Shown here: piece by piece, positions 1 through 64,000 of the stretch
Position numbering within the stretch: the stretch's first letter is position 1
How the letters are laid out: every line of letters begins with the position of its first letter
Assembly (NCBI GenBank): GCA_023512255.1
Contig: JAILZY010000003.1
Coordinates: 1-64,000 of the forward strand
DNA length: 64,000 bases
Source: a bacterium
Lineage (GTDB): Bacteria > SZUA-182 > DTGQ01
Direction: 5' to 3'
Program-made: the position numbers and the translations under genes
Notes under the pieces: model-generated
Databases searched by the model: none
What the model was told of the DNA's origin: nothing
The model's input: the letters and a program-made list of their open reading frames with translations, nothing else

Positions 1-8
1 GGGGTGAG

Positions 9-78
9 ATAATCATCACCATTGTCCATAGCCTGGCCATTAATGATGAGTTATAAATATTTATGGTCGGTTGCTTAT
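9..78. repeat. Partial copy of repeat family C (left edge)
   Basis: This is the right-hand part of a family C element. It aligns with the right two thirds of the copy near 26.5 kb and ends in the same TTATGGTCGG...CTTAT terminus. The rest of the element either lies outside the window or is missing. Homology was judged by eye and is clear only over the last 30 or so bases. Confidence 0.55.
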
Positions 79-343
79 CGTCCACAGAGCCGGTTAATTA
101 TCTGTAACTGCCTTGGCTGAAAAAAGAGTATGATTTTTTTGTAAAAAACCATAAACTCGAAACTCGCCGCGCAGAGGAGGAAAAACAATCAGATTGAGAG
201 GAGTAATCCTAGAAAAGAAAAAAACAGTCGCTGAGAAAAACAGTCATTCGAGCTGAAAAGATATTTTTCAATTAGTCTAATTTAGTCTATCATCATCGCC
301 CTTGACTGAAATAACAGGAAGTCTAATATCACCCGAGGACTTG

Positions 344-401
344 GAAAAACGCGAGTGAATCTCGCGGCCGCTGGGCCGCAAAGAGACTGAGCCACTCGCG
401 C
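344..401 (-). terminator. Rho-independent terminator after the EIIA-zinc ribbon gene
   Basis: Read on the minus strand, an outer stem CGCGAGTG...CACTCGCG encloses an inner GC-rich stem (GCGGCC/GGCCGC flanked by TCTC/GAGA). The outer stem is followed directly by a run of five T. It lies about 30 bases past the stop codon of the PTS EIIA-like gene and should end the leftward transcription of the glycan locus. Confidence 0.8.
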
Positions 402-431
402 ACTTCTCAATAGACAATTATCTTTTAAGGA

Positions 432-1244
432 TCAATCAACAATATATCTTCCACACTTCGGACAGACGAAAATATCGTTACTGTTGTGGATCGTAGCTGC
501 GAGCGAAGTGGATAATTTAATCATGCAACCTTGGCACACCCCATCTTTGATTTTAAAAACTCCAGCCCCAAATTTTTCTGTCAGTCGATCAAATCTGGCC
601 ACAATCGACTGGTCCAATTCTTCCCGAATAAGCTTTATCTCTTTTTCAATCCGGGCTCTTTCTTCTCCGTTGCCGTTCTCCTTTATCATATTTGTCAGGG
701 TTTGAAGCTTCCAGAGCAATTTAGCTCCTTGGACATTAACATGATCGGGGGAAATCTGCAGCTCGACCTGGGAGAAAATCTGAGCTATCTGCTCGTAGCT
801 CTGAATCTCAAGAAATTTTTCTTTCATTCCGGGATTGCTCAGCAGGAATCTGGCTAATCCGCCAAATAGGTGATTGAACAAGCCAGGTACATTAGGTTTC
901 CAGATAATCAACAGGATAACATAAACTGGTTTGCCATCAATAGAATTGAAATCAATACCATTCCTGGTTATTCCAACACAAATAATTGGCCCGTCCTGAG
1001 TTTTTATCCTGGCATGAGGAAAGGCAAAACCATTTCCTACTCCAGTTGAGGACAAGGACTCTCTGTCCAGGATCCTCTCGAGGACATCTTCATTTCCCTC
1101 AAATTTGTGAAACTGACACACCCGGTCCACCATTTCTCTCAAGACAGATATCTTGTCCTCACCTTGGAGATTGAAAATTACCATCTTAGGATCAATCAGC
1201 TCAGATAATTTCGTGTTATTTAAGAACAATTGCCCGGCGTTCAA
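432..1244 (-). CDS. PTS EIIA (PtsN/fructose type) domain fused to a C4 zinc ribbon
   Basis: Residues about 10-160 form a PTS EIIA type-2 domain with the phosphorylatable histidine in FAFPHARI (His77). Residues about 180-270 contain a helical segment and a CxxC...CxxC zinc ribbon (Cys237, 240, 261, 264) like the C-terminal half of DUF164/zf-RING_7 proteins. EIIA-Ntr proteins normally act as regulators through phosphorylation. The ribbon suggests contact with nucleic acid or protein, which is inference. The start is TTG, supported by an AAGGTGAGG ribosome-binding site eight bases upstream. It is the last gene of the leftward run and has its own terminator. No EI or HPr gene is in the window, so the phosphoryl donor is unknown. 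Confidence 0.8.
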   Translation of the reverse strand: MNAGQLFLNNTKLSELIDPKMVIFNLQGEDKISVLREMVDRVCQFHKFEGNEDVLERILDRESLSSTGVGNGFAFPHARIKTQDGPIICVGITRNGIDFNSIDGKPVYVILLIIWKPNVPGLFNHLFGGLARFLLSNPGMKEKFLEIQSYEQIAQIFSQVELQISPDHVNVQGAKLLWKLQTLTNMIKENGNGEERARIEKEIKLIREELDQSIVARFDRLTEKFGAGVFKIKDGVCQGCMIKLSTSLAATIHNSNDIFVCPKCGRYIVD

Positions 1245-1765
1245 ATCGATTACCTCACCTTAAAAATTAAGTTAACAATAAAATTATTATTATAGGTTAA
1301 CTCAAAGCCTGGATCGCTCCCTATGGTTAAAGGAAAATTAAAAGAAAGGAATTTTTTTTGAAGAATATTATATTTTTTGCTGGGGATTAGCTGTATAGCA
1401 TCTTGTCTGAAAATTGACATACTACACTGCTGCCTAGGGTATAGTAGAGATAGGTTTGAAAATTTTCCAGGACATTCAAGCTTATTTTTCATAAGTGATA
1501 ATATAGCCCATGTCTCTTTTCAATATATCATGAAATGGGCTAGATGAGCAAATTTTTTAACAAAAAAATTAAAGCCTCAAGCTTTCAAGATTGAAAAATC
1601 AGAAAAAAAAGAGATGATGATTAGAAAAAAGATGATCGCTCTTATATATCAGAATATCAGACACCATAAACCCTATATCAGAACAACCATAAACCCTCGA
1701 AGGGGCTTAGCTCTTATTAGGGTTATGTCTCTCAATGGTAGCTAATAAAATAAGAGCGATATGAA
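1245..1765. other. Intergenic gap between the EIIA fusion and the FlaA1-like gene
   Basis: About 520 bases that hold a family A miniature element (1637-1758) against the 3' end of the FlaA1-like gene, plus AT-rich sequence. An 80-codon minus-strand frame at 1250-1492 has no ribosome-binding site and no recognisable composition, so I did not call it. Confidence 0.55.
1637..1758. mobile_element. MITE-like element, family A copy 1
   Basis: A 122-bp element bounded by CGCTCTTAT and ATAAGAGCG. It is near-identical to the copies at 5.9, 12.5 and 31.7 kb except for a small internal duplication (ATCAGAATATCAG). It abuts the stop codon of the FlaA1-like gene. The 8-bp flanks (AAGATGAT and ATATGAAT) do not match well, so the target duplication has decayed or the copy was rearranged. 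Confidence 0.85.
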
Positions 1766-3796
1766 TTACACAGGTAGAGTGGGGGCATTGTTGGCCCGAA
1801 ATATGATCTCATCACCGCTTTGCAGGTCAACAATCTTTTCACATTGAAACTGCACCTTGTCCCACAAGATTTGAGGATGATATTCAGGTACAATCTCTTG
1901 CAATTTTAATTGGATTCCTCGACCATCCTGTCTTTGAGCTAGGCTAAGAAGCTCCTCAATCTTTTCTTTAAGCTCACGGGCTGATATTGCGCTCTTTTGG
2001 CCGTTGCTTCTCAAAACCATGAGCTTGTCATGAGAGGTGGGCACAATCCCCTCACCTTCAGTGATCAATTCCTCATAAAGCTTTTCCCCTGGCCTAAGTC
2101 CAGTGATCTCGATACGAATATCCTTATCAGGGATAAAACCGGACAGCCGGATAAGATCTCTAGCCATATCGAGGATTCTAATCGGTCTTCCCATTTTCAG
2201 AATATAGATATCTCCACTCTCTCCCATTGCTCCGGCCTGCAAGATAAGCTGAACCGCTTCACCGATGGTCATAAAGTAGCGGGTAACCTCTGGATGAGTA
2301 ACCGTTACCGGACCGCCATAAGCGATCTGCCTCTTGAAAAGAGGAATAACGCTGCCTGCACTCCCGATAACATTTCCGAATCGAACAGCCATAATCTTTG
2401 TCCCTGCCAATTTCCGCTGCCCTGCTGCCGCTCTTGCTGATTCTTCATGCTTAAGCTGAAGAATAATCTCAGCCACTCTTTTGCTGGCACCCATGACATT
2501 GGTTGGCCGCACTGCCTTATCCGTAGAGACCAGAACAAACCTTTCGGCTCTGGCCTCCAAGGCGGCCTCAAGGACATTGCTGGTGCCCAGGATATTATTA
2601 AAAACTGCCTCCCAGGGGTGAATCTCCATCATAGGTACATGCTTGTAGGCTGCGGCATGGAAAACCACCTGCGGATGATAGCGGTTAAATATCCCTTTGA
2701 GGCTATCCCGACAGGTTACGGATCCAAGGGCTGGAACCAAAATCTGCCGAGGATATAAGTGCCTTAACTCCATCTCAATCTCATACAAACTGCTTTCCGC
2801 CCGATCCATCATGATCAAAGCCCTTGGTTCAAATGCCATAATCTGGCGGCAAAGCTCAGAGCCGATCGATCCAGCAGCTCCAGTTACCAGAATACATTTG
2901 TCTTTCAAGTATGCGCCGATTCTTTCAATATCCAACTCGATCTGGCTTCTGCCAAGAAGATCAGCATATGAGACATCCCGAATAGCTGAAATGCTTACCT
3001 TATCATTCAGCAGCTCACCAATTGTGGGAATAGTCTTACAGTTCACCCCAGTCTGCTGACAAAGATCAATGATACGGCGCATCTGCTCTGCCGAGGCTGA
3101 AGGAATGGCAATCATAATCTCATCAACATCTATATTCCGAACTACAGAGGCAACATTTTCAATACCGTCCAACACCTTGATCCCGTGGATATGCCGGTGA
3201 ATCTTCCTGGGATTATCATCCAAAAATCCCACTACCTCATAGTGCACCAGGTCTCTATTATCATTGATCTCTCGCAAGATCTTCTCTCCCGCATCACCGG
3301 CCCCGACAATTAAGACCTTTTTTCTCTTCTTATGGCCACTACCACCATCTCCATTCCTCATCCAAGGGAGAGTCTCTTTTTTCCAGGAAGAAAAGAAAAG
3401 CCTAATCCCTAATCGACACCCACCAATGAGAAAAATCGTCAGCAGGCTGTCGATCAGGAATACGGACCGGGCAAAGCCGCGAAATCTGACAGCAGCAAAG
3501 GTGAGTAAAACCATGAATCCTGAGCTGACCAGAGAGGCTTTGATCAGATTCTCAAGGTCCTTGAGGCCTGTATAACGCCACATACCTTGATAGAGATGAA
3601 ATTGATAAAAAATGAAAATCTTGATCCCAATAAAGGGGATAAGGGTATATTTAAGGCTTGCCAGATATGGCAGGGGAGGAATTTTCAGATCAAAGCGCAG
3701 AAGATATGATCCGCCATACGAGATGGCCAAAAGCACAATATCGGTCAGGATAAGAAGAAAAAGATTTTTTTTAAACTTATGCTCTATCTTGGGCAT
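1766..3796 (-). CDS. FlaA1/PglF/WbpM-like nucleotide-sugar 4,6-dehydratase, membrane form
   Basis: This 676-residue protein matches the long membrane form of UDP-GlcNAc 4,6-dehydratases. Four N-terminal membrane helices span about residues 10-135. A first nucleotide-binding fold follows (GAGDAG near 165) and then the catalytic short-chain dehydrogenase fold (TGAAGSIG at 305-312). The active-site motif reads MGASK (Met435, Lys439), with Met in place of the usual Tyr, which is typical of this dehydratase family. It should make the 4-keto-6-deoxy sugar used by the aminotransferase and sugar transferase just upstream in transcription (PglF/PglE/PglC logic). A family A MITE sits directly after the stop codon. 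The exact sugar product is inferred, not seen. Confidence 0.88.
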   Translation of the reverse strand: MPKIEHKFKKNLFLLILTDIVLLAISYGGSYLLRFDLKIPPLPYLASLKYTLIPFIGIKIFIFYQFHLYQGMWRYTGLKDLENLIKASLVSSGFMVLLTFAAVRFRGFARSVFLIDSLLTIFLIGGCRLGIRLFFSSWKKETLPWMRNGDGGSGHKKRKKVLIVGAGDAGEKILREINDNRDLVHYEVVGFLDDNPRKIHRHIHGIKVLDGIENVASVVRNIDVDEIMIAIPSASAEQMRRIIDLCQQTGVNCKTIPTIGELLNDKVSISAIRDVSYADLLGRSQIELDIERIGAYLKDKCILVTGAAGSIGSELCRQIMAFEPRALIMMDRAESSLYEIEMELRHLYPRQILVPALGSVTCRDSLKGIFNRYHPQVVFHAAAYKHVPMMEIHPWEAVFNNILGTSNVLEAALEARAERFVLVSTDKAVRPTNVMGASKRVAEIILQLKHEESARAAAGQRKLAGTKIMAVRFGNVIGSAGSVIPLFKRQIAYGGPVTVTHPEVTRYFMTIGEAVQLILQAGAMGESGDIYILKMGRPIRILDMARDLIRLSGFIPDKDIRIEITGLRPGEKLYEELITEGEGIVPTSHDKLMVLRSNGQKSAISARELKEKIEELLSLAQRQDGRGIQLKLQEIVPEYHPQILWDKVQFQCEKIVDLQSGDEIIFRANNAPTLPV

Positions 3797-3823
3797 TATG
3801 GGTACATCCCCCAGGGGTAGGCC

Positions 3824-3934
3824 TAAGTGGTTCTATCGCTAAGTGCGAGAGCAGATCCAATTACCCAATCAATTGTAGAGGCAGACACAATAGATCCACC
3901 CAAATTGCACATTTCGTTAACGAGAGAACCACTA
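3824..3934. mobile_element. MITE-like element, family B copy 1
   Basis: An element of about 110 bp with imperfect terminal inverted repeats: AAGTGGTTCTATCGCTAA at the left, and the reverse complement of TTAACGAGAGAACCACTAA at the right. Its interior (ATCAATTGTAGAGGCAG) matches the copy near 13.9 kb and, more weakly, the one near 47.8 kb. No convincing target duplication is visible. It separates the sugar transferase gene from the FlaA1-like gene. Confidence 0.65.
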
Positions 3935-3981
3935 AGTTGGGCAAGAAAGATTTTCACGCTTGGGTAATGCTTGGTTGAAAA

Positions 3982-4578
3982 CTAAAAAACTATAGATTTA
4001 ATCGTTCTGAGGATCAGCACAAAATCAAGCCATAATGATCGCTCATGAACGTATCGCCGATAATAGGCAAGCTTTAGTGGTAAGATTCTTTCAATATAGT
4101 CCTTCTCTGGATCCTGAGACTGATTAAGTATCTCATTCTCATCTTTAAATTCAATCGAGGCAAAATCCGTAATCCCTGGGGGAACCGACAAAACAGCTTC
4201 CCTTATGGCCTGCGGATAAAAGGCCACATAGCGGGGAACCTCTGGCCGTGGACCAACCAGGCTCATGTGCCCAGCGATTACGTCAATGAGCTGCGGAAGC
4301 TCATCCAGCTTGTACTTGCGCAAGATATGACCTACTCTGGTGATTCGCCGATCGCTACTTATAGTAATTTTTAGCCCTTGACTTTCGGCATCCGCTCTCA
4401 TGGTTCGGAACTTATGAATCTTAAAAGGCCGCCCAAAGCGGCCCACACGTTCCTGGCGGAAAAAAACAGGGCCTTTTGAGTCAAGCTTGATCAGGATGGC
4501 AATCACTATCATAGCCGGCAGTAAAACTATCAACCCGGCTAAAGAGAAACAAAAATCAAAGATGCGCTTAGCGGTCAC
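3982..4578 (-). CDS. PglC-like undecaprenyl-phosphate sugar-1-phosphate transferase
   Basis: A 198-residue small monotopic phosphoglycosyl transferase (bacterial sugar transferase family, PF02397). It has an N-terminal re-entrant hydrophobic segment (about residues 10-30), then [16 protein letters not shown] and KIHKFRTM, and the late motif [10 protein letters not shown]. It transfers a sugar phosphate from a UDP-sugar to undecaprenyl phosphate on the inner membrane face, starting the glycan repeat. The length fits PglC rather than the long WbaP type. The GTG start overlaps the stop of the upstream aminotransferase (GTGA), so the two are translationally coupled. Confidence 0.9.
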
Positions 4579-5783
4579 TCAAGTAATTCTCTAACCGCGG
4601 TGATGACCCGCTCCTGATCCTTATCTGTCATTTTGGTAAAAAGCGGCAGGCTCACCGCTTGCTGGTAAGCAGAAAGTGCGTGGGGAAAATCCTGGGGTTT
4701 TAGGTGGTAAGTATTTTTCCAGTAGGGATGAAGGTGAAGAGGGATGAAATGCACGCTACAGCCAATTCCCTTGGCTGCCATCTGCTGAATAAAGGCTTCC
4801 CGACTCATCTTTAGCGACTCGTCAAGTCGGATAACGTAAATATGCCAGGCATGTAGATCTGCCCCATCAGGTGGGTGAGGCGGAAGCTTGAGGGGAAGGT
4901 CCTGCAACTGCGAGTCATAATACTCAACCAACTGAGTTCTCCGCTCATGGAATTTCCAAATTTTTTTGAGCTGATGAATGCCCAAAGAAGCGGCCAAATC
5001 AGACATATTGTATTTAAACCCAGGGGCGATCACCTCGTAAAACCAGGCAGGCTTAGTCGAGGTATATCGATCAAAGGCATCGCGGCTAATCCCGTGCAAG
5101 CGCATGATCCGGCAGCGCTCGGCTATGTCAGCATGCCGGGTTACAACCATGCCTCCCTCACCCGTAGCCAGGGTTTTGTTGGCGTAAAAGCTAAATACCG
5201 TAGCCTCGGTTTCCAGCGTACCAATCAATTTTCCCTGATAGCGAGTTGGCAGGGCATGGGCCGCATCTTCAACCACTTTCAGCCCATAGCGCCGGGCGAG
5301 ATCGATAATGGCCTCCATATTGCAGGAGAGCCCGGCAAAGTGGACTGGCAAAATAGCCTTGGTGCGCGGGGTAATAGCAGGCTCGATCTGCAATGGGTCA
5401 ATATTAAACGTAGCCGGATCAATGTCCACAAAAACAGGAGTGGCACCTAGATAGCGAATTACCTCAGCGGTGGCGGTAAAGGTGTATGGGGTAGTGATCA
5501 CCTCATCACCAGGGCCGATGCCGATCGCCTCAAGAGCCAGGTGCAAGCCTGCCGTACCTGAATTGACCGCAATCGCTTCCACTCCCTGGCCAAGAAATTC
5601 GGCAAAATCCTGCTCGAAACGCTTGGTCTTGGGCCCGGTGGTGATCCAGCCAGAGCGCAGAGAATCAACCACCTCAGCAATTTCCTCCGCACCGATGTCA
5701 GGCAGAGAAAAGGGTAAAAACTTAATCTCTTCAATAGCCTGAGTGCGAAATTGCTGTAGATCTCTCAGGGATGGCTTGGGCAT
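4575..5783 (-). CDS. DegT/DnrJ/EryC1 (PglE-like) sugar aminotransferase
   Basis: A 402-residue PLP-dependent aminotransferase of the DegT/DnrJ/EryC1 family. The N-terminal [13 protein letters not shown] motif, [10 protein letters not shown] and [11 protein letters not shown] are typical. The PLP lysine is Lys203 in [14 protein letters not shown]. It should aminate the 4-keto sugar made by the FlaA1-like dehydratase, giving a 4-amino-4,6-dideoxy sugar nucleotide. It overlaps the sugar transferase gene by four bases. No PglD-type acetyltransferase is nearby, so acetylation of the sugar is not predicted from this window. Confidence 0.88.
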
Positions 5784-6191
5784 GAAGAGTATAATTAATC
5801 AAGAATTAGTCATCTTATTTTTTGTTTCAACAGATCAAATAGATAGGTGGTATCCAGGTCTTTTCCAAAATTTTCACATCAAATATTTGTTCAATAGTCA
5901 AAACTTGCTGTTTTTTAAGATAAACGCTCTTATTTATTAACTACCATCTGAGAGACATAACCCTAATAAAGAACTAAGCCCCGCGAGGGTTTATGGTTGT
6001 TCTGATATAGGGTTTATGGTGTCTGATATATAAGAGCGAAAATAAAAAGGGTAAAGCATGCATTTTCTATGTCTAAATTGGCGAACTATGTATAGGGCTG
6101 ATTTCCAAAGGCATTTTTAAGAAAAACCACTTTACCTCCAGGCTTAAGTTAGCGGAAATTTTATGTAAAAACTCATTTAAATAAACATAAT
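5784..6191. other. Intergenic gap holding a family A element
   Basis: About 400 bases between the methyltransferase and the PglE-like gene. The only structure is the family A element at 5925-6038. The flanks are AT-rich and I see no gene in them. Confidence 0.6.
5925..6038. mobile_element. MITE-like element, family A copy 2
   Basis: A 114-bp copy in the orientation opposite to copy 1. It starts with CGCTCTTATTTATTA and ends with ATAAGAGCG. The flanking octamers AAGATAAA (5917-5924) and AAAATAAA (6039-6046) agree at seven of eight positions, which is consistent with an 8-bp target duplication. Confidence 0.9.
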
Positions 6192-6914
6192 CTATCGAAT
6201 TTTTTTAATCCAGCATAAAATATGGGTTCTCATAAAAGGAAAAAGATTAAAGAGTGTGTAAAGGCACGGATGGATTTTAGTCACACAACGACTAATAGGT
6301 GGGGCCAAGGTTAGACGACAGACCTTGCTTATTCTTTCTGGAAATAACTCCTTGATCCGTCGGATAGGAACCCCTCTAACATCTGGATTATTAGGATCAT
6401 TGAAAATAAAATCATACCATAGGATATACCCTCCTAACTTGACCATAGACCACATACGGTTAGCAAGTCTTTTCTGGAATTCATCATCAAAAATAGATGT
6501 AAAGACCAGTGATTGGAAGACAACATCAAATGAGTTTTCTGGCAAATCCAGCACAGATGCATCGCCAATTAAAATCTGGATCGAACTCGGCAGCCTGTGC
6601 TGTGCTCTGAGGGCTCGCTCTTCTAGTAGTTCATTCCCCACCAAATTTTCCGGTCGAAACCCAAGACGTAAAAATTGAATTAGATTATCTCCTTGACCAC
6701 ATCCAATCTCCAATAACCGCTTATCTTGAACCGGTGATAAGCCTGACTTCTTAATCCAATAAATGAACGCCCGCTCCTTCTCTTGGAGAGTCATATAATA
6801 AGATGGATCGAGAGGATTATACAAATCAGCCTTAGAAGATTGACTTCGACGCAAATACCGCTCACGCACCTTTTGAAGCTCATTATCTTTATTTTGTAAT
6901 ACCTCTTGTACCAT
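6192..6914 (-). CDS. Class I SAM-dependent methyltransferase
   Basis: A 240-residue methyltransferase with the SAM-binding motif LLEIGCGQGDNLIQFL, an acidic loop (LIGDASVLDLPENSFDVV) and a Rossmann-type layout. It probably methylates a sugar or glycan chain end, given its place among glycosyltransferases. I start it at the ATG at 6914 because AAAGGAG lies nine bases upstream. The longer frame to 6971 would take its first residues from the end of a diverged miniature element. The gene is AT-rich, like its right-hand neighbours, which suggests acquisition with them. Confidence 0.8.
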   Translation of the reverse strand: MVQEVLQNKDNELQKVRERYLRRSQSSKADLYNPLDPSYYMTLQEKERAFIYWIKKSGLSPVQDKRLLEIGCGQGDNLIQFLRLGFRPENLVGNELLEERALRAQHRLPSSIQILIGDASVLDLPENSFDVVFQSLVFTSIFDDEFQKRLANRMWSMVKLGGYILWYDFIFNDPNNPDVRGVPIRRIKELFPERISKVCRLTLAPPISRCVTKIHPCLYTLFNLFPFMRTHILCWIKKIR

Positions 6915-6949
6915 AAGGCACTCCTTTACGGCATTGCTTAAACTAAAAT

Positions 6950-7052
6950 CGCTCTTATATAGAGCAGACACCAGATAAGAGGAAACCCAGTCTTTCTGTA
7001 GTTATCTTTCTGTTGTTATTCTGGTGAGCATGGCAGCTAATAAATAAGAGCG
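6950..7052. mobile_element. Diverged MITE-like element, family A
   Basis: About 103 bp bounded by CGCTCTTAT and ATAAGAGCG. The right part (GGCAGCTAATAAATAAGAGCG) matches the intact copies, but the middle differs. No clear target duplication remains. It lies just upstream of the methyltransferase ribosome-binding site, so it may carry or disturb that gene's leader. Confidence 0.7.
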
Positions 7053-7164
7053 AATTTGTCCTTGATTTTACTGGGTTTGATATGAAAGGTAATTTTCAGG
7101 AATTTCAAGGCATGTAAAGATTTCTGCAAAAGTATAGATACCAGACACTTTTTAAAATTTAGCT

Positions 7165-7191
7165 CGCTCTCATTTTTATAAATTAAGAGCG
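7165..7191. repeat. Short inverted repeat with family A ends
   Basis: A 27-bp CGCTCT...AGAGCG inverted repeat with an AT-rich centre, 9 bases past the stop of the ExoA-like gene. It may be the collapsed remnant of a family A element, or it may act as a weak terminator. The arms are only six to seven bases long. Confidence 0.45.
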
Positions 7192-7201
7192 AATGTGCTA
7201 C

Positions 7202-8245
7202 TCATCTCGTTAATTGAAGATCCTTAATTCTTTTCCTCCTTTGTTCTCGCCATACGACAAAATCCAAAATGCCCTTTAGATAGCCTAACCCATAACTAAA
7301 ATGAATTACAGGAAACGCTATAGGTAAAAAAAAGATACACCGACGTTCTTTCTGTAATCCTAAGGAAAAAGAAAAAAATAAATTAGCAAGAGAGTATGTA
7401 GATATTAATAATAGAAACATCCAGAAAAATGGCTTTAAGATAAAAGATAATAAGCCTGATATAATAACCCCACTTATAAAAACTATTGGAATTAACTGAC
7501 GCCAGGTAAACACTCCTCCCACTTTTAATACGACAAGAGGTTTAAAGTAACCATACTGAAAATACATCCTCCACAATTTTAATAATGAATCCCTAGCATA
7601 ATAGTAAGAGACAATTTCTGGGACCAGAAGTATTTTCCCACCACTCTTGATTAACCTCAGATTAAATTCATCATCTTGATTTCTAATTAAATCCTCATCG
7701 AAATATCCAATTTTGTCGAAAACCTCTCTTTTATAACATCCAAAAGGAACTGTATCTACATATTTTGGTTCTTTTGAACCTATTCGAAAAAAAGCATTAC
7801 CAACACCAAAGGGGTGAGAAAGAGATAAAGCTATAGCCTTTGCCAATCTGGTGTTATTGCCTGGTAAAGTAATACAAATACCACCAACATTGTCTGCATT
7901 ATATTCTGATAAGATATATTTTACACATTTCGATATGTAGTCTTTCTTATAGATATTATGCGCATCCATTCTAATAATTATATTTCCTTTTGCGTTTTTT
8001 ATCCCAAGGTTTAATGCAGTTGATACAATCTTTTTCTGATTATCTAAAAGCTTTATATAAGAATATTGATTTGAATATCTTCTGATAATTTCTCTTGTTT
8101 TATCTTCACTTAATCCATCAATTACCAAGACCTCGAGCATGTCTTTGGGAAAGTCATTAGTAACTATAGAATCAAGACATTTATCAATATATCGCTCTTC
8201 GTTTCGACATGGAATAACTATCGATACTATAGGTAATCTATCCAT
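7202..8245 (-). CDS. ExoA-like family 2 glycosyltransferase with C-terminal membrane helices
   Basis: A 347-residue GT2 glycosyltransferase. It opens with SIVIPCRNEERYIDKCLDSI, carries the metal-binding RMDAH motif and the QDDEFNLRL acceptor-side motif, and ends with about three hydrophobic helices (residues 245-330). The order resembles the succinoglycan protein ExoA. It should add one sugar to the lipid-linked glycan at the inner membrane. The coding sequence is strongly AT-rich (many Ile, Lys and Asn codons), unlike the locus ends, which suggests horizontal acquisition. The donor sugar cannot be told from the sequence. Confidence 0.87.
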   Translation of the reverse strand: MDRLPIVSIVIPCRNEERYIDKCLDSIVTNDFPKDMLEVLVIDGLSEDKTREIIRRYSNQYSYIKLLDNQKKIVSTALNLGIKNAKGNIIIRMDAHNIYKKDYISKCVKYILSEYNADNVGGICITLPGNNTRLAKAIALSLSHPFGVGNAFFRIGSKEPKYVDTVPFGCYKREVFDKIGYFDEDLIRNQDDEFNLRLIKSGGKILLVPEIVSYYYARDSLLKLWRMYFQYGYFKPLVVLKVGGVFTWRQLIPIVFISGVIISGLLSFILKPFFWMFLLLISTYSLANLFFSFSLGLQKERRCIFFLPIAFPVIHFSYGLGYLKGILDFVVWREQRRKRIKDLQLTR

Positions 8246-8279
8246 AATGTCTATAAAATTATCTCCATTTTTCTGAGTA

Positions 8280-8313
8280 GAATTCTAGATTAAATTGAAT
8301 TCTAGATTAAATT
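8280..8313. repeat. Tandem 17-bp repeat at a gene end
   Basis: GAATTCTAGATTAAATT occurs twice in direct tandem. The second copy spans the stop codon of the GT4 gene, so a replication-slippage event has set the sequence around that stop. Confidence 0.85.
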
Positions 8314-9509
8314 ATTAACGTATTGTTGCATGAATGATTAATTTCATTTAATAGATCAATTATTATTTGTGCTCCTTTTTTAGGATTAAAATTGTTTTTG
8401 GCAAAATTCAAAGCACCTTGGCAATATTTTTCGTATCGCTGCGAATCAAGGATGTGCCTACATGCTAAAGCCATTGCTTCTGGATCATTTGGTGGAACTA
8501 CTTCTCCGCTTATCCCTTGCGCTACCATTTCCGGTAACCCCCCAACATTAGTAGTTACTACAGGTATGCCGAATCCAGAAGCTAACGGAATAACCCCACT
8601 TTGGGTTGCCCAATGATATGGGATAACTATTATACTACACACTTTAAGGTATGAAAGAAGCTCAGGGTAAGAATACGAGCCAAAGTGTATATACCTTTGC
8701 TCATCTGTAAATCCAGCATTCTCTATAATTGTTTCAAACTTTTTAATTATACTTAAATTATTTTTGGAATTATTAGAACATATTAAAATTTTTATCTTTG
8801 GTATTAATCTTAAAAGGAAGGGTAAACAACGAAAAAAGTTATCAAAGCCATGCTCAGCATTATAATTAGAAATAAGCCCTATCACTGGGTGGCCTTCAGA
8901 CCAGGTTATTAATCTATCTAATAAACAAACATCAGGTTCATATCTATTTAAGTAATCAGTGAAATGAGGATGTGGAAACAACTTAAACCGATCAAATGGT
9001 AAATTATAGTAAGAAGTTAATAATTTTCGCGTATAATCAGTCATAACAAGAATTTTGCCTGCTAGATGAAAAAATGGACGATATAATTTAGCCCTTCTTA
9101 GATCATGTCTTTTATAAAAATTAGGATGAGGTTTATGGCAAATTATAACTGGGATTATTCCCACTCGACGAATAATCCAAAGTGCTAATGTATCAATTGC
9201 TGGTATTCGTAGATTGGTAGTAATTAAAATAGGTCCTCTCTTCTGTAGCCTAACAATCCATCGAATAGCTCTCAACCAATCGAATAAGTAAAAAGAGGCT
9301 ACGGCATACCTTTGCCATCCACAAGCAATTGATTGTTGTATTGTTCCTAAACTTCCAAAGTTCACCCATTTTACTTCATGAGGAGGCCTAAATATTTCCC
9401 TCTTTTGAGATCGCACGTTCACTTGAACGCCTAGTTGAGCGAGCGAATAAGTCATCAAATTAAGAAATTGAGCATCCGAATTAACTGGATCAATCCAATA
9501 AATATTCAT
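8307..9509 (-). CDS. Family 4 glycosyltransferase (GT-B fold)
   Basis: A 400-residue GT-B protein. The C-terminal half holds VIGLISNYNAEHGFDNF, the CSIIVIPYHWATQSGVIPLA segment and GIPVVTTNVGGLPEMV, which correspond to the nucleotide-sugar binding region of the GT4 family. The N-terminal half (MNIYWIDPVNSDAQFLNLM) is an acceptor-binding domain with no specific signature. It sits between the ExoA-like transferase and the Wzy-like protein in the AT-rich part of the locus. Donor and acceptor are unknown. Confidence 0.85.
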   Translation of the reverse strand: MNIYWIDPVNSDAQFLNLMTYSLAQLGVQVNVRSQKREIFRPPHEVKWVNFGSLGTIQQSIACGWQRYAVASFYLFDWLRAIRWIVRLQKRGPILITTNLRIPAIDTLALWIIRRVGIIPVIICHKPHPNFYKRHDLRRAKLYRPFFHLAGKILVMTDYTRKLLTSYYNLPFDRFKLFPHPHFTDYLNRYEPDVCLLDRLITWSEGHPVIGLISNYNAEHGFDNFFRCLPFLLRLIPKIKILICSNNSKNNLSIIKKFETIIENAGFTDEQRYIHFGSYSYPELLSYLKVCSIIVIPYHWATQSGVIPLASGFGIPVVTTNVGGLPEMVAQGISGEVVPPNDPEAMALACRHILDSQRYEKYCQGALNFAKNNFNPKKGAQIIIDLLNEINHSCNNTLII

Positions 9510-9696
9510 GCGATTTAAGAAAAATTTTCCCTATTCTATTTATTAGGATAAAAACATTAGACTTAATCGGAAATTATTTTTATAACTTATTGTTATTTAT
9601 AAACTTTTATTTTCAATAAAAATTTAGCTTTAACTAACCTATTGATGTATAAAAAGTTAGCTTGAAGCTTGGTTTTTAAAAGTTGTTTATTTTCAA

Positions 9697-10962
9697 TTAC
9701 TTATATTTACGATAAAGTCTATTACAGAGTGTGTTTGGCTGATATGCGGGTAACTTTTTAATCGCCCCTTGGGTGATCTTCCGGCCATTGTTGACAGGGA
9801 TTGGTGCCCAGGCTGCAGTAATGGTCATAAATAGCAGTTTTGAATTACTTATGCTTAGGGTCATCAGAAATATACTGCAAGTAATCAAAAAAGCGGCATA
9901 ATAAGCCAGGTTATCGTTTTTCTCGACTATTTGCCTACAACCCTTTTGCAATAAAAATAAAAACCATAAAAGATAGGGAATGCCACCAGTTAGAAGAAAA
10001 TCTATATAACTATTATGAGGATATAGATTTCTTGCGGTATTAGCGAGAACATTATGAGAGATAAAATCATCAAAATATCCTCCTAGTAATACCAGTAATG
10101 ACCTATCTTTGATGTAATTATAAAAATTTATCCACAGAGGGAGCCGAGAATCTAAGATAGAACCTCTCCTTATAACCCCTTGTCTAAATCGAGTTATAAT
10201 AATTGAAAGAATATTAGAACTATACAAAATGTAAGATAACCCAATAACTAAAATACAATAACCTAATAAATTTTTAAACTTACCTCTACGCCTTGCTATT
10301 AGATAAAAATTAATAATTAGCCAAAATCCTATACATACTCCATAAGTCCTCGAATAAGCAATAAAACCTACAAGTACACTTATAATGATGATAAACCAGT
10401 AAAGTATATAGTTTCTCTTTATCATACCTGTAGTTCGAGAAAATAAAGCTAATAGCATAATAAGCACCAAAACACTAGAATTAGTATCGCGTATCAATCC
10501 AGTAGCTCTTTTCACAATCTCTCTGCTACCAAGGCGCAAAACAGGTGTACTTTCTGTAAAAAAGTTATAAATAAACATAAGATTTGAAATTACAAGCCCC
10601 GTTAAGATACCTGTAGAAAAGCTCTTTTCCTCTAAAAAAAAGCTGAAAAACCCTATACAAAGAAAAGAAAATAGAACATTCACAAAAATTTTGTATGCTC
10701 CATATATTGAATTGTTATAAAGATTAACAGCTATGCCATAGGCTATTAAAATCAGTACATAACAATAATATTTTTTAAGAAGTTTTAAATATCCACGATA
10801 CTTAGCGAGAGTAAATAGGTTGATAATGATAAGCATCGGAGCAACGAAAATTTGAGATATCGATAGGCCGTAAAATGTATATCTTTCGCTTATGAGCTCA
10901 ATACTTATCAGTAAAGCTAAGGTATAATTTATGGCTCTTTTTAAAAAATTAAAATTAAACAT
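9697..10962 (-). CDS. Wzy-like O-antigen polymerase/ligase membrane protein
   Basis: A 421-residue integral membrane protein with about ten hydrophobic helices and a large periplasmic loop before NLYPHNSYIDFLLTGGIPYLL. That PHNSYxDxLxxGG motif is typical of the O-antigen ligase/polymerase family (Wzy_C). It probably polymerises glycan repeats in the periplasm. A second family member closes the other end of the locus (25189-26451), so one may be the polymerase and the other a ligase. The gene is very AT-rich. The polymerase-versus-ligase role cannot be decided from sequence alone. Confidence 0.82.
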   Translation of the reverse strand: MFNFNFLKRAINYTLALLISIELISERYTFYGLSISQIFVAPMLIIINLFTLAKYRGYLKLLKKYYCYVLILIAYGIAVNLYNNSIYGAYKIFVNVLFSFLCIGFFSFFLEEKSFSTGILTGLVISNLMFIYNFFTESTPVLRLGSREIVKRATGLIRDTNSSVLVLIMLLALFSRTTGMIKRNYILYWFIIIISVLVGFIAYSRTYGVCIGFWLIINFYLIARRRGKFKNLLGYCILVIGLSYILYSSNILSIIITRFRQGVIRRGSILDSRLPLWINFYNYIKDRSLLVLLGGYFDDFISHNVLANTARNLYPHNSYIDFLLTGGIPYLLWFLFLLQKGCRQIVEKNDNLAYYAAFLITCSIFLMTLSISNSKLLFMTITAAWAPIPVNNGRKITQGAIKKLPAYQPNTLCNRLYRKYK

Positions 10963-11002
10963 ATATATTAATAAATTATATCTTAATAGATGAATCTAAC
11001 CG

Positions 11003-12241
11003 CTAATCCTTTAAACAACTCCAGTACACACTTCGAATTTTCTGAATCCACTGAGACAAAGAAAAATTCTTCCTTACTTTCTCACGGGCAGATTCCCCTA
11101 ACATCTTGGCTAGCTCTGGATTAGTCAATACCCTTTCCATAGAATTGGCCAATGCAACCACGTTCCCAGGTTTTACCAATAGGCCATCAACACCGTGCTC
11201 CAGTATAGCCCCTATTCCTCCTACCCGCGTAGAGACTACTGGAACTCCAAAAGACATAGCTTCAAGTAGAGCCAAGGGAGTCCCTTCAGTAAGGGAAGAG
11301 ATAGCCAATACGTCCAAGGCCGTGTAAATATGGCTTACCTCTTTCTGAAATCCAAGAAAGCAAACTCTGTGGCTGATCCCAAGATTCCTAGCTTGTTCTT
11401 CTAGGGTTAGTCGGTTTGGTCCCTCTCCAACAATCCAGCAGAAAAGTTTGGGTAATCGAGGAATCAGCAGACTCACAGCCTTCAGTAAATCAGCCAAGTT
11501 TTTCTCTGGACTTAGACGCCCCACATAGCCAATTACTAAAGCGTCTGGCGCACAGCCAAACTGATGCCGAATTCGGTCGCGGCCTTCAGCTAAAGCTCGG
11601 CTTTCTAATCTTTCAGGCAAATCAACTGCATTTTGGATAACTATAATTTTATTGGAGTTAATTTTTATTTTATTAACTACATATTCTTTTATCTCTCTTG
11701 AGACAGCGATAATGGCTGTAAAAAAAGGTAAACTCCAAAGTTGAATTTTCTCATACCCTTTTACTCTCCAATTTGTACTAGTCCAACCGTGCAGAGTGCT
11801 AACTACCGGAATTCGTGCCATCCGTGCACAGATTATTCCCACGATATCTGAACGATAGCCATGAGTGTGGAGAAGTTGAATTTGATTTGTTTTAAGATAT
11901 TTTATGAGCTGAATTAAATTAGCCAAATCAAAGGCAAAGCGCATAGGGAAAATAACATATGGATAACCCCGATCTTTAACCTCACGCAAAAAGGCATTGT
12001 TATGGCTTTCAATATGAATAAATATACCAAGAGATGAGACGAAATTTACCCCTTCCCATTGAGGGATAGTAAGATGATCAGTTTGTCCCTCCACTCCATT
12101 CCTGGCTCCTATCCATTCCTGAATAGATAACACCACCCGCTCCGCCCCCCCCAAAGTCATGGGAGTAATTAGCTGCAAAACCCGAATTTGATTCGGGCCG
12201 TCACGCGCCCCCTTTTTATTATTATAATTATGCTCGTTCAA
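11003..12241 (-). CDS. Family 4 glycosyltransferase
   Basis: A 412-residue GT4 glycosyltransferase. It has the N-terminal MTLGGAERVVLSI glycine loop, LLHTHGYRSDIVG, and the C-terminal donor site VIGYVGRLSPEKNLADLLKA followed by SLTEGTPLALLEAMSFGVPVV, which holds the E-x7-E signature. The conserved core fits a retaining GT-B enzyme acting on the cytoplasmic side of the membrane. It lies between the Wzy-like protein and the GT2 gene. The substrate is not predictable. Confidence 0.9.
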   Translation of the reverse strand: MNEHNYNNKKGARDGPNQIRVLQLITPMTLGGAERVVLSIQEWIGARNGVEGQTDHLTIPQWEGVNFVSSLGIFIHIESHNNAFLREVKDRGYPYVIFPMRFAFDLANLIQLIKYLKTNQIQLLHTHGYRSDIVGIICARMARIPVVSTLHGWTSTNWRVKGYEKIQLWSLPFFTAIIAVSREIKEYVVNKIKINSNKIIVIQNAVDLPERLESRALAEGRDRIRHQFGCAPDALVIGYVGRLSPEKNLADLLKAVSLLIPRLPKLFCWIVGEGPNRLTLEEQARNLGISHRVCFLGFQKEVSHIYTALDVLAISSLTEGTPLALLEAMSFGVPVVSTRVGGIGAILEHGVDGLLVKPGNVVALANSMERVLTNPELAKMLGESAREKVRKNFSLSQWIQKIRSVYWSCLKD

Positions 12242-12286
12242 GTTAGGTTTTGATTGGCATGAATTTAACTACCGACACTTTTATCA

Positions 12287-12375
12287 TCATTCCCGCTATC
12301 ATCATTCCCGCGAAAGTGGTAATCCATGGATAGTTGCAGCAACACTCTTGATTCCCGCACTACGCGGGAATGACA
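12287..12375. repeat. ATTCCCGC/GCGGGAAT intergenic palindromic repeats
   Basis: ATCATTCCCGC occurs twice (with TATC between the copies), and GATTCCCGCACTACGCGGGAATGAC forms a hairpin whose stem is ATTCCCGC/GCGGGAAT. This looks like the short intergenic palindromes common in environmental bacterial genomes. No function is visible. Confidence 0.7.
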
Positions 12376-12510
12376 TGAAATGCCTGCACTTAGAAGGCAC
12401 ATACAAAACCGGAAGATAAAATGTGTTCGGTAATAAGACATGAATATTAATAATCACGTCAATGAACATATTTTTATGGTAAGCTGAACACAATATTATT
12501 GAAATAAATT

Positions 12511-12623
12511 CGCTCTTATATATCAGACACCATAAACCCTATATCAGAACAACCATAAACCCTCAAAGGAGCTTAGCTCTTATTAGGGTTATGTCTATCA
12601 ATGGTAGCTAATAAATAAGAGCG
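12511..12623. mobile_element. MITE-like element, family A copy 3
   Basis: A 113-bp element with ends CGCTCTTAT and ATAAGAGCG. It is flanked by a perfect 8-bp direct duplication, AATAAATT at 12503-12510 and 12624-12631. This is direct evidence that the unit moves by transposition with an 8-bp staggered cut. Confidence 0.95.
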
Positions 12624-12780
12624 AATAAATTATAAATTTTTACCAAAATATCTAATCAAAAATCATACCCAAAAACCAAAGTTGAAGCACTATATATCTA
12701 CTAAACATGAAAGGGCTCTATCACCAAGAAAAGTAACTATTAGGTCTCTATTATCCTTTTACTTGATACATCTTTTATCT

Positions 12781-13782
12781 TTATGTTATCTTCTTATGCT
12801 TCAACATCCTTTGGCTACATTTGGGTAAGATTGATTTCATTCTCTTGGTAAATTCCTTTTTCATACTCCGGGCAAAACAGGGTACCCTAGCAGGCATAAT
12901 AGCCCACCAAAACCACCATAATTTGGTTTTATAAAAGAGCTTAGTTTTGCAATCTGCTAATAGCTGCCGCGCTATTTTTGGTTTACCCATCAAAACATAC
13001 CATGCGGCATTATGTAACGTGTGCTTAGCTATATATTCTTGAAAATCAGGAAGCAAAGATGGAGGCACTTCACCCTTCCTAATTGCTTCCTTAGCCGTTT
13101 TCAATACCTTAAGAGTTGATTGCGTAGGGTGACTGGGATTAGACCATTTATCTACATCCTTAAAATATGTGGCTCCAATCTGCCAGCTAAAGGCAATAGG
13201 ATACTTAAGCGCGATCCGAAGCCACATATCGCCATCTTCCCCTATGGGTTCTCCCACAGGGAAACATCCTACATCCTCAAATACTCCTTTCGGAACAGCA
13301 ACCGCAGAGGACCATACCGGCGGGCTACCAAGGGCGGAACGAAAATAGTTAGGAATTAATCCCTCCCAAGGCGGCGAGGGGATATCTTTATACTGAAGCT
13401 GAATTACCTTACCATTAGATTCATGAACTTCATAGGCAGTGGCATAAGCCCCGGCTTCAGGAAAGCGCTTTCTCAACCTCAGGATAGTTTCCAGGAATTT
13501 CGGCTTCCAGACATCATCGGCATCCAAAAAGGCAATCAGCTCAGATGTGGCCTCGGCTATCCCCCTGTTTCTGGCCGCAGACACCCCGGCATTTTCCTGC
13601 CGAATCAGCCTAAGACGCGGCTCTGAAATGCTCTTGACCACCTCTGCCCCACCATCGGTTGAGCCATCATCTATCACAATAATCTCAAAATCCTGCCAGC
13701 TCTGGGCTAAAACCGACTCCACAGCCCGTCGAATCTCCAAGGCCTTATTATATAGAGGAATAACTACCGAAACAGCAGGCAT
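12781..13782 (-). CDS. Family 2 glycosyltransferase
   Basis: A 333-residue GT-A glycosyltransferase opening with VSVVIPLYNKALEIRRAVES. It has IIVIDDGSTDGG, the donor/metal site FLDADDVWKPKFLE and the catalytic-side GEDGDMWLRIAL. It should add a sugar to the lipid-linked intermediate. The C-terminal 80 residues are basic and aromatic and may lie on the membrane. It is flanked on both sides by miniature elements (families A and B), so it occupies a repeat-bounded cassette of its own. Confidence 0.88.
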   Translation of the reverse strand: MPAVSVVIPLYNKALEIRRAVESVLAQSWQDFEIIVIDDGSTDGGAEVVKSISEPRLRLIRQENAGVSAARNRGIAEATSELIAFLDADDVWKPKFLETILRLRKRFPEAGAYATAYEVHESNGKVIQLQYKDIPSPPWEGLIPNYFRSALGSPPVWSSAVAVPKGVFEDVGCFPVGEPIGEDGDMWLRIALKYPIAFSWQIGATYFKDVDKWSNPSHPTQSTLKVLKTAKEAIRKGEVPPSLLPDFQEYIAKHTLHNAAWYVLMGKPKIARQLLADCKTKLFYKTKLWWFWWAIMPARVPCFARSMKKEFTKRMKSILPKCSQRMLKHKKIT

Positions 13783-13865
13783 AGATTATCCATTGGTTAT
13801 CTATTCAGTTAGCTATCTTCCAGGATAGAAAAAATATCAGAGGCATAAATCCCCACTTTTTATGC

Positions 13866-13986
13866 TTTAGTGGTTCTTTCGCTAATTGCGTAACACAAGT
13901 GGGCAGCGTATCAATTACGCTATCAATTGTAGGGGCAGGCCTTGTGCCGCCGCAGCTTGCGCACTTTATTAGCGAAAAGACCATTT
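13866..13986. mobile_element. MITE-like element, family B copy 2
   Basis: About 120 bp with imperfect terminal inverted repeats: AGTGGTTCTTTCGCTAA at the left against AATGGTCTTTTCGCTAA at the right in reverse complement. The inner segments (GTAGGGGCAGGCCTTGTG, CTTGCGCACTTTATTAGCGA) are shared with the copy near 47.8 kb. No target duplication was found. Confidence 0.7.
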
Positions 13987-14018
13987 AGACACAACCTCTT
14001 AAAATTACCCTACTTCTT

Positions 14019-15020
14019 TTAGCAGCCAGGCCCTCTCTGTCCACCTTCTTTTGCTGACCCCAATACCTGCGATATCTCCCTACCCGTTGGGGGCAATAAT
14101 CCCAAAATAACCCCTATAAGCTCATCCTGAGATTCTTGAAAGGTAAATAGATGATTCTCATTCTTAATGATAAATTTTCGATAACCTTTTTCGGCCCACT
14201 TCTTGGCAATTTTCTGCTCAAATTCCACTTCAAAATAAAGCTTCCACCGATCATACTCACCAAAGATAAAGTTAATCTCTATATATTTTTTAACCCTTTC
14301 TAAAACATCCAAAAATAACTTGTTAAAATTAGGATGGAGAAAAGATGGTGAATCCTTACTTACCGCTTGCCTCAAAACCTCAAGTAGCCGAGCCAGCAAC
14401 CTATGCAAGCCACGATCTTTGATATTTCTCACCAAAGACTTCCAGGCACTAAGGCTCAATACCTTAAAATTCATAAGGTTTGTGAGATAGCCTCTGACTA
14501 TATCCCGGGCATAAGCAGGAGCTATTGCTGCCTTCTCCTCAGCCTCAAGAAAATTAAAAAGCACTGGAAAGCTCAACAAAATAAGTGAGGTTAGCTTCTG
14601 ACGACAGTACGGCGCGGCAAGAAGAGCGGTCATTGCCCCACCGCACAGCCCAATAAGGATAATTTCCTCAAGGCCATATCTAGTGATAAAAAAGTCTGCC
14701 GCATCATTTACATCATTTATAAATCTCCCCTTGTTGATCGAGGTAAAAAGATTAAAAAGCATAGCCTCATCCACACTTCCTTCACTTTCGCCAATACCGG
14801 CAGGATCAAACCGCAAGGCATAGTAACCCTCCTGCGCCAACCTCCGGGCCAGCCTGACATAAAGCCTGCGGTGAGCAATCCTATAGCCTGGCCCAGGATT
14901 TAAAAAAATAACCCCTATTTTCCGTACCCTCTCATCATTACTGACTAATGGAAGATGAGCTACTCCAAAAAGCTCTTGATCCGCTCTATTCTTAAAGCTC
15001 ACCGGCTCTTCTCTGAACAT
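14019..15020 (-). CDS. Exosortase-associated type alpha/beta hydrolase 1
   Basis: A 333-residue alpha/beta-fold protein. VIFLNPGPGYRIAHRRLYVRL followed by RFDPAGIGESEGS resembles the exosortase A system-associated hydrolase 1 family. The nucleophile elbow reads GLCGGA, with Cys in place of the usual Ser, as I recall for that family. It sits next to a second hydrolase of the paired type, 41 bases away. Such pairs accompany exopolysaccharide/PEP-CTERM loci, but no exosortase is in this window. The substrate is unknown; thioesterase or transferase activity is possible. Confidence 0.72.
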   Translation of the reverse strand: MFREEPVSFKNRADQELFGVAHLPLVSNDERVRKIGVIFLNPGPGYRIAHRRLYVRLARRLAQEGYYALRFDPAGIGESEGSVDEAMLFNLFTSINKGRFINDVNDAADFFITRYGLEEIILIGLCGGAMTALLAAPYCRQKLTSLILLSFPVLFNFLEAEEKAAIAPAYARDIVRGYLTNLMNFKVLSLSAWKSLVRNIKDRGLHRLLARLLEVLRQAVSKDSPSFLHPNFNKLFLDVLERVKKYIEINFIFGEYDRWKLYFEVEFEQKIAKKWAEKGYRKFIIKNENHLFTFQESQDELIGVILGLLPPTGREISQVLGSAKEGGQRGPGC

Positions 15021-15061
15021 TTTTCATCTCTTAAAATTCCATTCCTTACGAAGAACAGTTG

Positions 15062-15889
15062 CTATCCTAGCCACGAGAGTGTCTTTTCAAAGAGCGATCT
15101 TGAGCTGGTTATATATCTTTGGTTCGTTCCTTTTAGAATCCAAAAGGGATCATCTTGGATCACCACCCTAAGACATTGATTATTATCTTTAAAAACCAGA
15201 TCAAGCTCTCCATTTTTTTCACTATCCACCTTATTTGATATCTCTACCAGCAAAACCCTACTCTCAGGCCGTAGCCTTATTGTCTTTAGGTTAATATCAA
15301 AGAGGCTCTGATAGAAATCCTTGACCATTACATAACCTTCTACCACTACGGGGGTATTATTTTTTATCTGTTCGATAAGCTGAGCTCGATTAAATTTTAT
15401 CCTTTTGTGTACGATTCCCTGAATGGTCAGATTTGATCTTAGCGAATCATAGAGATACTCCCCAACATCTATGACCGGAGACCACAAAATAAGCCCCTCT
15501 ACTCCTATCTCTTTTGCAGCCACTAAAGAGGCAAAAACAGCCCCTAGCCTTAATCCTAACAAATAAACCTCTTCTACCTTTGCCTCCTGAGTTAAAAATT
15601 CAATAGCTTCTTTCGTATCAGAAAGATAGCTCTCTAATCGTGTACTCTCAAAATCTCCCTCACTATCACCATTTCCATAGTAGTCAAACAAAAAGGCCAC
15701 ATAGCCATTGGCTTGAAGGAGTCTAGCAAAATTAACCAATACTCGGTGAGAAAAATATTTTTCACTCCCGATTGAGTCGCAAAATATAACCCCTTTGCGA
15801 TTATTGGCATTTTTTACCCTCGGCTGGAAGAGAAAGCCAAAGAGATGATAATTATTTTCTTTATTTTTAAAAAATAGCGGCTTGGTCAT
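15062..15889 (-). CDS. Exosortase-associated type alpha/beta hydrolase 2
   Basis: A 275-residue alpha/beta-hydrolase-fold protein with FDYYGNGDSEGDFE and an elbow reading GLRLGA, where Arg replaces the nucleophile Ser. This pattern is what I recall for exosortase A system-associated hydrolase 2, so the protein may not be a classical serine hydrolase. Its start overlaps the end of the upstream pyruvyl-transferase gene by 23 bases, so the two are co-translated. It probably works with hydrolase 1 on a glycan-locus intermediate, which is inference from neighbours. Confidence 0.7.
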   Translation of the reverse strand: MTKPLFFKNKENNYHLFGFLFQPRVKNANNRKGVIFCDSIGSEKYFSHRVLVNFARLLQANGYVAFLFDYYGNGDSEGDFESTRLESYLSDTKEAIEFLTQEAKVEEVYLLGLRLGAVFASLVAAKEIGVEGLILWSPVIDVGEYLYDSLRSNLTIQGIVHKRIKFNRAQLIEQIKNNTPVVVEGYVMVKDFYQSLFDINLKTIRLRPESRVLLVEISNKVDSEKNGELDLVFKDNNQCLRVVIQDDPFWILKGTNQRYITSSRSLFEKTLSWLG

Positions 15890-17006
15890 CTTCTCTATAA
15901 CTTGATCCCTCCCATATCCAGTTCCTCATGGCTAAAGTTTCAGCTACTTTTAAAGGTAAAGATGGGCTGCTTGCTCTCCCAGCAATAATCTCTCTAATAC
16001 GCATAATTAGCTCATCTACCTCAAAACTATCTCTGCAAAGAATGAGCTCCAAAGGCATTTTGATTTCAGATGCCCAAGCTAGACATTTAACATGATACGG
16101 AAGCATTATTGTCGGCGTTTGAGTCATATATCCAAATACAGCGGCGTGAAGCCTCATAGCTATCAGACAGCGAAGACTAGCTATCCATTTTAATACTACT
16201 ATTGGATCTGAATTATAGAAAAGATGCTTAACATAAAAACGTGATTTAAGTCTTTCAGCGATTTCGGAATGAAGTTCATGATCGCCATAAAATGGATGTC
16301 CATTGAAATCTATAAGTACAATCTCATCTATTTCTTCAGGATAAAGCTTACTAAGTACCTGAAGCACTTTTTGCTTACATACCTTTTCTCTGTTAGTATC
16401 TCCACCAATATAACGTTCATAATTACACAAAGCCAACCCGATTCCACGACGTGTTATATCAGATTTTATTTGCTCTATGGAATAACCAAGGCTTTTGGGA
16501 AGCAACACTGCCAAGTCAAAAGTTTTTTCTATTTGAACACATGGAGCAATTTGTTTTGCAATTTCAAAACTAGATTGATCTCTAAGCCCTACAAAAGAAA
16601 GCCGTTTAAGTAATGATGAGCATACCTTTTCTGCTTTTAAATCTCTAAATGGGCCAATTGAAACACCAAGAGCCACGTGTGGTCCCTTTCCAGACAACTT
16701 AAGTAAATCAATAATACCTTTCATACTGTTAGAGGAATGGAGAACCGATCCTCCTCCTAAGATGATATTCTGTGCTTTAAATGCATGGTAATATAAGCGC
16801 AGTCTATTTTCACCTATAAAATGTTTTTTCTTTAAAAATGCAGGATATATAAAATGTGATCCATTGAATAAAGGAACTTGTACTGCGGTCACAATAATCT
16901 TATCAGCTTTCAAAAATCTCTTCCCTCCCCAGCTTGTAACTGCAAGAAGAGCGTCATCACCAGTATTATTCATTCCATAATAGCCAGAAATTAATATATT
17001 CTTCAT
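15867..17006 (-). CDS. Polysaccharide pyruvyl transferase family protein (CsaB-like)
   Basis: A 379-residue member of the polysaccharide pyruvyl transferase family (PF04230). It begins ILISGYYGMNNTGDDALL, has the ILGGGSVLHSS glycine loop, and keeps the late MRLHAAVFGYM histidine motif that corresponds to the CsaB active region. Enzymes of this family transfer pyruvate from phosphoenolpyruvate to a sugar as a ketal, adding negative charge to a surface glycan. It follows the second family member by 21 bases and overlaps hydrolase 2. Confidence 0.85.
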   Translation of the reverse strand: MKNILISGYYGMNNTGDDALLAVTSWGGKRFLKADKIIVTAVQVPLFNGSHFIYPAFLKKKHFIGENRLRLYYHAFKAQNIILGGGSVLHSSNSMKGIIDLLKLSGKGPHVALGVSIGPFRDLKAEKVCSSLLKRLSFVGLRDQSSFEIAKQIAPCVQIEKTFDLAVLLPKSLGYSIEQIKSDITRRGIGLALCNYERYIGGDTNREKVCKQKVLQVLSKLYPEEIDEIVLIDFNGHPFYGDHELHSEIAERLKSRFYVKHLFYNSDPIVVLKWIASLRCLIAMRLHAAVFGYMTQTPTIMLPYHVKCLAWASEIKMPLELILCRDSFEVDELIMRIREIIAGRASSPSLPLKVAETLAMRNWIWEGSSYREDDQAAIF

Positions 17007-17027
17007 AACCTGGGCGTATAACGTATT

Positions 17028-18302
17028 TCATTTCCTAAGATTTTGACATTTATCTCCATCAACAATAATCTCTTTTAAATATCTTCCCGCATCCATAGCT
17101 AGATTCTGAATTTTTGGAAGCACCGATTCAATCTTCTTTTTTATTCCACCTGAGTTTTGAATTAATTCTTCTATTCGCTCAGCAACAATCTCAGGTTTTA
17201 ATTGATGCGGCCCCAAGCAGTAATCTTCATGTCCAAAGATATCTCGATTTATACCCTTGGCTTTAATACTATAAGCAAAACTTAAGGTTGGTACCAAAGA
17301 AGAGATAGCCGCAATAGTGGCATGCGTCCTTGCCCCGGCAAAAGCAGACATTTTCCCTATTACCCACTTCAATTCAGAGGCATTTAAGCCAGGCGGAATT
17401 AATCTGATTTCCTCGCCATTTGGCTTGCCAACCGCGGCCAACACAGTCTTCAAAAATTCATAATCATCTCTTTTTGGAATAGTTACGTGATAGATTAAAA
17501 ATAGAGGTCGCTTAGTCTTCTCTGATACCTGTCTTATAATTTTAGTGCATTGCTCAACCCATTTTTGAAGGTTACCATCGGCTGCATATTTGGCCATCAG
17601 CGGGCTTAAATTTATCCCAATAGCTCCTTCTGGAATATCGAGATTAAACTTTTCCCCCGAAGGCCTTGTCGCCTTCAAAAGAAAGGCTGGATCAGCTACC
17701 CTATAAACTTGCTTTATGATACCGTGCTCAGCTAAATACTCAATTGTTACTGACTCCCGGGCAAATATTGCCGTTACCCTTTTCAGGTGCTCAATCATAT
17801 ATCTTTCATATTCCGGGATTCTGTCAAAGGGACCAACCGAAGCTCCCCAAATTACCATTGGCTTTCTCTTCGCCAAGACTACTTCATCTAATTCAGTAAA
17901 ACGCACGGGTATCCCATAATCCAGAGAGTAGTTATCTCCGCCAACCGATAACACCGCGGCCGCTTTTTTAAGATAAGGCAGCATCTCTTGATAAAGAATA
18001 TACCGCTTTCCAGGGGGATATAAGAATCGGGCTAATATCCATAAAAACCAGTCAAACTCAAATTTTTTTAAAGGCTTCACCCTCTTATGGATTATAGCCG
18101 GATCTATTTCACTTAGCTTTTGTCGTTTAAGTTGACTACAGGAGGTATAATTACTTACAGCCACAAAGTGCGGATCATTAAAGTAGTGCCGCAAAATCTC
18201 AACCGTTCCCCTGATAATCGCCTCACAACCTCTATTCTCATAAGGGCCATTGCCGGCTAGAATAAAAAGAGATTTTCTATCTTGCATCATCTTCACCTTC
18301 AT
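17028..18302 (-). CDS. Polysaccharide pyruvyl transferase family protein, second copy
   Basis: A 424-residue PF04230 family protein. It has GNGPYENRGCEAIIRGTVEIL at the N-terminus, SVGGDNYSLDYG in the first domain and GARTHATIAAIS in the second, where the conserved RxHxxI motif is expected. It is only distantly like its neighbour at 15867-17006, so the two probably modify different sugars. It starts inside the stop codon of the F420-hydrogenase-beta-like gene (ATGA overlap). That pairing recurs in many polysaccharide loci. Confidence 0.85.
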   Translation of the reverse strand: MKVKMMQDRKSLFILAGNGPYENRGCEAIIRGTVEILRHYFNDPHFVAVSNYTSCSQLKRQKLSEIDPAIIHKRVKPLKKFEFDWFLWILARFLYPPGKRYILYQEMLPYLKKAAAVLSVGGDNYSLDYGIPVRFTELDEVVLAKRKPMVIWGASVGPFDRIPEYERYMIEHLKRVTAIFARESVTIEYLAEHGIIKQVYRVADPAFLLKATRPSGEKFNLDIPEGAIGINLSPLMAKYAADGNLQKWVEQCTKIIRQVSEKTKRPLFLIYHVTIPKRDDYEFLKTVLAAVGKPNGEEIRLIPPGLNASELKWVIGKMSAFAGARTHATIAAISSLVPTLSFAYSIKAKGINRDIFGHEDYCLGPHQLKPEIVAERIEELIQNSGGIKKKIESVLPKIQNLAMDAGRYLKEIIVDGDKCQNLRK

Positions 18303-19720
18303 ATCCTTCCAATCTTTCGTACCCTGCCAATCTCTCGAGCCACCTTTCTAATTTCCCTTGCTGGAAGCCGCACGATCCGACCAAACCTAGCCCAATTTTC
18401 TAATTCAGTCACCAGTCGGTCCATCTTGTCTGAAAAAGTCTTCAAATTTCTCTCCCCGCCATCGGTGCACTGCAAGAATAGCTCTCTGCTTAGCTCTTGC
18501 ATCTTGTCCTTTAATTCTATTTCCTTTCTGGTGAAAAAATTGGCCTCTCCTGATGGAGCTTCCCTTTTGGTTGGCACAACTGCTCCTTTTTGCTTGGCTA
18601 GATAAAGCCTGTAGGCAAGTTTATTTCTCTTAACATTCAAAACGCCTAATTGTGACTGGATAATCCGATCGATTGAAATTCTCTTTCCCTCAAGCTGGCC
18701 TTCCTCAATTCCTGACTCTATGGCCTGGCGAAGAAGCGGTACCCTGACAATGATTAAATTTGTTCCCTTCCAGTCTACGATATATTCCGGCAACCAGGCA
18801 TCCATTAAAACTACATCTGCTAATTCGGCAAATACATCATCACAAAAGCTGCAAGCCCTGGGTGTGAACCAGCGATTGTTCCAAACCTTGTCTATCCCAT
18901 CTCTACAAAACAATTTCCCCTGGTTATTTTCTTGGTCAGTACACTGAAAAAAATAATTGTTTGCTGGTACTCCAAGGGGCTTTCCCCTAAAATTCACCTC
19001 CAAAAGTGGTCCCCTGACTCCGGCTAAAAACGCAAGATAGGAGGTATAATGCTTGCTCTTCATTTGTCCGCATACCAGCCCAATAGTAATCCTAATCCGA
19101 TCCCTCAATTTTTTATTTTTTCTCGCCGCTAGCCGCAAACCCTTAATAAAGCAAGGCAGCCCACTAATAGCATAACGGCCCTCATTTTCAATGATATACC
19201 TCACCACTTCAGACATCTCAACCGGATAATAGGCTGATCTTGCAGAGCGTCGAATTGGCTCAAAAGTATCAAAGACAGCAAAACGAAACAGCTTTTCCGG
19301 CTCCTGATGAGGAGTAACACATATTACATAGTCGATGATCCGCTTAGCCAGCAAAGTCTCTAGCAGCCAGGTTGCCACTCCGCCCGAGGCCCCATTAGCC
19401 CGATGGTCGCAAACCTTGGAATAGCCAACATAAGAATCAAGATAATACCCTGTTTCTGGCCGATGTTTTATCCCCTCAATATTTCCAAAGATTATCTTGG
19501 CTAAACTATCCTCATTCTCTTCCTTATCACTAAAAGGGCAAACCTGAAAACAAAGACCACAATTTTCAAAACAATCTGAATTTCTCCTAACCGGGTTATA
19601 TTCACCATAAAGGTTAAATTCCATCACCAATCCTTGAGTGGGACACAAGCCAGCACATACCCCACAGCCAATGCATAGATTATTTTGCTTAATTATTTCA
19701 GCAGAATTGGGCACATTCAT
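18299..19720 (-). CDS. Coenzyme F420 hydrogenase/dehydrogenase beta-subunit family protein with two 4Fe-4S clusters
   Basis: A 473-residue protein. Near the N-terminus lie two ferredoxin-type cysteine sets (CIGCGVCAGLCP and CFENCGLCFQVCP), followed by the FrhB-type N- and C-terminal domains, including GASGGVATWLLETLL and RACSFCDDVFAELADVVL. In glycan loci these proteins pair with pyruvyl transferases. The redox partner is unknown and F420 itself need not be used. I prefer the ATG at 19720 because GGAG lies eight to eleven bases upstream; a longer frame from GTG at 19744 is possible. The C-terminal 70 residues are charged and helical. Confidence 0.83.
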   Translation of the reverse strand: MNVPNSAEIIKQNNLCIGCGVCAGLCPTQGLVMEFNLYGEYNPVRRNSDCFENCGLCFQVCPFSDKEENEDSLAKIIFGNIEGIKHRPETGYYLDSYVGYSKVCDHRANGASGGVATWLLETLLAKRIIDYVICVTPHQEPEKLFRFAVFDTFEPIRRSARSAYYPVEMSEVVRYIIENEGRYAISGLPCFIKGLRLAARKNKKLRDRIRITIGLVCGQMKSKHYTSYLAFLAGVRGPLLEVNFRGKPLGVPANNYFFQCTDQENNQGKLFCRDGIDKVWNNRWFTPRACSFCDDVFAELADVVLMDAWLPEYIVDWKGTNLIIVRVPLLRQAIESGIEEGQLEGKRISIDRIIQSQLGVLNVKRNKLAYRLYLAKQKGAVVPTKREAPSGEANFFTRKEIELKDKMQELSRELFLQCTDGGERNLKTFSDKMDRLVTELENWARFGRIVRLPAREIRKVAREIGRVRKIGRI

Positions 19721-19751
19721 GGGAAAGTCTCCGTGTTGACACACCTAGCCG

Positions 19752-21293
19752 CTAACTACACAGGCTTATCGCCACTCTTATCTTGTCGCCGATCACACAA
19801 CTTTTTATTAACTCCCGCTGCCGCGGAGAAAAGATGAAAAAGTAGCATATTGGCAGAAATACCACTACCGACAGGCCAGCAGTAAGAAAAATATTTAAAT
19901 AACTTGGCCCAAGATAGCCCCTTATCAAAAACCAATATCCCAAAATAGGCATAATAGTCTTAATCGCCGGTCTAAGGAGGTTATCAAAAAAATATTCCTT
20001 ACAGCTTACCCCAATTATCCGACAAACATAGAAGGGTTGAAAAAATAGCTTAGCCACTGCCAATGGAATCAGAGTACCCAAGGCAACACCATAGATGCCC
20101 AAATATCTGACCAATATCAGGCTCAATATGAGATTGGCTATCCCCTCACAGCTACTTAAAATAGCCAAATAGCGATGTTTTGAGATCCCATAGAGCAGCC
20201 CAATGCTAGATCCTTGAGCCAAGGCTATGGTTATGGGCAGACAGAGAATGATTAGCACATAATAGCTATCGTGATATCCTGCTCCCATCCATCGTTCGAT
20301 AAACACCTTACCATACAAAATAAGGCTGCTTCCAACAAATACAGCTAGAATTACCCCTATTTTTGTGGCTTCCAAAAAGGCTTTCTTTACTGCCTGTATA
20401 TCACCCCGGCCTTCATACTGGCTAAACACCGGAGCTAACATACCAAGAGCACTTGACATAAATTGGAAAAAAAGATCAATCAGCTTAGTGGCAATAAAAT
20501 AGTGAGTAACCAGACTAACACTCAAGTAGCCAGCAATCACAAACTCATCTACCCTGAATCTCAATAGGTCCGCAATCTCCTGCAAAAAGGTAAATAAAGC
20601 ATATTGAAAAAGCTCCCTAACCTTGCCCAAACTAACCCAGATTAGGCCAAACCTAAGCTCCCTAAATTCTCTTACCAGCAGCCCAAAATAGGCCGCATCA
20701 CCCAGGATCTCCACCAGAAAGGTTATCAACGCCAAGGCTAAGATTCCTCCTCCCGCCTTGATAAAATAAACAATCAGCGCAGTCCGAATAACAAGTTTCA
20801 GAAAATCCACACCTGCCAAAAGATCATACCTTAGCTTTGAGTGTAAAACCCCGACGAAGCTCCTGACCGGAAAGCCAAGAGCCAGACTAAATCCTAAAAT
20901 CAGAATAACCCTCCTGAAGAGAAGAATTTCAGCCTGATGTTTAATAAAGTGTGGGCACAGCAAGGCTGCCAGGAAAGAGAGACCTAAAGCCACTAGCCCA
21001 ATCAGACTAAACAGAGCAAGGGAGGTATTAAAGATATAATTTATTTCTTCAAAATCATTCTGCCCCCAAGCCCTTGACACAAACCTTGAGACAGCCGAAG
21101 ACAGGCCAAGATCAAGCACACCATAGTAGCCCATGAATCTTCCAATCAACACCCAAAAGCCATGCTGCCTGTCCCCCAGGGCATGTACCAGAAAGGGCAC
21201 CAAGAAAAATGAGACCACAATGCTGCAAAATAGCAGACTTACCCTCAACAGAGAGCCGGAAATCAACTTTCTAACTACTGTTTTTGAATCCAT
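19752..21293 (-). CDS. Wzx-type oligosaccharide flippase (MATE/MVF superfamily)
   Basis: A 513-residue membrane protein with about 14 hydrophobic helices. It has the N-terminal layout of polysaccharide flippases (FFLVPFLVHALGDRQHGFWVL, then GRFMGYYGVLDLGLSSAVSR). It should move lipid-linked repeat units across the inner membrane so that the Wzy-like protein can polymerise them. It lies between the tyrosine kinase and the F420-hydrogenase-beta-like gene with short spacings, in one leftward operon. Confidence 0.88.
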   Translation of the reverse strand: MDSKTVVRKLISGSLLRVSLLFCSIVVSFFLVPFLVHALGDRQHGFWVLIGRFMGYYGVLDLGLSSAVSRFVSRAWGQNDFEEINYIFNTSLALFSLIGLVALGLSFLAALLCPHFIKHQAEILLFRRVILILGFSLALGFPVRSFVGVLHSKLRYDLLAGVDFLKLVIRTALIVYFIKAGGGILALALITFLVEILGDAAYFGLLVREFRELRFGLIWVSLGKVRELFQYALFTFLQEIADLLRFRVDEFVIAGYLSVSLVTHYFIATKLIDLFFQFMSSALGMLAPVFSQYEGRGDIQAVKKAFLEATKIGVILAVFVGSSLILYGKVFIERWMGAGYHDSYYVLIILCLPITIALAQGSSIGLLYGISKHRYLAILSSCEGIANLILSLILVRYLGIYGVALGTLIPLAVAKLFFQPFYVCRIIGVSCKEYFFDNLLRPAIKTIMPILGYWFLIRGYLGPSYLNIFLTAGLSVVVFLPICYFFIFSPRQRELIKSCVIGDKIRVAISLCS

Positions 21294-21325
21294 TTTGCAG
21301 CCTCAAAGTCTCACAAGAGCACATC

Positions 21326-24184
21326 CTATCTTTTATGATAATAATCCCCATACTTATAATAGCTATAGTAGTAGCCGCCATCCTTTTTCAAATCTAGTCG
21401 GTTCAAAACCACGCCGAAGATCCGAGCGCCAATACTATCTAGCTGCTGTTTAGCCTTTATAGCCACATCGCGATCAACCCGACCCACAAAGACCACCATA
21501 ATCACCCCATCGGCTAGCGAGGCTAAAATAGAGGCGTCAGTAACCGACGTGATGGGCGGAGAATCCATGATAATATACTCAAACCTACCCCTCAAAATAC
21601 GCATCAGAGCCCTCATGCGCCTAGAGCTCAGAAGCTCAGAGGGATTTGAAGGCAATGGCCCTGAGGTCAAAACCTTCATATTATCCACAGGACCGCTCTG
21701 GATAATGGAAAATATACTCCTCTCCAGGAAAGGAGTAGCCTGGCTGTCAATAACCTCATGCCAGGTGAGCAAACTCTCACTCAGCCAATTATCCTCCCTT
21801 CCCCTGAGGCTGCCCCCAACAGGATATCCTTCAGTAAAGGTAAAATACCCCCTCTCCAGGGTAAATATCCTCTTCAGGACTGAAGAAAAATGCAGCCCCA
21901 GCGGCCCTCTTAGATCATCTTGAGTAATCAGATTCATATTAAGAAGAATAACCCCAAGTTTTTCCCCATAATCCTCCTGTTGCCGCAAGGCCTTTCTCCT
22001 CTGCTCATCTGTGATCCTGCCGCCAGCCACCAGAATAGCTCCAAGCCGCTCTTCCTCCGGACGATCTATCCATTGGGCATCAATCAGCTCTCCGCCTCTA
22101 AAAGAAAGCTGAAAATTTTCCGCATAACCCGACGAGATACTCAAAACCCCGCTTTTCCCCTGAATATTGACCAAATTGATCACATCGGCCAGACTGTATT
22201 CCTCCAGACTGCCCTCAGTGAGGCTAGTATTAAAAACATCAACCAGGATGTTAATCAAACCCTTGTTACCACGCTCTATCTTAAATTTTTTATGCACTGA
22301 TGGTACCCTAAGATCAGTATCGATCAGAAGGACCTGGGCACCTGCCTGGGCCAGGATCAAAGACAAATTGGCCGCTGTGGTTGACTTTCCTTCCTGAGGA
22401 ATGCTGCTGGTAATCAGGATAACCTTGCTTTTGGCCTCACTGCCTCCACAGTAGATAAGATTTGTCCTCAAACTTCGATAGGCCTCAGAAAATGCTACCG
22501 AGCAGTGCCCTTCGCTGACCAGAGGGAATTCCCCACGAGCTGATTTCCTTAGCTTTTGGCCTATCTTCTTGCTGCTGCTTTCACTATTTTCAGGAATAAT
22601 GCCCATCACCGGAAGTTGCAGATAGTGTTTAACATCTTCCTCAGTTCTTATCTGAGTCTCAACATGCTCTAAAATAAATACAAGGCCCAAGCCGCCCATC
22701 AGCCCCAGGATAAAAAATCCCAGAACAATGCTCACTTTTTTCTGCATACCAGAAGGAGATTGGGGTATCTGAGCTGGCTCTGTTATCCTGATATTGCTCT
22801 TCTTCATGGTTTCATTTATCTTGGTTTCCTTGAGCTTGTTCAGCAACACTTCATAGAGAGCCTTGTTGGTTTCAACCTCACGCTCAAGCATGGCATAGGT
22901 AATCTCTATCTTATTATCAGCCAAAGCCTCGGCCTCTAATTTGGCCATAGCTGCCTGAAGGGTATCCTCCCGGGCCTTTAGAACATCATCCTGAAGACGA
23001 AGCCCTTGCAAGGATTTCTCCAAGGTAGCGTTAAATTCCTTCTTGAGAATTTCAATCTTGCTGGCCGCATCCAAAACCTCAGGGTGCTTGTCTTTGTAAT
23101 CCCGCCTCAAGTTGTCCAGCCGAATGCTTTCCTCTGACAACTCTCGGCTCAGGTCCACCAGGAGCGGATTGTCCACAATCTCCTTGCCCAATATCCTGTC
23201 TTTTCTCCTATTGAGTAGGCTTTCAAGCTCCATAACCTTGGCTTGAATAGCCATCCTTTCAGTATGAGTTTTGATATAAGCATCATTCAGCTCACTGATC
23301 TTTCCACTGATAAGATCCTTTCTTTCCCGAATCGAATAGATTTTATTATTAGCCTTAAATTCAAAAAATTTTTTCTCCGAATCATCTATTTTTTGCCTCA
23401 TCTCAGCAACCTGAACCGAAATCCAGTCTATGAACTCCTTAACTGAGCGATACCGCAAGGAGGTATCATAGTCAATATAGCTCCTGACCAGAGCATTGGC
23501 TATGGCCGCAGCCCAAGTCGGGCTCTCATCACTTACCGTGATTGTAACTAGCCTCGTATCCCGCACAGGCTTCACCTCTATCTTGCTAGCCAGGGCCGCG
23601 ATTAGAGAGGCTGTCTGCTGATCGGGCAAATCCCCTTGGCTAAAGGCCAAAAGAGGAGGAAGATCCTTCTCTACCTGCTGCTTATTGGCCTGGCAGGAGC
23701 TACCTAAGCCTAAAAAATTCCAAACAGTCTTGACATTCTCCCTAATCGCGGTCTTAAACTGCGGCAGAAAACCGGCCTGAGTACGAAGCTCTGCCGCCTT
23801 TTTCTGCTGCTGGCGCTCTCGAAGTCCCAACCGGTTGACCACCTGCTCCAGAACCTGATAACTGGTAATGATTTTCAGTTGAGTGTTAAAGGTCAACTCT
23901 TCTGATAAGGCGGTCTCATAATATATATATTCCATGCTCTCGCCAGTAACTGGAGATCGGTTAATCTCCTTGTCAATAATAATCTGGCACTGAGACTGAT
24001 AAATAGGCACCATGGTCTGAACAAAAATAATGGCCGTCATGACGCTGACCAGGGTACAGGCGATCAAAATCCACTTGCGCTTGCGGATAACCTTCAGATA
24101 ATCCAAAAGGTAAACTTCCTTGACCTGATCGATGCCATTGGTAAGAAGATATTCCTCAGAGGAGTGCTCTTTCATCTGTTCCAT
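21326..24184 (-). CDS. Wzc-type polysaccharide co-polymerase tyrosine kinase with an inserted DUF4388/MshEN-like module
   Basis: This 952-residue protein has a Wzz domain with two membrane helices (about 37-57 and 483-506), a long periplasmic coiled coil (about 245-460) and a BY-kinase ATPase. Walker A is SSIPQEGKSTTAANL (593-607), Walker A' is LLIDTDLRVPS (619-629), Walker B is YIIMDSPP (870-877), and the tyrosine tail YYYSYYKYGDYY (938-949) is the expected autophosphorylation site. Between Walker A' and VLTSGPLPSNPSELL about 170 residues are inserted. They resemble a DUF4388/PATAN sensor (GKSGVLSI...FRGGELIDAQW) followed by MshEN-like helices (RLGAILVAGGRITDEQ and KLGVILLNMNLITQDD). I chose the ATG at 24184; a TTG farther upstream is possible. 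It controls export and chain length with the neighbouring SLBB protein. Confidence 0.88.
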   Translation of the reverse strand: MEQMKEHSSEEYLLTNGIDQVKEVYLLDYLKVIRKRKWILIACTLVSVMTAIIFVQTMVPIYQSQCQIIIDKEINRSPVTGESMEYIYYETALSEELTFNTQLKIITSYQVLEQVVNRLGLRERQQQKKAAELRTQAGFLPQFKTAIRENVKTVWNFLGLGSSCQANKQQVEKDLPPLLAFSQGDLPDQQTASLIAALASKIEVKPVRDTRLVTITVSDESPTWAAAIANALVRSYIDYDTSLRYRSVKEFIDWISVQVAEMRQKIDDSEKKFFEFKANNKIYSIRERKDLISGKISELNDAYIKTHTERMAIQAKVMELESLLNRRKDRILGKEIVDNPLLVDLSRELSEESIRLDNLRRDYKDKHPEVLDAASKIEILKKEFNATLEKSLQGLRLQDDVLKAREDTLQAAMAKLEAEALADNKIEITYAMLEREVETNKALYEVLLNKLKETKINETMKKSNIRITEPAQIPQSPSGMQKKVSIVLGFFILGLMGGLGLVFILEHVETQIRTEEDVKHYLQLPVMGIIPENSESSSKKIGQKLRKSARGEFPLVSEGHCSVAFSEAYRSLRTNLIYCGGSEAKSKVILITSSIPQEGKSTTAANLSLILAQAGAQVLLIDTDLRVPSVHKKFKIERGNKGLINILVDVFNTSLTEGSLEEYSLADVINLVNIQGKSGVLSISSGYAENFQLSFRGGELIDAQWIDRPEEERLGAILVAGGRITDEQRRKALRQQEDYGEKLGVILLNMNLITQDDLRGPLGLHFSSVLKRIFTLERGYFTFTEGYPVGGSLRGREDNWLSESLLTWHEVIDSQATPFLERSIFSIIQSGPVDNMKVLTSGPLPSNPSELLSSRRMRALMRILRGRFEYIIMDSPPITSVTDASILASLADGVIMVVFVGRVDRDVAIKAKQQLDSIGARIFGVVLNRLDLKKDGGYYYSYYKYGDYYHKR

Positions 24185-24228
24185 ACACAATTTACCTTCT
24201 AACAAAAAAGTTTCAACAAGATGAAACC

Positions 24229-25176
24229 TTACCAGAAAGATTCTGGCACATTCAACCTGTCCCCAGGTTTTAGCTTAAAGTCAGCAGCTTGGCCACTTTT
24301 TATCTTGTTAAGATCTATCTTATAAACAATATCTTTCCCATCAATATTTCTGATGAGCGTAGCCTTCTGAGGAGCCGCTCGATCAGAAAACCCCCCAGCT
24401 ATAATACAAAGGCTCAAGGCGGTCAGCCCGTTTTGATACTCATAAGATCCAGGCCTAGCCAAACAGCCAGTGATATAAACCCGCTGCTGATTGATGTCAG
24501 AATCTTTCTGGGCCTCTACGATAATCACATCCCCTGAGCTTACCAAAAATCTTTCGGAAAGATCTCTCTTTTGCACAAGCTGATCAATATCTATGACCAG
24601 CGCGTCTTTTTGACCGACCGATCCCACGATCTCAGCTACTGACACACCTTCCCGCTGCTTAGGATCGAGAGCATTATGAAAAAGTGTTATTCTCTTTCCA
24701 GCCCTATCCGTAATTCCACCAGCCTGAGCTATGATTTCAAGAAGTGTGGTTCGGCCAGTGAGCACATAAACGCCTGGGGATTTGACCTCACCCCAGACAA
24801 TAACCTTCTGGCTGTTATATTTTTCTATACTTACGAAAACCTTTGGATCAACCAAATAATCTTTACCTAAAAGGTCCGTAATCTTCTGCTTAATCTCTTG
24901 AACCGTCAGCCCCGAGACCGTAACCTCCCCAATCAATGGGAAATTTATCAGCCCATCATCTGAGATAGTAAAGAGAGCATCTATGCCCGGCTTTCCCGCG
25001 ACAGTGATTCTGAGAACATCCAAAGGGCCAACCTTGTAGGCCTCATCCCCAAGAGAGGCAGCCGCGGCAGCCGCCTGATTGAAATTAATTGCGCATATAT
25101 AAAATAAGATAAATATAAATAACATACATAGAGAGAGAATAAATTTTTTAATATTCATGAGCTTGATTTTATCCAT
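24229..25176 (-). CDS. Wza-like polysaccharide export protein (SLBB domains)
   Basis: A 315-residue export protein. A signal peptide (hydrophobic about residues 10-33, then an alanine run) is followed by the Poly_export domain (YKVGPLDVLRITVAGKP) and two SLBB segments (VIVWGEVKSPGVYVLTG and VYITGCLARPGSYEY). It should form the outer-membrane or periplasmic channel for the glycan and dock on the tyrosine kinase encoded next. No lipobox cysteine is evident, so it may not be a lipoprotein like E. coli Wza. It lies between the ligase gene and the kinase gene with gaps of 12 and 44 bases. Confidence 0.9.
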   Translation of the reverse strand: MDKIKLMNIKKFILSLCMLFIFILFYICAINFNQAAAAAASLGDEAYKVGPLDVLRITVAGKPGIDALFTISDDGLINFPLIGEVTVSGLTVQEIKQKITDLLGKDYLVDPKVFVSIEKYNSQKVIVWGEVKSPGVYVLTGRTTLLEIIAQAGGITDRAGKRITLFHNALDPKQREGVSVAEIVGSVGQKDALVIDIDQLVQKRDLSERFLVSSGDVIIVEAQKDSDINQQRVYITGCLARPGSYEYQNGLTALSLCIIAGGFSDRAAPQKATLIRNIDGKDIVYKIDLNKIKSGQAADFKLKPGDRLNVPESFW

Positions 25177-25188
25177 TTTCCCTTTTAC

Positions 25189-26451
25189 TTAACCACGAGC
25201 CGATCCACCCGCGACCAGACCACCAAGAACCACACAAATAATGGCATTGGCCATCGGATGCAAGGCAAACTCTACCAGCGAATGAATCGAGATGGCAAAC
25301 ATACTCCCAATTATCCCGAGCACGAGCTGCTGCACCCTTCGACTCTTGGCCCGCATATACACCCTAGCGGCTGCCAGAAAAAAACTGACCTGAATCCACA
25401 AGATGATCAGCAGCGAAAATCCCCCACATTCCGATATGGTTTGAAGATATTCACTGTGGGCATACCGATCTCGTAAATTGCCGCTGTACTTCTTTACGTA
25501 GCCGTCAAACAAAAGAGGAAAAGTACCGGGCCCGGCTCCAAGTAAAGGATAAGAGCGAACAATATCCCAGGTTCCTCTCCAGATCGGGACTCTGCCACTC
25601 ACACTCTCAATTCTTCCCCTATCAGCTAATCCGATCAGCTCACGTCTTATCTTGACATAGCCCAAAAGCACAATTAACAGTAAGATAACTCCAATCGCCA
25701 ACAAAATACTCAACAAATAAAGACTAGATAAATAAAGACTAGATGGTTTGCTTAAGTTATATCTATTATATTGATAAAGGCAGGCCATCAACCCCAGGGC
25801 GCAGAGGAGAGACACCCAGGCTCCCCTCGATAGAGTAAGAGCCAGAGCCACCATCATGATGCATATACCGTAGCCAATCAAAATCTTTTTCCCCACATCA
25901 GCCACAGTCATCATCATCACCAGGGCAACAGGTATGACCATAGCTAAATAAGCCCCAAAAGGATTTGGATTATCATAGGTAAACTTAAGCATTTCCGCCG
26001 ATGATCTCAAGTAGATGATAATCCCTGCCAAAGCCGCCAAGCTTCCCGCAGCAATGATAGTATAAATAATCAGACTTACCCGCTGGGTATCTTTCAGCCG
26101 AACCTTATTAGCTACCAGATAATAGAGAGCAATATAGTCAAAAAAGTTTAGAAGAGTCAAAAAACTCCTGCTGGCTGATACGGAAAATAGTGCGGAAGTC
26201 ACCGACAGAATGACAAAAATAAAGATAGGATAATCCAGCGACGTGTGAACAAAAGATACCCTACCCCTGCTAATGATATCGAATCCCCACAACAAGAGTA
26301 ATCCAAAAACCAGGGTATGAACTAGCCATACCCTAGGCCCTCTCTCAACTCCCCCAGCTAAGGGCGTAACCACAAGGAGAATCATGAGAATAAGGATAAT
26401 CAAGGTGTCAATCTTGCTGGCCGATCTGAAATCAGAACCCACTCTCGACAT
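25189..26451 (-). CDS. O-antigen ligase/polymerase family membrane protein
   Basis: A 420-residue membrane protein with about 11 helices and the Wzy_C-type periplasmic loop LLGAGPGTFPLLFDGY, followed by RYAHSEYLQTISECGG. The AHSEYLQ histidine motif is typical of the O-antigen ligase family. It is the first gene of the leftward glycan operon, directly after the repeat-rich non-coding region, so the main promoter probably lies between 26452 and about 26700, although I could not identify it. It shares no close similarity with the Wzy-like protein at 9.7 kb. Confidence 0.85.
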   Translation of the reverse strand: MSRVGSDFRSASKIDTLIILILMILLVVTPLAGGVERGPRVWLVHTLVFGLLLLWGFDIISRGRVSFVHTSLDYPIFIFVILSVTSALFSVSASRSFLTLLNFFDYIALYYLVANKVRLKDTQRVSLIIYTIIAAGSLAALAGIIIYLRSSAEMLKFTYDNPNPFGAYLAMVIPVALVMMMTVADVGKKILIGYGICIMMVALALTLSRGAWVSLLCALGLMACLYQYNRYNLSKPSSLYLSSLYLLSILLAIGVILLLIVLLGYVKIRRELIGLADRGRIESVSGRVPIWRGTWDIVRSYPLLGAGPGTFPLLFDGYVKKYSGNLRDRYAHSEYLQTISECGGFSLLIILWIQVSFFLAAARVYMRAKSRRVQQLVLGIIGSMFAISIHSLVEFALHPMANAIICVVLGGLVAGGSARG

Positions 26452-26464
26452 CCACTACTTCAAC

Positions 26465-26502
26465 CTAATATTACAAACACACTCTAATATTACAACCACA
26501 CT
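26465..26502. repeat. Near-tandem 19-bp repeat
   Basis: CTAATATTACAAACACACT is followed by CTAATATTACAACCACACT, and a third, weaker unit (TCATATTACAAATTACACA) comes next. It lies just upstream of the first gene of the glycan operon. Confidence 0.8.
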
Positions 26503-26531
26503 TCATATTACAAATTACACAAGCACAGTTC

Positions 26532-26641
26532 ATAAGTGGCCAACCATAATGAGTTATAATATTCTGGCCAGGATAATTATTTCACTTGTCTATCGCTACC
26601 TCATTATGTCAAGTTATAAACCTTTATGGTCGGGCACTTAT
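26532..26641. mobile_element. MITE-like element, family C (full copy)
   Basis: About 110 bp with imperfect terminal inverted repeats. The left end ATAAGTGGCCAACCATAA pairs with the right end, whose reverse complement is ATAAGTGCCCGACCATAA. The interior matches the copy at about 41.0-41.1 kb over almost its whole length. No target duplication is evident. Confidence 0.75.
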
Positions 26642-27368
26642 TACAACCAGACTTCCAGGCTTCCCAGACTTCCCAAATCTCATCCAAAACCTCATTGAGA
26701 CTTTCAAAACCTCATTCCCTGCAATACTCAGCACTCGGTAAACTACTCAGCACCCTGTAACTGCCATGAAAAAAAGAACTAGCACCACCCTATGACTTGT
26801 GCCCTGAAAAAAATATAGCTTCGCCCTCTCAGTTTCAAGAAGTTCTTAAAACCGCTAAAAATCACTCTAAATAAGACCTGATTCAAATTAATAAAATCCG
26901 CCGGCTGACCCTTTACTGAATTCGCTGACTAGCCCTTTGCTGGCTGACCCTTTGCCCTTTGCTGGCTGGCTCTTTACTGAGCAATCTATCCCCAAAATCT
27001 ACCCAGGTGAATAACCTCACCCCAGATGATCTCACCACAGGTAAATGATCTCACCCAGTCCACCTAACTCAGGCTTTTTTAATGGCATTTTTAATTCTTT
27101 AATAGGTATGCAAGACAAATGCCAGCATTATACTATAAATAGTACTCTATTTTATAATTAATAATGTTATTAAATATAATTTATATTGCCCAAAAATATA
27201 AAAAAACACTATAAATTGATAAACTATAAATAGAAAATTGTTGTCTATTTTTTAGTATGAAAAGTAGTTGCATATAATTTAATGTCTTATTAATCAATAT
27301 AATAATAAAATAATATGCAAATAATTTCACAATCATAAGCCGTTCTGTATCTCTATCTCAATATCTAT

Positions 27369-27410
27369 CTCAATATGCCTAACTCAATATGCCTAACTCA
27401 ATATGCCTAA
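27369..27410. repeat. Tandem 14-bp repeat, three units
   Basis: CTCAATATGCCTAA is repeated three times without change. A related CTCAATATCTAT unit lies just before it. This is a typical slippage-prone micro-satellite. Confidence 0.9.
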
Positions 27411-27441
27411 GCTCTATCTTAATGCCTAATTACCAATAAGT

Positions 27442-27484
27442 ACCTATCAGGAGAGGACCTATCAGGAGAGGACCTATCAGGAGG
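27442..27484. repeat. Tandem 15-bp repeat, nearly three units
   Basis: ACCTATCAGGAGAGG occurs twice in full and then once more as ACCTATCAGGAGG. It lies about 90 bases before the first channel gene, so copy-number change could alter that gene's leader. Confidence 0.9.
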
Positions 27485-27576
27485 CTTGACCTTTTGCCCC
27501 AAAGTGCCGAAAAGAAATTATAAGGAACACAACCCTACCGTGGCCAGAAACGTAGATCGAAACCTTAAACCGCGTT

Positions 27577-28734
27577 ATGTCTCCTAAGAGGCAAAATAAT
27601 AGCCAAACTTTGATAGCCAAATCTCTCGATGAGAAGCTCCGGTCAATGGATCAGTCAAAACTCATCCAGACCGTAAAACAACTCTCGCTGGAGAATGAAC
27701 AGCAAAAAGGAATAATTCGCTATCAAAAGGAGGAGATTCAAAGTCTGACTGACCGCCTCCTGAGTGCAGAAAAGCAGTTAATCAAAAGTACAGAAAAGCA
27801 GCTGATCAACCAGGAGTGTCAAGATGCCTCTCTCTGCTCCCCAGGAGAGGGAGAAGGCCAAGGCCCAAAGCGCCACCTCCTGACTACCTCCCTATCCCCA
27901 CCTGGTGGAGAGGAAGCTGTGGGAAGCTTGCTGCCACTCCTTGAGGCCATAGAAGATGGCGCACCCTCAGGGAGAAGGAAGGGAAGCAGACTGCACCAGT
28001 TGCTGGCCGAGGCCTTTTTGAATAAAAATTCTGGCTCTTATCGCCTAGTCAACACCTTCTTGGTCGGGTTGATTCTCTTTTCCGTGATCAGTGTCACTTT
28101 GGAGTCAGTGCCCTCGGTAGCCAAGCGATGGGAGGGCTTCTTTCACTGGTCAGAGCTAATTATTGTTGGGCTATTCACTATTGAATACCTGATCAATATC
28201 TTGGTAGCTGAAGATAAGCTCGGCTACATATTCGGACTCTGGGGATTGATTGACCTGATCGCCATCTTGCCTTCCTATTTTCACCTCATGGATCTTCGGG
28301 GTATAAAAATGGCCAGAACCTTGCGCATTGTCCGTTTTCTGCGGACGATCAGAATGATGCGGATCCTGAAGCTAGCTAAAAATACCACCGATCAGTATCA
28401 GCAAAGTGCCAGGCAGCGGATCCATACCCTAAAGCTCGATCTTCAGATCTACCTCACTGCCCTGTTTACCGTAATCATAATTTTCAGCACCCTAATCTAT
28501 TATGCGGAACGAAACACCCCCGGCACCCCTTTTACCAGCATACCTGCGGCCATGTGGTGGTGTGTGGTTACCATCACTACGGTCGGCTATGGGGATATGT
28601 ATCCCGCTACCCTAGGGGGAAAGCTTATCGCGGCCACAGCTATGATCATGGGGCTTGCTCTTTTTGGCATCCTCATGAATGTCATCGGAAAGGCCATGAT
28701 GACCTCTCTTTTTGGAACCACTGAACTTGATTGA
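27577..28734 (+). CDS. Voltage-gated-type potassium channel, copy 1
   Basis: A 385-residue six-helix channel of the ion transport family. A cytoplasmic coiled coil (about residues 20-75) and a low-complexity linker precede S1-S6. The S4 voltage sensor is the arginine ladder RTLRIVRFLRTIRMMRILK. The pore carries the potassium filter TTVGYGD (335-340). It is followed immediately by a close paralogue in the same orientation. The linker (about 80-145) is where the two copies differ most. I see no strong ribosome-binding site, so the ATG start is likely but not proven. Role: potassium efflux or membrane-potential control. Confidence 0.9.
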   Translation: MSPKRQNNSQTLIAKSLDEKLRSMDQSKLIQTVKQLSLENEQQKGIIRYQKEEIQSLTDRLLSAEKQLIKSTEKQLINQECQDASLCSPGEGEGQGPKRHLLTTSLSPPGGEEAVGSLLPLLEAIEDGAPSGRRKGSRLHQLLAEAFLNKNSGSYRLVNTFLVGLILFSVISVTLESVPSVAKRWEGFFHWSELIIVGLFTIEYLINILVAEDKLGYIFGLWGLIDLIAILPSYFHLMDLRGIKMARTLRIVRFLRTIRMMRILKLAKNTTDQYQQSARQRIHTLKLDLQIYLTALFTVIIIFSTLIYYAERNTPGTPFTSIPAAMWWCVVTITTVGYGDMYPATLGGKLIAATAMIMGLALFGILMNVIGKAMMTSLFGTTELD

Positions 28735-28742
28735 GGATATTT

Positions 28743-29774
28743 ATGTCGGCTAAAAAGAGAATATCCAAAATTGATCTTACCGATCAAGGAATGCGGCCAA
28801 AGAGTAAACAGGAGCTGCTCCAAGCCATCGAGCGTCTGTCTGAAGAAAACGAGCGGCAGAGAGGAATAATTCAATATCAGAGGGAGGAGATTCAGACCCT
28901 GACCCGCCGCCTTCTGGATTTGGAAAGGCAGATGGATAGTCAAATCGCCCACTCCTCTCAAGAGGTGGGAGCGCTGCTGCCACTGCTAGAGTCAATGGAA
29001 GAGCCCCCTCCCCCAAAAAAGGGCAGCAAGCTGCATCAAATATTAAGTGATGCCTTTCTCAATAAAGACTCTCGATCCTATACCGTGGTCAACAACTTCC
29101 TGGTAGGGCTGATCCTTTTTTCCGTTCTTGGTGTTACTCTAGAATCCGTGCCTTCGCTCATGGATAGATGGGGAGCTTTCTTCTATTGGTCTGAGCTGAT
29201 TGTGGTCAGCCTGTTTACCGTCGAGTATCTTATCAATATCTTCGTGGCTGAAAACAAGCTCGGATACATCTTCAGCCTCTGGGGACTGATTGACCTGATC
29301 GCCATCCTGCCTTCCTATTTTCACCTCATGGATCTTCGGGACATCAAAATGGCTAGAACCTTGCGGATTATCCGCTTCCTGCGAACGATCAGGATGATGC
29401 GGATTCTGAAACTGGCCAAAAGCACCGCTGATCGCTACCATAAGAGCGCCCGCCAGCGCATAAATACCTTGAAATTGGATCTACAAATCTATGCCACTAC
29501 TCTATTTAGTGTAATCATAATTTGCAGCACTCTAATCTATTATGCGGAACGTAACACCCCCGGCACCCCTTTTACCAGCATACCTGCGGCCATGTGGTGG
29601 TGTGTGGTTACCATCACTACGGTCGGCTATGGGGATATGTATCCCGCTACCCTAGGGGGGAAACTCATCGCGGCCGCAGCTATGATCATGGGACTTGCTC
29701 TTTTTGGCATCCTCATGAATGTCATCGGAAAGGCCATGATGACCTCTCTTTTTGGAACCCCAAAGCTTGATTGA
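28743..29774 (+). CDS. Voltage-gated-type potassium channel, copy 2
   Basis: A 343-residue paralogue of the preceding channel with the same order: coiled coil (about 20-70), S1-S3, S4 ladder RTLRIIRFLRTIRMMRILK, pore filter TTVGYGD (293-298) and S6. I start it at ATG 28743, where TGAGGAT gives a ribosome-binding site overlapping the stop of copy 1; a TTG four codons earlier is less likely. Its last 240 bases are almost identical to those of copy 1, while the N-terminal halves have diverged, so recombination has probably kept the pore region alike. Adjacent paralogues could form heterotetramers. Confidence 0.9.
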   Translation: MSAKKRISKIDLTDQGMRPKSKQELLQAIERLSEENERQRGIIQYQREEIQTLTRRLLDLERQMDSQIAHSSQEVGALLPLLESMEEPPPPKKGSKLHQILSDAFLNKDSRSYTVVNNFLVGLILFSVLGVTLESVPSLMDRWGAFFYWSELIVVSLFTVEYLINIFVAENKLGYIFSLWGLIDLIAILPSYFHLMDLRDIKMARTLRIIRFLRTIRMMRILKLAKSTADRYHKSARQRINTLKLDLQIYATTLFSVIIICSTLIYYAERNTPGTPFTSIPAAMWWCVVTITTVGYGDMYPATLGGKLIAAAAMIMGLALFGILMNVIGKAMMTSLFGTPKLD

Positions 29775-29791
29775 ACCCCAAAGCTTGATTG
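29756..29791. repeat. 18-bp tandem duplication over a stop codon
   Basis: ACCCCAAAGCTTGATTGA occurs twice in tandem. The first copy encodes the last residues and stop of channel copy 2; the second is untranslated. Confidence 0.9.
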
Positions 29792-29906
29792 AGCGAGTGC
29801 CGCACTGCTATATTATTTGAGAGCTGGACAGTTAAAATAAAATCTATTTGATCTTTTCCCCCCTTTGTATTACACTCATCCATATGTTGGGGTAAGGTCA
29901 GGCATG

Positions 29907-30049
29907 GCTATATTATAAGCATACACTCTTATAATCTATGATTATAAGAGTTCTATCTTATAATATTTCTATCTTATATAGCTTATATAGCCTGACGATG
30001 GTAAGGGAATAGAAAGCTGGGAATTCTATGCAGTTATAGCGGGTGATGC
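29907..30049 (+). repeat. Upstream partial duplicate of the satD leader and first codons
   Basis: This segment matches 30050-30216 from the palindromic leader through about 14 codons of the SatD-like gene. The start codon is changed from ATG to ATA, and the frame (ESWEFYAVIAGDAALL) stops at the junction. It is a truncated tandem copy and cannot make the protein. Confidence 0.85.
29926..29950. promoter_or_regulatory. Perfect palindrome, copy 1 (candidate operator)
   Basis: Arms CTCTTATAATC and GATTATAAGAG are separated by TAT. It is identical to the palindrome at 30070-30094 in the duplicated leader. Because the downstream protein ends in a helix-turn-helix, autoregulation is plausible, though not shown. 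Confidence 0.5.
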
Positions 30050-30069
30050 GGCTCTATTATAAGTATACA

Positions 30070-30094
30070 CTCTTATAATCTATGATTATAAGAG
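30070..30094. promoter_or_regulatory. Perfect palindrome, copy 2 (candidate operator)
   Basis: The same 11-bp arms and 3-bp centre as copy 1, about 80 bases upstream of the SatD-like start. Further partial repeats (ATAATCATAGATTA) follow between it and the gene. It could be an operator or a terminator-like hairpin, but no T-run follows it. Confidence 0.5.
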
Positions 30095-30175
30095 TTCTAT
30101 CTTATAATCATAGATTACTTATATAATCATAGATTATCTATAATCATAGCTTATATAGCCCGGCGATAGAGGGGA

Positions 30176-30853
30176 ATGGAAAGCCGGAAACTGTATGCAG
30201 TTATAACAGGTGATATAGTAAGATCGACCAGGTTTACACCGGATCAGCGGGATGGGGTGTTGTCAACCTTAAAGGCCGCTTTTGAGACTGTGAAAGATAC
30301 CCTATCCGGTGCTCTGTGTACGCCCTTCTCGATTTATCGGGGAGATAGCTTTCAGGGAGTATTGGATAGACCAGAGCTTGCCCTGCGGGCAGTGCTCATC
30401 ATTCGGGCAAGTCTTGGATGCGGTTTTCTGGCTGCGCATCGCCGGCTGAGGCTCGATGCCCGGATGGCAGTAGGCATTGGAGAAGTTGATTTTCTTCCCA
30501 AGGGTTCAAGCTCCGAAGGGGACGGGGAGGCTTTTCGGCTCTCAGGGCCTGCCCTTGATAATATGGATAGGATGAGAGGGGGGCAGCGGCTGGCGATTCG
30601 AACACGGTGGCCGGAGGTTAATGCCGAATTTGATGCCGAGTGTGCCTTGCTGGATGCTCTGATCAGCAAATGGTCTGTGGGGCAGGCGCAGGTCATTATG
30701 GCCCAGGTCAGGAATCTGACTCAAGGTGCGGCTGCCCGCGAGCTTGGTATTTCTCAGCCCGCGGTCCAACAGCGTCTGAAGCATGCTGGCGGTTGGGCAG
30801 TGGCTGAGTTCTGTCGTCGCTATGAGGAGGTTATCAGCCGACTTAAGGGGTAA
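30176..30853 (+). CDS. SatD-family protein with C-terminal helix-turn-helix
   Basis: A 225-residue SatD-like protein. The conserved segments are YAVITGDIVRS (7-17), IYRGDSFQ (53-60) and ARMAVGIGEVD (94-104), followed by a GPALDNMDRM segment. Residues about 180-205 form a helix-turn-helix (GAAARELGISQPAVQQRL). The spacing of GDI, RGDSF and R-x3-GIG is reminiscent of class III nucleotide cyclase palms, but this is my inference. The next gene encodes its usual DUF3307 membrane partner. The ATG sits one base after GAGGGGA, a very short ribosome-binding spacing, so the real start could be a little downstream. Confidence 0.75.
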   Translation: MESRKLYAVITGDIVRSTRFTPDQRDGVLSTLKAAFETVKDTLSGALCTPFSIYRGDSFQGVLDRPELALRAVLIIRASLGCGFLAAHRRLRLDARMAVGIGEVDFLPKGSSSEGDGEAFRLSGPALDNMDRMRGGQRLAIRTRWPEVNAEFDAECALLDALISKWSVGQAQVIMAQVRNLTQGAAARELGISQPAVQQRLKHAGGWAVAEFCRRYEEVISRLKG

Positions 30854-30855
30854 GG

Positions 30856-30919
30856 TTATTAAAAGTTTTAGGAAAGGGGTTTTAAGGGGAAAACCCTTAC
30901 TCGATAAGGGTTTTCTCCC
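30856..30919. repeat. Repeat family D, single unit
   Basis: ATTAAAAGTTTTAGGAAAGG is followed by a hairpin GAAAACCCTTA/TAAGGGTTTTC with a 5-base loop. The same two parts recur in the large palindromic unit near 53.2 kb. It lies between the SatD-like and DUF3307 genes. No T-run follows, so it is probably not a simple terminator. Confidence 0.7.
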
Positions 30920-30955
30920 TCGACTTGATTATGAAGGAATGGGGAAGTTTTTATT

Positions 30956-31714
30956 ATGCTGCCACAAGGTAGTGAGGTAGTATTTTTTCGCCTTATCATG
31001 GCCCATCTTGTGGCTGACTTTCTCCTCCAGAGGGAGTGCTGGGTACGTCAGCGGTTTCAAAAAAAATGGGCTTCCCCCTGGCTTTATGCCCACGGGGCTA
31101 CAGCGTCTGCCTTAGCCTATCTTTTAGCAGGATACTGGAGGGTCTTCTGGCTGCCGATAGGCATCTTCGTCTCTCACGTTCTGCTGGATGGTTTAAAAGC
31201 CCAGCAAGAGGGAGGAGATAACAACTGTCGGGCTTTCCTCCTTGATCAGACGGGGCATCTTCTAACTATCTTAATCTTTTGGATGCTGTTGACAAAAGTC
31301 CACCTGGCTCATCTTTGGGCCATTATTTTCTCTCTATGCTCTAGCAGGACATTTTGGATTTTGGCCCTGTGCTACTTTTTGGCCCTTTGGCCAGCGGGGT
31401 TTTGGATCGGGAAAATTACCCATCCTTGGCGAAAGCAGATCGAGGAGTCAGCCTCACAGGGGCTGGCCAAGGCAGGGCTTTGGATCGGCTGTCTGGAGAG
31501 GGTATTGATACTGACCTTTGTACTTTTGAACCAATTTGGGGCTATAGGGTTTCTGATTGCCGCCAAGTCTATCTTTCGTTTCAATGAAATCAGCCTCCCT
31601 GAGCGGAGGAAGGAGGCAGAGTATATCCTGATTGGAACCATGATCAGCTTTGCTATTGCCATTGGGCTGGGGATCCTGGCCCGCTTGAGCTTGCATTATC
31701 CTCTCCTACAGTAG
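30956..31714 (+). CDS. DUF3307 membrane protein
   Basis: A 252-residue membrane protein. The N-terminal half has the DUF3307 signature (MAHLVADFLLQRECWVRQR, then HVLLDGLK), and there are about six hydrophobic helices in all. The family is typically encoded next to SatD proteins, as here. Function is unknown. The C-terminal half is a further membrane region not conserved in short family members. A family A element lies 10 bases past the stop. Confidence 0.75.
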   Translation: MLPQGSEVVFFRLIMAHLVADFLLQRECWVRQRFQKKWASPWLYAHGATASALAYLLAGYWRVFWLPIGIFVSHVLLDGLKAQQEGGDNNCRAFLLDQTGHLLTILIFWMLLTKVHLAHLWAIIFSLCSSRTFWILALCYFLALWPAGFWIGKITHPWRKQIEESASQGLAKAGLWIGCLERVLILTFVLLNQFGAIGFLIAAKSIFRFNEISLPERRKEAEYILIGTMISFAIAIGLGILARLSLHYPLLQ

Positions 31715-31724
31715 TTAGTATGGT

Positions 31725-31838
31725 CGCTCTTATTTATTAGCTACCATTGAGAGACATAACCCTAATAAAGAGCTAAGCCCTTTCGAGGGTTTATGGTTAT
31801 TCTGATATAGGGTTTATGGTGTCTGATATATAAGAGCG
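31725..31838. mobile_element. MITE-like element, family A copy 4
   Basis: A 114-bp copy with ends CGCTCTTAT and ATAAGAGCG. It is flanked by a perfect 8-bp direct duplication, AGTATGGT at 31717-31724 and 31839-31846. It lies between the DUF3307 and cyclase genes and probably inserted recently, as it is near-identical to the copy at 5.9 kb. Confidence 0.95.
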
Positions 31839-31890
31839 AGTATGGTTAGGGTAGGATGGCATTTATTTTCTTAAGGAGACAGACAGCTCG

Positions 31891-32523
31891 ATGATTTACG
31901 ATCTTACCATGCCCCTTTTCCCAGGCCAGGTAGTGTGGCCAAACGATCCTGAAATTGAAATCGCTCCCTTTTCCTCTATCTCCTCAGGAGATGCGGCCGA
32001 TATCTCGCTGCTTCGGTTTGGAACTCATACTGGCACCCACATTGATGCTCCAAGTCACGTTCTGGCAGGAGGAGGTGGGGTTGATCAGATTCAGCCGGAA
32101 AAACTCATTGGCCCAGCTCAGGTTCTAGATCTTACCTTTGCTCAAGAAAAGCAGATTCTTCCCACGACTATCCGGCAAGCAGGGTTTTGTCGCCTCATCC
32201 CCCGACTGCTCTTAAAGACGAAAAACTCACAATTTGCCGAGGATCAAAGATTTCATCAAGACTACATCGCCCTAAGCATTGAGGCTGCCGCCTGGCTCAT
32301 TAAGGAAGAGGTTTTTCTGATTGGGATTGACTATCTCTCCATTGAGCCCTTTGACAATGCTGACTATACCATCCACCGAATGCTGCTATCGCAGCAGGTA
32401 GTGGTAGTTGAAGGCCTGAACTTGAGGGGTGTACCAGCGGGGATTTATGAGCTTTTCTGTGCACCTTTGAAAATTGTTCAGGCTGATGGTGCCCCAGCCA
32501 GGGTTTTTCTCAGAAGCTTATAA
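31891..32523 (+). CDS. Cyclase family protein (KynB-like metal hydrolase)
   Basis: A 210-residue cyclase-family protein (PF04199). The metal motif HTGTHIDAPSH (His46, His50, Asp52, His56) is intact, as is the later LIGIDYLSIEP segment. Family members include arylformamidase (kynurenine formamidase) and other amide or lactone hydrolases. No kynurenine pathway gene is nearby, so the substrate is open. AAGGAG lies 11-16 bases before the ATG. The stop TAA shares the palindrome TTATAA with the stop of the convergent phosphatase gene. Confidence 0.85.
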   Translation: MIYDLTMPLFPGQVVWPNDPEIEIAPFSSISSGDAADISLLRFGTHTGTHIDAPSHVLAGGGGVDQIQPEKLIGPAQVLDLTFAQEKQILPTTIRQAGFCRLIPRLLLKTKNSQFAEDQRFHQDYIALSIEAAAWLIKEEVFLIGIDYLSIEPFDNADYTIHRMLLSQQVVVVEGLNLRGVPAGIYELFCAPLKIVQADGAPARVFLRSL

Positions 32524-33552
32524 TTGTAATTGCCTTTGAATAGCCTCGATCACTGCCTGGTGTATCTTTCCGTTAGAGGCCGCAATGCCCTGATTAGCAG
32601 AAAGCTCTTTGCCTCTTCCGAAGTCAAGGCGCTGGCCATGGATATCAGATACCACGCCTCCTGCCTCTTCCACAATTAGGGAGCCGGCTGCATGGTCCCA
32701 GATTTTCTCCCGATAGCCGCTAGATTCAGGTGAAGGAAGCCGCAGATATAGATCCGCCTCTCCCCTGGCCAGCAAACTGTATTTGGTCTGGCCATCCATG
32801 CGGATAGGGGAAAGTGAGTTTTCAAAGCCTTGGAGAATCCTCTGCTGGGTTTGGTGGTCAGTATGGCTAGGTTCGAAGCTTTCAACTAAGCGGACCTGCC
32901 GCGGATCGCTGATCGAAGAGACCCGAAGAGGAAGGCTCTGCCTGCGGTCAAGACTGATCAGATAGGCACCTTCTCCTGCTACAGCCACAGAGAGGCTGCC
33001 CGCCTCAGGGTTATCCATCGGGCAAGAGGCCACAGGTGAGTGAAAAGAAAGGTTTGGACAGGCTAAAAGGCCAAGCTGCACTTTATGCTCAACGATGAGG
33101 GCCAGAGCAATAGCATACTGATCGAGGCGCAAAAACCCCTTAGTTCCATCAATAGGATCAAGTGTCCAGAAGCGGCCATCGGGCTGTCCAGATCCCAAGT
33201 CGATCCAATCGCATACGGCTTGTCTGCCAACCTTTCTCCCCAAGGTCTGCTCCACAGAATTCACGGTCAGCTCTAGCAGCGGCTGATTTTCTGGGCGAAT
33301 TAAGAGAGATGAGTTTTCTTCAGCTACAATGGGATCGTTCGGGAAGGCATCATTGAGGATACGGCAGATGATCGCCTGGGCGCCATAGTCGGCCACGGTA
33401 GCCGGACTGCGGTCAGTTTTCTCCACTATCCCCTTTTTCCGAGAGCCGAGCATCTCTTTTTGTACTCGATGACACAAAAATGCTGCCTTAATCAGGGCTT
33501 CAAGACCAACATTCTTTTCCTCTTCAAAGCATCCTCTATTTTTTTTCACCAA
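32518..33552 (-). CDS. HAL2/CysQ-like 3'(2'),5'-bisphosphate nucleotidase (inositol monophosphatase family)
   Basis: A 344-residue lithium-sensitive phosphatase family protein. It has VAEENSSLL, the metal site LDPIDGTKGFLR and the late WDHAAGSLIVEEAGG motif. The long spacing between the first two motifs fits plant SAL1/yeast HAL2-type enzymes that remove the 3' phosphate from PAP. It would recycle the by-product of sulfation or sulfate assimilation. No sulfation gene is seen nearby. It converges with the cyclase gene, the two overlapping by six bases at their stops. Confidence 0.85.
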   Translation of the reverse strand: MVKKNRGCFEEEKNVGLEALIKAAFLCHRVQKEMLGSRKKGIVEKTDRSPATVADYGAQAIICRILNDAFPNDPIVAEENSSLLIRPENQPLLELTVNSVEQTLGRKVGRQAVCDWIDLGSGQPDGRFWTLDPIDGTKGFLRLDQYAIALALIVEHKVQLGLLACPNLSFHSPVASCPMDNPEAGSLSVAVAGEGAYLISLDRRQSLPLRVSSISDPRQVRLVESFEPSHTDHQTQQRILQGFENSLSPIRMDGQTKYSLLARGEADLYLRLPSPESSGYREKIWDHAAGSLIVEEAGGVVSDIHGQRLDFGRGKELSANQGIAASNGKIHQAVIEAIQRQLQL

Positions 33553-33623
33553 TCAATCTCCTCATTCGCTCCGGGATAATCTATAAGAGATAGGACCTCT
33601 TCGCCAAGATAAATAATAAACTC

Positions 33624-34199
33624 TTACTTATTATGATAAATAATACTCTGGAGGGATCTTTTGGGCACATGGTGTACAGACTCATTATCCCGCCAATATC
33701 GTATATCCCCATCTTCACCTACTTCCTCAAGGCGAATCTGCTCGGCTGGTTTACCCAAGGCTAAAACCAGCAAAATCTTGTATCGCTCAGGGATAGAGAG
33801 AGCATCTCGCAATCCTTCCCGCTGAATGGAGCCGATTATGCATCCCCCAAGCCCCCTCTCCGTAGCCCCAAGCATGATGCTCATACTGGCAATGCCAGCA
33901 TCGAGATCAAAAGAGGTAGCCAGATTCGTGTCTCCCAGAATAATGATATAAGCTGATGGGCGCTCGCCTTCAGCCGGGCCTGGCCACTCCTTCAGATAAC
34001 CTGCCCAGGCCAGGTAAGGAAATATTTGGCTGTTTTCCCCTGGCTCCCAGGAGAGGTAAAATTTCAGCGGCTGGAGATTAGCTGCCGAAGGAGAGAGCCT
34101 GGCCAGATCAACCAGCTCTTCCAACTCCTTTTGGCTAATCTGAAAGCTTTGATCAAATCGCCTCACACTGCGGTTTTTGATGATCAGCTCCCGTAGCAT
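33624..34199 (-). CDS. Nitroreductase family protein
   Basis: A 191-residue FMN-dependent nitroreductase-family protein. The N-terminal IKNRSVRRFDQS and SPSAANLQPLKFY motifs bind FMN phosphate, and GLGGCIIGSIQREGLRD is the usual mid-domain loop. It likely reduces a nitro, quinone or flavin-type substrate with NAD(P)H. It is upstream of the phosphatase gene on the same strand, separated by about 70 bases. The natural substrate is unknown. Confidence 0.85.
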   Translation of the reverse strand: MLRELIIKNRSVRRFDQSFQISQKELEELVDLARLSPSAANLQPLKFYLSWEPGENSQIFPYLAWAGYLKEWPGPAEGERPSAYIIILGDTNLATSFDLDAGIASMSIMLGATERGLGGCIIGSIQREGLRDALSIPERYKILLVLALGKPAEQIRLEEVGEDGDIRYWRDNESVHHVPKRSLQSIIYHNK

Positions 34200-34481
34200 A
34201 AATTTTCCTTCCTTATCTCTTCATCTTATCTTTATGTCTCACATTATCTTTCCAAAATAAACTTTATGGAAAGCCAAATAAACCTAAGGGGAAAATTTCA
34301 CCCTCAGGTCAGGATCATTAACCATAACCCCCATCCATTATAACCCTATCCATTTCCTTTACTTCCCTATTGTATACCAATCCCTCCTCTTCTTGGAAGC
34401 CCTTTTCTACCCAGAAAGCTCTTTTTCTATCAAAAATCTTCTCAGGCTCATTTTTCAGGGTCAGCTAAGTTAATAATCAAT

Positions 34482-34997
34482 TTAAGCTGTCTTCTTATTG
34501 AGAGAGTTTGAGAGTACCCGCCACCTTTGCCCAATTTTCAACCCCTGCAAAATGCCTCGATGCAGTTGCCGATAGATGGTCTCTTTGGATACCTGACAAA
34601 TTCTGGCCGCCTCCTCAATGGTTAAAAAATCCTGATCAGGCTGGCTGCTATCGAGCATCTCAAGAGAGGCGACCATCTTCAAAGGCTGATCAAGCCCCCG
34701 GATTTCTACCACAAACCGCTGCTTGCCGGCGGCTTGCCGCAGACCTGCCTTCTCACCAAAAAGTGAGGCCACAGAAAGCTGCCCTTTATGGGCGAGCGAT
34801 GAATCCGCATCGGGCAAAGAGATATGGAAGTATCTTTCCAGGTTCGATAATAGAGGATGGGCCATCCTTGATGGAGTGGGCTGATCTGGTTTTGACGGAG
34901 CAAGGTCTGATTGTGCGGTATGTACATGATCAGATTTTATGGAAAAGAGGGGCTTTTGCTGTTCCCAGCGTCTTCTGGCAATACTGATCTTCTCCAT
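34482..34997 (-). CDS. Excisionase-type (HTH_17) DNA-binding protein
   Basis: A 171-residue protein whose C-terminal 45 residues form a MerR/excisionase-type helix-turn-helix (FLTIEEAARICQVSKETIYRQLHRG, then LKIGQRWRV). The N-terminal 120 residues are polar and likely partly disordered, and I do not recognise them. The start is supported by AAGGAG nine bases upstream. No integrase or phage gene is near, so it is more likely a regulator than a true excisionase. The targets are unknown. Confidence 0.7.
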   Translation of the reverse strand: MEKISIARRRWEQQKPLFSIKSDHVHTAQSDLAPSKPDQPTPSRMAHPLLSNLERYFHISLPDADSSLAHKGQLSVASLFGEKAGLRQAAGKQRFVVEIRGLDQPLKMVASLEMLDSSQPDQDFLTIEEAARICQVSKETIYRQLHRGILQGLKIGQRWRVLSNSLNKKTA

Positions 34998-35164
34998 GTG
35001 GTCATCTCCTTATGCTGAAAGCTCAAAACGATGGAGTTAAATAAAAAGGCCGCTTGTGGTGAGAAAGTATAGCAATAGAGATGCCACTGGGGAGAGCAAA
35101 AAGAGGATCACACTCTCATGATCCACGAAAAGTGGATGAAAAACAAATAATTATCAGCCAAAAA

Positions 35165-35186
35165 AGAAAGCCACAGCTGGCTTTCT
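35165..35186 (-). terminator. Hairpin terminator, leftward
   Basis: Stem AGAAAGCC/GGCTTTCT with a 6-base loop. On the minus strand it runs straight into CTTTTTTGG. It ends whatever is transcribed leftward from about 35.2-35.65 kb, where I could not define a gene. Confidence 0.7.
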
Positions 35187-35481
35187 CATCTTCAGAATAA
35201 TTTCATTTTTGTCAACCCTGATTTCATTTTTGACCTCCAGCCAGAAAATGAATTACCATTCTGTAACCACTTCAAAACCTCCCCGCTAAACCCCTGAAAA
35301 AATTTATCAGGCCTTTTATTCTCTCCATCGAATAGCCAGCAGAAGACGACACCCCCGTGTAATTGCAAAAGCAATGCCACCTTGGATGCCTTCCATCCCC
35401 TTACTGGCCACTGCATTGAAAAATAAAGCCTTTAAACCAGAAGCTAAGCTTGCGGCCAACCAACCCTATCCTCTGAGCTTA

Positions 35482-35499
35482 GATTACAACTCTGTAATC
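35482..35499. promoter_or_regulatory. Palindrome GATTACAACTCTGTAATC
   Basis: An inverted repeat with arms GATTACA/TGTAATC (six of the seven pairs of bases match perfectly, the seventh at the centre). It could be an operator for the unidentified leftward transcript. No partner regulator is known, although an excisionase-type DNA-binding protein is encoded next to it. Confidence 0.35.
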
Positions 35500-35660
35500 A
35501 GATGACAGAAACGGCTTACGGTTTTGTTAGCCAAGCAAGCCGCTAGAGCCCGCTTGGTATCAAAATAGAGGGACTCACCAGAGAGGATTAGCCCACCATC
35601 AAAAAAAGGGAGAGCGGGGATGAAGTTTAGTGGCTTCTCTTCTAGTAGTGGGTTTCTCTA

Positions 35661-35717
35661 TATTAAAAAAAGAGGCAGTGAGAGGGGCTAGCGTCCCTTT
35701 TTCTCACCGCCTCTTTT
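35661..35717 (-). terminator. Strong terminator after the cohesin-domain gene
   Basis: Read leftward, AAGAGGCGGTGAG pairs with CTCACTGCCTCTT through a long stem, followed by a run of seven T. It lies about 30-90 bases past the stop of the 35750-37828 gene and ends the secreted-protein operon. Confidence 0.85.
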
Positions 35718-35749
35718 GCGGTCAGCTCTTTTGGTATATTACCAGACAG

Positions 35750-37828
35750 CTATTTGCGGAAAAATCCCGGTCGAATCGAATTGATGAAGCATTCGTACCA
35801 GTGGTCAGCCTCTTTCTTGGAAGATGGAGGAGCTGTCGTGGTTGTTGTTGGCTGGGTCATTGCGGCTACCTCCTCTTCGGTTGCGGTAAACCAGCTACTC
35901 GTGTGCTTGGCAGATACCCTGGCAAACAGGAGGTTATTCCGGTATACGAGCTCGATGCGCTCGCCATGGGCCGTATTAGGAATAAATAGCTCGGGTGCTT
36001 TTCCGATCCGCTGGAAATAGATACCGTATCGCTTGGGGGCATTGGGGCCAGGCGCCTCATAGTCTGGCGAGGCCGGATTTTGCGACTGCTCGGTTATCAG
36101 CCGATTAGCGTAGATGTCATCGAGCGCCTTATCTTGGTCCTCCTGAGAAAGAGAATTGAATGTGGGATATGTATCTTGCAGGTATTTTTGAAGCCCTTTG
36201 TGCAAAGGAATCTCGATCACGATCGGACCGGCTGAAGCCCTTACATCTTCAGAAGGATCATACTCAAACGATTTTCCAGTTTCGTCAGTGAAATTGATAC
36301 TGACAATCGTGATATCGGATTTGTCCTGAAGCGGCTTGAGTTCAACCGCAAGATTAAAGCGGGTTGCAGCCAGCTTATTCGGATCAACATAGTTCTCCTG
36401 CGTACCCTTAAGATAGTTAAGGCTAATTTCGCTGGTATTAACCTCGGCTGATAGTTCACGAGAGGTAGTAGTATCAACGTAGAAGTTTCCATTGATCGTC
36501 ATTGAGCCTACCGATTTGATTTCATTTCCGGTAAAGCTGTTGGTAATCTGGGCAATGCTTGCCTTGGTTACATCTACCGTTCCAGAGGTGGGTACATCCA
36601 CTTCTACCGTCGTCTTGAATTCATCGACATCATTAGGTTTATCGGTCGTGGTTTTAAAGGAAATGGTGTAGCGGGTATTACCTCCATTGGCCTCCCTTTT
36701 GACATAATATGATTCAGGATCAATAGTCATAAAAATATGCTTAATAGAGGGGCCAAACGATGTGTCAGTCTTAAATTGCGGTTGGTCGATAAAACCAGGG
36801 TAGTTGACTGAATTAGAATCGGCTGGAAACTCTACCCTCTGGCCGGTAGGAGTTGTCCCATCGCCTGGTTTGAAAAAGTGTAATATCATCTTGGTACTTT
36901 GGGGCCAATCCCCTATCTGACCATTCCAGTTTCTGTAGGCAAAGCGAAGCTCAAGTTTTTTGCTTGAGTTAATTTTTCGCACCAGCGCAATTCGCGACTT
37001 CATCTTGGTTACATTGATGGAATACTCAGCACCATCAGCTTGGTTAGCTGCTATATCAAGTTTCTTTAACTCACTCCGGTAACCATCGCTCTCCACTACT
37101 GCCCAGTAAGTCTTGCCCGGCGGCAGATCGAACTCAGTACCATTAAGGTCAGTCATCGGGCCTATCTTGCGCTCCATCGTCCGGTCTGCATTCCATAGCC
37201 TGATGATATATGAACTTTCATCCCATGGTAAGGTGCTGTCACCAGAGCTAATAACAGGCTTAATCTTCACCTTACATAACTGCTCAACAAAATTGATCTT
37301 GACCGGAGTCGGACTCAATTCCTGAAGTAGGTTTTGCCCGACAAAGCCCTCGATAGTAACAAAAGTAACTCTCCCGGCTGCTACCTTACTGCCAGGCCCT
37401 TTATTGATGGTAAAGGGGAGGGTAAGGAAGCTCTCTCCGCTGGGCGTCCAAGTCTCAAGGTCATCGGAGCTATTCATTCCGACACAGGCACTGATCATGG
37501 CCATATTGGCTGGCCCTTCTTCACCGTCCTGCCTAATCAGTGGGTTTATGGCTACAAATAGTTTGTCGCTTGAGGCAATAGAGTTTGAATCAAGGTTACC
37601 CAAAATCAAGTAATTCGGATCATAAGATATCTGGAGTGTAAAATGCTGAACCCCACTAGAAGGGGAAAACAGCAGGGGGATCTGAACCGTGGAATCAGAC
37701 GTTTTTACCTCCATTGACGGATTCTTACTGAGCAGGCAGTAGGTTGTCACTGCCTGACCAGGACTATAAGCCAACTGCAACATAAGACCTAAAATCACTG
37801 GTATCAGCCAAAATCTTAATTTAGCCAA
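35750..37828 (-). CDS. Secreted cohesin-domain protein with C-terminal Thr/Pro linker and CFINS motif
   Basis: About 690 residues. A signal peptide (hydrophobic about 5-25) is followed by a cohesin-like domain (about 35-190; LQISYDPNYLILG, then SFLTLPFTINKGPGS). A carboxypeptidase-regulatory-like domain comes next (about 200-270; ITGPMTDLNG-type DLPPGKTYW...SDGY), then a long beta-rich region. The C-terminus has a QPTTTTTAPPSSKK linker and ends ECFINSIRPGFFRK, reminiscent of Cys-containing sorting signals. I prefer the TTG at 37828 because GGAGG lies eight bases upstream; an ATG at 37849 lacks one. It is the last gene of an operon of secreted proteins and should be on the cell surface. Confidence 0.7.
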   Translation of the reverse strand: MAKLRFWLIPVILGLMLQLAYSPGQAVTTYCLLSKNPSMEVKTSDSTVQIPLLFSPSSGVQHFTLQISYDPNYLILGNLDSNSIASSDKLFVAINPLIRQDGEEGPANMAMISACVGMNSSDDLETWTPSGESFLTLPFTINKGPGSKVAAGRVTFVTIEGFVGQNLLQELSPTPVKINFVEQLCKVKIKPVISSGDSTLPWDESSYIIRLWNADRTMERKIGPMTDLNGTEFDLPPGKTYWAVVESDGYRSELKKLDIAANQADGAEYSINVTKMKSRIALVRKINSSKKLELRFAYRNWNGQIGDWPQSTKMILHFFKPGDGTTPTGQRVEFPADSNSVNYPGFIDQPQFKTDTSFGPSIKHIFMTIDPESYYVKREANGGNTRYTISFKTTTDKPNDVDEFKTTVEVDVPTSGTVDVTKASIAQITNSFTGNEIKSVGSMTINGNFYVDTTTSRELSAEVNTSEISLNYLKGTQENYVDPNKLAATRFNLAVELKPLQDKSDITIVSINFTDETGKSFEYDPSEDVRASAGPIVIEIPLHKGLQKYLQDTYPTFNSLSQEDQDKALDDIYANRLITEQSQNPASPDYEAPGPNAPKRYGIYFQRIGKAPELFIPNTAHGERIELVYRNNLLFARVSAKHTSSWFTATEEEVAAMTQPTTTTTAPPSSKKEADHWYECFINSIRPGFFRK

Positions 37829-37947
37829 GGATACATCCTCCTCTCTCATATTTCATATCTTACAGCAAGTTGCAGGATTTCATATTGTAATCATTGTCAT
37901 GCCAGATTTTTATTTGAAGAATATTCATGTGCCCTAACTTACCTGGA

Positions 37948-39498
37948 TTAGTCTAGCAAATCTAACACCGTATTTATTGATACACGATCAGCAACAGAAT
38001 CAGCTAAAATGGCCAGAATGTCATGTTCATTAATTTCATCCTCACCACCATCGCGGGAGCGGTCAGCGGCAATGAGCTGAGGGCCAAGCAGAGTTCCCTT
38101 ACCTACACATGCCTTGAGGACCTGCAGGGCATTGTAAGCGGTAATATTTCCCAACTTGGTTACATCACCCTCTTTACAGCTAAAATATAGGGCACAAATC
38201 GCCTCACTGTTTCGATCAACCCGTGGAGTTGCATATTCGCCGCTGACGGTAAAACCAATCCGGTCCACGAAGACCTCGTACTGATCAGGCACTTTGGCCA
38301 TCATGGATTTAATCAGGTAGTTCAGACCCCAATAGGTGCCTTTGTAAAAATCGCGCCTTTTCCAAGTAGTCTGGAAATTATAGGCCATAGCCTTGATGCC
38401 GTAGCATTGATCCTGGAGGCTGATACCATTCCAAGGAGTTAGGCGTCCATCCACAGTCTCTCCTCCCCAATAGAAGGAGCCGCACATCGGATCGACCTTG
38501 GTGGCTGTAAACTGCAAGCCCTTTAAATAGGCTAAGCCTTTCCTGAGAGCAGGTTTATTCTGGTAAGCATAGAACCGCTTGAGTACCTCAACTGCCTTGG
38601 CCTGTCCAGCGGTCCGAACATAGGAGCGGCCATTGTTTTGTAAATAATAAAACCCGCCTGCGGCATCTTGAAACTCGCAGATTTTAGCCATCAAAGCATC
38701 GGCCCAGGTACCCATATTCGGATCCTGCAGCCCAGCCTCCTTCCCATACAATTTGGCCGCCTCAACCCAACTGGCCATCTGCCAAATCTTGAGCTGCCGA
38801 AGGCCAGAATCGCTAGCCTCGTAAAGGTCGGATACCGCATCTGCCGTCGGATATTGTTTAACAAACTCTTTAAGACCTGAAAGCCCTGCCTCATAGTATG
38901 GCCGACTCAGCCTAGTTTCATCTACTGCTTTAGACAAGGCATAGAGGAAAACAATATCTGTTGAAACCAACTTGTTGGGATCTTGAGCCAGCAGCGCATC
39001 TCCTGCTGCCCGAGCCGCGTTGAGCAGACGGGAATTTGGGCGGCTGATCTTCAGCTTGCCACCCTCCCGATGCCCAGTACTGCTCATGTCCCAGGCGGCC
39101 AAAAGCGCCAGGCCGACGATTCCATAGTTGTTGGGCACCAATTCATTTGGGCCTTCGGTCGAATCGCTCAAATCTCTCGGCCACCCATGATCGCTCCTCT
39201 GAATATCAACGAGCCTGCTAGATACATTACTCACGATCTCAGATATATCCACCATTGTGTGAAAGCGTGCTCCTGGCTGAATAGGAACGGCATATAGTTT
39301 TTTTGCTCTATTAGAACTTTCTCTTGCTCCACTGCCAATCGGCTGCAGATCAATCAAAGCTGCCTGTTGAGAGGTATTGTAGGCTCTCACCTCAGCAATG
39401 ATATTCGGCTCAGCGGCTGATGAGGCTCTCGGAGCAGTTCCTAAAAACAGCGCCATTACAGCAAGTAATAAAAGGATTCGAAGCCATCTACTTTCCAC
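37948..39498 (-). CDS. Secreted alpha/alpha-toroid protein (terpene-cyclase-like repeats)
   Basis: A 516-residue protein with a signal peptide (LLLLAVMALFLGTAPRASSA). The middle and C-terminal parts have paired helices of the alpha/alpha6 toroid type (e.g. LLNAARAAGDALLAQDPNK, MAKICEFQDAAGGFYYLQNNG, YAYQNKPALRKGLAYLKG). Such folds occur in terpene cyclases, pectate lyases and glycan-active proteins. I see no catalytic signature, so the function is open. The last 40 residues (EINEHDILAILADS) are only faintly like a dockerin. GTG start with AGGAGG eight bases upstream. It is upstream of the cohesin-domain gene by 120 bases. Confidence 0.65.
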   Translation of the reverse strand: MESRWLRILLLLAVMALFLGTAPRASSAAEPNIIAEVRAYNTSQQAALIDLQPIGSGARESSNRAKKLYAVPIQPGARFHTMVDISEIVSNVSSRLVDIQRSDHGWPRDLSDSTEGPNELVPNNYGIVGLALLAAWDMSSTGHREGGKLKISRPNSRLLNAARAAGDALLAQDPNKLVSTDIVFLYALSKAVDETRLSRPYYEAGLSGLKEFVKQYPTADAVSDLYEASDSGLRQLKIWQMASWVEAAKLYGKEAGLQDPNMGTWADALMAKICEFQDAAGGFYYLQNNGRSYVRTAGQAKAVEVLKRFYAYQNKPALRKGLAYLKGLQFTATKVDPMCGSFYWGGETVDGRLTPWNGISLQDQCYGIKAMAYNFQTTWKRRDFYKGTYWGLNYLIKSMMAKVPDQYEVFVDRIGFTVSGEYATPRVDRNSEAICALYFSCKEGDVTKLGNITAYNALQVLKACVGKGTLLGPQLIAADRSRDGGEDEINEHDILAILADSVADRVSINTVLDLLD

Positions 39499-39844
39499 GT
39501 ATTCTTCCTCCTCTCAGCAATTTAAAATTTTCTGGATAAATATAAGCCATTGTTGGGTAATGCCATTGTTGGGTAATATAGATTGCATAATAAATATAAT
39601 CGCAGAATAAATATGCATGATAAAAGATATTTCTTACTGTAATAAAAAACTTTCAGGTGATAGGTTTAAAATATGGTTTCCTTGCCTAAACTTTCTCGAT
39701 TGTGTAGTTTAAGAGATTTTGGCCACTCTTTTTGATAAGCTGAAACCACAGAGGATAAAATAAAGAATGGAGATGAAAAAGATTGCTGAAAAACTTGAAA
39801 CGATTCTGCTCTAATCCCCCCAAGCTCCCACATCTTCTATAATC
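39499..39844. other. Intergenic gap with a tandem repeat
   Basis: About 350 bases between the FecR-like and toroid-protein genes. It holds the 16-bp tandem repeat at 39546-39577 and AT-rich sequence. No gene or clear terminator is visible. Confidence 0.55.
39546..39577. repeat. Tandem 16-bp repeat, two units
   Basis: GCCATTGTTGGGTAAT occurs twice with no gap, about 50 bases upstream of the toroid-protein start on the minus strand. Confidence 0.9.
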
Positions 39845-40462
39845 TCACCAATAGGGGCTTGCTGAGGCCCATGATGATTGCTGGGCATATTCAGATTTCC
39901 AGGGCAAGCTGGGAATATAGGGGCCGCCCTGATACGGCAAGATACCACCTGGGGCATTCTGAGGAGGATTTATTCCAAGCAGACCAAAAACCAAAAACCG
40001 ATCTTCCTTCTCAAGCACCCTTGCTCTGCTGGCCACTACTTGCTGCGAAGGTGCTGGAGCAGAAGTAGAATTCAAGGCAATGACCTCACCTCGGCTCAAT
40101 TTGTAGGTTCTGTCGCCTGAAACCGCCTCCACCGCTCCGCTCAGGCATCTGAATTTTCGATCAATTTCAGACTCATAGGCCAGCTCATCACCCTGATCAA
40201 GAATCAATTGGGTATCCTCCACTTCGACCACCGATGTCCCTTCCAAAGAGATGACCCTGGTCTGAGGAGTGAGAAGAAGTTCTTTTTCCCCACCTTCACA
40301 GAAAATTCTCTCTCCATCAGGATTGATTAAAAGCAGCTTTCCTGTGTTTATCCGCACCACAGCTTTGATCTGTCCCTCAGCCGCAAGAGCAGTGGAAGAT
40401 AAAAGCGCGGCTGCAAATAACATCACTAACACTCTACCTACTCTTTCCTTTCGCTTTTTCAT
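39845..40462 (-). CDS. Secreted FecR-like protein
   Basis: A 205-residue protein with a signal peptide (VLVMLFAAALLSSTALA) and beta-rich FecR-like repeats (e.g. LLTPQTRVISLEGTSVVEV and LSGAVEAVSGDRTYKLSRGEVI). These domains commonly occur in periplasmic or surface proteins that bind glycans or regulate transport. The C-terminal 50 residues are rich in Pro, Gly and Ser and probably disordered. It starts the leftward set of secreted proteins. The domain call is by pattern and moderate in certainty. Confidence 0.55.
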   Translation of the reverse strand: MKKRKERVGRVLVMLFAAALLSSTALAAEGQIKAVVRINTGKLLLINPDGERIFCEGGEKELLLTPQTRVISLEGTSVVEVEDTQLILDQGDELAYESEIDRKFRCLSGAVEAVSGDRTYKLSRGEVIALNSTSAPAPSQQVVASRARVLEKEDRFLVFGLLGINPPQNAPGGILPYQGGPYIPSLPWKSEYAQQSSWASASPYW

Positions 40463-41146
40463 GGTTCCCCCTTAAATGTAAATATAATATAATTTTTAGA
40501 TTGATAAACAATGTGATACGCTTTTTCTCTCTCTATCTCACGGCTCACTCTGAAAAAAGGTTTTCTACCCTTCTTGCCCCTTTTATCAATAATATTCCAA
40601 TTCACCGCCATTGAATTTATACTCTTTATACATCCAGTTGTCAATAACTATCTTCTACTTGATATATTATTTGAATTCTCTTCTTGTACTTTCACCCCAC
40701 TCTCTTGGCTGTCAATCCTCATTTGATCAGGAAGAGCTGTCTGCTTATTTCTCTGACCTTCACCTCCTAGATAATGGACGTCATACTGCTTTTTGATTTG
40801 ATTAACAGGTCAAAGAAGTAAATTTTTTGAGGAAAGTGTTTCTCGGAAAAATTTGCCAAACCTAGATCTTTTATCGGAGCAAAAGGTTAGTTTCATCGTG
40901 CATATACTTTTTCATTGCTTATGCTCAGGATGACCAAAAGTTAATAAGTTTCAATATTTCAATCAGTTACAAAAAATGAAAAAGTATAGAATCGTGGAAG
41001 TAAGGCTTTAAAAAAGCCTAATCGCTATATAACCAACCATAATGATTTATAACCTTCTAGCCAAATAATTATTTAACTTGTCTATCGCTACCTCATTATG
41101 TCAAATTATAAACCTTTATGGTCAGGTACTTATCCAGCGCCCTTAC
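40463..41146. other. 680-bp non-coding gap with a family C element
   Basis: The right part is the family C element. The rest (40463-41020) is AT-rich with no credible frame, ribosome-binding site or hairpin that I can name. It is the upstream region of the FecR-like gene, so its promoter should be here. Confidence 0.55.
41024..41133. mobile_element. MITE-like element, family C copy 2
   Basis: A close relative of the copy at 26.5 kb: CCAACCATAATGATTTATAA at the left, TCTATCGCTACCTCATTATG in the middle, and AAACCTTTATGGTCAGG at the right. The left terminus is more degenerate than the right. No target duplication is evident. It lies 14 bases past the DUF374 gene's stop. Confidence 0.7.
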
Positions 41147-41827
41147 TCAGTCGCCAAAATAGCGGTCTGCCTGCTCGGTGATCTGATTCAGCCGAGCTTC
41201 CAGGAGCTTGCGCTTTTCTTCGATGGCCAGACGATCCTCATCTGCACCAACCCATATCGGATCACCGAAGATAAATACCCCTCTAGCAAAGGGATAGGGA
41301 ATGAAAAACCGGTCCCAGGTTGATAAAAATTTTCCTCGGCACGCACTGAAAGCCACCGGCACAAGGGGACAGCCGCTCAGGCGGGCCAGGAGGATGGCTC
41401 CGCTTTTGGCCTGCTGCCGTGGTCCCCTCGGTCCATCGGGAGCAATAGCCGCCTGAGAGCCTCTCTTTAGCTCTCTGGCAAGCTCCCGCAGGGCAGCTAC
41501 CCCGTGCTGGCTGCTTGATCCCCGGACCGAATAATAGCCAAAATAGCGGATAATCCGACTGATCAGCTCTCCATCTCCATGCTGGCTGATCATCACTACT
41601 GCCCTTCGGCCAAGGCAGACCAGGGGCATCATCAGCAGCCGTCCATGCCAGAAGACATAGATGACTGCACCTCCCCTAGACCATAAATCATCGACCTTTT
41701 CCCTTCCGATCCACACCTTGCGCAGCGTCAGCCCTAAAACCCTAATCAGCCAAGCCCCAAGCCAGGGAAAAAGCTCAAGATTGAGCAGCCTTTTTTTCCA
41801 TTTTTTCCGAATCGTCTTCCAGCTCAC
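41147..41827 (-). CDS. DUF374 family lysophospholipid/lipid A-type acyltransferase
   Basis: A 226-residue DUF374-family protein. It has VIYVFWHGRLLMMPL (HxxxxxP-type motif), ISQHGDGELISRI and IAPDGPRGPRQQAKSGAI, the pattern of membrane acyltransferases related to LpxL and PlsC. It probably acylates a lipid, perhaps lipid A or a glycolipid. It overlaps the stop of lpxB through GTGA, which supports a role in the lipid A pathway. The GTG start is set by that overlap. Confidence 0.85.
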   Translation of the reverse strand: MSWKTIRKKWKKRLLNLELFPWLGAWLIRVLGLTLRKVWIGREKVDDLWSRGGAVIYVFWHGRLLMMPLVCLGRRAVVMISQHGDGELISRIIRYFGYYSVRGSSSQHGVAALRELARELKRGSQAAIAPDGPRGPRQQAKSGAILLARLSGCPLVPVAFSACRGKFLSTWDRFFIPYPFARGVFIFGDPIWVGADEDRLAIEEKRKLLEARLNQITEQADRYFGD

Positions 41828-43173
41828 CGCTCAAGCATCTCCATAACCACCTCAGCGGCCCGAGCAGCGCTTCCCGGCTCACCCAGTCGGTCCCTGATCT
41901 TTCGCAGCTCCCGGCGCATGTGCTCACGCCGCTTTTGATCCTGCAAAATCTCCATAGCCAGAGAGGCGATTTTGTCTGCGTTAGCCTGATATTGAATCAA
42001 CTCAGGAACGATTTTCTTCTCAGCCACCAGGTTGACCAGCCCGATATAAGGGACCCGAATCAGCATTCTCCCCAGGATATAGCTTAGCAGGGAGAGCCTA
42101 TAGACCAGAATCATTGGGGTATTTAAAAGAGCGGTCTCCAGGGTAGCTGTGCCTGAGCTGACCAGGGCCAGATCAGCTACCCGGAGAATATCGTAGGTGC
42201 AGCTCTCTCGGCAGTGAATGGTAACTGATGGATATCGACGAAGATAGGGCTCGACTACAGAGGGTTTGATCGTGGAAGCTAGGGCCAGCAGAAACTGAAG
42301 ATCAGGTTTTTGCCTGATGAGCTTTTCGGCTGCTCCCAGCAGTTGAGGTAAAATCCGTGAGATCTCACTTTTTCGACTGCCCGGCAAAAGGGCAATGATC
42401 GGCCTTTTCGGATCAACGCCCAGACGGCGGCAAATCTCTTCCCGCATACTCGCAGACTCTGCCGGCTGTCTGCGGCTGTCTGACTGAGGCGACTCAGCCG
42501 ACTGTGGCTCTTTTGGCTCTGCTCCTCTCCCTGGGGCTAACGCCAAGGGGTAGGGATTAATGCTCTCCATGCTAGGCTCTATCTCTCTTGGCTCTATCTC
42601 TCTCCCTGGGGCTATCTCTCCCCCGATCACATCCATCAGCGGATGGCCGATGAACCGCACATCCAGGCCGCATCCCTGGTATAGTGGAAGCTCAAAGGGA
42701 AAGATCACCAGCAGGGTATCCACAGTGCGAGCAATGGTCTTTATCCGCCATCTTCGCCAGGCCCACACCTGCGGACTTATATAGTAGAGCACCTTGATAT
42801 GCTCACGTCTAGCCACCTTAGCCAGACGGAGATTGAAATCAGGATAGTCGATCAGAATCAAAAGATCAGGCCGCTTGGTTCGAATGAATTGACACAGAGA
42901 GCGAAAGGTCTGCCGGATGGCCCGCCAATGGAGCATAACCTCGCCAATGCCAACCACAGCCAGATCATCAATGCGGCGGAGCAGCCGCACTCCCACCTCC
43001 TGCATCCTGCTGCCGCCGATGCCAAAAAGCTGCGCTGCCGGGAGCCGCTCCAGGATCTGCCTGGCCAGATTGGCCGCGTGCAAGTCACCGGAAGCCTCAC
43101 CGGCTACCATGAGAATCACTGCTGACGATGAGGTAGAACGCTCTTCTATAGCCACTCCTCCAGGCTTTGGCAA
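41824..43173 (-). CDS. lpxB: Lipid A disaccharide synthase LpxB with a low-complexity insertion
   Basis: A 449-residue LpxB (GT19). The N-terminal [15 protein letters not shown], then [16 protein letters not shown] and [13 protein letters not shown], and the donor site [11 protein letters not shown] with late [20 protein letters not shown] are present. It joins UDP-diacylglucosamine and lipid X into the lipid A disaccharide. It is longer than usual because about 55 residues (about 187-243) of repeated [10 protein letters not shown] and Pro/Ser/Glu sequence are inserted between the two half-domains, built from short DNA repeats. The start is uncertain: the ATG at 43173 overlaps the aminotransferase gene by 28 bases, and internal starts exist. 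Confidence 0.9.
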
Positions 43174-44243
43174 ACGTAAGCAATCTGCTCTAAGGTCATA
43201 TCGGGAAAGATAGGAAGCGAGAGCACTTGCTGGCTAGCGGCAAGACTTTCAGGCAGATCCTCATCAGCATAGTTTAAGCCGCGATACACTTGCTGTTTGT
43301 GCACCGGAATCGGGTAGTGGACCGCAGTGGCTATCCCCTTGGCCCTCAGCGCCTCCTGGATTTCTGACCGGCGGCCCCTAACTCTGACGGTATATTGATT
43401 ATAGACATGAAGGGCAAAATCTGCCTTATAGGGCGTGACTGCCTTGCCAGCCAGCCGCTGATTATATTCAGCGGCCTTTTCGATCCGCAACCTACGGTTT
43501 TGATCAACCTCGGCCAGCTTTACCCGCAGGATAGCCGCCTGCAATTCATCCAACCGACTGTTGAACCCAAGCCTTACATGCACATATTTTTGCTCACTAC
43601 CGTGGTCACGAAGCTGCCGCACTCTGGCCGCAACCTCTTCATCATTGGTCAAAACCATGCCGCCGTCTCCATAGCCGCCGAGATTCTTACTCGGGAAAAA
43701 GCTTAAGGCTCCTGCATCCCCTAAGGAGCCAACCTTTTTCCCCTTATATTCCGCACCAAAGGCCTGGGCACAATCCTCAATAACCTTCAGACCAAACTCT
43801 CTGGCTAGATCCAAAATTGGGTCCATATCCGCAGGCTGTCCATAGAGGTGGACAGGAAGAATCGCTTTGGTCTTTTTTGAAATCTTGGCCCGAATCTGTC
43901 CAGGATCAAGATTGTAGGTCCTAGGATCAATATCCACAAACACCGGTACCGCCCCAAGGTGAGAGATAGCCTCAGCCGTGGCTATAAAGGTAAAAGGCGT
44001 GGTAATGACCTCATCTTCCTGCCCTACTCCTACAGCCATAAGAGCCAGCCGCAGGGCATCGGTTCCCGAAGCTACTCCGATGGCGTATCGGGTATTAATA
44101 TAGGCGGCAATTTCCGCTTCCAAAGCTTCCACATTAGGCCCTAGAATAAAGCGGCCCGATTCCAAAACCCGCTCGATAGCCTTTTGAATCGGCTCTCTTA
44201 ACCTGCGGTATTCTGCAACCAAGTCAACCATTGGTACAAACAT
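43146..44243 (-). CDS. DegT/DnrJ/EryC1 (WbpE-like) sugar aminotransferase
   Basis: A 365-residue PLP aminotransferase. [29 protein letters not shown] and [15 protein letters not shown] are typical, and the PLP lysine is Lys186 in [14 protein letters not shown]. It resembles the WbpE/QdtB branch, which aminates a 3-keto sugar nucleotide (for example 3-amino sugars for lipid A or O-antigen). I start it at ATG 44243, as GGAG lies six bases upstream; a longer frame to 44255 has no such site. Its position next to lpxB hints at a 2,3-diamino sugar for lipid A, but GnnA/LpxI-type partners are not in view. Confidence 0.87.
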
Positions 44244-44293
44244 AATCCACTCCATTTATAATCAGGTATAATCAGGTTATCATAAGATAAGCT

Positions 44294-45319
44294 TCATGGC
44301 AAAGCAGATTTGGCCATTTTAGCTTTTAAGTCAATGATTCTGCGGCTAGCCTGATCAATGGCTGATCTTATTTCCTCATCCTGCCAATATCCATCCATCA
44401 GCGCCTCCCAGACCTGAATCTGCCGATCCGGCTCATGGCAAACCAGCAGGATATCTACTCCCGCCCTGACCGCGGCCAGGGCAGTCTCCTTAGGGGTAAA
44501 GTGATTAGTGATGGCTCCCATAGTCAAATCATCTGTGATCACTAGCCCCTGAAAACCGATTGTCTGCCGCAGCAGCCCTCGGATAATCTTTGGCGAGAGC
44601 GTGGCTGGATACTCTGAATCAAGCTGGGTATACTTGATGTGAGCCGTCATAATGATTGAAAGCCCTGCCTCTTGTATGCCCCTGACAAAGGGGATAAGCT
44701 CCCGCTGCCTAAGTGTCTCCAGAGGGCAATCAGAGACAGGGAGCTCATGGTGTGAATCCACGCTGACATCGCCATGGCCGGGAAAATGCTTGCCGCAGGC
44801 CAGCACTCCGCCAGCATGAAATCCGGCGATCAGCCGCTCACCAAGAGCAGCTACGGCCTGGGCTTCAGTGCCGAGGCAGCGCCGAGCCAAAAGGGTATTT
44901 TGGGGATTAGACAGCACGTCCAGAACCGGAGCTAGGTTGACCGTCAGGCCAAGGTTAGCCAACTCGCAAGCCAAGCCGTATCCAAACTGAAAAGCCTCTT
45001 TCAGACCGCGATTTGCCAGCAGCACAGGATCAGGGTATTGCTCAACCAGCCAAGGTATCCGCGACACCTTGCCTCCTTCCTGATCAATAGCCATTAGAAT
45101 CGGAAATTCACTTCCCACCTGCCGGTTCCACTCCTGCACATCCCGGCACAACTGCCTGACCTGATCCGGCTCGACGATATTGGCTGCAAATAGAATCAGG
45201 CCACCGACTTTCTGCTCCCTGATCATCCTGCGGACAGAATCATTCAGTTCGGTCCCCGAAAACCCAAACATGAGCATCTGGCCGACTTTTTTTTGAAGCT
45301 CATCTCTACTGGAGGGCAT
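44294..45319 (-). CDS. nagZ: Beta-N-acetylhexosaminidase, GH3 (NagZ-like)
   Basis: A 341-residue GH3 hexosaminidase. IDQEGGKVSRI, the KHFPGHGDVSVDSHHELP catalytic histidine loop and the nucleophile region VITDDLTMGAI are intact. NagZ removes N-acetylglucosamine from muropeptides in the cytoplasm as part of cell-wall recycling. No signal peptide is seen, in line with a cytoplasmic role. Its neighbours are the aminotransferase (downstream) and the ABC permease (upstream). Confidence 0.9.
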   Translation of the reverse strand: MPSSRDELQKKVGQMLMFGFSGTELNDSVRRMIREQKVGGLILFAANIVEPDQVRQLCRDVQEWNRQVGSEFPILMAIDQEGGKVSRIPWLVEQYPDPVLLANRGLKEAFQFGYGLACELANLGLTVNLAPVLDVLSNPQNTLLARRCLGTEAQAVAALGERLIAGFHAGGVLACGKHFPGHGDVSVDSHHELPVSDCPLETLRQRELIPFVRGIQEAGLSIIMTAHIKYTQLDSEYPATLSPKIIRGLLRQTIGFQGLVITDDLTMGAITNHFTPKETALAAVRAGVDILLVCHEPDRQIQVWEALMDGYWQDEEIRSAIDQASRRIIDLKAKMAKSALP

Positions 45320-45400
45320 TGGTGCATCCTGAAAAAGATATTTTATTTTAAATAATTTAAATAAATCTAAAAATTTAATTATTAAAATAAATCTAAGAAT

Positions 45401-46225
45401 CTAATAAATCTTAAGCTTTGGATCTACTGCATCCCGCAAGCCATCACCGATAAAATTGAAGCCAAGAACCATAATCATAATGGCTAGGCCGGGGAAAGCA
45501 GTAAGATGCGGGCTACTGAGCAGCACTGATCTGCCCTCGTTCAGCATGGCTCCCCAACTTGGAGTCGGTGGCTGAACCCCAAGACCGAGAAAGCTCAAAC
45601 CTGCTTCAGCCACAATATTGCCAGCCAGACCAAAGGTGGCCTGGACCATGATCGGGCCAAGAACATTGGGCAGGATATGGCCAAAGATGATCCTCATCGG
45701 ACCAAGCCCCAGAGCCTTAGCTGCCAAGACGAATTCGGTCTCCCGCAAGGAAAGCACCTGCCCCCTGACCAGCCGGGCATAGCTTGCCCAGCCAATAAGC
45801 CCCAGGGTCAAGATGACATTATTAAGACTTGGCCCCAATACAGCCATAAAGGCAATGGTCAGCAAAATTCCTGGGAAAGCCATCAGAATATCTACCACCC
45901 GCATTATCAGCCCGTCAACCCAGCCCCCATAATAGCCGGCCAGAGAGCCAAGGCTAAACCCGATCAACACAGCTATGGTTACAGTCGAAAATCCCACCCA
46001 TACAGATATCCGGCTACCGTAGATCATCCGGCTGAGAATGTCCCGACCAAGGCTGTCCCGGCCAAGGGGATACCCAGGGCTTGGTTTGGCCAGACGATAA
46101 GACAGATCAATCTGGTTAGGTGGGTGAGGAGCAAAGAGTGGGGCAAAAATAGCCGTAGCCATGATTGCTCCGATAATTATTAGGCCAAAGACCGCCAGCT
46201 TGTTTTTAAATAATCGGGTCAACAC
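45401..46225 (-). CDS. OppC/DppC-type ABC transporter permease (orphan)
   Basis: A 274-residue permease with six hydrophobic helices and the BPD_transp signature EAGLSFLGLGVQPPTPSWG. The N-terminal helix followed by PPNQIDLSYRLAKPS and the GRDSLGRDILSRMIYG motif identify the DppC/OppC family of peptide and nickel importers. The partner permease (OppB), substrate-binding protein and ATPases are missing from this window. It has a GTG start with no clear ribosome-binding site. The substrate is unknown. Confidence 0.87.
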   Translation of the reverse strand: MLTRLFKNKLAVFGLIIIGAIMATAIFAPLFAPHPPNQIDLSYRLAKPSPGYPLGRDSLGRDILSRMIYGSRISVWVGFSTVTIAVLIGFSLGSLAGYYGGWVDGLIMRVVDILMAFPGILLTIAFMAVLGPSLNNVILTLGLIGWASYARLVRGQVLSLRETEFVLAAKALGLGPMRIIFGHILPNVLGPIMVQATFGLAGNIVAEAGLSFLGLGVQPPTPSWGAMLNEGRSVLLSSPHLTAFPGLAIMIMVLGFNFIGDGLRDAVDPKLKIY

Positions 46226-46247
46226 TGAAATTTTGGCTAAAAAGATT

Positions 46248-47543
46248 CTATTTCGCCAACCGAGCGAATACCGTATGGGCTGCGGCTAAAGTTCGTTCGA
46301 TATCTTCATCTGAATGGGCCAGAGAAACAAAAACCGCTTCAAACTGTGATGGCGGCAGATAGATCCCCTCTTCCAGCATCCCCTGAAAATAGCGGGCAAA
46401 CATCTCCTGATTAGACCGAAGGGCAGAGGCATAGTCGGTAACCTGCTCTTTGGTAAAAAAGAGAGTAAAGATCGAGCCTGCCCGATTCATCGACACCTCA
46501 AGCCCAAAAGCCCTGGCCGAGGCCAGAAGCCCATTAGCCAGCCGCTCTGCTCTTTCCTCAAGTTGCCGGTAAACTTCCGGTGAGGACAGAAGCTTCAAGG
46601 TGGCTAAGCCAGCGGCCATAGCCAGGGGATTCCCGGACAAGGTCCCGGCCTGATAGATCGGCCCCAATGGAGCCAAAAATTGCATGATCTCTTTCTTGCC
46701 GCCAAAGGCACCTACTGGCAAGCCGCCGCCGATGATTTTCCCCAGACAGGTGAGGTCTGGTTTGATATGGTACAGCTCCTGGGCTCCTCCCTGACTCAAC
46801 CTAAAGCCACTTATAACCTCATCAAAGATCAGGACAATATCATGCCTTTCAGTCAACTCCCGCAGGTCTTCAAGAAATCCCTTGCGGGGAAGAATCACGC
46901 CCATGTTTCCAGGCACAGGCTCTACAATGATACAGGCAATATCTCGGCGAAAGTCCTGAAGAACACGGCTTACCTGATCAATATCGTTAAATGGCAAGGC
47001 AATCGTCTGATGAGCCAAACTGGTAGGAATACCACCACTAGTGGGGACCCCCAGGGTTGTCGCTCCCGAGCCAGCCTTAACCAGCAAGCTGTCTACATGG
47101 CCATGATAGCACCCTTCAAACTTGATAATCTTATCACGGCCCTTATATCCTCTGGCCAGGCGAATGGCGCTCATGACCGCCTCGGTTCCAGAGTTAACCA
47201 TCCTGACCTGCTCGATTGATGGAAACCTCTGGCAGATGAGCTGAGCCAGCTCAACTTCCAGGCTGGTCGAAGCCCCAAAGCTCAACCCATTTTCCGCCGC
47301 AGCCTGAATCGCCCGCACCACCTCCGGATGAGCATGCCCCAGGATCATCGGCCCCCAGGAGCCTACATAGTCAATGTATTCATTGCCATCAACATCGTAA
47401 ATCTTTGATCCACTAGCCCGGTCGATAAACAGAGGATTTCCCCCTACTGCCTTGAAAGCTCGAACAGGACTATTGACCCCGCCCGGGATGTGCTTCTGGG
47501 CTTTTTCAAACCAATACTTTGATTTTTCTGTAACTTTTCCCAT
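46248..47543 (-). CDS. hemL: Glutamate-1-semialdehyde 2,1-aminomutase HemL
   Basis: A 431-residue PLP enzyme. [36 protein letters not shown], the phosphate-binding [12 protein letters not shown] and the PLP lysine Lys269 in [13 protein letters not shown] all fit HemL. It makes 5-aminolevulinate from glutamate-1-semialdehyde, the C5 route to tetrapyrroles. I start it at ATG 47543 with GGAG seven bases upstream; a longer frame to 47579 would add 12 residues not seen in the family. No other heme gene is in the window. Confidence 0.93.
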
Positions 47544-47798
47544 AAAGATTCTCCTTCGAGAAGGAGAAGGGAGCAGCAAGCCTTTTATTATTTCCCCTCT
47601 CTTATCTTGTCTTGAGTGATGAAATTATAGGCTATCATATTCATTCTTCTCTCAGCTTGTCAACCTATTTTTTTCGGACTATTTTTTGGCCAAAGTTTTA
47701 TAAGCCAAAATAATATCTTGGCTCAAAGTTTAAAATCTTGCCGGCAAGAGATTTTTTGACAATATCCGATCAAATTGGATATGATTCCACCACTAGTA

Positions 47799-47943
47799 TA
47801 AGGTGGTCTTTTCGCTAACAAAGTGCGCAAGCTGGGGGCGAACACAAGGGCCGCCCCTACAATTAGCTTATCCGCCCCTTCAATTTATAGCGTAATTGAT
47901 CCGCTGCGCACTTGTGTTAAGCACTTGGCGAGAAAACCACTTA
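47799..47943. mobile_element. MITE-like element, family B copy 3
   Basis: About 145 bp with imperfect terminal inverted repeats: AGGTGGTCTTTTCGCTAA at the left, and the reverse complement of TTGGCGAGAAAACCACTTAA at the right. The inner CGCAAGCTGG...GGCCGCCCCTAC and AGCGTAATTGATCCGCTGCG segments are shared with copy 2 (13.9 kb) in reversed order. No target duplication was found. Confidence 0.65.
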
Positions 47944-48013
47944 AGAAAGCTAGCCTGAAGTATGTAGGCAAATGGGCAGCGCGCCTTACTTGAGGCGAGG
48001 CTAGAAGCAACCA

Positions 48014-48049
48014 AATGTCGAGTTATAAACCTTTATGGTCAGGCATTTA
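48014..48049. repeat. Fragment of repeat family C
   Basis: GAGTTATAAACCTTTATGGT followed by CAGG matches the right terminus of the full family C copies. Only this end is present. Confidence 0.6.
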
Positions 48050-48071
48050 GAAGAATAAAGCGGGGAAGATG

Positions 48072-48899
48072 TCAGCCGTAATACTCTTCTTCAACCCGCA
48101 GAATATATTCTTGAGTCTCTTTTGGCAAGGCCTCTGGACGGCTTTCAAGATTGCCCATGCCCCAGTTGTAGGCAGCCAGGGCAAGCCTCAAATTCCCCTG
48201 ATAGCGGTCAAGCAGACGGCGCAGGTAGCATGTCCCCCCCCTGATGTTCTGAACAGGATCGAAGGGATCAGACACTCCAAGCTCAGCCGCAGTAGCTGGC
48301 ATAAGCTGCATCAGCCCCTTAGCGCCAGCCGGTGATACGGCCTTTGGGTCCCAATTGCTTTCAACCGCAATAATCGCCCTGACCAGCGCTGGATCAAGGC
48401 CATATTGGTTTGAAAATCTTGTGATAATCCCCTCAAGATCATAACTTCCCATAAGGTAAGGCTTATCCGGATGTTCCTCATCTTTTAGGGGAGATTTCGA
48501 AGTCTCCCATACTTTCCTTGCGGCAGTATTTAATCTTTCCGTCTGTGGTAAGATAGTCAGCTCCCTCTTCTCTTGCCCTAAAGAGGAGATCGGCCACGGC
48601 AAAGATGAAAAGGCTGCCTCTGCTATCGTCGGCAAATACGATTCTCTGCCTTTTGCTCTAGCCAGAATCATCTCCAAAGTCTTTGAGAGAAGCTCGATGG
48701 CCGCAAGCTCTAGCGGCCTATCCCCGCCGGCCTGATCAAGTAGGGAATCCCGAAGGATCGCTCCAAAGTCAGAGCATCCTACCCCTCCTTGCTGCCTTAA
48801 CCATCCCCCCGTTGTCCCTTGCGCGGCCAGATGACCAATGATTGCCCTCGAATTGATCTTGTTTACCATACCCCTGACAACCTCGCAAGACTTACTCAA
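48072..48899 (-). CDS. Lytic transglycosylase (SLT domain)
   Basis: A 275-residue protein with a C-terminal SLT domain (about 160-270). The catalytic Glu180 lies in IIAVESNWDPKAVSP, followed by AGAKGLMQLMPATA and LALAAYNWGMG, the usual substrate-groove motifs. It cleaves peptidoglycan to form anhydromuropeptides. The first 150 residues have no clear signal peptide. The start is uncertain: TTG at 48899 (AGAGG upstream) and ATG eleven codons later are both possible. Confidence 0.85.
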   Translation of the reverse strand: MSKSCEVVRGMVNKINSRAIIGHLAAQGTTGGWLRQQGGVGCSDFGAILRDSLLDQAGGDRPLELAAIELLSKTLEMILARAKGRESYLPTIAEAAFSSLPWPISSLGQEKRELTILPQTERLNTAARKVWETSKSPLKDEEHPDKPYLMGSYDLEGIITRFSNQYGLDPALVRAIIAVESNWDPKAVSPAGAKGLMQLMPATAAELGVSDPFDPVQNIRGGTCYLRRLLDRYQGNLRLALAAYNWGMGNLESRPEALPKETQEYILRVEEEYYG

Positions 48900-49045
48900 A
48901 AGCCTCTTGTTTGTGGACCATAATCTTAATCCTAAGATTTTAAAGCTCTTCTCCCTTTTCCCTTCCCTCTTCTCTTACTTCTTTTCACTTTCCTCTTGCC
49001 AAGACAATAAAAACATATCAGCGCTCAAAAATCCTCACTGGTGCT

Positions 49046-50167
49046 TCACCACCCTAGGGAAAGCTGGACCACGTGTCTTCGATCGGCTCTCTGCCCAGCA
49101 TAAGCGCCAACCTCCTCGGCATAATTGGCATAATCGAGCTTGAGTAACCAAAGATTCAACCCCACACCAGCAGTAGCATACCCCTGATATAGCCCAAGCC
49201 GCAAAGCCAATCGCTTCCCAAACCAGGATTCGGCCCCAAGGTGGACCCGACGGAAAAAATCGTCCTCATCTTCATTGACATTATGGGTAATGTCCACAAG
49301 ATCGAGCCCGGCCTTCACCGAAATAATCCCCTGCTGGTAACTCAGCCCGGCGCCCAGATTAATCTGCTGCGGTATCTGTCCGGCATCACCAAGCTTAGTT
49401 CCACCGATATTTTGAATGACCAGGGCCAGGCTCGGTTTCAAAAAGCCAGAGAAGGTATAGATAGCCCCAAGGTCAAAACCAAGGCCTGAGCCCTCCCCCA
49501 TGTCATCTTCGATAATCTGGTCGAAATCGTCACTGGCTATCTGGGCAGCGGTGTAAGTCTCCTTAAGCTGCTGCCGCTTGACATACTTGGCGGCCACTCC
49601 TAGCCGCAAGGCATTATCTTGGAGAAAGCCAAAACCTGCCCCGCCGACTCCAGCCACATCAACCAGAACGTCAGCATCAACTTCCGGATACTGAGGGTTG
49701 TTGATCTCAGCACCGACCACTGCCTGCCCTAATACCCCAAACCCAAAATGCTGCTTGACAAAATGGGGAAAAAGGCAAGTCCTGACATGCTGATGCTCGC
49801 CCATATGCTTCCGCAGCAAAGCGGTAACCTCTCCTGTCTGGTCAAAATCCGTATCCTGAATGTCCTGATAAAGATCTTGGCCATTTTCTCCAATCTCAAT
49901 CAGCGGATTCAGCACAGCAAAGCTTGCACCCGGCACCATGTCAAGGCCAGCCGGGTTATAAAATAAGGCATTATGATCGTCGGCTAAAGCTGAAAACGCA
50001 CCGCCCATCCCAAGTGGCCGCACCCCTCGAAAGAGGCTTGGCATCTCCCGCGCCTGGACGAAGACCGCGGCGGCCACCATATACATCATCACCATCAAGG
50101 GAATCATCAAGGTAATCATCAATGATCTAACTTTCACCATACTGAAGCTGCAATCTGCTGTTTTCAT
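49046..50167 (-). CDS. PorV/UPF0164-type outer-membrane protein
   Basis: A 373-residue predicted beta-barrel. A signal peptide (MITLMIPLMVMMYMVAAAVFVQA) is followed by the PorV/PorQ-type signature LGMGGAFSALADDHNALFYNPAGLDMVPG. The rest has alternating polar/aromatic strands ending in RRHVVQLSLGW with a C-terminal aromatic residue, as in barrels assembled by BAM. Its function is not known here. It follows a putative lipoprotein gene, with AGGAG upstream of the ATG. Confidence 0.75.
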   Translation of the reverse strand: MKTADCSFSMVKVRSLMITLMIPLMVMMYMVAAAVFVQAREMPSLFRGVRPLGMGGAFSALADDHNALFYNPAGLDMVPGASFAVLNPLIEIGENGQDLYQDIQDTDFDQTGEVTALLRKHMGEHQHVRTCLFPHFVKQHFGFGVLGQAVVGAEINNPQYPEVDADVLVDVAGVGGAGFGFLQDNALRLGVAAKYVKRQQLKETYTAAQIASDDFDQIIEDDMGEGSGLGFDLGAIYTFSGFLKPSLALVIQNIGGTKLGDAGQIPQQINLGAGLSYQQGIISVKAGLDLVDITHNVNEDEDDFFRRVHLGAESWFGKRLALRLGLYQGYATAGVGLNLWLLKLDYANYAEEVGAYAGQRADRRHVVQLSLGW

Positions 50168-50244
50168 AATATACTTATTCTCCTTGAATAGCTTCTCCGC
50201 AAGCTATCTTACGGGCATCTTCTAATAAAGTCCGTTTCTTTACT

Positions 50245-51114
50245 TTAATAGATATTAGGCCAAATGAGATGGTTGAGATAGTTTGAAAGATCAGTAGAAT
50301 CTACAAAATTATCCCCAGAAAAGCCTATATCTTTCAAAAACTTGCTAAACTCCCGATCTATATCATTCTTGTTGTTATCCCTAACCTCCTCTATGCCTAT
50401 TAAATTCCCTCCACTTAGGGCATTAACTCCATCCTGCACCATCCAAAGGTCATCGTTCAAACCAGGGGGGAGGCTGCTCAGCTCAATTTTATTAATCCCC
50501 TTGGCATCAAGAGCTTGTTTAATCCCATTAGTGGTCAGAGGAATAGGCATAAGGTTATATTCCCGGCCAATAGCCAAAGAAATACTTAAAATAGCATGTA
50601 TGGCCGCATAGATCCCTCTCTGGAGCCGCAAATCATCGCTGCCTGAATAGCTCCTTGCCCGCAAGCGGCTTTGGGTGTTCACACTGCCAGCACCAAGAAC
50701 AAGCAAAGCTTGGGCAACCAGAGAGACTTTATTGTTAAGATCATCTTCGGTTAGCTTTTCCCCAAAAATACCACCAATAATATCAAAGGCATCCACATCA
50801 TGGCCACCTTCATCATTCTTAGCAAACTCATCGAGCAGCTTGAGGGTATCAAATCCAGCCTTTCCAATGTAAGCTGAGGCGAGATAGCGGCGCTCTTGAT
50901 CGGAAAGATTGCTCCTGCCTCCCAAAGTGGCAATAACCGCATCGAAATTTCCCGAATTCAAATCCTGCCTGGCCTGCTCTATCCTAGCCTCCTGGCCGCT
51001 ATCGTCAGCTATGCCCTCAAACAGGTTAGTGTCGCCGCACCCTTGCAAGAGAAGCAAGATAGCCAAGATAGATATAAAGAAACTGCCAAATGCTGCCAAA
51101 GGTTTCCTTTTCAT
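50245..51114 (-). CDS. Putative lipoprotein of unknown function
   Basis: A 289-residue protein with a lipobox signal peptide (SILAILLLLQGC). The mature part begins with GDTNLFEGIADD, followed by a helical, TPR-like region (about 40-180; IEQARQDLNSGNFDAVIATLGG is a typical repeat). I do not recognise a family. It is upstream of the PorV-like gene, and the two are likely co-transcribed, so it may assist that barrel. Strong ribosome-binding site AGGAGGT five bases before the ATG. Confidence 0.65.
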   Translation of the reverse strand: MKRKPLAAFGSFFISILAILLLLQGCGDTNLFEGIADDSGQEARIEQARQDLNSGNFDAVIATLGGRSNLSDQERRYLASAYIGKAGFDTLKLLDEFAKNDEGGHDVDAFDIIGGIFGEKLTEDDLNNKVSLVAQALLVLGAGSVNTQSRLRARSYSGSDDLRLQRGIYAAIHAILSISLAIGREYNLMPIPLTTNGIKQALDAKGINKIELSSLPPGLNDDLWMVQDGVNALSGGNLIGIEEVRDNNKNDIDREFSKFLKDIGFSGDNFVDSTDLSNYLNHLIWPNIY

Positions 51115-51457
51115 AAACTACCTCCTGGATATATGTACGGGGATATATGTCGCGTACGGATATAATTGTTTAGTGTATGGATATAATTGTGTAGATGTTG
51201 TTTCTGAAATTTAAAAATTAGATTCCATCAGCAAACTGCGCTGCCCCTTTTCTTTTTTTCGACCTTTCACTTCACAAACATCGGGGGTATCTGAGCTAAG
51301 TTTTCCCTGTCCAGAGAATTTCGGCCTTTAACTGTCCAGCCGTTGAGGAAATAAACAAAAGTGCAGTGCAGCCCAAAATTTAACCTTGATTTTAACATAA
51401 AAAATGGAAGATAATCTAGGCAAATCTCATTATCTTAAAAATAATGGAGGCTTGACC
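51115..51457. other. Divergent gap with tandem repeats
   Basis: About 340 bases between the lipoprotein gene (leftward) and sixA (rightward). The left part holds a 21-bp near-tandem repeat at 51158-51199; the rest is featureless. Promoters for both genes must lie here. Confidence 0.55.
51158..51199. repeat. Near-tandem 21-bp repeat
   Basis: GGATATAATTGTTTAGTGTAT is followed by GGATATAATTGTGTAGATGTT. Two weaker GGATATATGT units precede it. TATAAT-like cores in each unit could act as -10 elements. Confidence 0.8.
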
Positions 51458-51931
51458 ATGAAACTATATCTTATCCGACATGCCCAGCCAAAAAGCCAGG
51501 AGGAAGACCCCCGCAGACCTCTCTCCGAATCGGGGCGAGAGAGCATGAGGAGGATTTGCGAACATGTAGCCAGACTGAATCTAGCCATAGCCGAGATCTG
51601 GCACAGTAGCAAAGAGCGAGCCAGAGAAACGGCGCAGATTCTAGCTGAGACACTTGCTCTTGGCCCGCAGAGCTTAAAAGAGCACCCAGGGCTTGGCCCC
51701 AGCGATGAGGTCGGTCCGATCAAAGACTGGCTGGCAGATGAAAATGCTGACCTAGCTCTTGTTGGCCACCTTCCCTTTCTTGGCAAGCTAGCTTCACTCC
51801 TGCTGTGCAGTTCAGAAGAGGCCGACCTGATCAATTTCACTATGGGCAGCATAGTCTGCCTAAGCAGAGATGAACATAACAGGTGGGCTATTGACTGGAT
51901 GATAACTCCAGACATTATCCTAAAGAGATGA
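51458..51931 (+). CDS. sixA: Phosphohistidine phosphatase SixA
   Basis: A 157-residue histidine phosphatase. The N-terminal LYLIRHAQPKSQEEDPRRPLSESG motif contains the catalytic RHxxP-type histidine, with HSSKERARETAQIL and LVGHLPFLGKLASLL later. SixA removes phosphate from histidines, for example on PTS proteins or histidine kinases. I start it at ATG 51458, where GGAGG lies eight bases upstream; an ATG 18 codons earlier has no such site. It may act on the PTS EIIA fusion or the kinases in this window, which is inference. It is followed by the DUF2905 gene. Confidence 0.85.
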   Translation: MKLYLIRHAQPKSQEEDPRRPLSESGRESMRRICEHVARLNLAIAEIWHSSKERARETAQILAETLALGPQSLKEHPGLGPSDEVGPIKDWLADENADLALVGHLPFLGKLASLLLCSSEEADLINFTMGSIVCLSRDEHNRWAIDWMITPDIILKR

Positions 51932-51952
51932 TTCAGTAGGGATGGCGAGAGT

Positions 51953-52183
51953 ATGAATACCTTAACTCCGATCGGCAGGCTGCTAATCATCAGCGGAATC
52001 ATTCTGGTAATTATAGGCCTCTTGACTATATACGGCTCCAGAATCCCCTTTATTGGCCGACTGCCTGGCGACATCTATATCAAAAGGGACAATTTCACCT
52101 TTTACTTCCCACTAGCCAGCAGCATTGTGGTCAGCATTATTTTGACCCTGATTTTGTTCCTCATCAGTAAATTTACCAGGTAA
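51953..52183 (+). CDS. DUF2905 family membrane protein
   Basis: A 76-residue two-helix membrane protein of the DUF2905 family (PF11146). It has IGRLLIISGIILVIIGLL, the central RIPFIGRLPGDIYIKRDNFT motif and a second helix. Its function is unknown. It follows sixA by 21 bases in the same orientation, so the two may be co-transcribed. Length matches the family. Confidence 0.85.
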   Translation: MNTLTPIGRLLIISGIILVIIGLLTIYGSRIPFIGRLPGDIYIKRDNFTFYFPLASSIVVSIILTLILFLISKFTR

Positions 52184-52244
52184 AATTTCACTAGGCAGAC
52201 TGTCCTTCAAGGGAATCCCAAGGGAGGCCTCTCCCCTTAATTCC

Positions 52245-53135
52245 TCATCCGCCATCTGGATTAGCATAACAGTAGAGGCAGTTATGACGGCAGGGTTGAA
52301 GATGATAAGAGCCGATATCGCGGGAGAGTTTGCATCTGCACCCTTGAGCATGGCGCTGCCCGTAGTCAATTTGCAGGCAGAGGCGGCCGCCGAAGAGCTT
52401 TTGGAAAAAGTCATTTGGAATACATGAGCTTGGTCTGATCCGTGAATCTGAAGGGAGAAGGCTCACTAACTCCTCCTCGCAGCAGGTGTAAAGATCAAGG
52501 GAGAGTGCGGCCAGCTTTTTTTCCATCTCAAGAAGAATTTTAATTTGCTCCTCAATTCCCGGATAGATAAACTTAAATCCGGGACGACTGCGAATGCGCC
52601 TTCGAATCTTGCCGTAATCATCCATGAAGCTGGTTATGCATCGTCTAATTCCCAGGCGGCTAAGGGCTTGGGCTATGCGGTCAAAATCCTGAAGATTGTC
52701 GCACACCTTTTCCCCAGGCTCATGCTGATAAAAACAGATAGGGTCAAACCTCCAAGCGATAACCTGAGGGCCAAATTCCCGGCTCAAATCCTGGGCTTGC
52801 CTAAGTCTCTCATCAAGAGGTGGGATGGCTGGCTCAAGAAGCCGATCTTCAGAGTTTATAGTAAACTGAAAAAACAGGTTAAATCCTCGTCTGATCAGCT
52901 CCTGTCCATATCGGGCAGCTAAAAAAGGGCCAAAATTCTTTGACCAAAAGACAATGGTGTGAACCTTGTCAGCAGTGGCTGCTACAGTCATCATCTGCCC
53001 AGAGACCGGATTTGGCACCGTAAAACTTCCCCGTTCAATTCTCTCCATAAACCAATCCATGTAAAAAGCCGGAATATCAGTTCTCCTGGAAGCAGAAATG
53101 ACTATCTTTTCAATCTCATCTTTGAATCCCTTCAT
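52245..53135 (-). CDS. DUF1848 family protein with a radical-SAM-like Cys cluster
   Basis: A 296-residue DUF1848 protein. The N-terminal ISASRRTDIPAFYMDWF and HTIVFWSKNFGPF motifs are typical. Near the C-terminus lies the Cys cluster GCRCKLSRDIGSYHLQPC followed by HNCLYCYAN, which could hold an iron-sulfur cluster. The family's function is not known. I start it at ATG 53135, as AGGAG is eight bases upstream; a longer frame to 53189 would draw codons from the hairpin repeat next to it. Confidence 0.8.
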   Translation of the reverse strand: MKGFKDEIEKIVISASRRTDIPAFYMDWFMERIERGSFTVPNPVSGQMMTVAATADKVHTIVFWSKNFGPFLAARYGQELIRRGFNLFFQFTINSEDRLLEPAIPPLDERLRQAQDLSREFGPQVIAWRFDPICFYQHEPGEKVCDNLQDFDRIAQALSRLGIRRCITSFMDDYGKIRRRIRSRPGFKFIYPGIEEQIKILLEMEKKLAALSLDLYTCCEEELVSLLPSDSRIRPSSCIPNDFFQKLFGGRLCLQIDYGQRHAQGCRCKLSRDIGSYHLQPCRHNCLYCYANPDGG

Positions 53136-53151
53136 TAAATTAACTCCTGTT

Positions 53152-53283
53152 GGTTGGAAGGAACCCTTTTGAAAAAGGGTTCCTTCCAAACCATCCTCCT
53201 AAAACTTTAATAGCTAGGCTATTAAAGTTTTAGGAAAAGGGTGATAAGGGGAAAACCCTTTTTCAAAAGGGTTTTCCCCTTAT
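53152..53283. repeat. Triple-hairpin repeat, family D (large copy)
   Basis: Three consecutive palindromes fill the divergent promoter region. The outer pair is built from GGAAGGAACCC/GGGTTCCTTCC and AAGGGGAAAACCC/GGGTTTTCCCCTT. The middle one is TCCTAAAACTTTAATAGC paired with its complement. The last two parts match the unit at 30.9 kb. It looks like two family D units in inverted orientation. Confidence 0.85.
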
Positions 53284-53332
53284 TTTACTCCTCGCGATTG
53301 ACATTTGAAAGGCATTTTCATAGAATCGGCCC

Positions 53333-55093
53333 ATGAAAATCATGCTCATTACCCTTCCTTTTTTTAATCCTGCCGAGCCGCCCGGCCAGCTTGCCTTACT
53401 CAAGTCGCTGTGGCAGCAGGAGCAGCCAGAATGTACGGTCATAGCCTTTGATGCCAATATTGATTTTCTAAACTATGTCCTGCGCGGCGACTATCTCAGG
53501 GAGCGGCTGGCTGCCTTCACCGCCACAAAGCCGTCTGCCCGCCAGCTAACACGGGCCAGGCGGGCCTGCTTGCAAATTGAGCGGGCTCAGGCCGCACTCG
53601 GCTCAGCCGAAGGATATCGCTCACTCGGTCGCTATCTTGCCTTTGTTAACTGCCTGAACGATGCCCTAAGGCTAGTGTTTGCTACGCATCCTGAGCTGGC
53701 AATCTCGTTGACTAACTTCCGGCTGCTTCCCTTTGCGGCAGTGGATCTAGCCAATAACCTGCGCTTTGCTAGCCAAAGCCCCTACCCTCCCTTTGATGAC
53801 TGGTGCGCCGGCCAACTTTTCCCCAAGATCGAGCAGCATCGGCCTGAGATCATAGCCTTCTCCCTGACCTATCTCTCCCAGCTCTTTCCCACGCTCTTGG
53901 TAGCGGCAAGGCTCAAAGCCCGCTTTCCCAAAATTGTGCGAATCATTGGCGGCGGACTGATCAACTGCTACCGTAGCCGGCCACGGCAGAGCCTGGCACT
54001 GCTTGGCGCACTCTTTGACTGGATTATCTTTGGCCGGGCAAAAGAGCTCGGCTCTGCTATTCCCTGGTCTTGGCTCCTTAGACCGCAAAAAACCGCGGCC
54101 AAAATGAACCCTTTTCTTGAAACCTCAGACCTTATGCCCGATCTTCCTGCCCCTGACTATGGAGATTTTGATTTATCCAGCTATTTTTCTCCGCTTCCTA
54201 CTCTGCCCTATGCCACCAGTCTTGGTTGCTACTGGAGCCGGTGCGCCTTCTGCCCTGATGCGGGTCGAAGCCCCCATATCAGCGGCAGCAGGGAGCTTGC
54301 CCGCAACCTGAAAAAAACCCTGCTCAGCCACCCAGGAGCGCTTTTTCACTTCACTGATCCGGCTGTTCCGCCGACCAATATGGAAATTATCGCTGATGTT
54401 TTTGCCGGGCAAGGTGCGTCCTATTATTCCTTTGTCCGCTTTGAGAGCTGCTTTGAGGATGCTGCACTCGTCAGGCGACTTTCCTCCTCAGGATGCAGGA
54501 TGCTACAATTTGGCTTAGAAAGCGCCTCAGAGCGGCTGCTATCCTTGAGCCAAAAAGGGATCGATCTTAGACGAGCTGAGAGGATTCTGGCGCTTTCAGC
54601 TCAAGAAAAAATCCTAAACTATGTCTACCTTCTCTTTGGCCTGCCTTCGGAAACCGAACAGGACCGAAACCAAAGTCTCGAATTTATTATCAGAAATCAT
54701 CACACTGTTCATTTCATAAACCCCAGCCTGATGAATTTACCAATCGGAAGCCCTATGGAAAGAGAGCCAGAGCGGTTTTTCATTGACTGGACCTATGAAT
54801 TAGCCACTGAATTAGCCACGGCCAGCGGCAGCAGTGGTCTGGCCGATGAAGATGATGGGGAAGATCAGGGAGGAAAATCGCAGGCTGGCCCTAATCAGGA
54901 GGCTGAAAGAGCAGGCTCCCCCTTTAGCCTGTATAAGGGGTTTATCTCTCAAGGAGAAAATACCCGAGTATCGGCCCGGCGTTTTCTTGAGAAGGTGTTT
55001 TTCCCTCATCCCCTGGTGGCTTCAATCATGAGGCATGATCCGCCCTTCTTTCGGGCAGCTCATGCTCTTTTCTTTGGTCCCTTAAAGTGGTAA
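53333..55093 (+). CDS. B12-binding-domain radical SAM protein
   Basis: A 586-residue radical SAM protein. The first 240 residues form a cobalamin-binding-like Rossmann domain, with IIGGGLINCYRSRPR near 204. The radical SAM core follows, with SLGCYWSRCAFCP (Cys299, 304, 307). The spacing CX4CX2C is one residue longer than the canonical CX3CX2C. The core ends near 500; residues about 495-535 are low-complexity acidic sequence. The target is unknown (methylation or cyclisation are family activities). It is divergent from the DUF1848 gene. Confidence 0.82.
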   Translation: MKIMLITLPFFNPAEPPGQLALLKSLWQQEQPECTVIAFDANIDFLNYVLRGDYLRERLAAFTATKPSARQLTRARRACLQIERAQAALGSAEGYRSLGRYLAFVNCLNDALRLVFATHPELAISLTNFRLLPFAAVDLANNLRFASQSPYPPFDDWCAGQLFPKIEQHRPEIIAFSLTYLSQLFPTLLVAARLKARFPKIVRIIGGGLINCYRSRPRQSLALLGALFDWIIFGRAKELGSAIPWSWLLRPQKTAAKMNPFLETSDLMPDLPAPDYGDFDLSSYFSPLPTLPYATSLGCYWSRCAFCPDAGRSPHISGSRELARNLKKTLLSHPGALFHFTDPAVPPTNMEIIADVFAGQGASYYSFVRFESCFEDAALVRRLSSSGCRMLQFGLESASERLLSLSQKGIDLRRAERILALSAQEKILNYVYLLFGLPSETEQDRNQSLEFIIRNHHTVHFINPSLMNLPIGSPMEREPERFFIDWTYELATELATASGSSGLADEDDGEDQGGKSQAGPNQEAERAGSPFSLYKGFISQGENTRVSARRFLEKVFFPHPLVASIMRHDPPFFRAAHALFFGPLKW

Positions 55094-55103
55094 AAAGGGG
55101 AGG

Positions 55104-56525
55104 CTAAGCGTATCCTGTTGCTCCTCCATACTGCTTCAGGAGTGCGTACAGTCGTGAGCGAGACAGGCCAGAGAGGCGGCAGGCGGCTTTGATATCGCCT
55201 CCTGAAAGCGCCATTAAATTGTTAAGATAGTGGCGCTCGGCTTCAGCCAGGGCTGCTGCCCGAAACTCTCCCAGAGTGGGGAATTCTTCTGATGAGAGGC
55301 TTATTGTACCCTTTGCTTGCTGCTCGCTGGGGTTAGCTCTCTGGCTGAGTGAGGCTCTGGCTACATAGACTCGAATATAGGTTGGCAGGTGTTTAGGGAA
55401 CAGAACCCGATCATGACCTGCTGCGGCTAGGGCTCGCTCTATCGTATTCACCAGTTCTCTGACGTTTCCAGGCCAGGGATAGAGAGCCAGGACATCGAAA
55501 AATTCTGGTGAGCATTCCTTTTTAGGCAGCTCATAGCGGCTGCAAAGTCTGTCAAGGTGATACCTGGCTAGCTCTTTTATATCCTCCCTTCGCTCTCTGA
55601 GAGCTGGAAGCTCAATGATGAACGAGCGAAGCCGAAACAAAAGGTCCTTCCGAAATTGCCCATCCTGGGCCATTCGATCAAGATCTCGGTTGGTGGCGGC
55701 CACAAGTCTGAAATCGGTCGGGATTTCCTCTCTGCTGCCCAGGGGACGAACAAGGCGTTCCTGGAGAACCCGCAGGAAAGTTTTCTGAATAGGTAGCGGG
55801 AGCTCACCCACCTCATCAAGGAAAAGGGTGCCTCCATCAGCCTGCTTGATCAACCCTTCCTTGGTGTGGTCTGCTCCAGTGAAGGCTCCCTTCACATATC
55901 CAAACAGTACACTTTCCACCAGGGTTTCGGGAAGAGCGGTGCAATCGACAACCACAAAATTGTTCTGCGCCCGCCTGCTGTTTTCGTGGATGGCCCGGGC
56001 AAAGAGCTCCTTGCCAGTGCCGGTCTCACCAGTAATTAAAACACTGGCTTCACTGTTTGCTGCTTGGGCCAGAAGATCAAAACAGGCTCTCATGGCTGGG
56101 CTGTCCCCGATAATGCCTTCTCGTTTCAAAGCTACAGCCGGTTTTGCGGCTTTCTTCTCTTGCCGATACTGGAGAGCACGAACAAGTGGGACAGCCATCG
56201 CCTTGATCGAAGATGGCTTCTCAAGGTAATCCCAGGCACCATATTTAATGGCCAGCTCAGCGCCATCAGGGTCCCCAGCTCCAGTAATAATAATAACCTC
56301 AGGAGAGGAGGCGGTCGCCCGAAGTTTTGGCAGGATGTCCAGCCCGTTTCCATCCGGCATCTGAACATCGAGAAAGGCGACATCAAATGCTTCCGATACA
56401 GCCTTTTTCAATCCATCCTCGAGAGTATGAGCACAGACAACCTCAACCTCTCCCCTTCGCTTTACCATACAGGAGAGCATCTTACACATACTCTGATCAT
56501 CATCAATAATCAGCACCTTAGCCAT
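55104..56525 (-). CDS. NtrC-family sigma-54-dependent response regulator
   Basis: A 473-residue response regulator. The receiver domain has VLIIDDDQ and phospho-acceptor Asp53 in FLDVQMPDG. The AAA+ domain has GETGTGKE (166-173), and the sigma-54 contact loop GAFTGA (213-218) is intact. The C-terminal Fis-type helix-turn-helix is present (GGDIKAACRLSGLSRSRLYALL). It activates sigma-54 promoters on phosphorylation. I start it at ATG 56525, which gives a standard receiver domain; the longer frame adds 48 basic residues not expected. Its partner is probably one of the histidine kinases next to it. Confidence 0.88.
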   Translation of the reverse strand: MAKVLIIDDDQSMCKMLSCMVKRRGEVEVVCAHTLEDGLKKAVSEAFDVAFLDVQMPDGNGLDILPKLRATASSPEVIIITGAGDPDGAELAIKYGAWDYLEKPSSIKAMAVPLVRALQYRQEKKAAKPAVALKREGIIGDSPAMRACFDLLAQAANSEASVLITGETGTGKELFARAIHENSRRAQNNFVVVDCTALPETLVESVLFGYVKGAFTGADHTKEGLIKQADGGTLFLDEVGELPLPIQKTFLRVLQERLVRPLGSREEIPTDFRLVAATNRDLDRMAQDGQFRKDLLFRLRSFIIELPALRERREDIKELARYHLDRLCSRYELPKKECSPEFFDVLALYPWPGNVRELVNTIERALAAAGHDRVLFPKHLPTYIRVYVARASLSQRANPSEQQAKGTISLSSEEFPTLGEFRAAALAEAERHYLNNLMALSGGDIKAACRLSGLSRSRLYALLKQYGGATGYA

Positions 56526-56544
56526 AGCGACGCGGTTTCCTTTT

Positions 56545-57327
56545 TCATCCCCGTGCCGGTGCCGATAATACACTCCTGACCGTCTGAGCCATCTGCGGCA
56601 AATCAATCGGCTTGAAGAGTAGATCCTTGATCCCAAGGTCCTTGATCCTCTCCGGCGTGGCCTCCTCATGGAATCCGGTGCACAGGATGATCGGGATATC
56701 AGGTCGCATGGTCATCAGCTCCCTGGCTAGGTCCGTGCCGCTTATGTCTGGCATTACCTGGTCAACAATCACCAGATCAAATCCCTGAGGCTGGGCCCGA
56801 AAGGCTTCCAAAGCCTCAAGACCACTCGTTTTCAAAAAAACCTTATAGCCAAGATAAGCCAGCATCTTTTGCTCAACATAAGCCACAGATTCCTCATCAT
56901 CAATTAAAAGAATGCTCTCCTCTTGCCCCCGTGGAAGAGAGGCCAACGGATTGACTTTTGGGAGCTCCCCAGGGCCTTTCCCGGCTGCCCTCTCAGGACA
57001 TCGCTTGCTTCTTCTGTTGAGCATATCCTTAGCTTGACGAGTAGCCTTTAGAATCTCAAATAGGTGAGGCAAAGCTGGATTGTTCTTGGGTATTTCCTCT
57101 ACTGCCAGCTCTGTATAGCCCATAATGAAGGCTAGGATATTATTAAGATCATGGATAAGAGTTTCAGACAGAGAAGGATAAGGCACCTTCTCTAATTCCC
57201 TGATTTGCTCTAAATCGAACTTCTCCTTGATATCTGAAATCATTCGTTTTCCCACACCATGTCTCCTTCCGTTGATCCGCTTGCGCCATTTCAATCCACC
57301 AACCGATGATTTCCTTTGGTCTGCCAT
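56545..57327 (-). pseudogene. HisKA-receiver fragment of the decayed kinase
   Basis: A 260-residue frame. HisKA (His in SETLIHDLNN, about residue 58) is followed directly by a receiver domain with no HATPase_c between them. The first 40 residues are out-of-frame PAS sequence. If translated it could still work as a phospho-relay receiver, but not as a kinase. Confidence 0.75.
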
Positions 57328-57502
57328 CGCTATCTCTCATCAATCCAAGCACATTGTGCACCAGGCGATAGGTGCCATCTCTATGTTGAAACCTGTAGCC
57401 AAGGGTATGGTATTCCTGCTCCATCAGGTGGGACATGACCTCAAAGACACGAGGGGCATCCTGGGGATGGAGATGATTAATCCAAAACTTGGGATCATCC
57501 AA
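57164..57502 (-). pseudogene. Second PAS fragment of the decayed kinase
   Basis: A PAS/PAC-like stretch (FWINHLHPQDAPRVFEVMSHL, then YRFQHRDGTYRLVHNVLGL) in the same frame as the N-terminal fragment, downstream of the TAG. Its tail runs out of frame with the HisKA segment. Confidence 0.7.
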
Positions 57503-57541
57503 AAATTCCTCTGGTTCAAAGCCGAAAAGGGTCTTTACCTT

Positions 57542-58114
57542 CTAGCTGACAAAGGTCAGAGAATAATCAGCCTGAGGCTGGCAGGCATAAATGACCACCT
57601 GTTGGGTAATTAGGGCAGGCGGCCATCGCCGACTCTCTGCCTCTTTATAATTCACTACTTGGCATTCATTGCTGATGTCAGTAAGAAAGGCATAGTAATA
57701 CTGGATATGTCCTTCAAAGTCACAGACCGGATGAACGAGCATCTCTACCACTACTTTCGATCCGTCCTGACGGATATACTCTATCCCGTAAAGCTGTGGC
57801 TGCCCGCCGATAAGAGGTAGATATTCCCCTGCTTCAGCTTCTGTTTTCTGGGCCAGCAAAGGCATAAGATTCATGCTCCAGTCCATGCTTCGCAATTCCT
57901 CTTCGCCGAAGCCCAGTAGCTGGCAGCATGAGCGGTTAAAAGCGATGATTCGTCCATCAAGATAGCCTGCCCAAAAGGGCTGTGAGGTACGCCGACAGAT
58001 ATCAGCCAAAAGGCGCAGCCGCTCCTGCTCTTCATTCTCAGACTCGACATACCCCATTCTTATCCACTCTTTTTCAGCCCGCGACGCGGCTATTTCACGG
58101 TTCATAAAATTCAC
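57542..58114 (-). pseudogene. N-terminal PAS fragment of the decayed kinase
   Basis: A 190-residue frame holding the first PAS/PAC domain (IIAFNRSCCQLLGFGEEELRS, then YIRQDGSKVVVEMLV) and the start of the second. It ends at a TAG in the middle of the second PAS domain (DYSLTFVS then stop), and the reading frame continues intact after the stop. Confidence 0.8.
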
Positions 58115-58421
58115 CTGCCTTAAAATTCATCAGCCTTAGATTTTTTGTTTTCCAAGTGACGAAAATACAAAAACATAATCAAAGAAGAGTGCATAAACCT
58201 GATGTTCATTGATGACTCATTATCATTATCGGCATAGCAGGCTGTTGAATTTGGGCTATCCGAAAGGGGGCGGACTCGGCGCGGCGATTTGTCATGCCTC
58301 CACAGGGGGACGTTCGCTTAGCACTCACGGCGGATTGGCCAGGAGATTGGCTTAAGTTCATGCCTAAAGGGGGTATTCGGTAGGACAGATTACTACTACT
58401 AACCCCTGCGCTGGGTTAGGC
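58115..58421. other. Gap between the decayed and intact kinases
   Basis: About 300 bases with no gene. Near 58399-58417 lies a weak hairpin (TAACCC/GGGTTA), without a T-run. I see nothing else. Confidence 0.5.
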
Positions 58422-59627
58422 TCATGCCCTCAGGGTGGCTGAGATTGTCGTGTAGAGCTCTTCCAATTCAAAGGGTTTGCAGAGTATGGCAGACACTCCA
58501 AGGCTACTTAGCAACCCCTGATTTGAGTCTGCTGCTGCGCCGCTCATGACTATTTTCCTTGGCCTGGCCGATTCAGGGAGGGTGGAATTGATCATCTCAA
58601 GGAGCCCCTCTCCCGGCATATCCTGTAACTTGAGATCAAGAAGTATCAGATCGTAATTTTTTTTCCGAATCATCCGAAGCCCATCACTCCCCGCTCCCAC
58701 AGCATCTACCTCGGCCCCTTGCAGCTTAAGGGCTTTTTTGATTATCTGTCTGATACTTGGCTCATCATCAATAATTAAAATTCTCCTCCCCTGCAAACGA
58801 AAGGTCTTGGTAGAGGTCGATAAAGGTGGCAGATCGTCCTCCGGGCAGCAGCCATTATCATGGGCTGAGACTGCATTGAGAGGCAGAAAGATAGTAAAGG
58901 TCGTCCCTTCGCCTGGCTGGCTTGATACTTTGATCGATCCACCATGATCCTCTATGATCCTCTTAGCCATGGCCAAACCAAGACCACTGCCACCTAATAT
59001 CCCCCCCGCCGCCTCAGCGCTCTGCTGCGCCTTGGTGGTAAAGAAGGGGGAAAAGATTCTGGCTTGATTCTCGATCGGGATTCCACAGCCAGTATCGGAT
59101 ACCTTTACCAGGGCAAAACCTGCCTCTTGACCAGTTTCGATGCTAAGGACCTTCCTCGCTGTTTTGGCCATAGCTTGTTGAGCATTTAGATAAAGGTTTA
59201 AGAGAACCTGGCTGATCTGATCTGGATCAAGGAGGAGAGAAACTGTAGGCTGATGGTGAATAACCCAAAGCTTGATCCCCACCCTCTTGAGCTGCGGAGA
59301 AACTATCTGTAGGCTTTCCTGAACCAGGGGAGACAATTCAGTGAGCACCTTTTTCGCCTTCGGGGGGCTGTTGTCTGGATGTAAAAGCTGTCGGGCCAAA
59401 GAGGCAAGGTTTTGGCTGAGGCTGCGGATGGTTTTAAGCTCTTTTTCAAGCTCAAGGGAAAGCTTTCGCTCAAAGAATATGAACTCTATGTGTCCAGAGA
59501 GGATCGCGGCCAGATTATTCAATTCATGAGCCACCTCCCGCGCCCGCTGCTCCATAGCCGAGAGCTGACCAGGCGCGGGGTAGCTTGCCTGGTCATCGAG
59601 AATATTTTTCACCCTCTGCCCTCCCAT
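58422..59627 (-). CDS. Hybrid sensor histidine kinase (HisKA-HATPase-REC)
   Basis: A 401-residue kinase. His34 lies in REVAHELNNLA. The HATPase domain has the N box LNLYLNAQQA (142-151), DTGCGIP (178-184) and GSGLGLAM (213-220). The receiver has IIDDEPS and phospho-acceptor Asp331 in LILLDLKLQDMPGEG. It has no sensor or membrane domain, so its input must come from a partner protein. The likely target is the NtrC-type regulator downstream. The first codon is uncertain: ATG at 59627, or GTG five codons later with GGAGG upstream. Confidence 0.87.
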   Translation of the reverse strand: MGGQRVKNILDDQASYPAPGQLSAMEQRAREVAHELNNLAAILSGHIEFIFFERKLSLELEKELKTIRSLSQNLASLARQLLHPDNSPPKAKKVLTELSPLVQESLQIVSPQLKRVGIKLWVIHHQPTVSLLLDPDQISQVLLNLYLNAQQAMAKTARKVLSIETGQEAGFALVKVSDTGCGIPIENQARIFSPFFTTKAQQSAEAAGGILGGSGLGLAMAKRIIEDHGGSIKVSSQPGEGTTFTIFLPLNAVSAHDNGCCPEDDLPPLSTSTKTFRLQGRRILIIDDEPSIRQIIKKALKLQGAEVDAVGAGSDGLRMIRKKNYDLILLDLKLQDMPGEGLLEMINSTLPESARPRKIVMSGAAADSNQGLLSSLGVSAILCKPFELEELYTTISATLRA

Positions 59628-59922
59628 ATTATCATCAGGATCATCACTCCTGGCTACGACGCCGTCAAAAGCTCAACCCCTCTGCTCGCTCGCGCGGGGG
59701 CTTTTTATCTCTCGACCCATTCAACCCCTCCCTGAACGCCCTCTGCTCGCTCGCGCGGGGGCTTTTTACGAACCACGAATGAACACTAATTCACACAAGC
59801 TCAACCCCCTGCTCGCCCGCTGCGCGGGGCGTAGGTTTTAGCAGGTCAAGCTGGCATATGGCGCTCAACCCCTCTGCTCGCTCGCGCGGGGCTTGTGGTA
59901 ATGCACACCCCAAAGTGGCCAG
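59628..59922. other. Gap filled by GC-rich repeats
   Basis: Nearly the whole gap is the four-unit repeat array. A short GAACCACGAATGAACACTAATTC segment lies between units 2 and 3; similar sequences occur in other environmental genomes. No gene is seen. Confidence 0.6.
59672..59892. repeat. Four-unit array of GC-rich CCCC...GGGG repeats
   Basis: The unit (CTCAACCCCTCTGCTCGC followed by TCGCGCGGGG) occurs at about 59672, 59740, 59800 and 59863, a period near 60-68 bp. Each can fold with CCCC/GGGG arms. Units 1 and 2 are followed by GCTTTTTA, giving a terminator-like look on the plus strand, although no plus-strand gene precedes. Unit 2 lacks the CTCAACCC start and unit 3 has CGCCCGCTGCG in the loop, so the units have diverged. 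Confidence 0.85.
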
Positions 59923-60369
59923 CTACCTGCTTTTTTCCCTCGAATATAGGCCGATCAGCTCGGCTGTGGCCAAGGTATTTTTCTGTATCTCCTTCTGAAA
60001 GTTCATCCTATTGATGTCTTTAAGCTCCTTGGCCTTTAGGGCGTAAAGGGTAAAGAAGTAACGGTGGGTACCTGAGGGTGGGCAGGGACCTCCGTAGCTT
60101 CTCCTGCCAAAGTCATTGGCAACCTCCTTTGCTCCCGGGGGCAGTGGCCCGCCTTCAGGAATTTCAGAAACATTCTTGGGAATATCGTATACTAGCCAGT
60201 GGATGAAATTCCCTCCCGGCGCATCTGGATCGGTCAAGGAAAGCGCAAAACTTGCGGTTTCTGCCGGTGCGTCAGACCAGGATAGGTGTGGAGAAATATT
60301 TGGGCCATCACAGGTATAGGTGGCAGGTATCCTCTGCTGATGTTGAAAGCTCTTGCTAAGCAATTTCAT
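59923..60369 (-). CDS. YbhB/YbcL family (PEBP-like) protein
   Basis: A 148-residue phosphatidylethanolamine-binding-like protein. It has YTCDGPNISPHLSW, DPDAPGGNFIHWLVYDIP and the late GTHRYFFTLYAL motif of the bacterial YbhB/YbcL branch. The native ligand is unknown. I start it at ATG 60369 with AAGGAG five bases upstream; the longer frame reaches into the next gene. It is downstream of the 921-residue secreted protein gene on the same strand. Confidence 0.9.
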   Translation of the reverse strand: MKLLSKSFQHQQRIPATYTCDGPNISPHLSWSDAPAETASFALSLTDPDAPGGNFIHWLVYDIPKNVSEIPEGGPLPPGAKEVANDFGRRSYGGPCPPSGTHRYFFTLYALKAKELKDINRMNFQKEIQKNTLATAELIGLYSREKSR

Positions 60370-60451
60370 GGTATTCTCCTTGCCATCAATAACCACATCA
60401 CGGCTTTTATGGTAAATGAGAAAAAGACATATAAACTTATCGTCTAAAGAG

Positions 60452-63217
60452 TCAATTTTTACTGCATAGCATCTTCTGGCAATGCCAAGATGTGCCATCC
60501 CATCTGGCAGTATAGAGAATCCAGTCATCGGCGCTGTCTACTCTTCCGTCTTGATCCTGAGCCCAAACCACCAAAGGTTTTCGATCCACGGTATAGGTAA
60601 GCACAGGGGATTCAGCCCAAGCAGCCCTGGAAATGATTCTGGGTGAAGACCACTGGCTGCCATTCCACAGTGAGCCGAAGACACAGAAGCCCTTGCCTGA
60701 GCGGTTGATCCACACAGCCGCTATCTCACCATTAGGACCTGCGGCCAGAGCAACCTCCTCATTAATGCCGGAAAGTTCAGCCACAGGAGCAGGTTCTGTC
60801 CACTCTCCCTCTATCCGCTGAGAATACAAAAGATTCGATTTACTCAAGGCCTGAGCAATCTCTTCAACTGAAGAGCGCTCATAATCAAGGCCGTCATTTG
60901 AGGAACTTGACCAGACAGCCATAGGGTTTCCAAAACTGTCAAAGACCAGGGCCGGATGGTGATGGAATTCAACCTCACGGGTTATCTCAACTGGGGTCAG
61001 CCAGCCAGCCTCAGCATTATAGGTGGCGGCATAAATTTTACTGCCAAGGCTTGAGGCAGCTAATGCTTTGGCCCAGACGACCATGACCTCTCCCGACTGG
61101 CTCCTGGCCAAAGCAGGAAGCCCATCATTGTAGATATCAGATGAGATATCCCCTAGCACGCTTTTCCCTTCATACACAGCACCACATCCTACCAGAGGCT
61201 CCTTGACCAGCTCAAGCATCTCATCTACCATAGTCTTCCCATCAGCCATGATCTGAGTTATGGTCTTGGTCAGACTATCTTTCCTCGATTGCACTGCCAA
61301 GGATTTGGGAGACAGGTTTGTTCTTTTTAAATTTTTAAAGTATGAAGAATTAGGATCAGCCCACCATCTGCTGCCTCTTGGGTAGTGCTGCCGTCGGGCT
61401 GTCCGACTTCCACCAGGCGAGGCATTTGGATCTTGCCATCTGCCGCTCAGCTCTTCCAGGGTATAAGACTTATTGAATCTTCCCACCAGGCCAGCCCAAT
61501 CTCTGCCAAATCTGACTGCTCCGCTCAGACTAAGACTTGGTATCCAGTCAACCGAGTAACCTTGAGCCGAAAAGCTATGGTTTATTGAGTAGCTGCCTGC
61601 CAGAAGAATAAACCCTTGAAATCTATCCTCCAAAGCATTGAAAACCTCTTGCGGCCCCAGGCCGACGACAAACTGGGTTACAGACTCCCGAGGCTTCTCA
61701 AGGCTCTTTGGCCTTCTGATATAGTTATAGGCTATACCTGCTGCCCCGGCTATGCCTACCCTGACGGTAGCAAGCCTGTCCCCACAGACAATCAAAGGGT
61801 GAGGGTGAGAGAGGCAAAGAAAGGTATCACTTCCACCCCAGGCAGCGATCGTCTGCTGAACCTCCCCCAAAGAAGCATGATCAGTGCTTATGGCCGCCTG
61901 ATTGGAGGAAAAGAGGTTAAAACCCAAAGAAAGATGAGGGCCTAAAGTTAGTTCAGCCGTCAACTCACCAAGAGCATGGGGAGTCAAAATAGGCGAAGGA
62001 TCACGAGGAGTAAGACCCAAATCGCCGCAAAGAAAACTCGATACTTTCACATCAACGCTATTTCCCAAAACAGGGATAGCTGGCGGCAGATTGATGGTGA
62101 AGCTACTCAGAGCGATTTCCACACATCCCAAAGGGGCATAAGGGGAAATAGGCCCGACGAGATCAAGGGGATCTTCGGCCATCTGCCCTACCCAATTTGA
62201 GGGTGGCTCATCCAAAGCTGCCTCATCAGCTTTGGATCGGGCATCTTCAGACCGAGGAGCGGCCTTGCCCACGCGGTGGGCATCGACAGCTTCGGTCAAA
62301 TGGGAGCCCTGAGGAGGAGCCTGCTCACGGCTGGCTGAGGCTTGCGCCAAAACCAGAAGGTGATTTTCGGCGACCTGGCGGGCTGCCGCAGCCTGAGCCC
62401 CAGTAGCTGATGCTGCTTCTAAGACCGGCAGTCGGCCTGATAAAGGGGCTATCGCCTGTCCCCTATCTCCATCTCCATTCAGAGGCAGACTGCTGCCCGA
62501 GCCAATTACCTGATAGTAGAGGTCGGCATCATCCTCAAAAGATGCCCGCTGGAGCCAGAGCACAAGAGGATGGCCGCCTTGGTCTGTGGTCAGAGCGATG
62601 CCGTAGTCATCATGGCTATCGCTGGTCAAATCTTGTGGCCTGCTCCAGCTTATCCCCCCATCCTCAGTAAGAGTGCCTTCTGAGCTGATGATTTTTTTAG
62701 GAGCAGTAAGGGATTCCCAGGCACAAAAAAGACTCGCTGATCTCTTTTGATCAGCCGATGTGTTCTGGTCCGCAGACTCACTCCCCTTCATGGACTGCAA
62801 CAGGCAGAGCAAAATCGGGCGATTTCCCCCATCCCCTGGTATTTTCCCGCTCCTGGCCCACTTTCCCTGCCGGTTGATTGCCCAAAAGAGTTCATTACCA
62901 TGCTCCCAAACCAAATATATATTGCCTTGGCCATCATTGGCCAGCGAGGGGTTATGATCTGGTACCTTATTCTGCCTTTCACCTGAGAGGCTCTTTTTTC
63001 TGAGATTTGAAACAGGTGCGGATAGCCGAAAAATCTCTTTTGTCTTTTTACCGCAAGATTCTCCTTCGCTAAATTCTGCCCCACCGCTTGCTCCTGTTCG
63101 CCCTAAGGCCCTTCTTCTTCCCCCTATTGCCTTGGCTGGAGTTGGCCGGCTTAAGAGCATGGTAAGGGCTAAGATAATGAAAATAAAACTTTTTCTCTTC
63201 AGGTTGTTAAGACACAT
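60452..63217 (-). CDS. Large secreted protein with beta-propeller-like repeats
   Basis: A 921-residue protein with a signal peptide (FIFIILALTMLLSRPTPAKA). Two sets of blade-like repeats occur at about 90-230 and 690-915; each carries a Gly-rich turn and a VVW or VWE strand (e.g. NIYLVWEHGNELFWAINR, VMVVWAKALAASSLGSK). This resembles BNR/YWTD-type propellers interrupted by a different middle region (about 330-640). I do not recognise the middle region. It could bind or degrade glycans, but no catalytic motif is visible. AGGAG lies eight bases before the ATG. Confidence 0.65.
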   Translation of the reverse strand: MCLNNLKRKSFIFIILALTMLLSRPTPAKAIGGRRRALGRTGASGGAEFSEGESCGKKTKEIFRLSAPVSNLRKKSLSGERQNKVPDHNPSLANDGQGNIYLVWEHGNELFWAINRQGKWARSGKIPGDGGNRPILLCLLQSMKGSESADQNTSADQKRSASLFCAWESLTAPKKIISSEGTLTEDGGISWSRPQDLTSDSHDDYGIALTTDQGGHPLVLWLQRASFEDDADLYYQVIGSGSSLPLNGDGDRGQAIAPLSGRLPVLEAASATGAQAAAARQVAENHLLVLAQASASREQAPPQGSHLTEAVDAHRVGKAAPRSEDARSKADEAALDEPPSNWVGQMAEDPLDLVGPISPYAPLGCVEIALSSFTINLPPAIPVLGNSVDVKVSSFLCGDLGLTPRDPSPILTPHALGELTAELTLGPHLSLGFNLFSSNQAAISTDHASLGEVQQTIAAWGGSDTFLCLSHPHPLIVCGDRLATVRVGIAGAAGIAYNYIRRPKSLEKPRESVTQFVVGLGPQEVFNALEDRFQGFILLAGSYSINHSFSAQGYSVDWIPSLSLSGAVRFGRDWAGLVGRFNKSYTLEELSGRWQDPNASPGGSRTARRQHYPRGSRWWADPNSSYFKNLKRTNLSPKSLAVQSRKDSLTKTITQIMADGKTMVDEMLELVKEPLVGCGAVYEGKSVLGDISSDIYNDGLPALARSQSGEVMVVWAKALAASSLGSKIYAATYNAEAGWLTPVEITREVEFHHHPALVFDSFGNPMAVWSSSSNDGLDYERSSVEEIAQALSKSNLLYSQRIEGEWTEPAPVAELSGINEEVALAAGPNGEIAAVWINRSGKGFCVFGSLWNGSQWSSPRIISRAAWAESPVLTYTVDRKPLVVWAQDQDGRVDSADDWILYTARWDGTSWHCQKMLCSKN

Positions 63218-63533
63218 GGTGAGGTTCTCCTGGGTAACCTTGTTTTTCGATATCTTTTGTATCTTGTATTTTATCTTTTATATGTTTTTATCCATTCTTT
63301 CCTGTTAACCTCTTCAAAATCGGCTCTTTTTAACACAAGTTATTACCACTTAAGCCACGATAATTACACAATTATTAGTCTAAAAAAACTCTATTTTTAC
63401 CTTTTATTTTTCCGCCTTGACTGAAGCCTGCCCTTCATGTTATCTTGACCCTGTGAGTGTAAGGTTATTTTTTTCATCAACATTGAAACACTCTCAAATT
63501 AACATTACCTATCCGGTAATGGGAGAATTAATA
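63218..63533. other. Divergent promoter gap
   Basis: About 320 AT-rich bases between the secreted propeller protein (leftward) and the SspB-like gene (rightward). A candidate promoter for the latter lies at about 63417-63445. I see no other feature. Confidence 0.55.
63417..63445 (+). promoter_or_regulatory. Candidate sigma-70 promoter of the SspB-like gene
   Basis: TTGACT and TTATCT are separated by 17 bases, which is the right spacing, but the -10 box matches only partly. It lies about 90 bases before the ATG. A second TTGACC nearby could serve instead. Confidence 0.35.
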
Positions 63534-64000
63534 ATGGACATGGACAATGATGATCTACGGCTCCAGCTCAATGAACTCAAGAAGCATACCTTCTACGAAT
63601 TACTCAATCTAGCTGGCAGGGTCTATATTCTGGTCAAATATTCCGAAGGGGTGATTATAGGTACCAGGGGCTTTCTCCCCGAGGAGAAAGAACACGGCCT
63701 GGTTCTGGTCTTGAATACCAAGATGAATTTCACCTGGGACGAGGAGGGGATTTCAGTCAAGCTGGTCTTTGGAGAGACCCCGCACAAGTGTTTTATTCCA
63801 GCTGATAATATCCTGGCTATCTATTCCCCTGAATTGAACTCACAGCTCATCATAGGGCCACAGCAGGCCGCAGAAGCCAATACTGCTTCGCTCAAGAGCC
63901 AAGGGAGAGCCTCAAAAAGGGGAGCCAAAGGGGCCGACAAGGTGAGACTAGAGCCTTCATGTGATGGGGAGGACAACAGGAAAAACAAGGTTGTCCGAGT
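63534..64000 (+). CDS. SspB-like ClpXP adaptor (partial, runs off the window)
   Basis: At least 155 codons, open at the right edge. The order resembles SspB: an N-terminal helix (DLRLQLNELKKHTFYELLNL), a beta-rich core (GLVLVLNTKMNFTWDEEGIS) and the IPADNILAIYSPELNSQLII segment that matches the SspB IP-x-AVLAIY motif. SspB delivers SsrA-tagged proteins to ClpXP. The residues after about 115 are charged and disordered, as in the SspB tail, whose end contacts ClpX. I use the ATG at 63534, where GGGAG lies eight to twelve bases upstream. Confidence 0.65.
   Translation, partial: MDMDNDDLRLQLNELKKHTFYELLNLAGRVYILVKYSEGVIIGTRGFLPEEKEHGLVLVLNTKMNFTWDEEGISVKLVFGETPHKCFIPADNILAIYSPELNSQLIIGPQQAAEANTASLKSQGRASKRGAKGADKVRLEPSCDGEDNRKNKVVR

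Follow-up and report, generated by a model that had tools for sequence, protein, structure and literature searches.

A PATAN domain with a nested MshEN-like element inside the kinase core of a Wzc-type tyrosine kinase

In the 64,000-nucleotide stretch of bacterial DNA analysed here (the window), a Wzc-type tyrosine kinase (BY-kinase) carries, inside the nucleotide-binding core of its kinase part, a PATAN (DUF4388) domain into which an MshEN-like helical element is itself inserted. We favour, with moderate confidence, the reading that this composite domain entered a BY-kinase loop in a common ancestor of the genes that now share it, and was kept, most likely as a regulatory input domain. How cells start and stop the Wzc kinase cycle is still largely an open question. 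A signalling domain in each subunit, together with insert-free paralogues in the same genomes, offers a natural plus/minus comparison.

Results

A Wzc-type kinase gene in a polysaccharide locus

The wzc-like gene (Table 1) is listed with a TTG start, an in-frame ATG being present at residue 8, and its orthologue in G002, a genome of the same genus, is 78% identical. By every sequence test made, its product is a Wzc-type BY-kinase. Walker A (with GKST), Walker A', Walker B, the EX2RX2R motif, which has a role in the octamer interface of BY-kinases (PMC3795738), and the tyrosine tail were all found in the sequence and the alignment, and the match to TIGR01007 reached 179.9 bits for a cut-off of 108. 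The statement of the initial annotation that the catalytic motifs and the tyrosine tail are intact is therefore correct. The protein resembles the Wzc/CapB kinases (TIGR01007) in all these elements, in its Wzz and GNVR domains, and in its neighbourhood of Wza-, Wzx- and Wzy-type genes. It differs from them in the stretch from Walker A' to PxNPxEL, where about 172 extra residues form a PATAN domain.

Table 1. Features of the kinase gene and of its immediate neighbours (window positions).
Feature	Position	Strand	Basis
Wzx-type flippase, directly downstream of the wzc-like gene	19752..21293	-	PF13440, PF01554
wzc-like gene, 959 aa: co-polymerase (PCP) and BY-kinase with inserted PATAN	21326..24205	-	ORF, profile matches
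Tyrosine-rich C-terminal tail GGYYYSYYKYGDYYHKR	21329..21379	-	sequence
Walker B IIMDSPP, residues 878-884	21554..21574	-	sequence, kinase alignment
Conserved VLTSGPLPSNPSELL	21629..21673	-	sequence, kinase alignment
Whole insertion, ~172 residues net, about residues 657-828	21722..22237	-	Walker A'-PxNPxEL spacing versus ordinary BY-kinases
Variable tether, residues 796-827, from PATAN to second kinase half	21725..21820	-	48% identity to G002
DUF4388/PATAN, residues 664-795, with MshEN-like element nested inside	21821..22216	-	PF14332, AF2 model of the domain alone
MshEN-like 53-residue element: motif I 720-743, 5-residue spacer, motif II 749-772	21890..22048	-	NF053729, 5htl fold match, motif scoring
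Walker A' VLLIDTDLR, residues 625-633	22307..22333	-	sequence, kinase alignment
Walker A SSIPQEGKS, residues 600-608	22382..22408	-	sequence; TIGR01007 and PF13614 matches
EX2RX2R ring-interface motif EAYRSLR	22466..22486	-	sequence
GNVR domain, residues 439-511	22673..22891	-	Pfam PF13807, 50.2 bits
Wzz chain-length determinant domain, residues 31-125	23831..24115	-	Pfam PF02706, 33.3 bits
Wza-type export protein, directly upstream of the wzc-like gene	24229..25176	-	PF02563 Poly_export and SLBB
Wzy/O-antigen-ligase-type membrane protein	25189..26451	-	PF04932 Wzy_C

Together with the Wza-, Wzy- and Wzx-type genes, further neighbours coding for pyruvyl transferases and glycosyltransferases identify a Wzx/Wzy-type polysaccharide locus. 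Between a pyruvyl transferase gene and the flippase gene lies one for an FrhB/FdhB-like iron-sulphur protein (18299-19744, minus strand). Two other minus-strand genes (14019-15020 and 15062-15889) code for a pair resembling the exosortase-A-associated hydrolases 1 and 2, at 72 and 97 bits, below the cut-offs, and this pair suggests that the locus is related to exosortase-linked polysaccharide clusters. A 676-aa protein (1766-3796, minus strand) has one part matching an N-terminal region of sugar-phosphotransferase type and another matching a UDP-sugar dehydratase of the PseB/FnlA type, and a PseC-like aminotransferase is encoded at 4575-5783. On the other side of the kinase gene, two overlapping tandem paralogues (27577-28734 and 28731-29774, plus strand) resemble voltage-gated potassium channels and have the TVGYGD filter; the orthologous locus of G002 adjoins a similar channel pair (L079, 8265-9314 and 9483-10517).

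The insertion lies within the kinase core

The spacing between Walker A' and PxNPxEL is 218 residues in the window kinase and 214-219 in six other insert-bearing kinases, whereas nine BY-kinases of this phylum that lack the insert have 46 or 47 residues there. This bears out the earlier claim of an insertion within the BY-kinase core. Insert-free BY-kinases with 46 residues at this place are present in the same genomes as the insert-bearing ones. Positions 21710-22225 (minus strand) code for about residues 661-832 of the 959-aa ORF. When the protein is aligned with CapB, the matched blocks stop at query residue 656 and restart at 836, as CapB advances only from 142 to 151, leaving about 179 query residues between the blocks versus about 8 in CapB. 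The insertion site is found after the GLxxIL helix following Walker A' and before the IIQxGPVxNxxVL segment; judged by sequence, it is the loop behind this helix. The known RK-cluster insert of BY-kinases is at a different site, where the kinase domain begins (PMC3795738). That the insert stands beside the nucleotide site, as had also been written, is not supported in that form: the AF2 model of the kinase with its insert, made from a three-row alignment (the window sequence and related loci only), has a mean pLDDT of 43, and its kinase part, mostly under 50, is of low confidence.

One PATAN domain with an MshEN-like insertion

Profile searches placed both DUF4388 and NF053729, each above its cut-off, within the inserted segment. 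DUF4388 (Pfam PF14332) scored 61.3 bits in the whole protein and 67 bits with the segment alone, for a gathering cut-off of 25. The NCBIfam profile NF053729 ('c-di-GMP_motif, MshE-related') scored 43.1 bits in the whole protein, for a cut-off of 38, at residues 720-766, the match spanning profile positions 1-47 of 53. The DUF4388/PATAN and MshEN-like identities first proposed thus stand, but not their layout as two adjacent modules: PATAN followed by MshEN was rejected, because both the mapping of the DUF4388 profile and the AF2 models show nesting.

Modelled alone with AF2 (three rows; mean pLDDT 74), the insert starts with a strand and a helix, continues with three strands and a helical bundle, and closes with a strand. 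The best structural match of the bundle is c-di-GMP-bound MshE (5htl; Z 8.5 over 59 residues, 2.5 A, 30% identity), a Z under 13 being weak evidence by itself for a helical bundle, and the sequence profiles agree with the match. PilF GSPII-B is the other leading structural match, and a longer AF2 model gave the same leading matches, 5htl having Z values of 8.5 to 8.8 across models, best of the rows in each. Foldseek returned no match under E 0.001, with PilF and MshE domains at the top of its list. Because of the profile matches, we consider the MshEN part to be more than a generic helical bundle.

According to these models, the insert is a single PATAN domain in which an alpha-helical, MshEN-like insertion precedes the last DUF4388 strand. 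In the C90 paralogue, positions 49-75 of the DUF4388 profile match each MshEN repeat in turn, so that the profile itself seems to include such a helical hairpin. The PATAN domain was reportedly described with an alpha-helical insertion, in the title of Makarova et al. 2006 (a reference given in PMC7690835), and the insertion known from that title corresponds here to the MshEN-like helices.

Comparison with known proteins

By profile, the insert belongs to the same Pfam family as the PATAN/DUF4388 proteins PatA, PixE, PixG and LsiR. The PATAN proteins of the cited papers are fusions with CheY-like receivers that act on pili or on heterocyst pattern, whereas here the domain lies within an enzyme core. 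With MshE and PilF GSPII the nested element shares the four-helix fold and two 24-residue motifs separated by a 5-residue spacer; unlike them, it has at least two key positions changed per repeat and is nested in DUF4388. A BY-kinase with an MshEN-like repeat pair is also seen in the EpsG tyrosine kinases (TIGR03029), the N-terminus of which matches the MshEN part of the window insert (E 5e-5). However, the element is N-terminal in EpsG and inside the core here, and the window kinase, at 118.8 bits, does not reach the EpsG equivalog cut-off of 313.8. The pairing of an MshEN-like element with a BY-kinase is therefore already known from EpsG, and what is new is that the element sits within the nucleotide-binding core and on a PATAN scaffold. 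Our literature search gave no paper combining DUF4388 with a tyrosine kinase or with MshEN, and among papers naming both MshEN and a tyrosine kinase, none is, by its title or abstract, about such a kinase.

Seven copies in one clade

Sought in homologues, as the initial annotation had advised, the same insertion was seen in seven genes of four genomes: G000 (C32, C90), G002 (C87, C83), G003 (C420, C238) and G004 (C120). Across nine genomes of the phylum, no gene other than these seven BY-kinases has DUF4388. Co-polymerase and kinase are fused in C32, C87 and C120, and are encoded by two genes in the other four copies. In a tree of the kinase core built without the insert, all seven fall into one clade (support 100/100), which fits a single insertion before the fused and split layouts separated. 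The last Arg of EX2RX2R is gone in three of the four split kinases (L017, L018, L019 and L021 were compared; Q, H and C replace it), whereas the fused kinases retain it.

Between the window and G002 copies, dN/dS in the insert was 0.07 (first PATAN part), 0.23 (MshEN part) and 0.08 (last part), comparable with values elsewhere in the protein, where the co-polymerase and first kinase half gave 0.09-0.16; all are rough figures, as synonymous sites are near saturation. Identity to G002 is 73-87% in the kinase and PATAN parts (for the tether, see Table 1). By these sequence comparisons, the insert domain is under purifying selection and the tether diverges freely, the pattern expected of a folded domain plus linker. 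Since seven related genes retain the domain, we regard the insertion as a real, selected feature. The source genome is a draft in 172 contigs, which is the point in favour of a chimera or misassembly; but such an artefact, or a decaying insertion, is extremely improbable, being refuted by conservation in independent genomes, where seven intact copies in a single clade, purifying selection and the retention of all catalytic motifs speak for a conserved, selected fusion; the initial annotation, too, had judged against decay.

Beyond the phylum, a narrow contig scan with two strict peptide patterns, which leaves occurrence in other phyla possible, gave only two loci, both in CSMAG_2299, a MAG labelled Pseudomonadota the kinases of which have the same sequences as those of the same-family genome G003. 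No relatives were found in viral contigs and plasmids.

Discussion

The element has several marks of an MshEN receptor: two 24-residue motifs, a 5-residue spacer, an NF053729 score above cut-off and a four-helix bundle like that of MshE. It may be asked, then, whether it binds c-di-GMP and gates the kinase directly, so that the second messenger would set polysaccharide export. We hold this to be possible, though somewhat unlikely. In its favour, six of the seven copies score above the NF053729 cut-off, the fold matches those of c-di-GMP-bound MshE and PilF GSPII-B, and the genome holds 12 GGDEF matches and one EAL match, as well as 11 MshEN matches outside its two inserted kinases. There is also a precedent in NfrB, an exopolysaccharide synthase placed under c-di-GMP through its MshEN element, which controls polysaccharide production (PMC8669469); NfrB, however, is a glycosyltransferase with a conserved binding motif and measured binding, and the window protein is a kinase. 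MshE contacts c-di-GMP through R1, L2, G3, L17, L21 and Q24 of each motif (PMC5013675). In the inserted kinases conservation is higher at these pocket positions than elsewhere in the element (0.74 versus 0.53, a value equalled or exceeded by 59 of 2000 random position sets), R1, L21, Q24, L2' and L21' being invariant. For canonical MshEN domains of the phylum the corresponding values are 0.73 and 0.33, none of 2000 random sets being as high.

Against direct gating, neither of the two 24-residue motifs satisfies the relaxed consensus used by Wang et al. 2016 (PMC5013675; an MshEN motif consensus is also given in PMC11731258). The window copy agrees at 9 of 11 positions in each motif, and in every copy each of the two motifs misses at least two. 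Six of the seven copies have R, Q or K at position 17 of motif I, the guanine-stacking Leu of MshE, and motif II has, in all seven, Asn at position 10 and His at position 24, where Gln makes a phosphate contact. In the most distant copy, that of G004, the two key glycines are replaced by Glu and Ser, and the second Arg by Ser. PilF GSPII-A, a degenerate MshEN in which motif I has His at position 24 and motif II differs at five positions, shows no c-di-GMP binding, and repair of the consensus alone was insufficient for binding by the full domain (PMC12002112). Some deviations are nevertheless tolerated, as PilF GSPII-B binds at 6 nM without arginines (PMC11731258). Given the motif deviations on one side and this tolerance on the other, binding in the window protein is possible, would likely be weakened, and is not assumed here; as the consensus is not matched, we did not file the protein as a c-di-GMP receptor. 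For the gating of export by a second messenger that was initially suggested, this means that the MshEN fold is upheld, and that gating as stated is not, with motifs off consensus and key glycines missing in G004. The full proposal, in which a c-di-GMP-responsive PATAN-MshEN in the BY-kinase core directly switches the tyrosine phosphorylation cycle controlling chain length and export, is in our view unlikely.

The regulatory reading that we prefer leaves room for either a partner protein or a small ligand. In BY-kinase rings, each subunit phosphorylates the tyrosine tail of its neighbour. The ring loosens as phosphorylation proceeds, greater ring stability is accompanied by more polymer, and capsule output is controlled by the state of the ring together with phosphorylation of the tail (PMC11986026). 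A domain on each subunit would be well placed to change phosphorylation or ring loosening on binding a partner or ligand. We propose that, in the Wzc ring, each kinase subunit bears its own folded input domain, for docking or sensing, which a short link would hold at one end and a variable tether of about 30 residues at the other. This domain would bind a partner protein, as in the PATAN-PilB case of cyanobacteria, or a small ligand; binding would alter ring assembly or access to the tyrosine tail, and through these the autophosphorylation cycle on which chain length and export depend. PATAN regulators work through contact with PilB1, the pilus motor (PMC12288463; PMC9090330), and by this analogy a protein partner is no less likely than a nucleotide. 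The inserted kinases have a new invariant signature, NxNL...GPLxLH, lying mostly outside the nucleotide pocket, which would fit a conserved contact surface or packing. No obvious partner gene was found in the neighbourhood of the wzc-like gene. If the insert senses c-di-GMP or a pilus partner, biofilm signalling would be linked to Wzx/Wzy export at the enzyme itself.

As a counterpoint, the insert domain could be structural only, a spacer that anchors the kinase ring to another envelope machine (for instance a type IV pilus, or the cell pole) and leaves kinase activity unchanged. The protein contacts through which PATAN domains work in cyanobacterial pilus control (PMC7690835; PMC12288463) would agree with such an anchor, as would the position of the invariant signature; but the insert interrupts the nucleotide-binding core and is not at a terminus, an odd place for a pure anchor, and no candidate anchoring partner was identified. 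We therefore find the spacer unlikely, and retain a regulatory input domain as the most probable role.

The phylum also has an EpsG-like kinase (L082, G005 C56) whose N-terminus bears a pair of MshEN-like repeats. Its Walker B region reads VVIVNVPSF, with the Asp replaced, and its C-terminal tyrosine tail is absent; the gene adjoins an exosortase-like gene and a co-polymerase.
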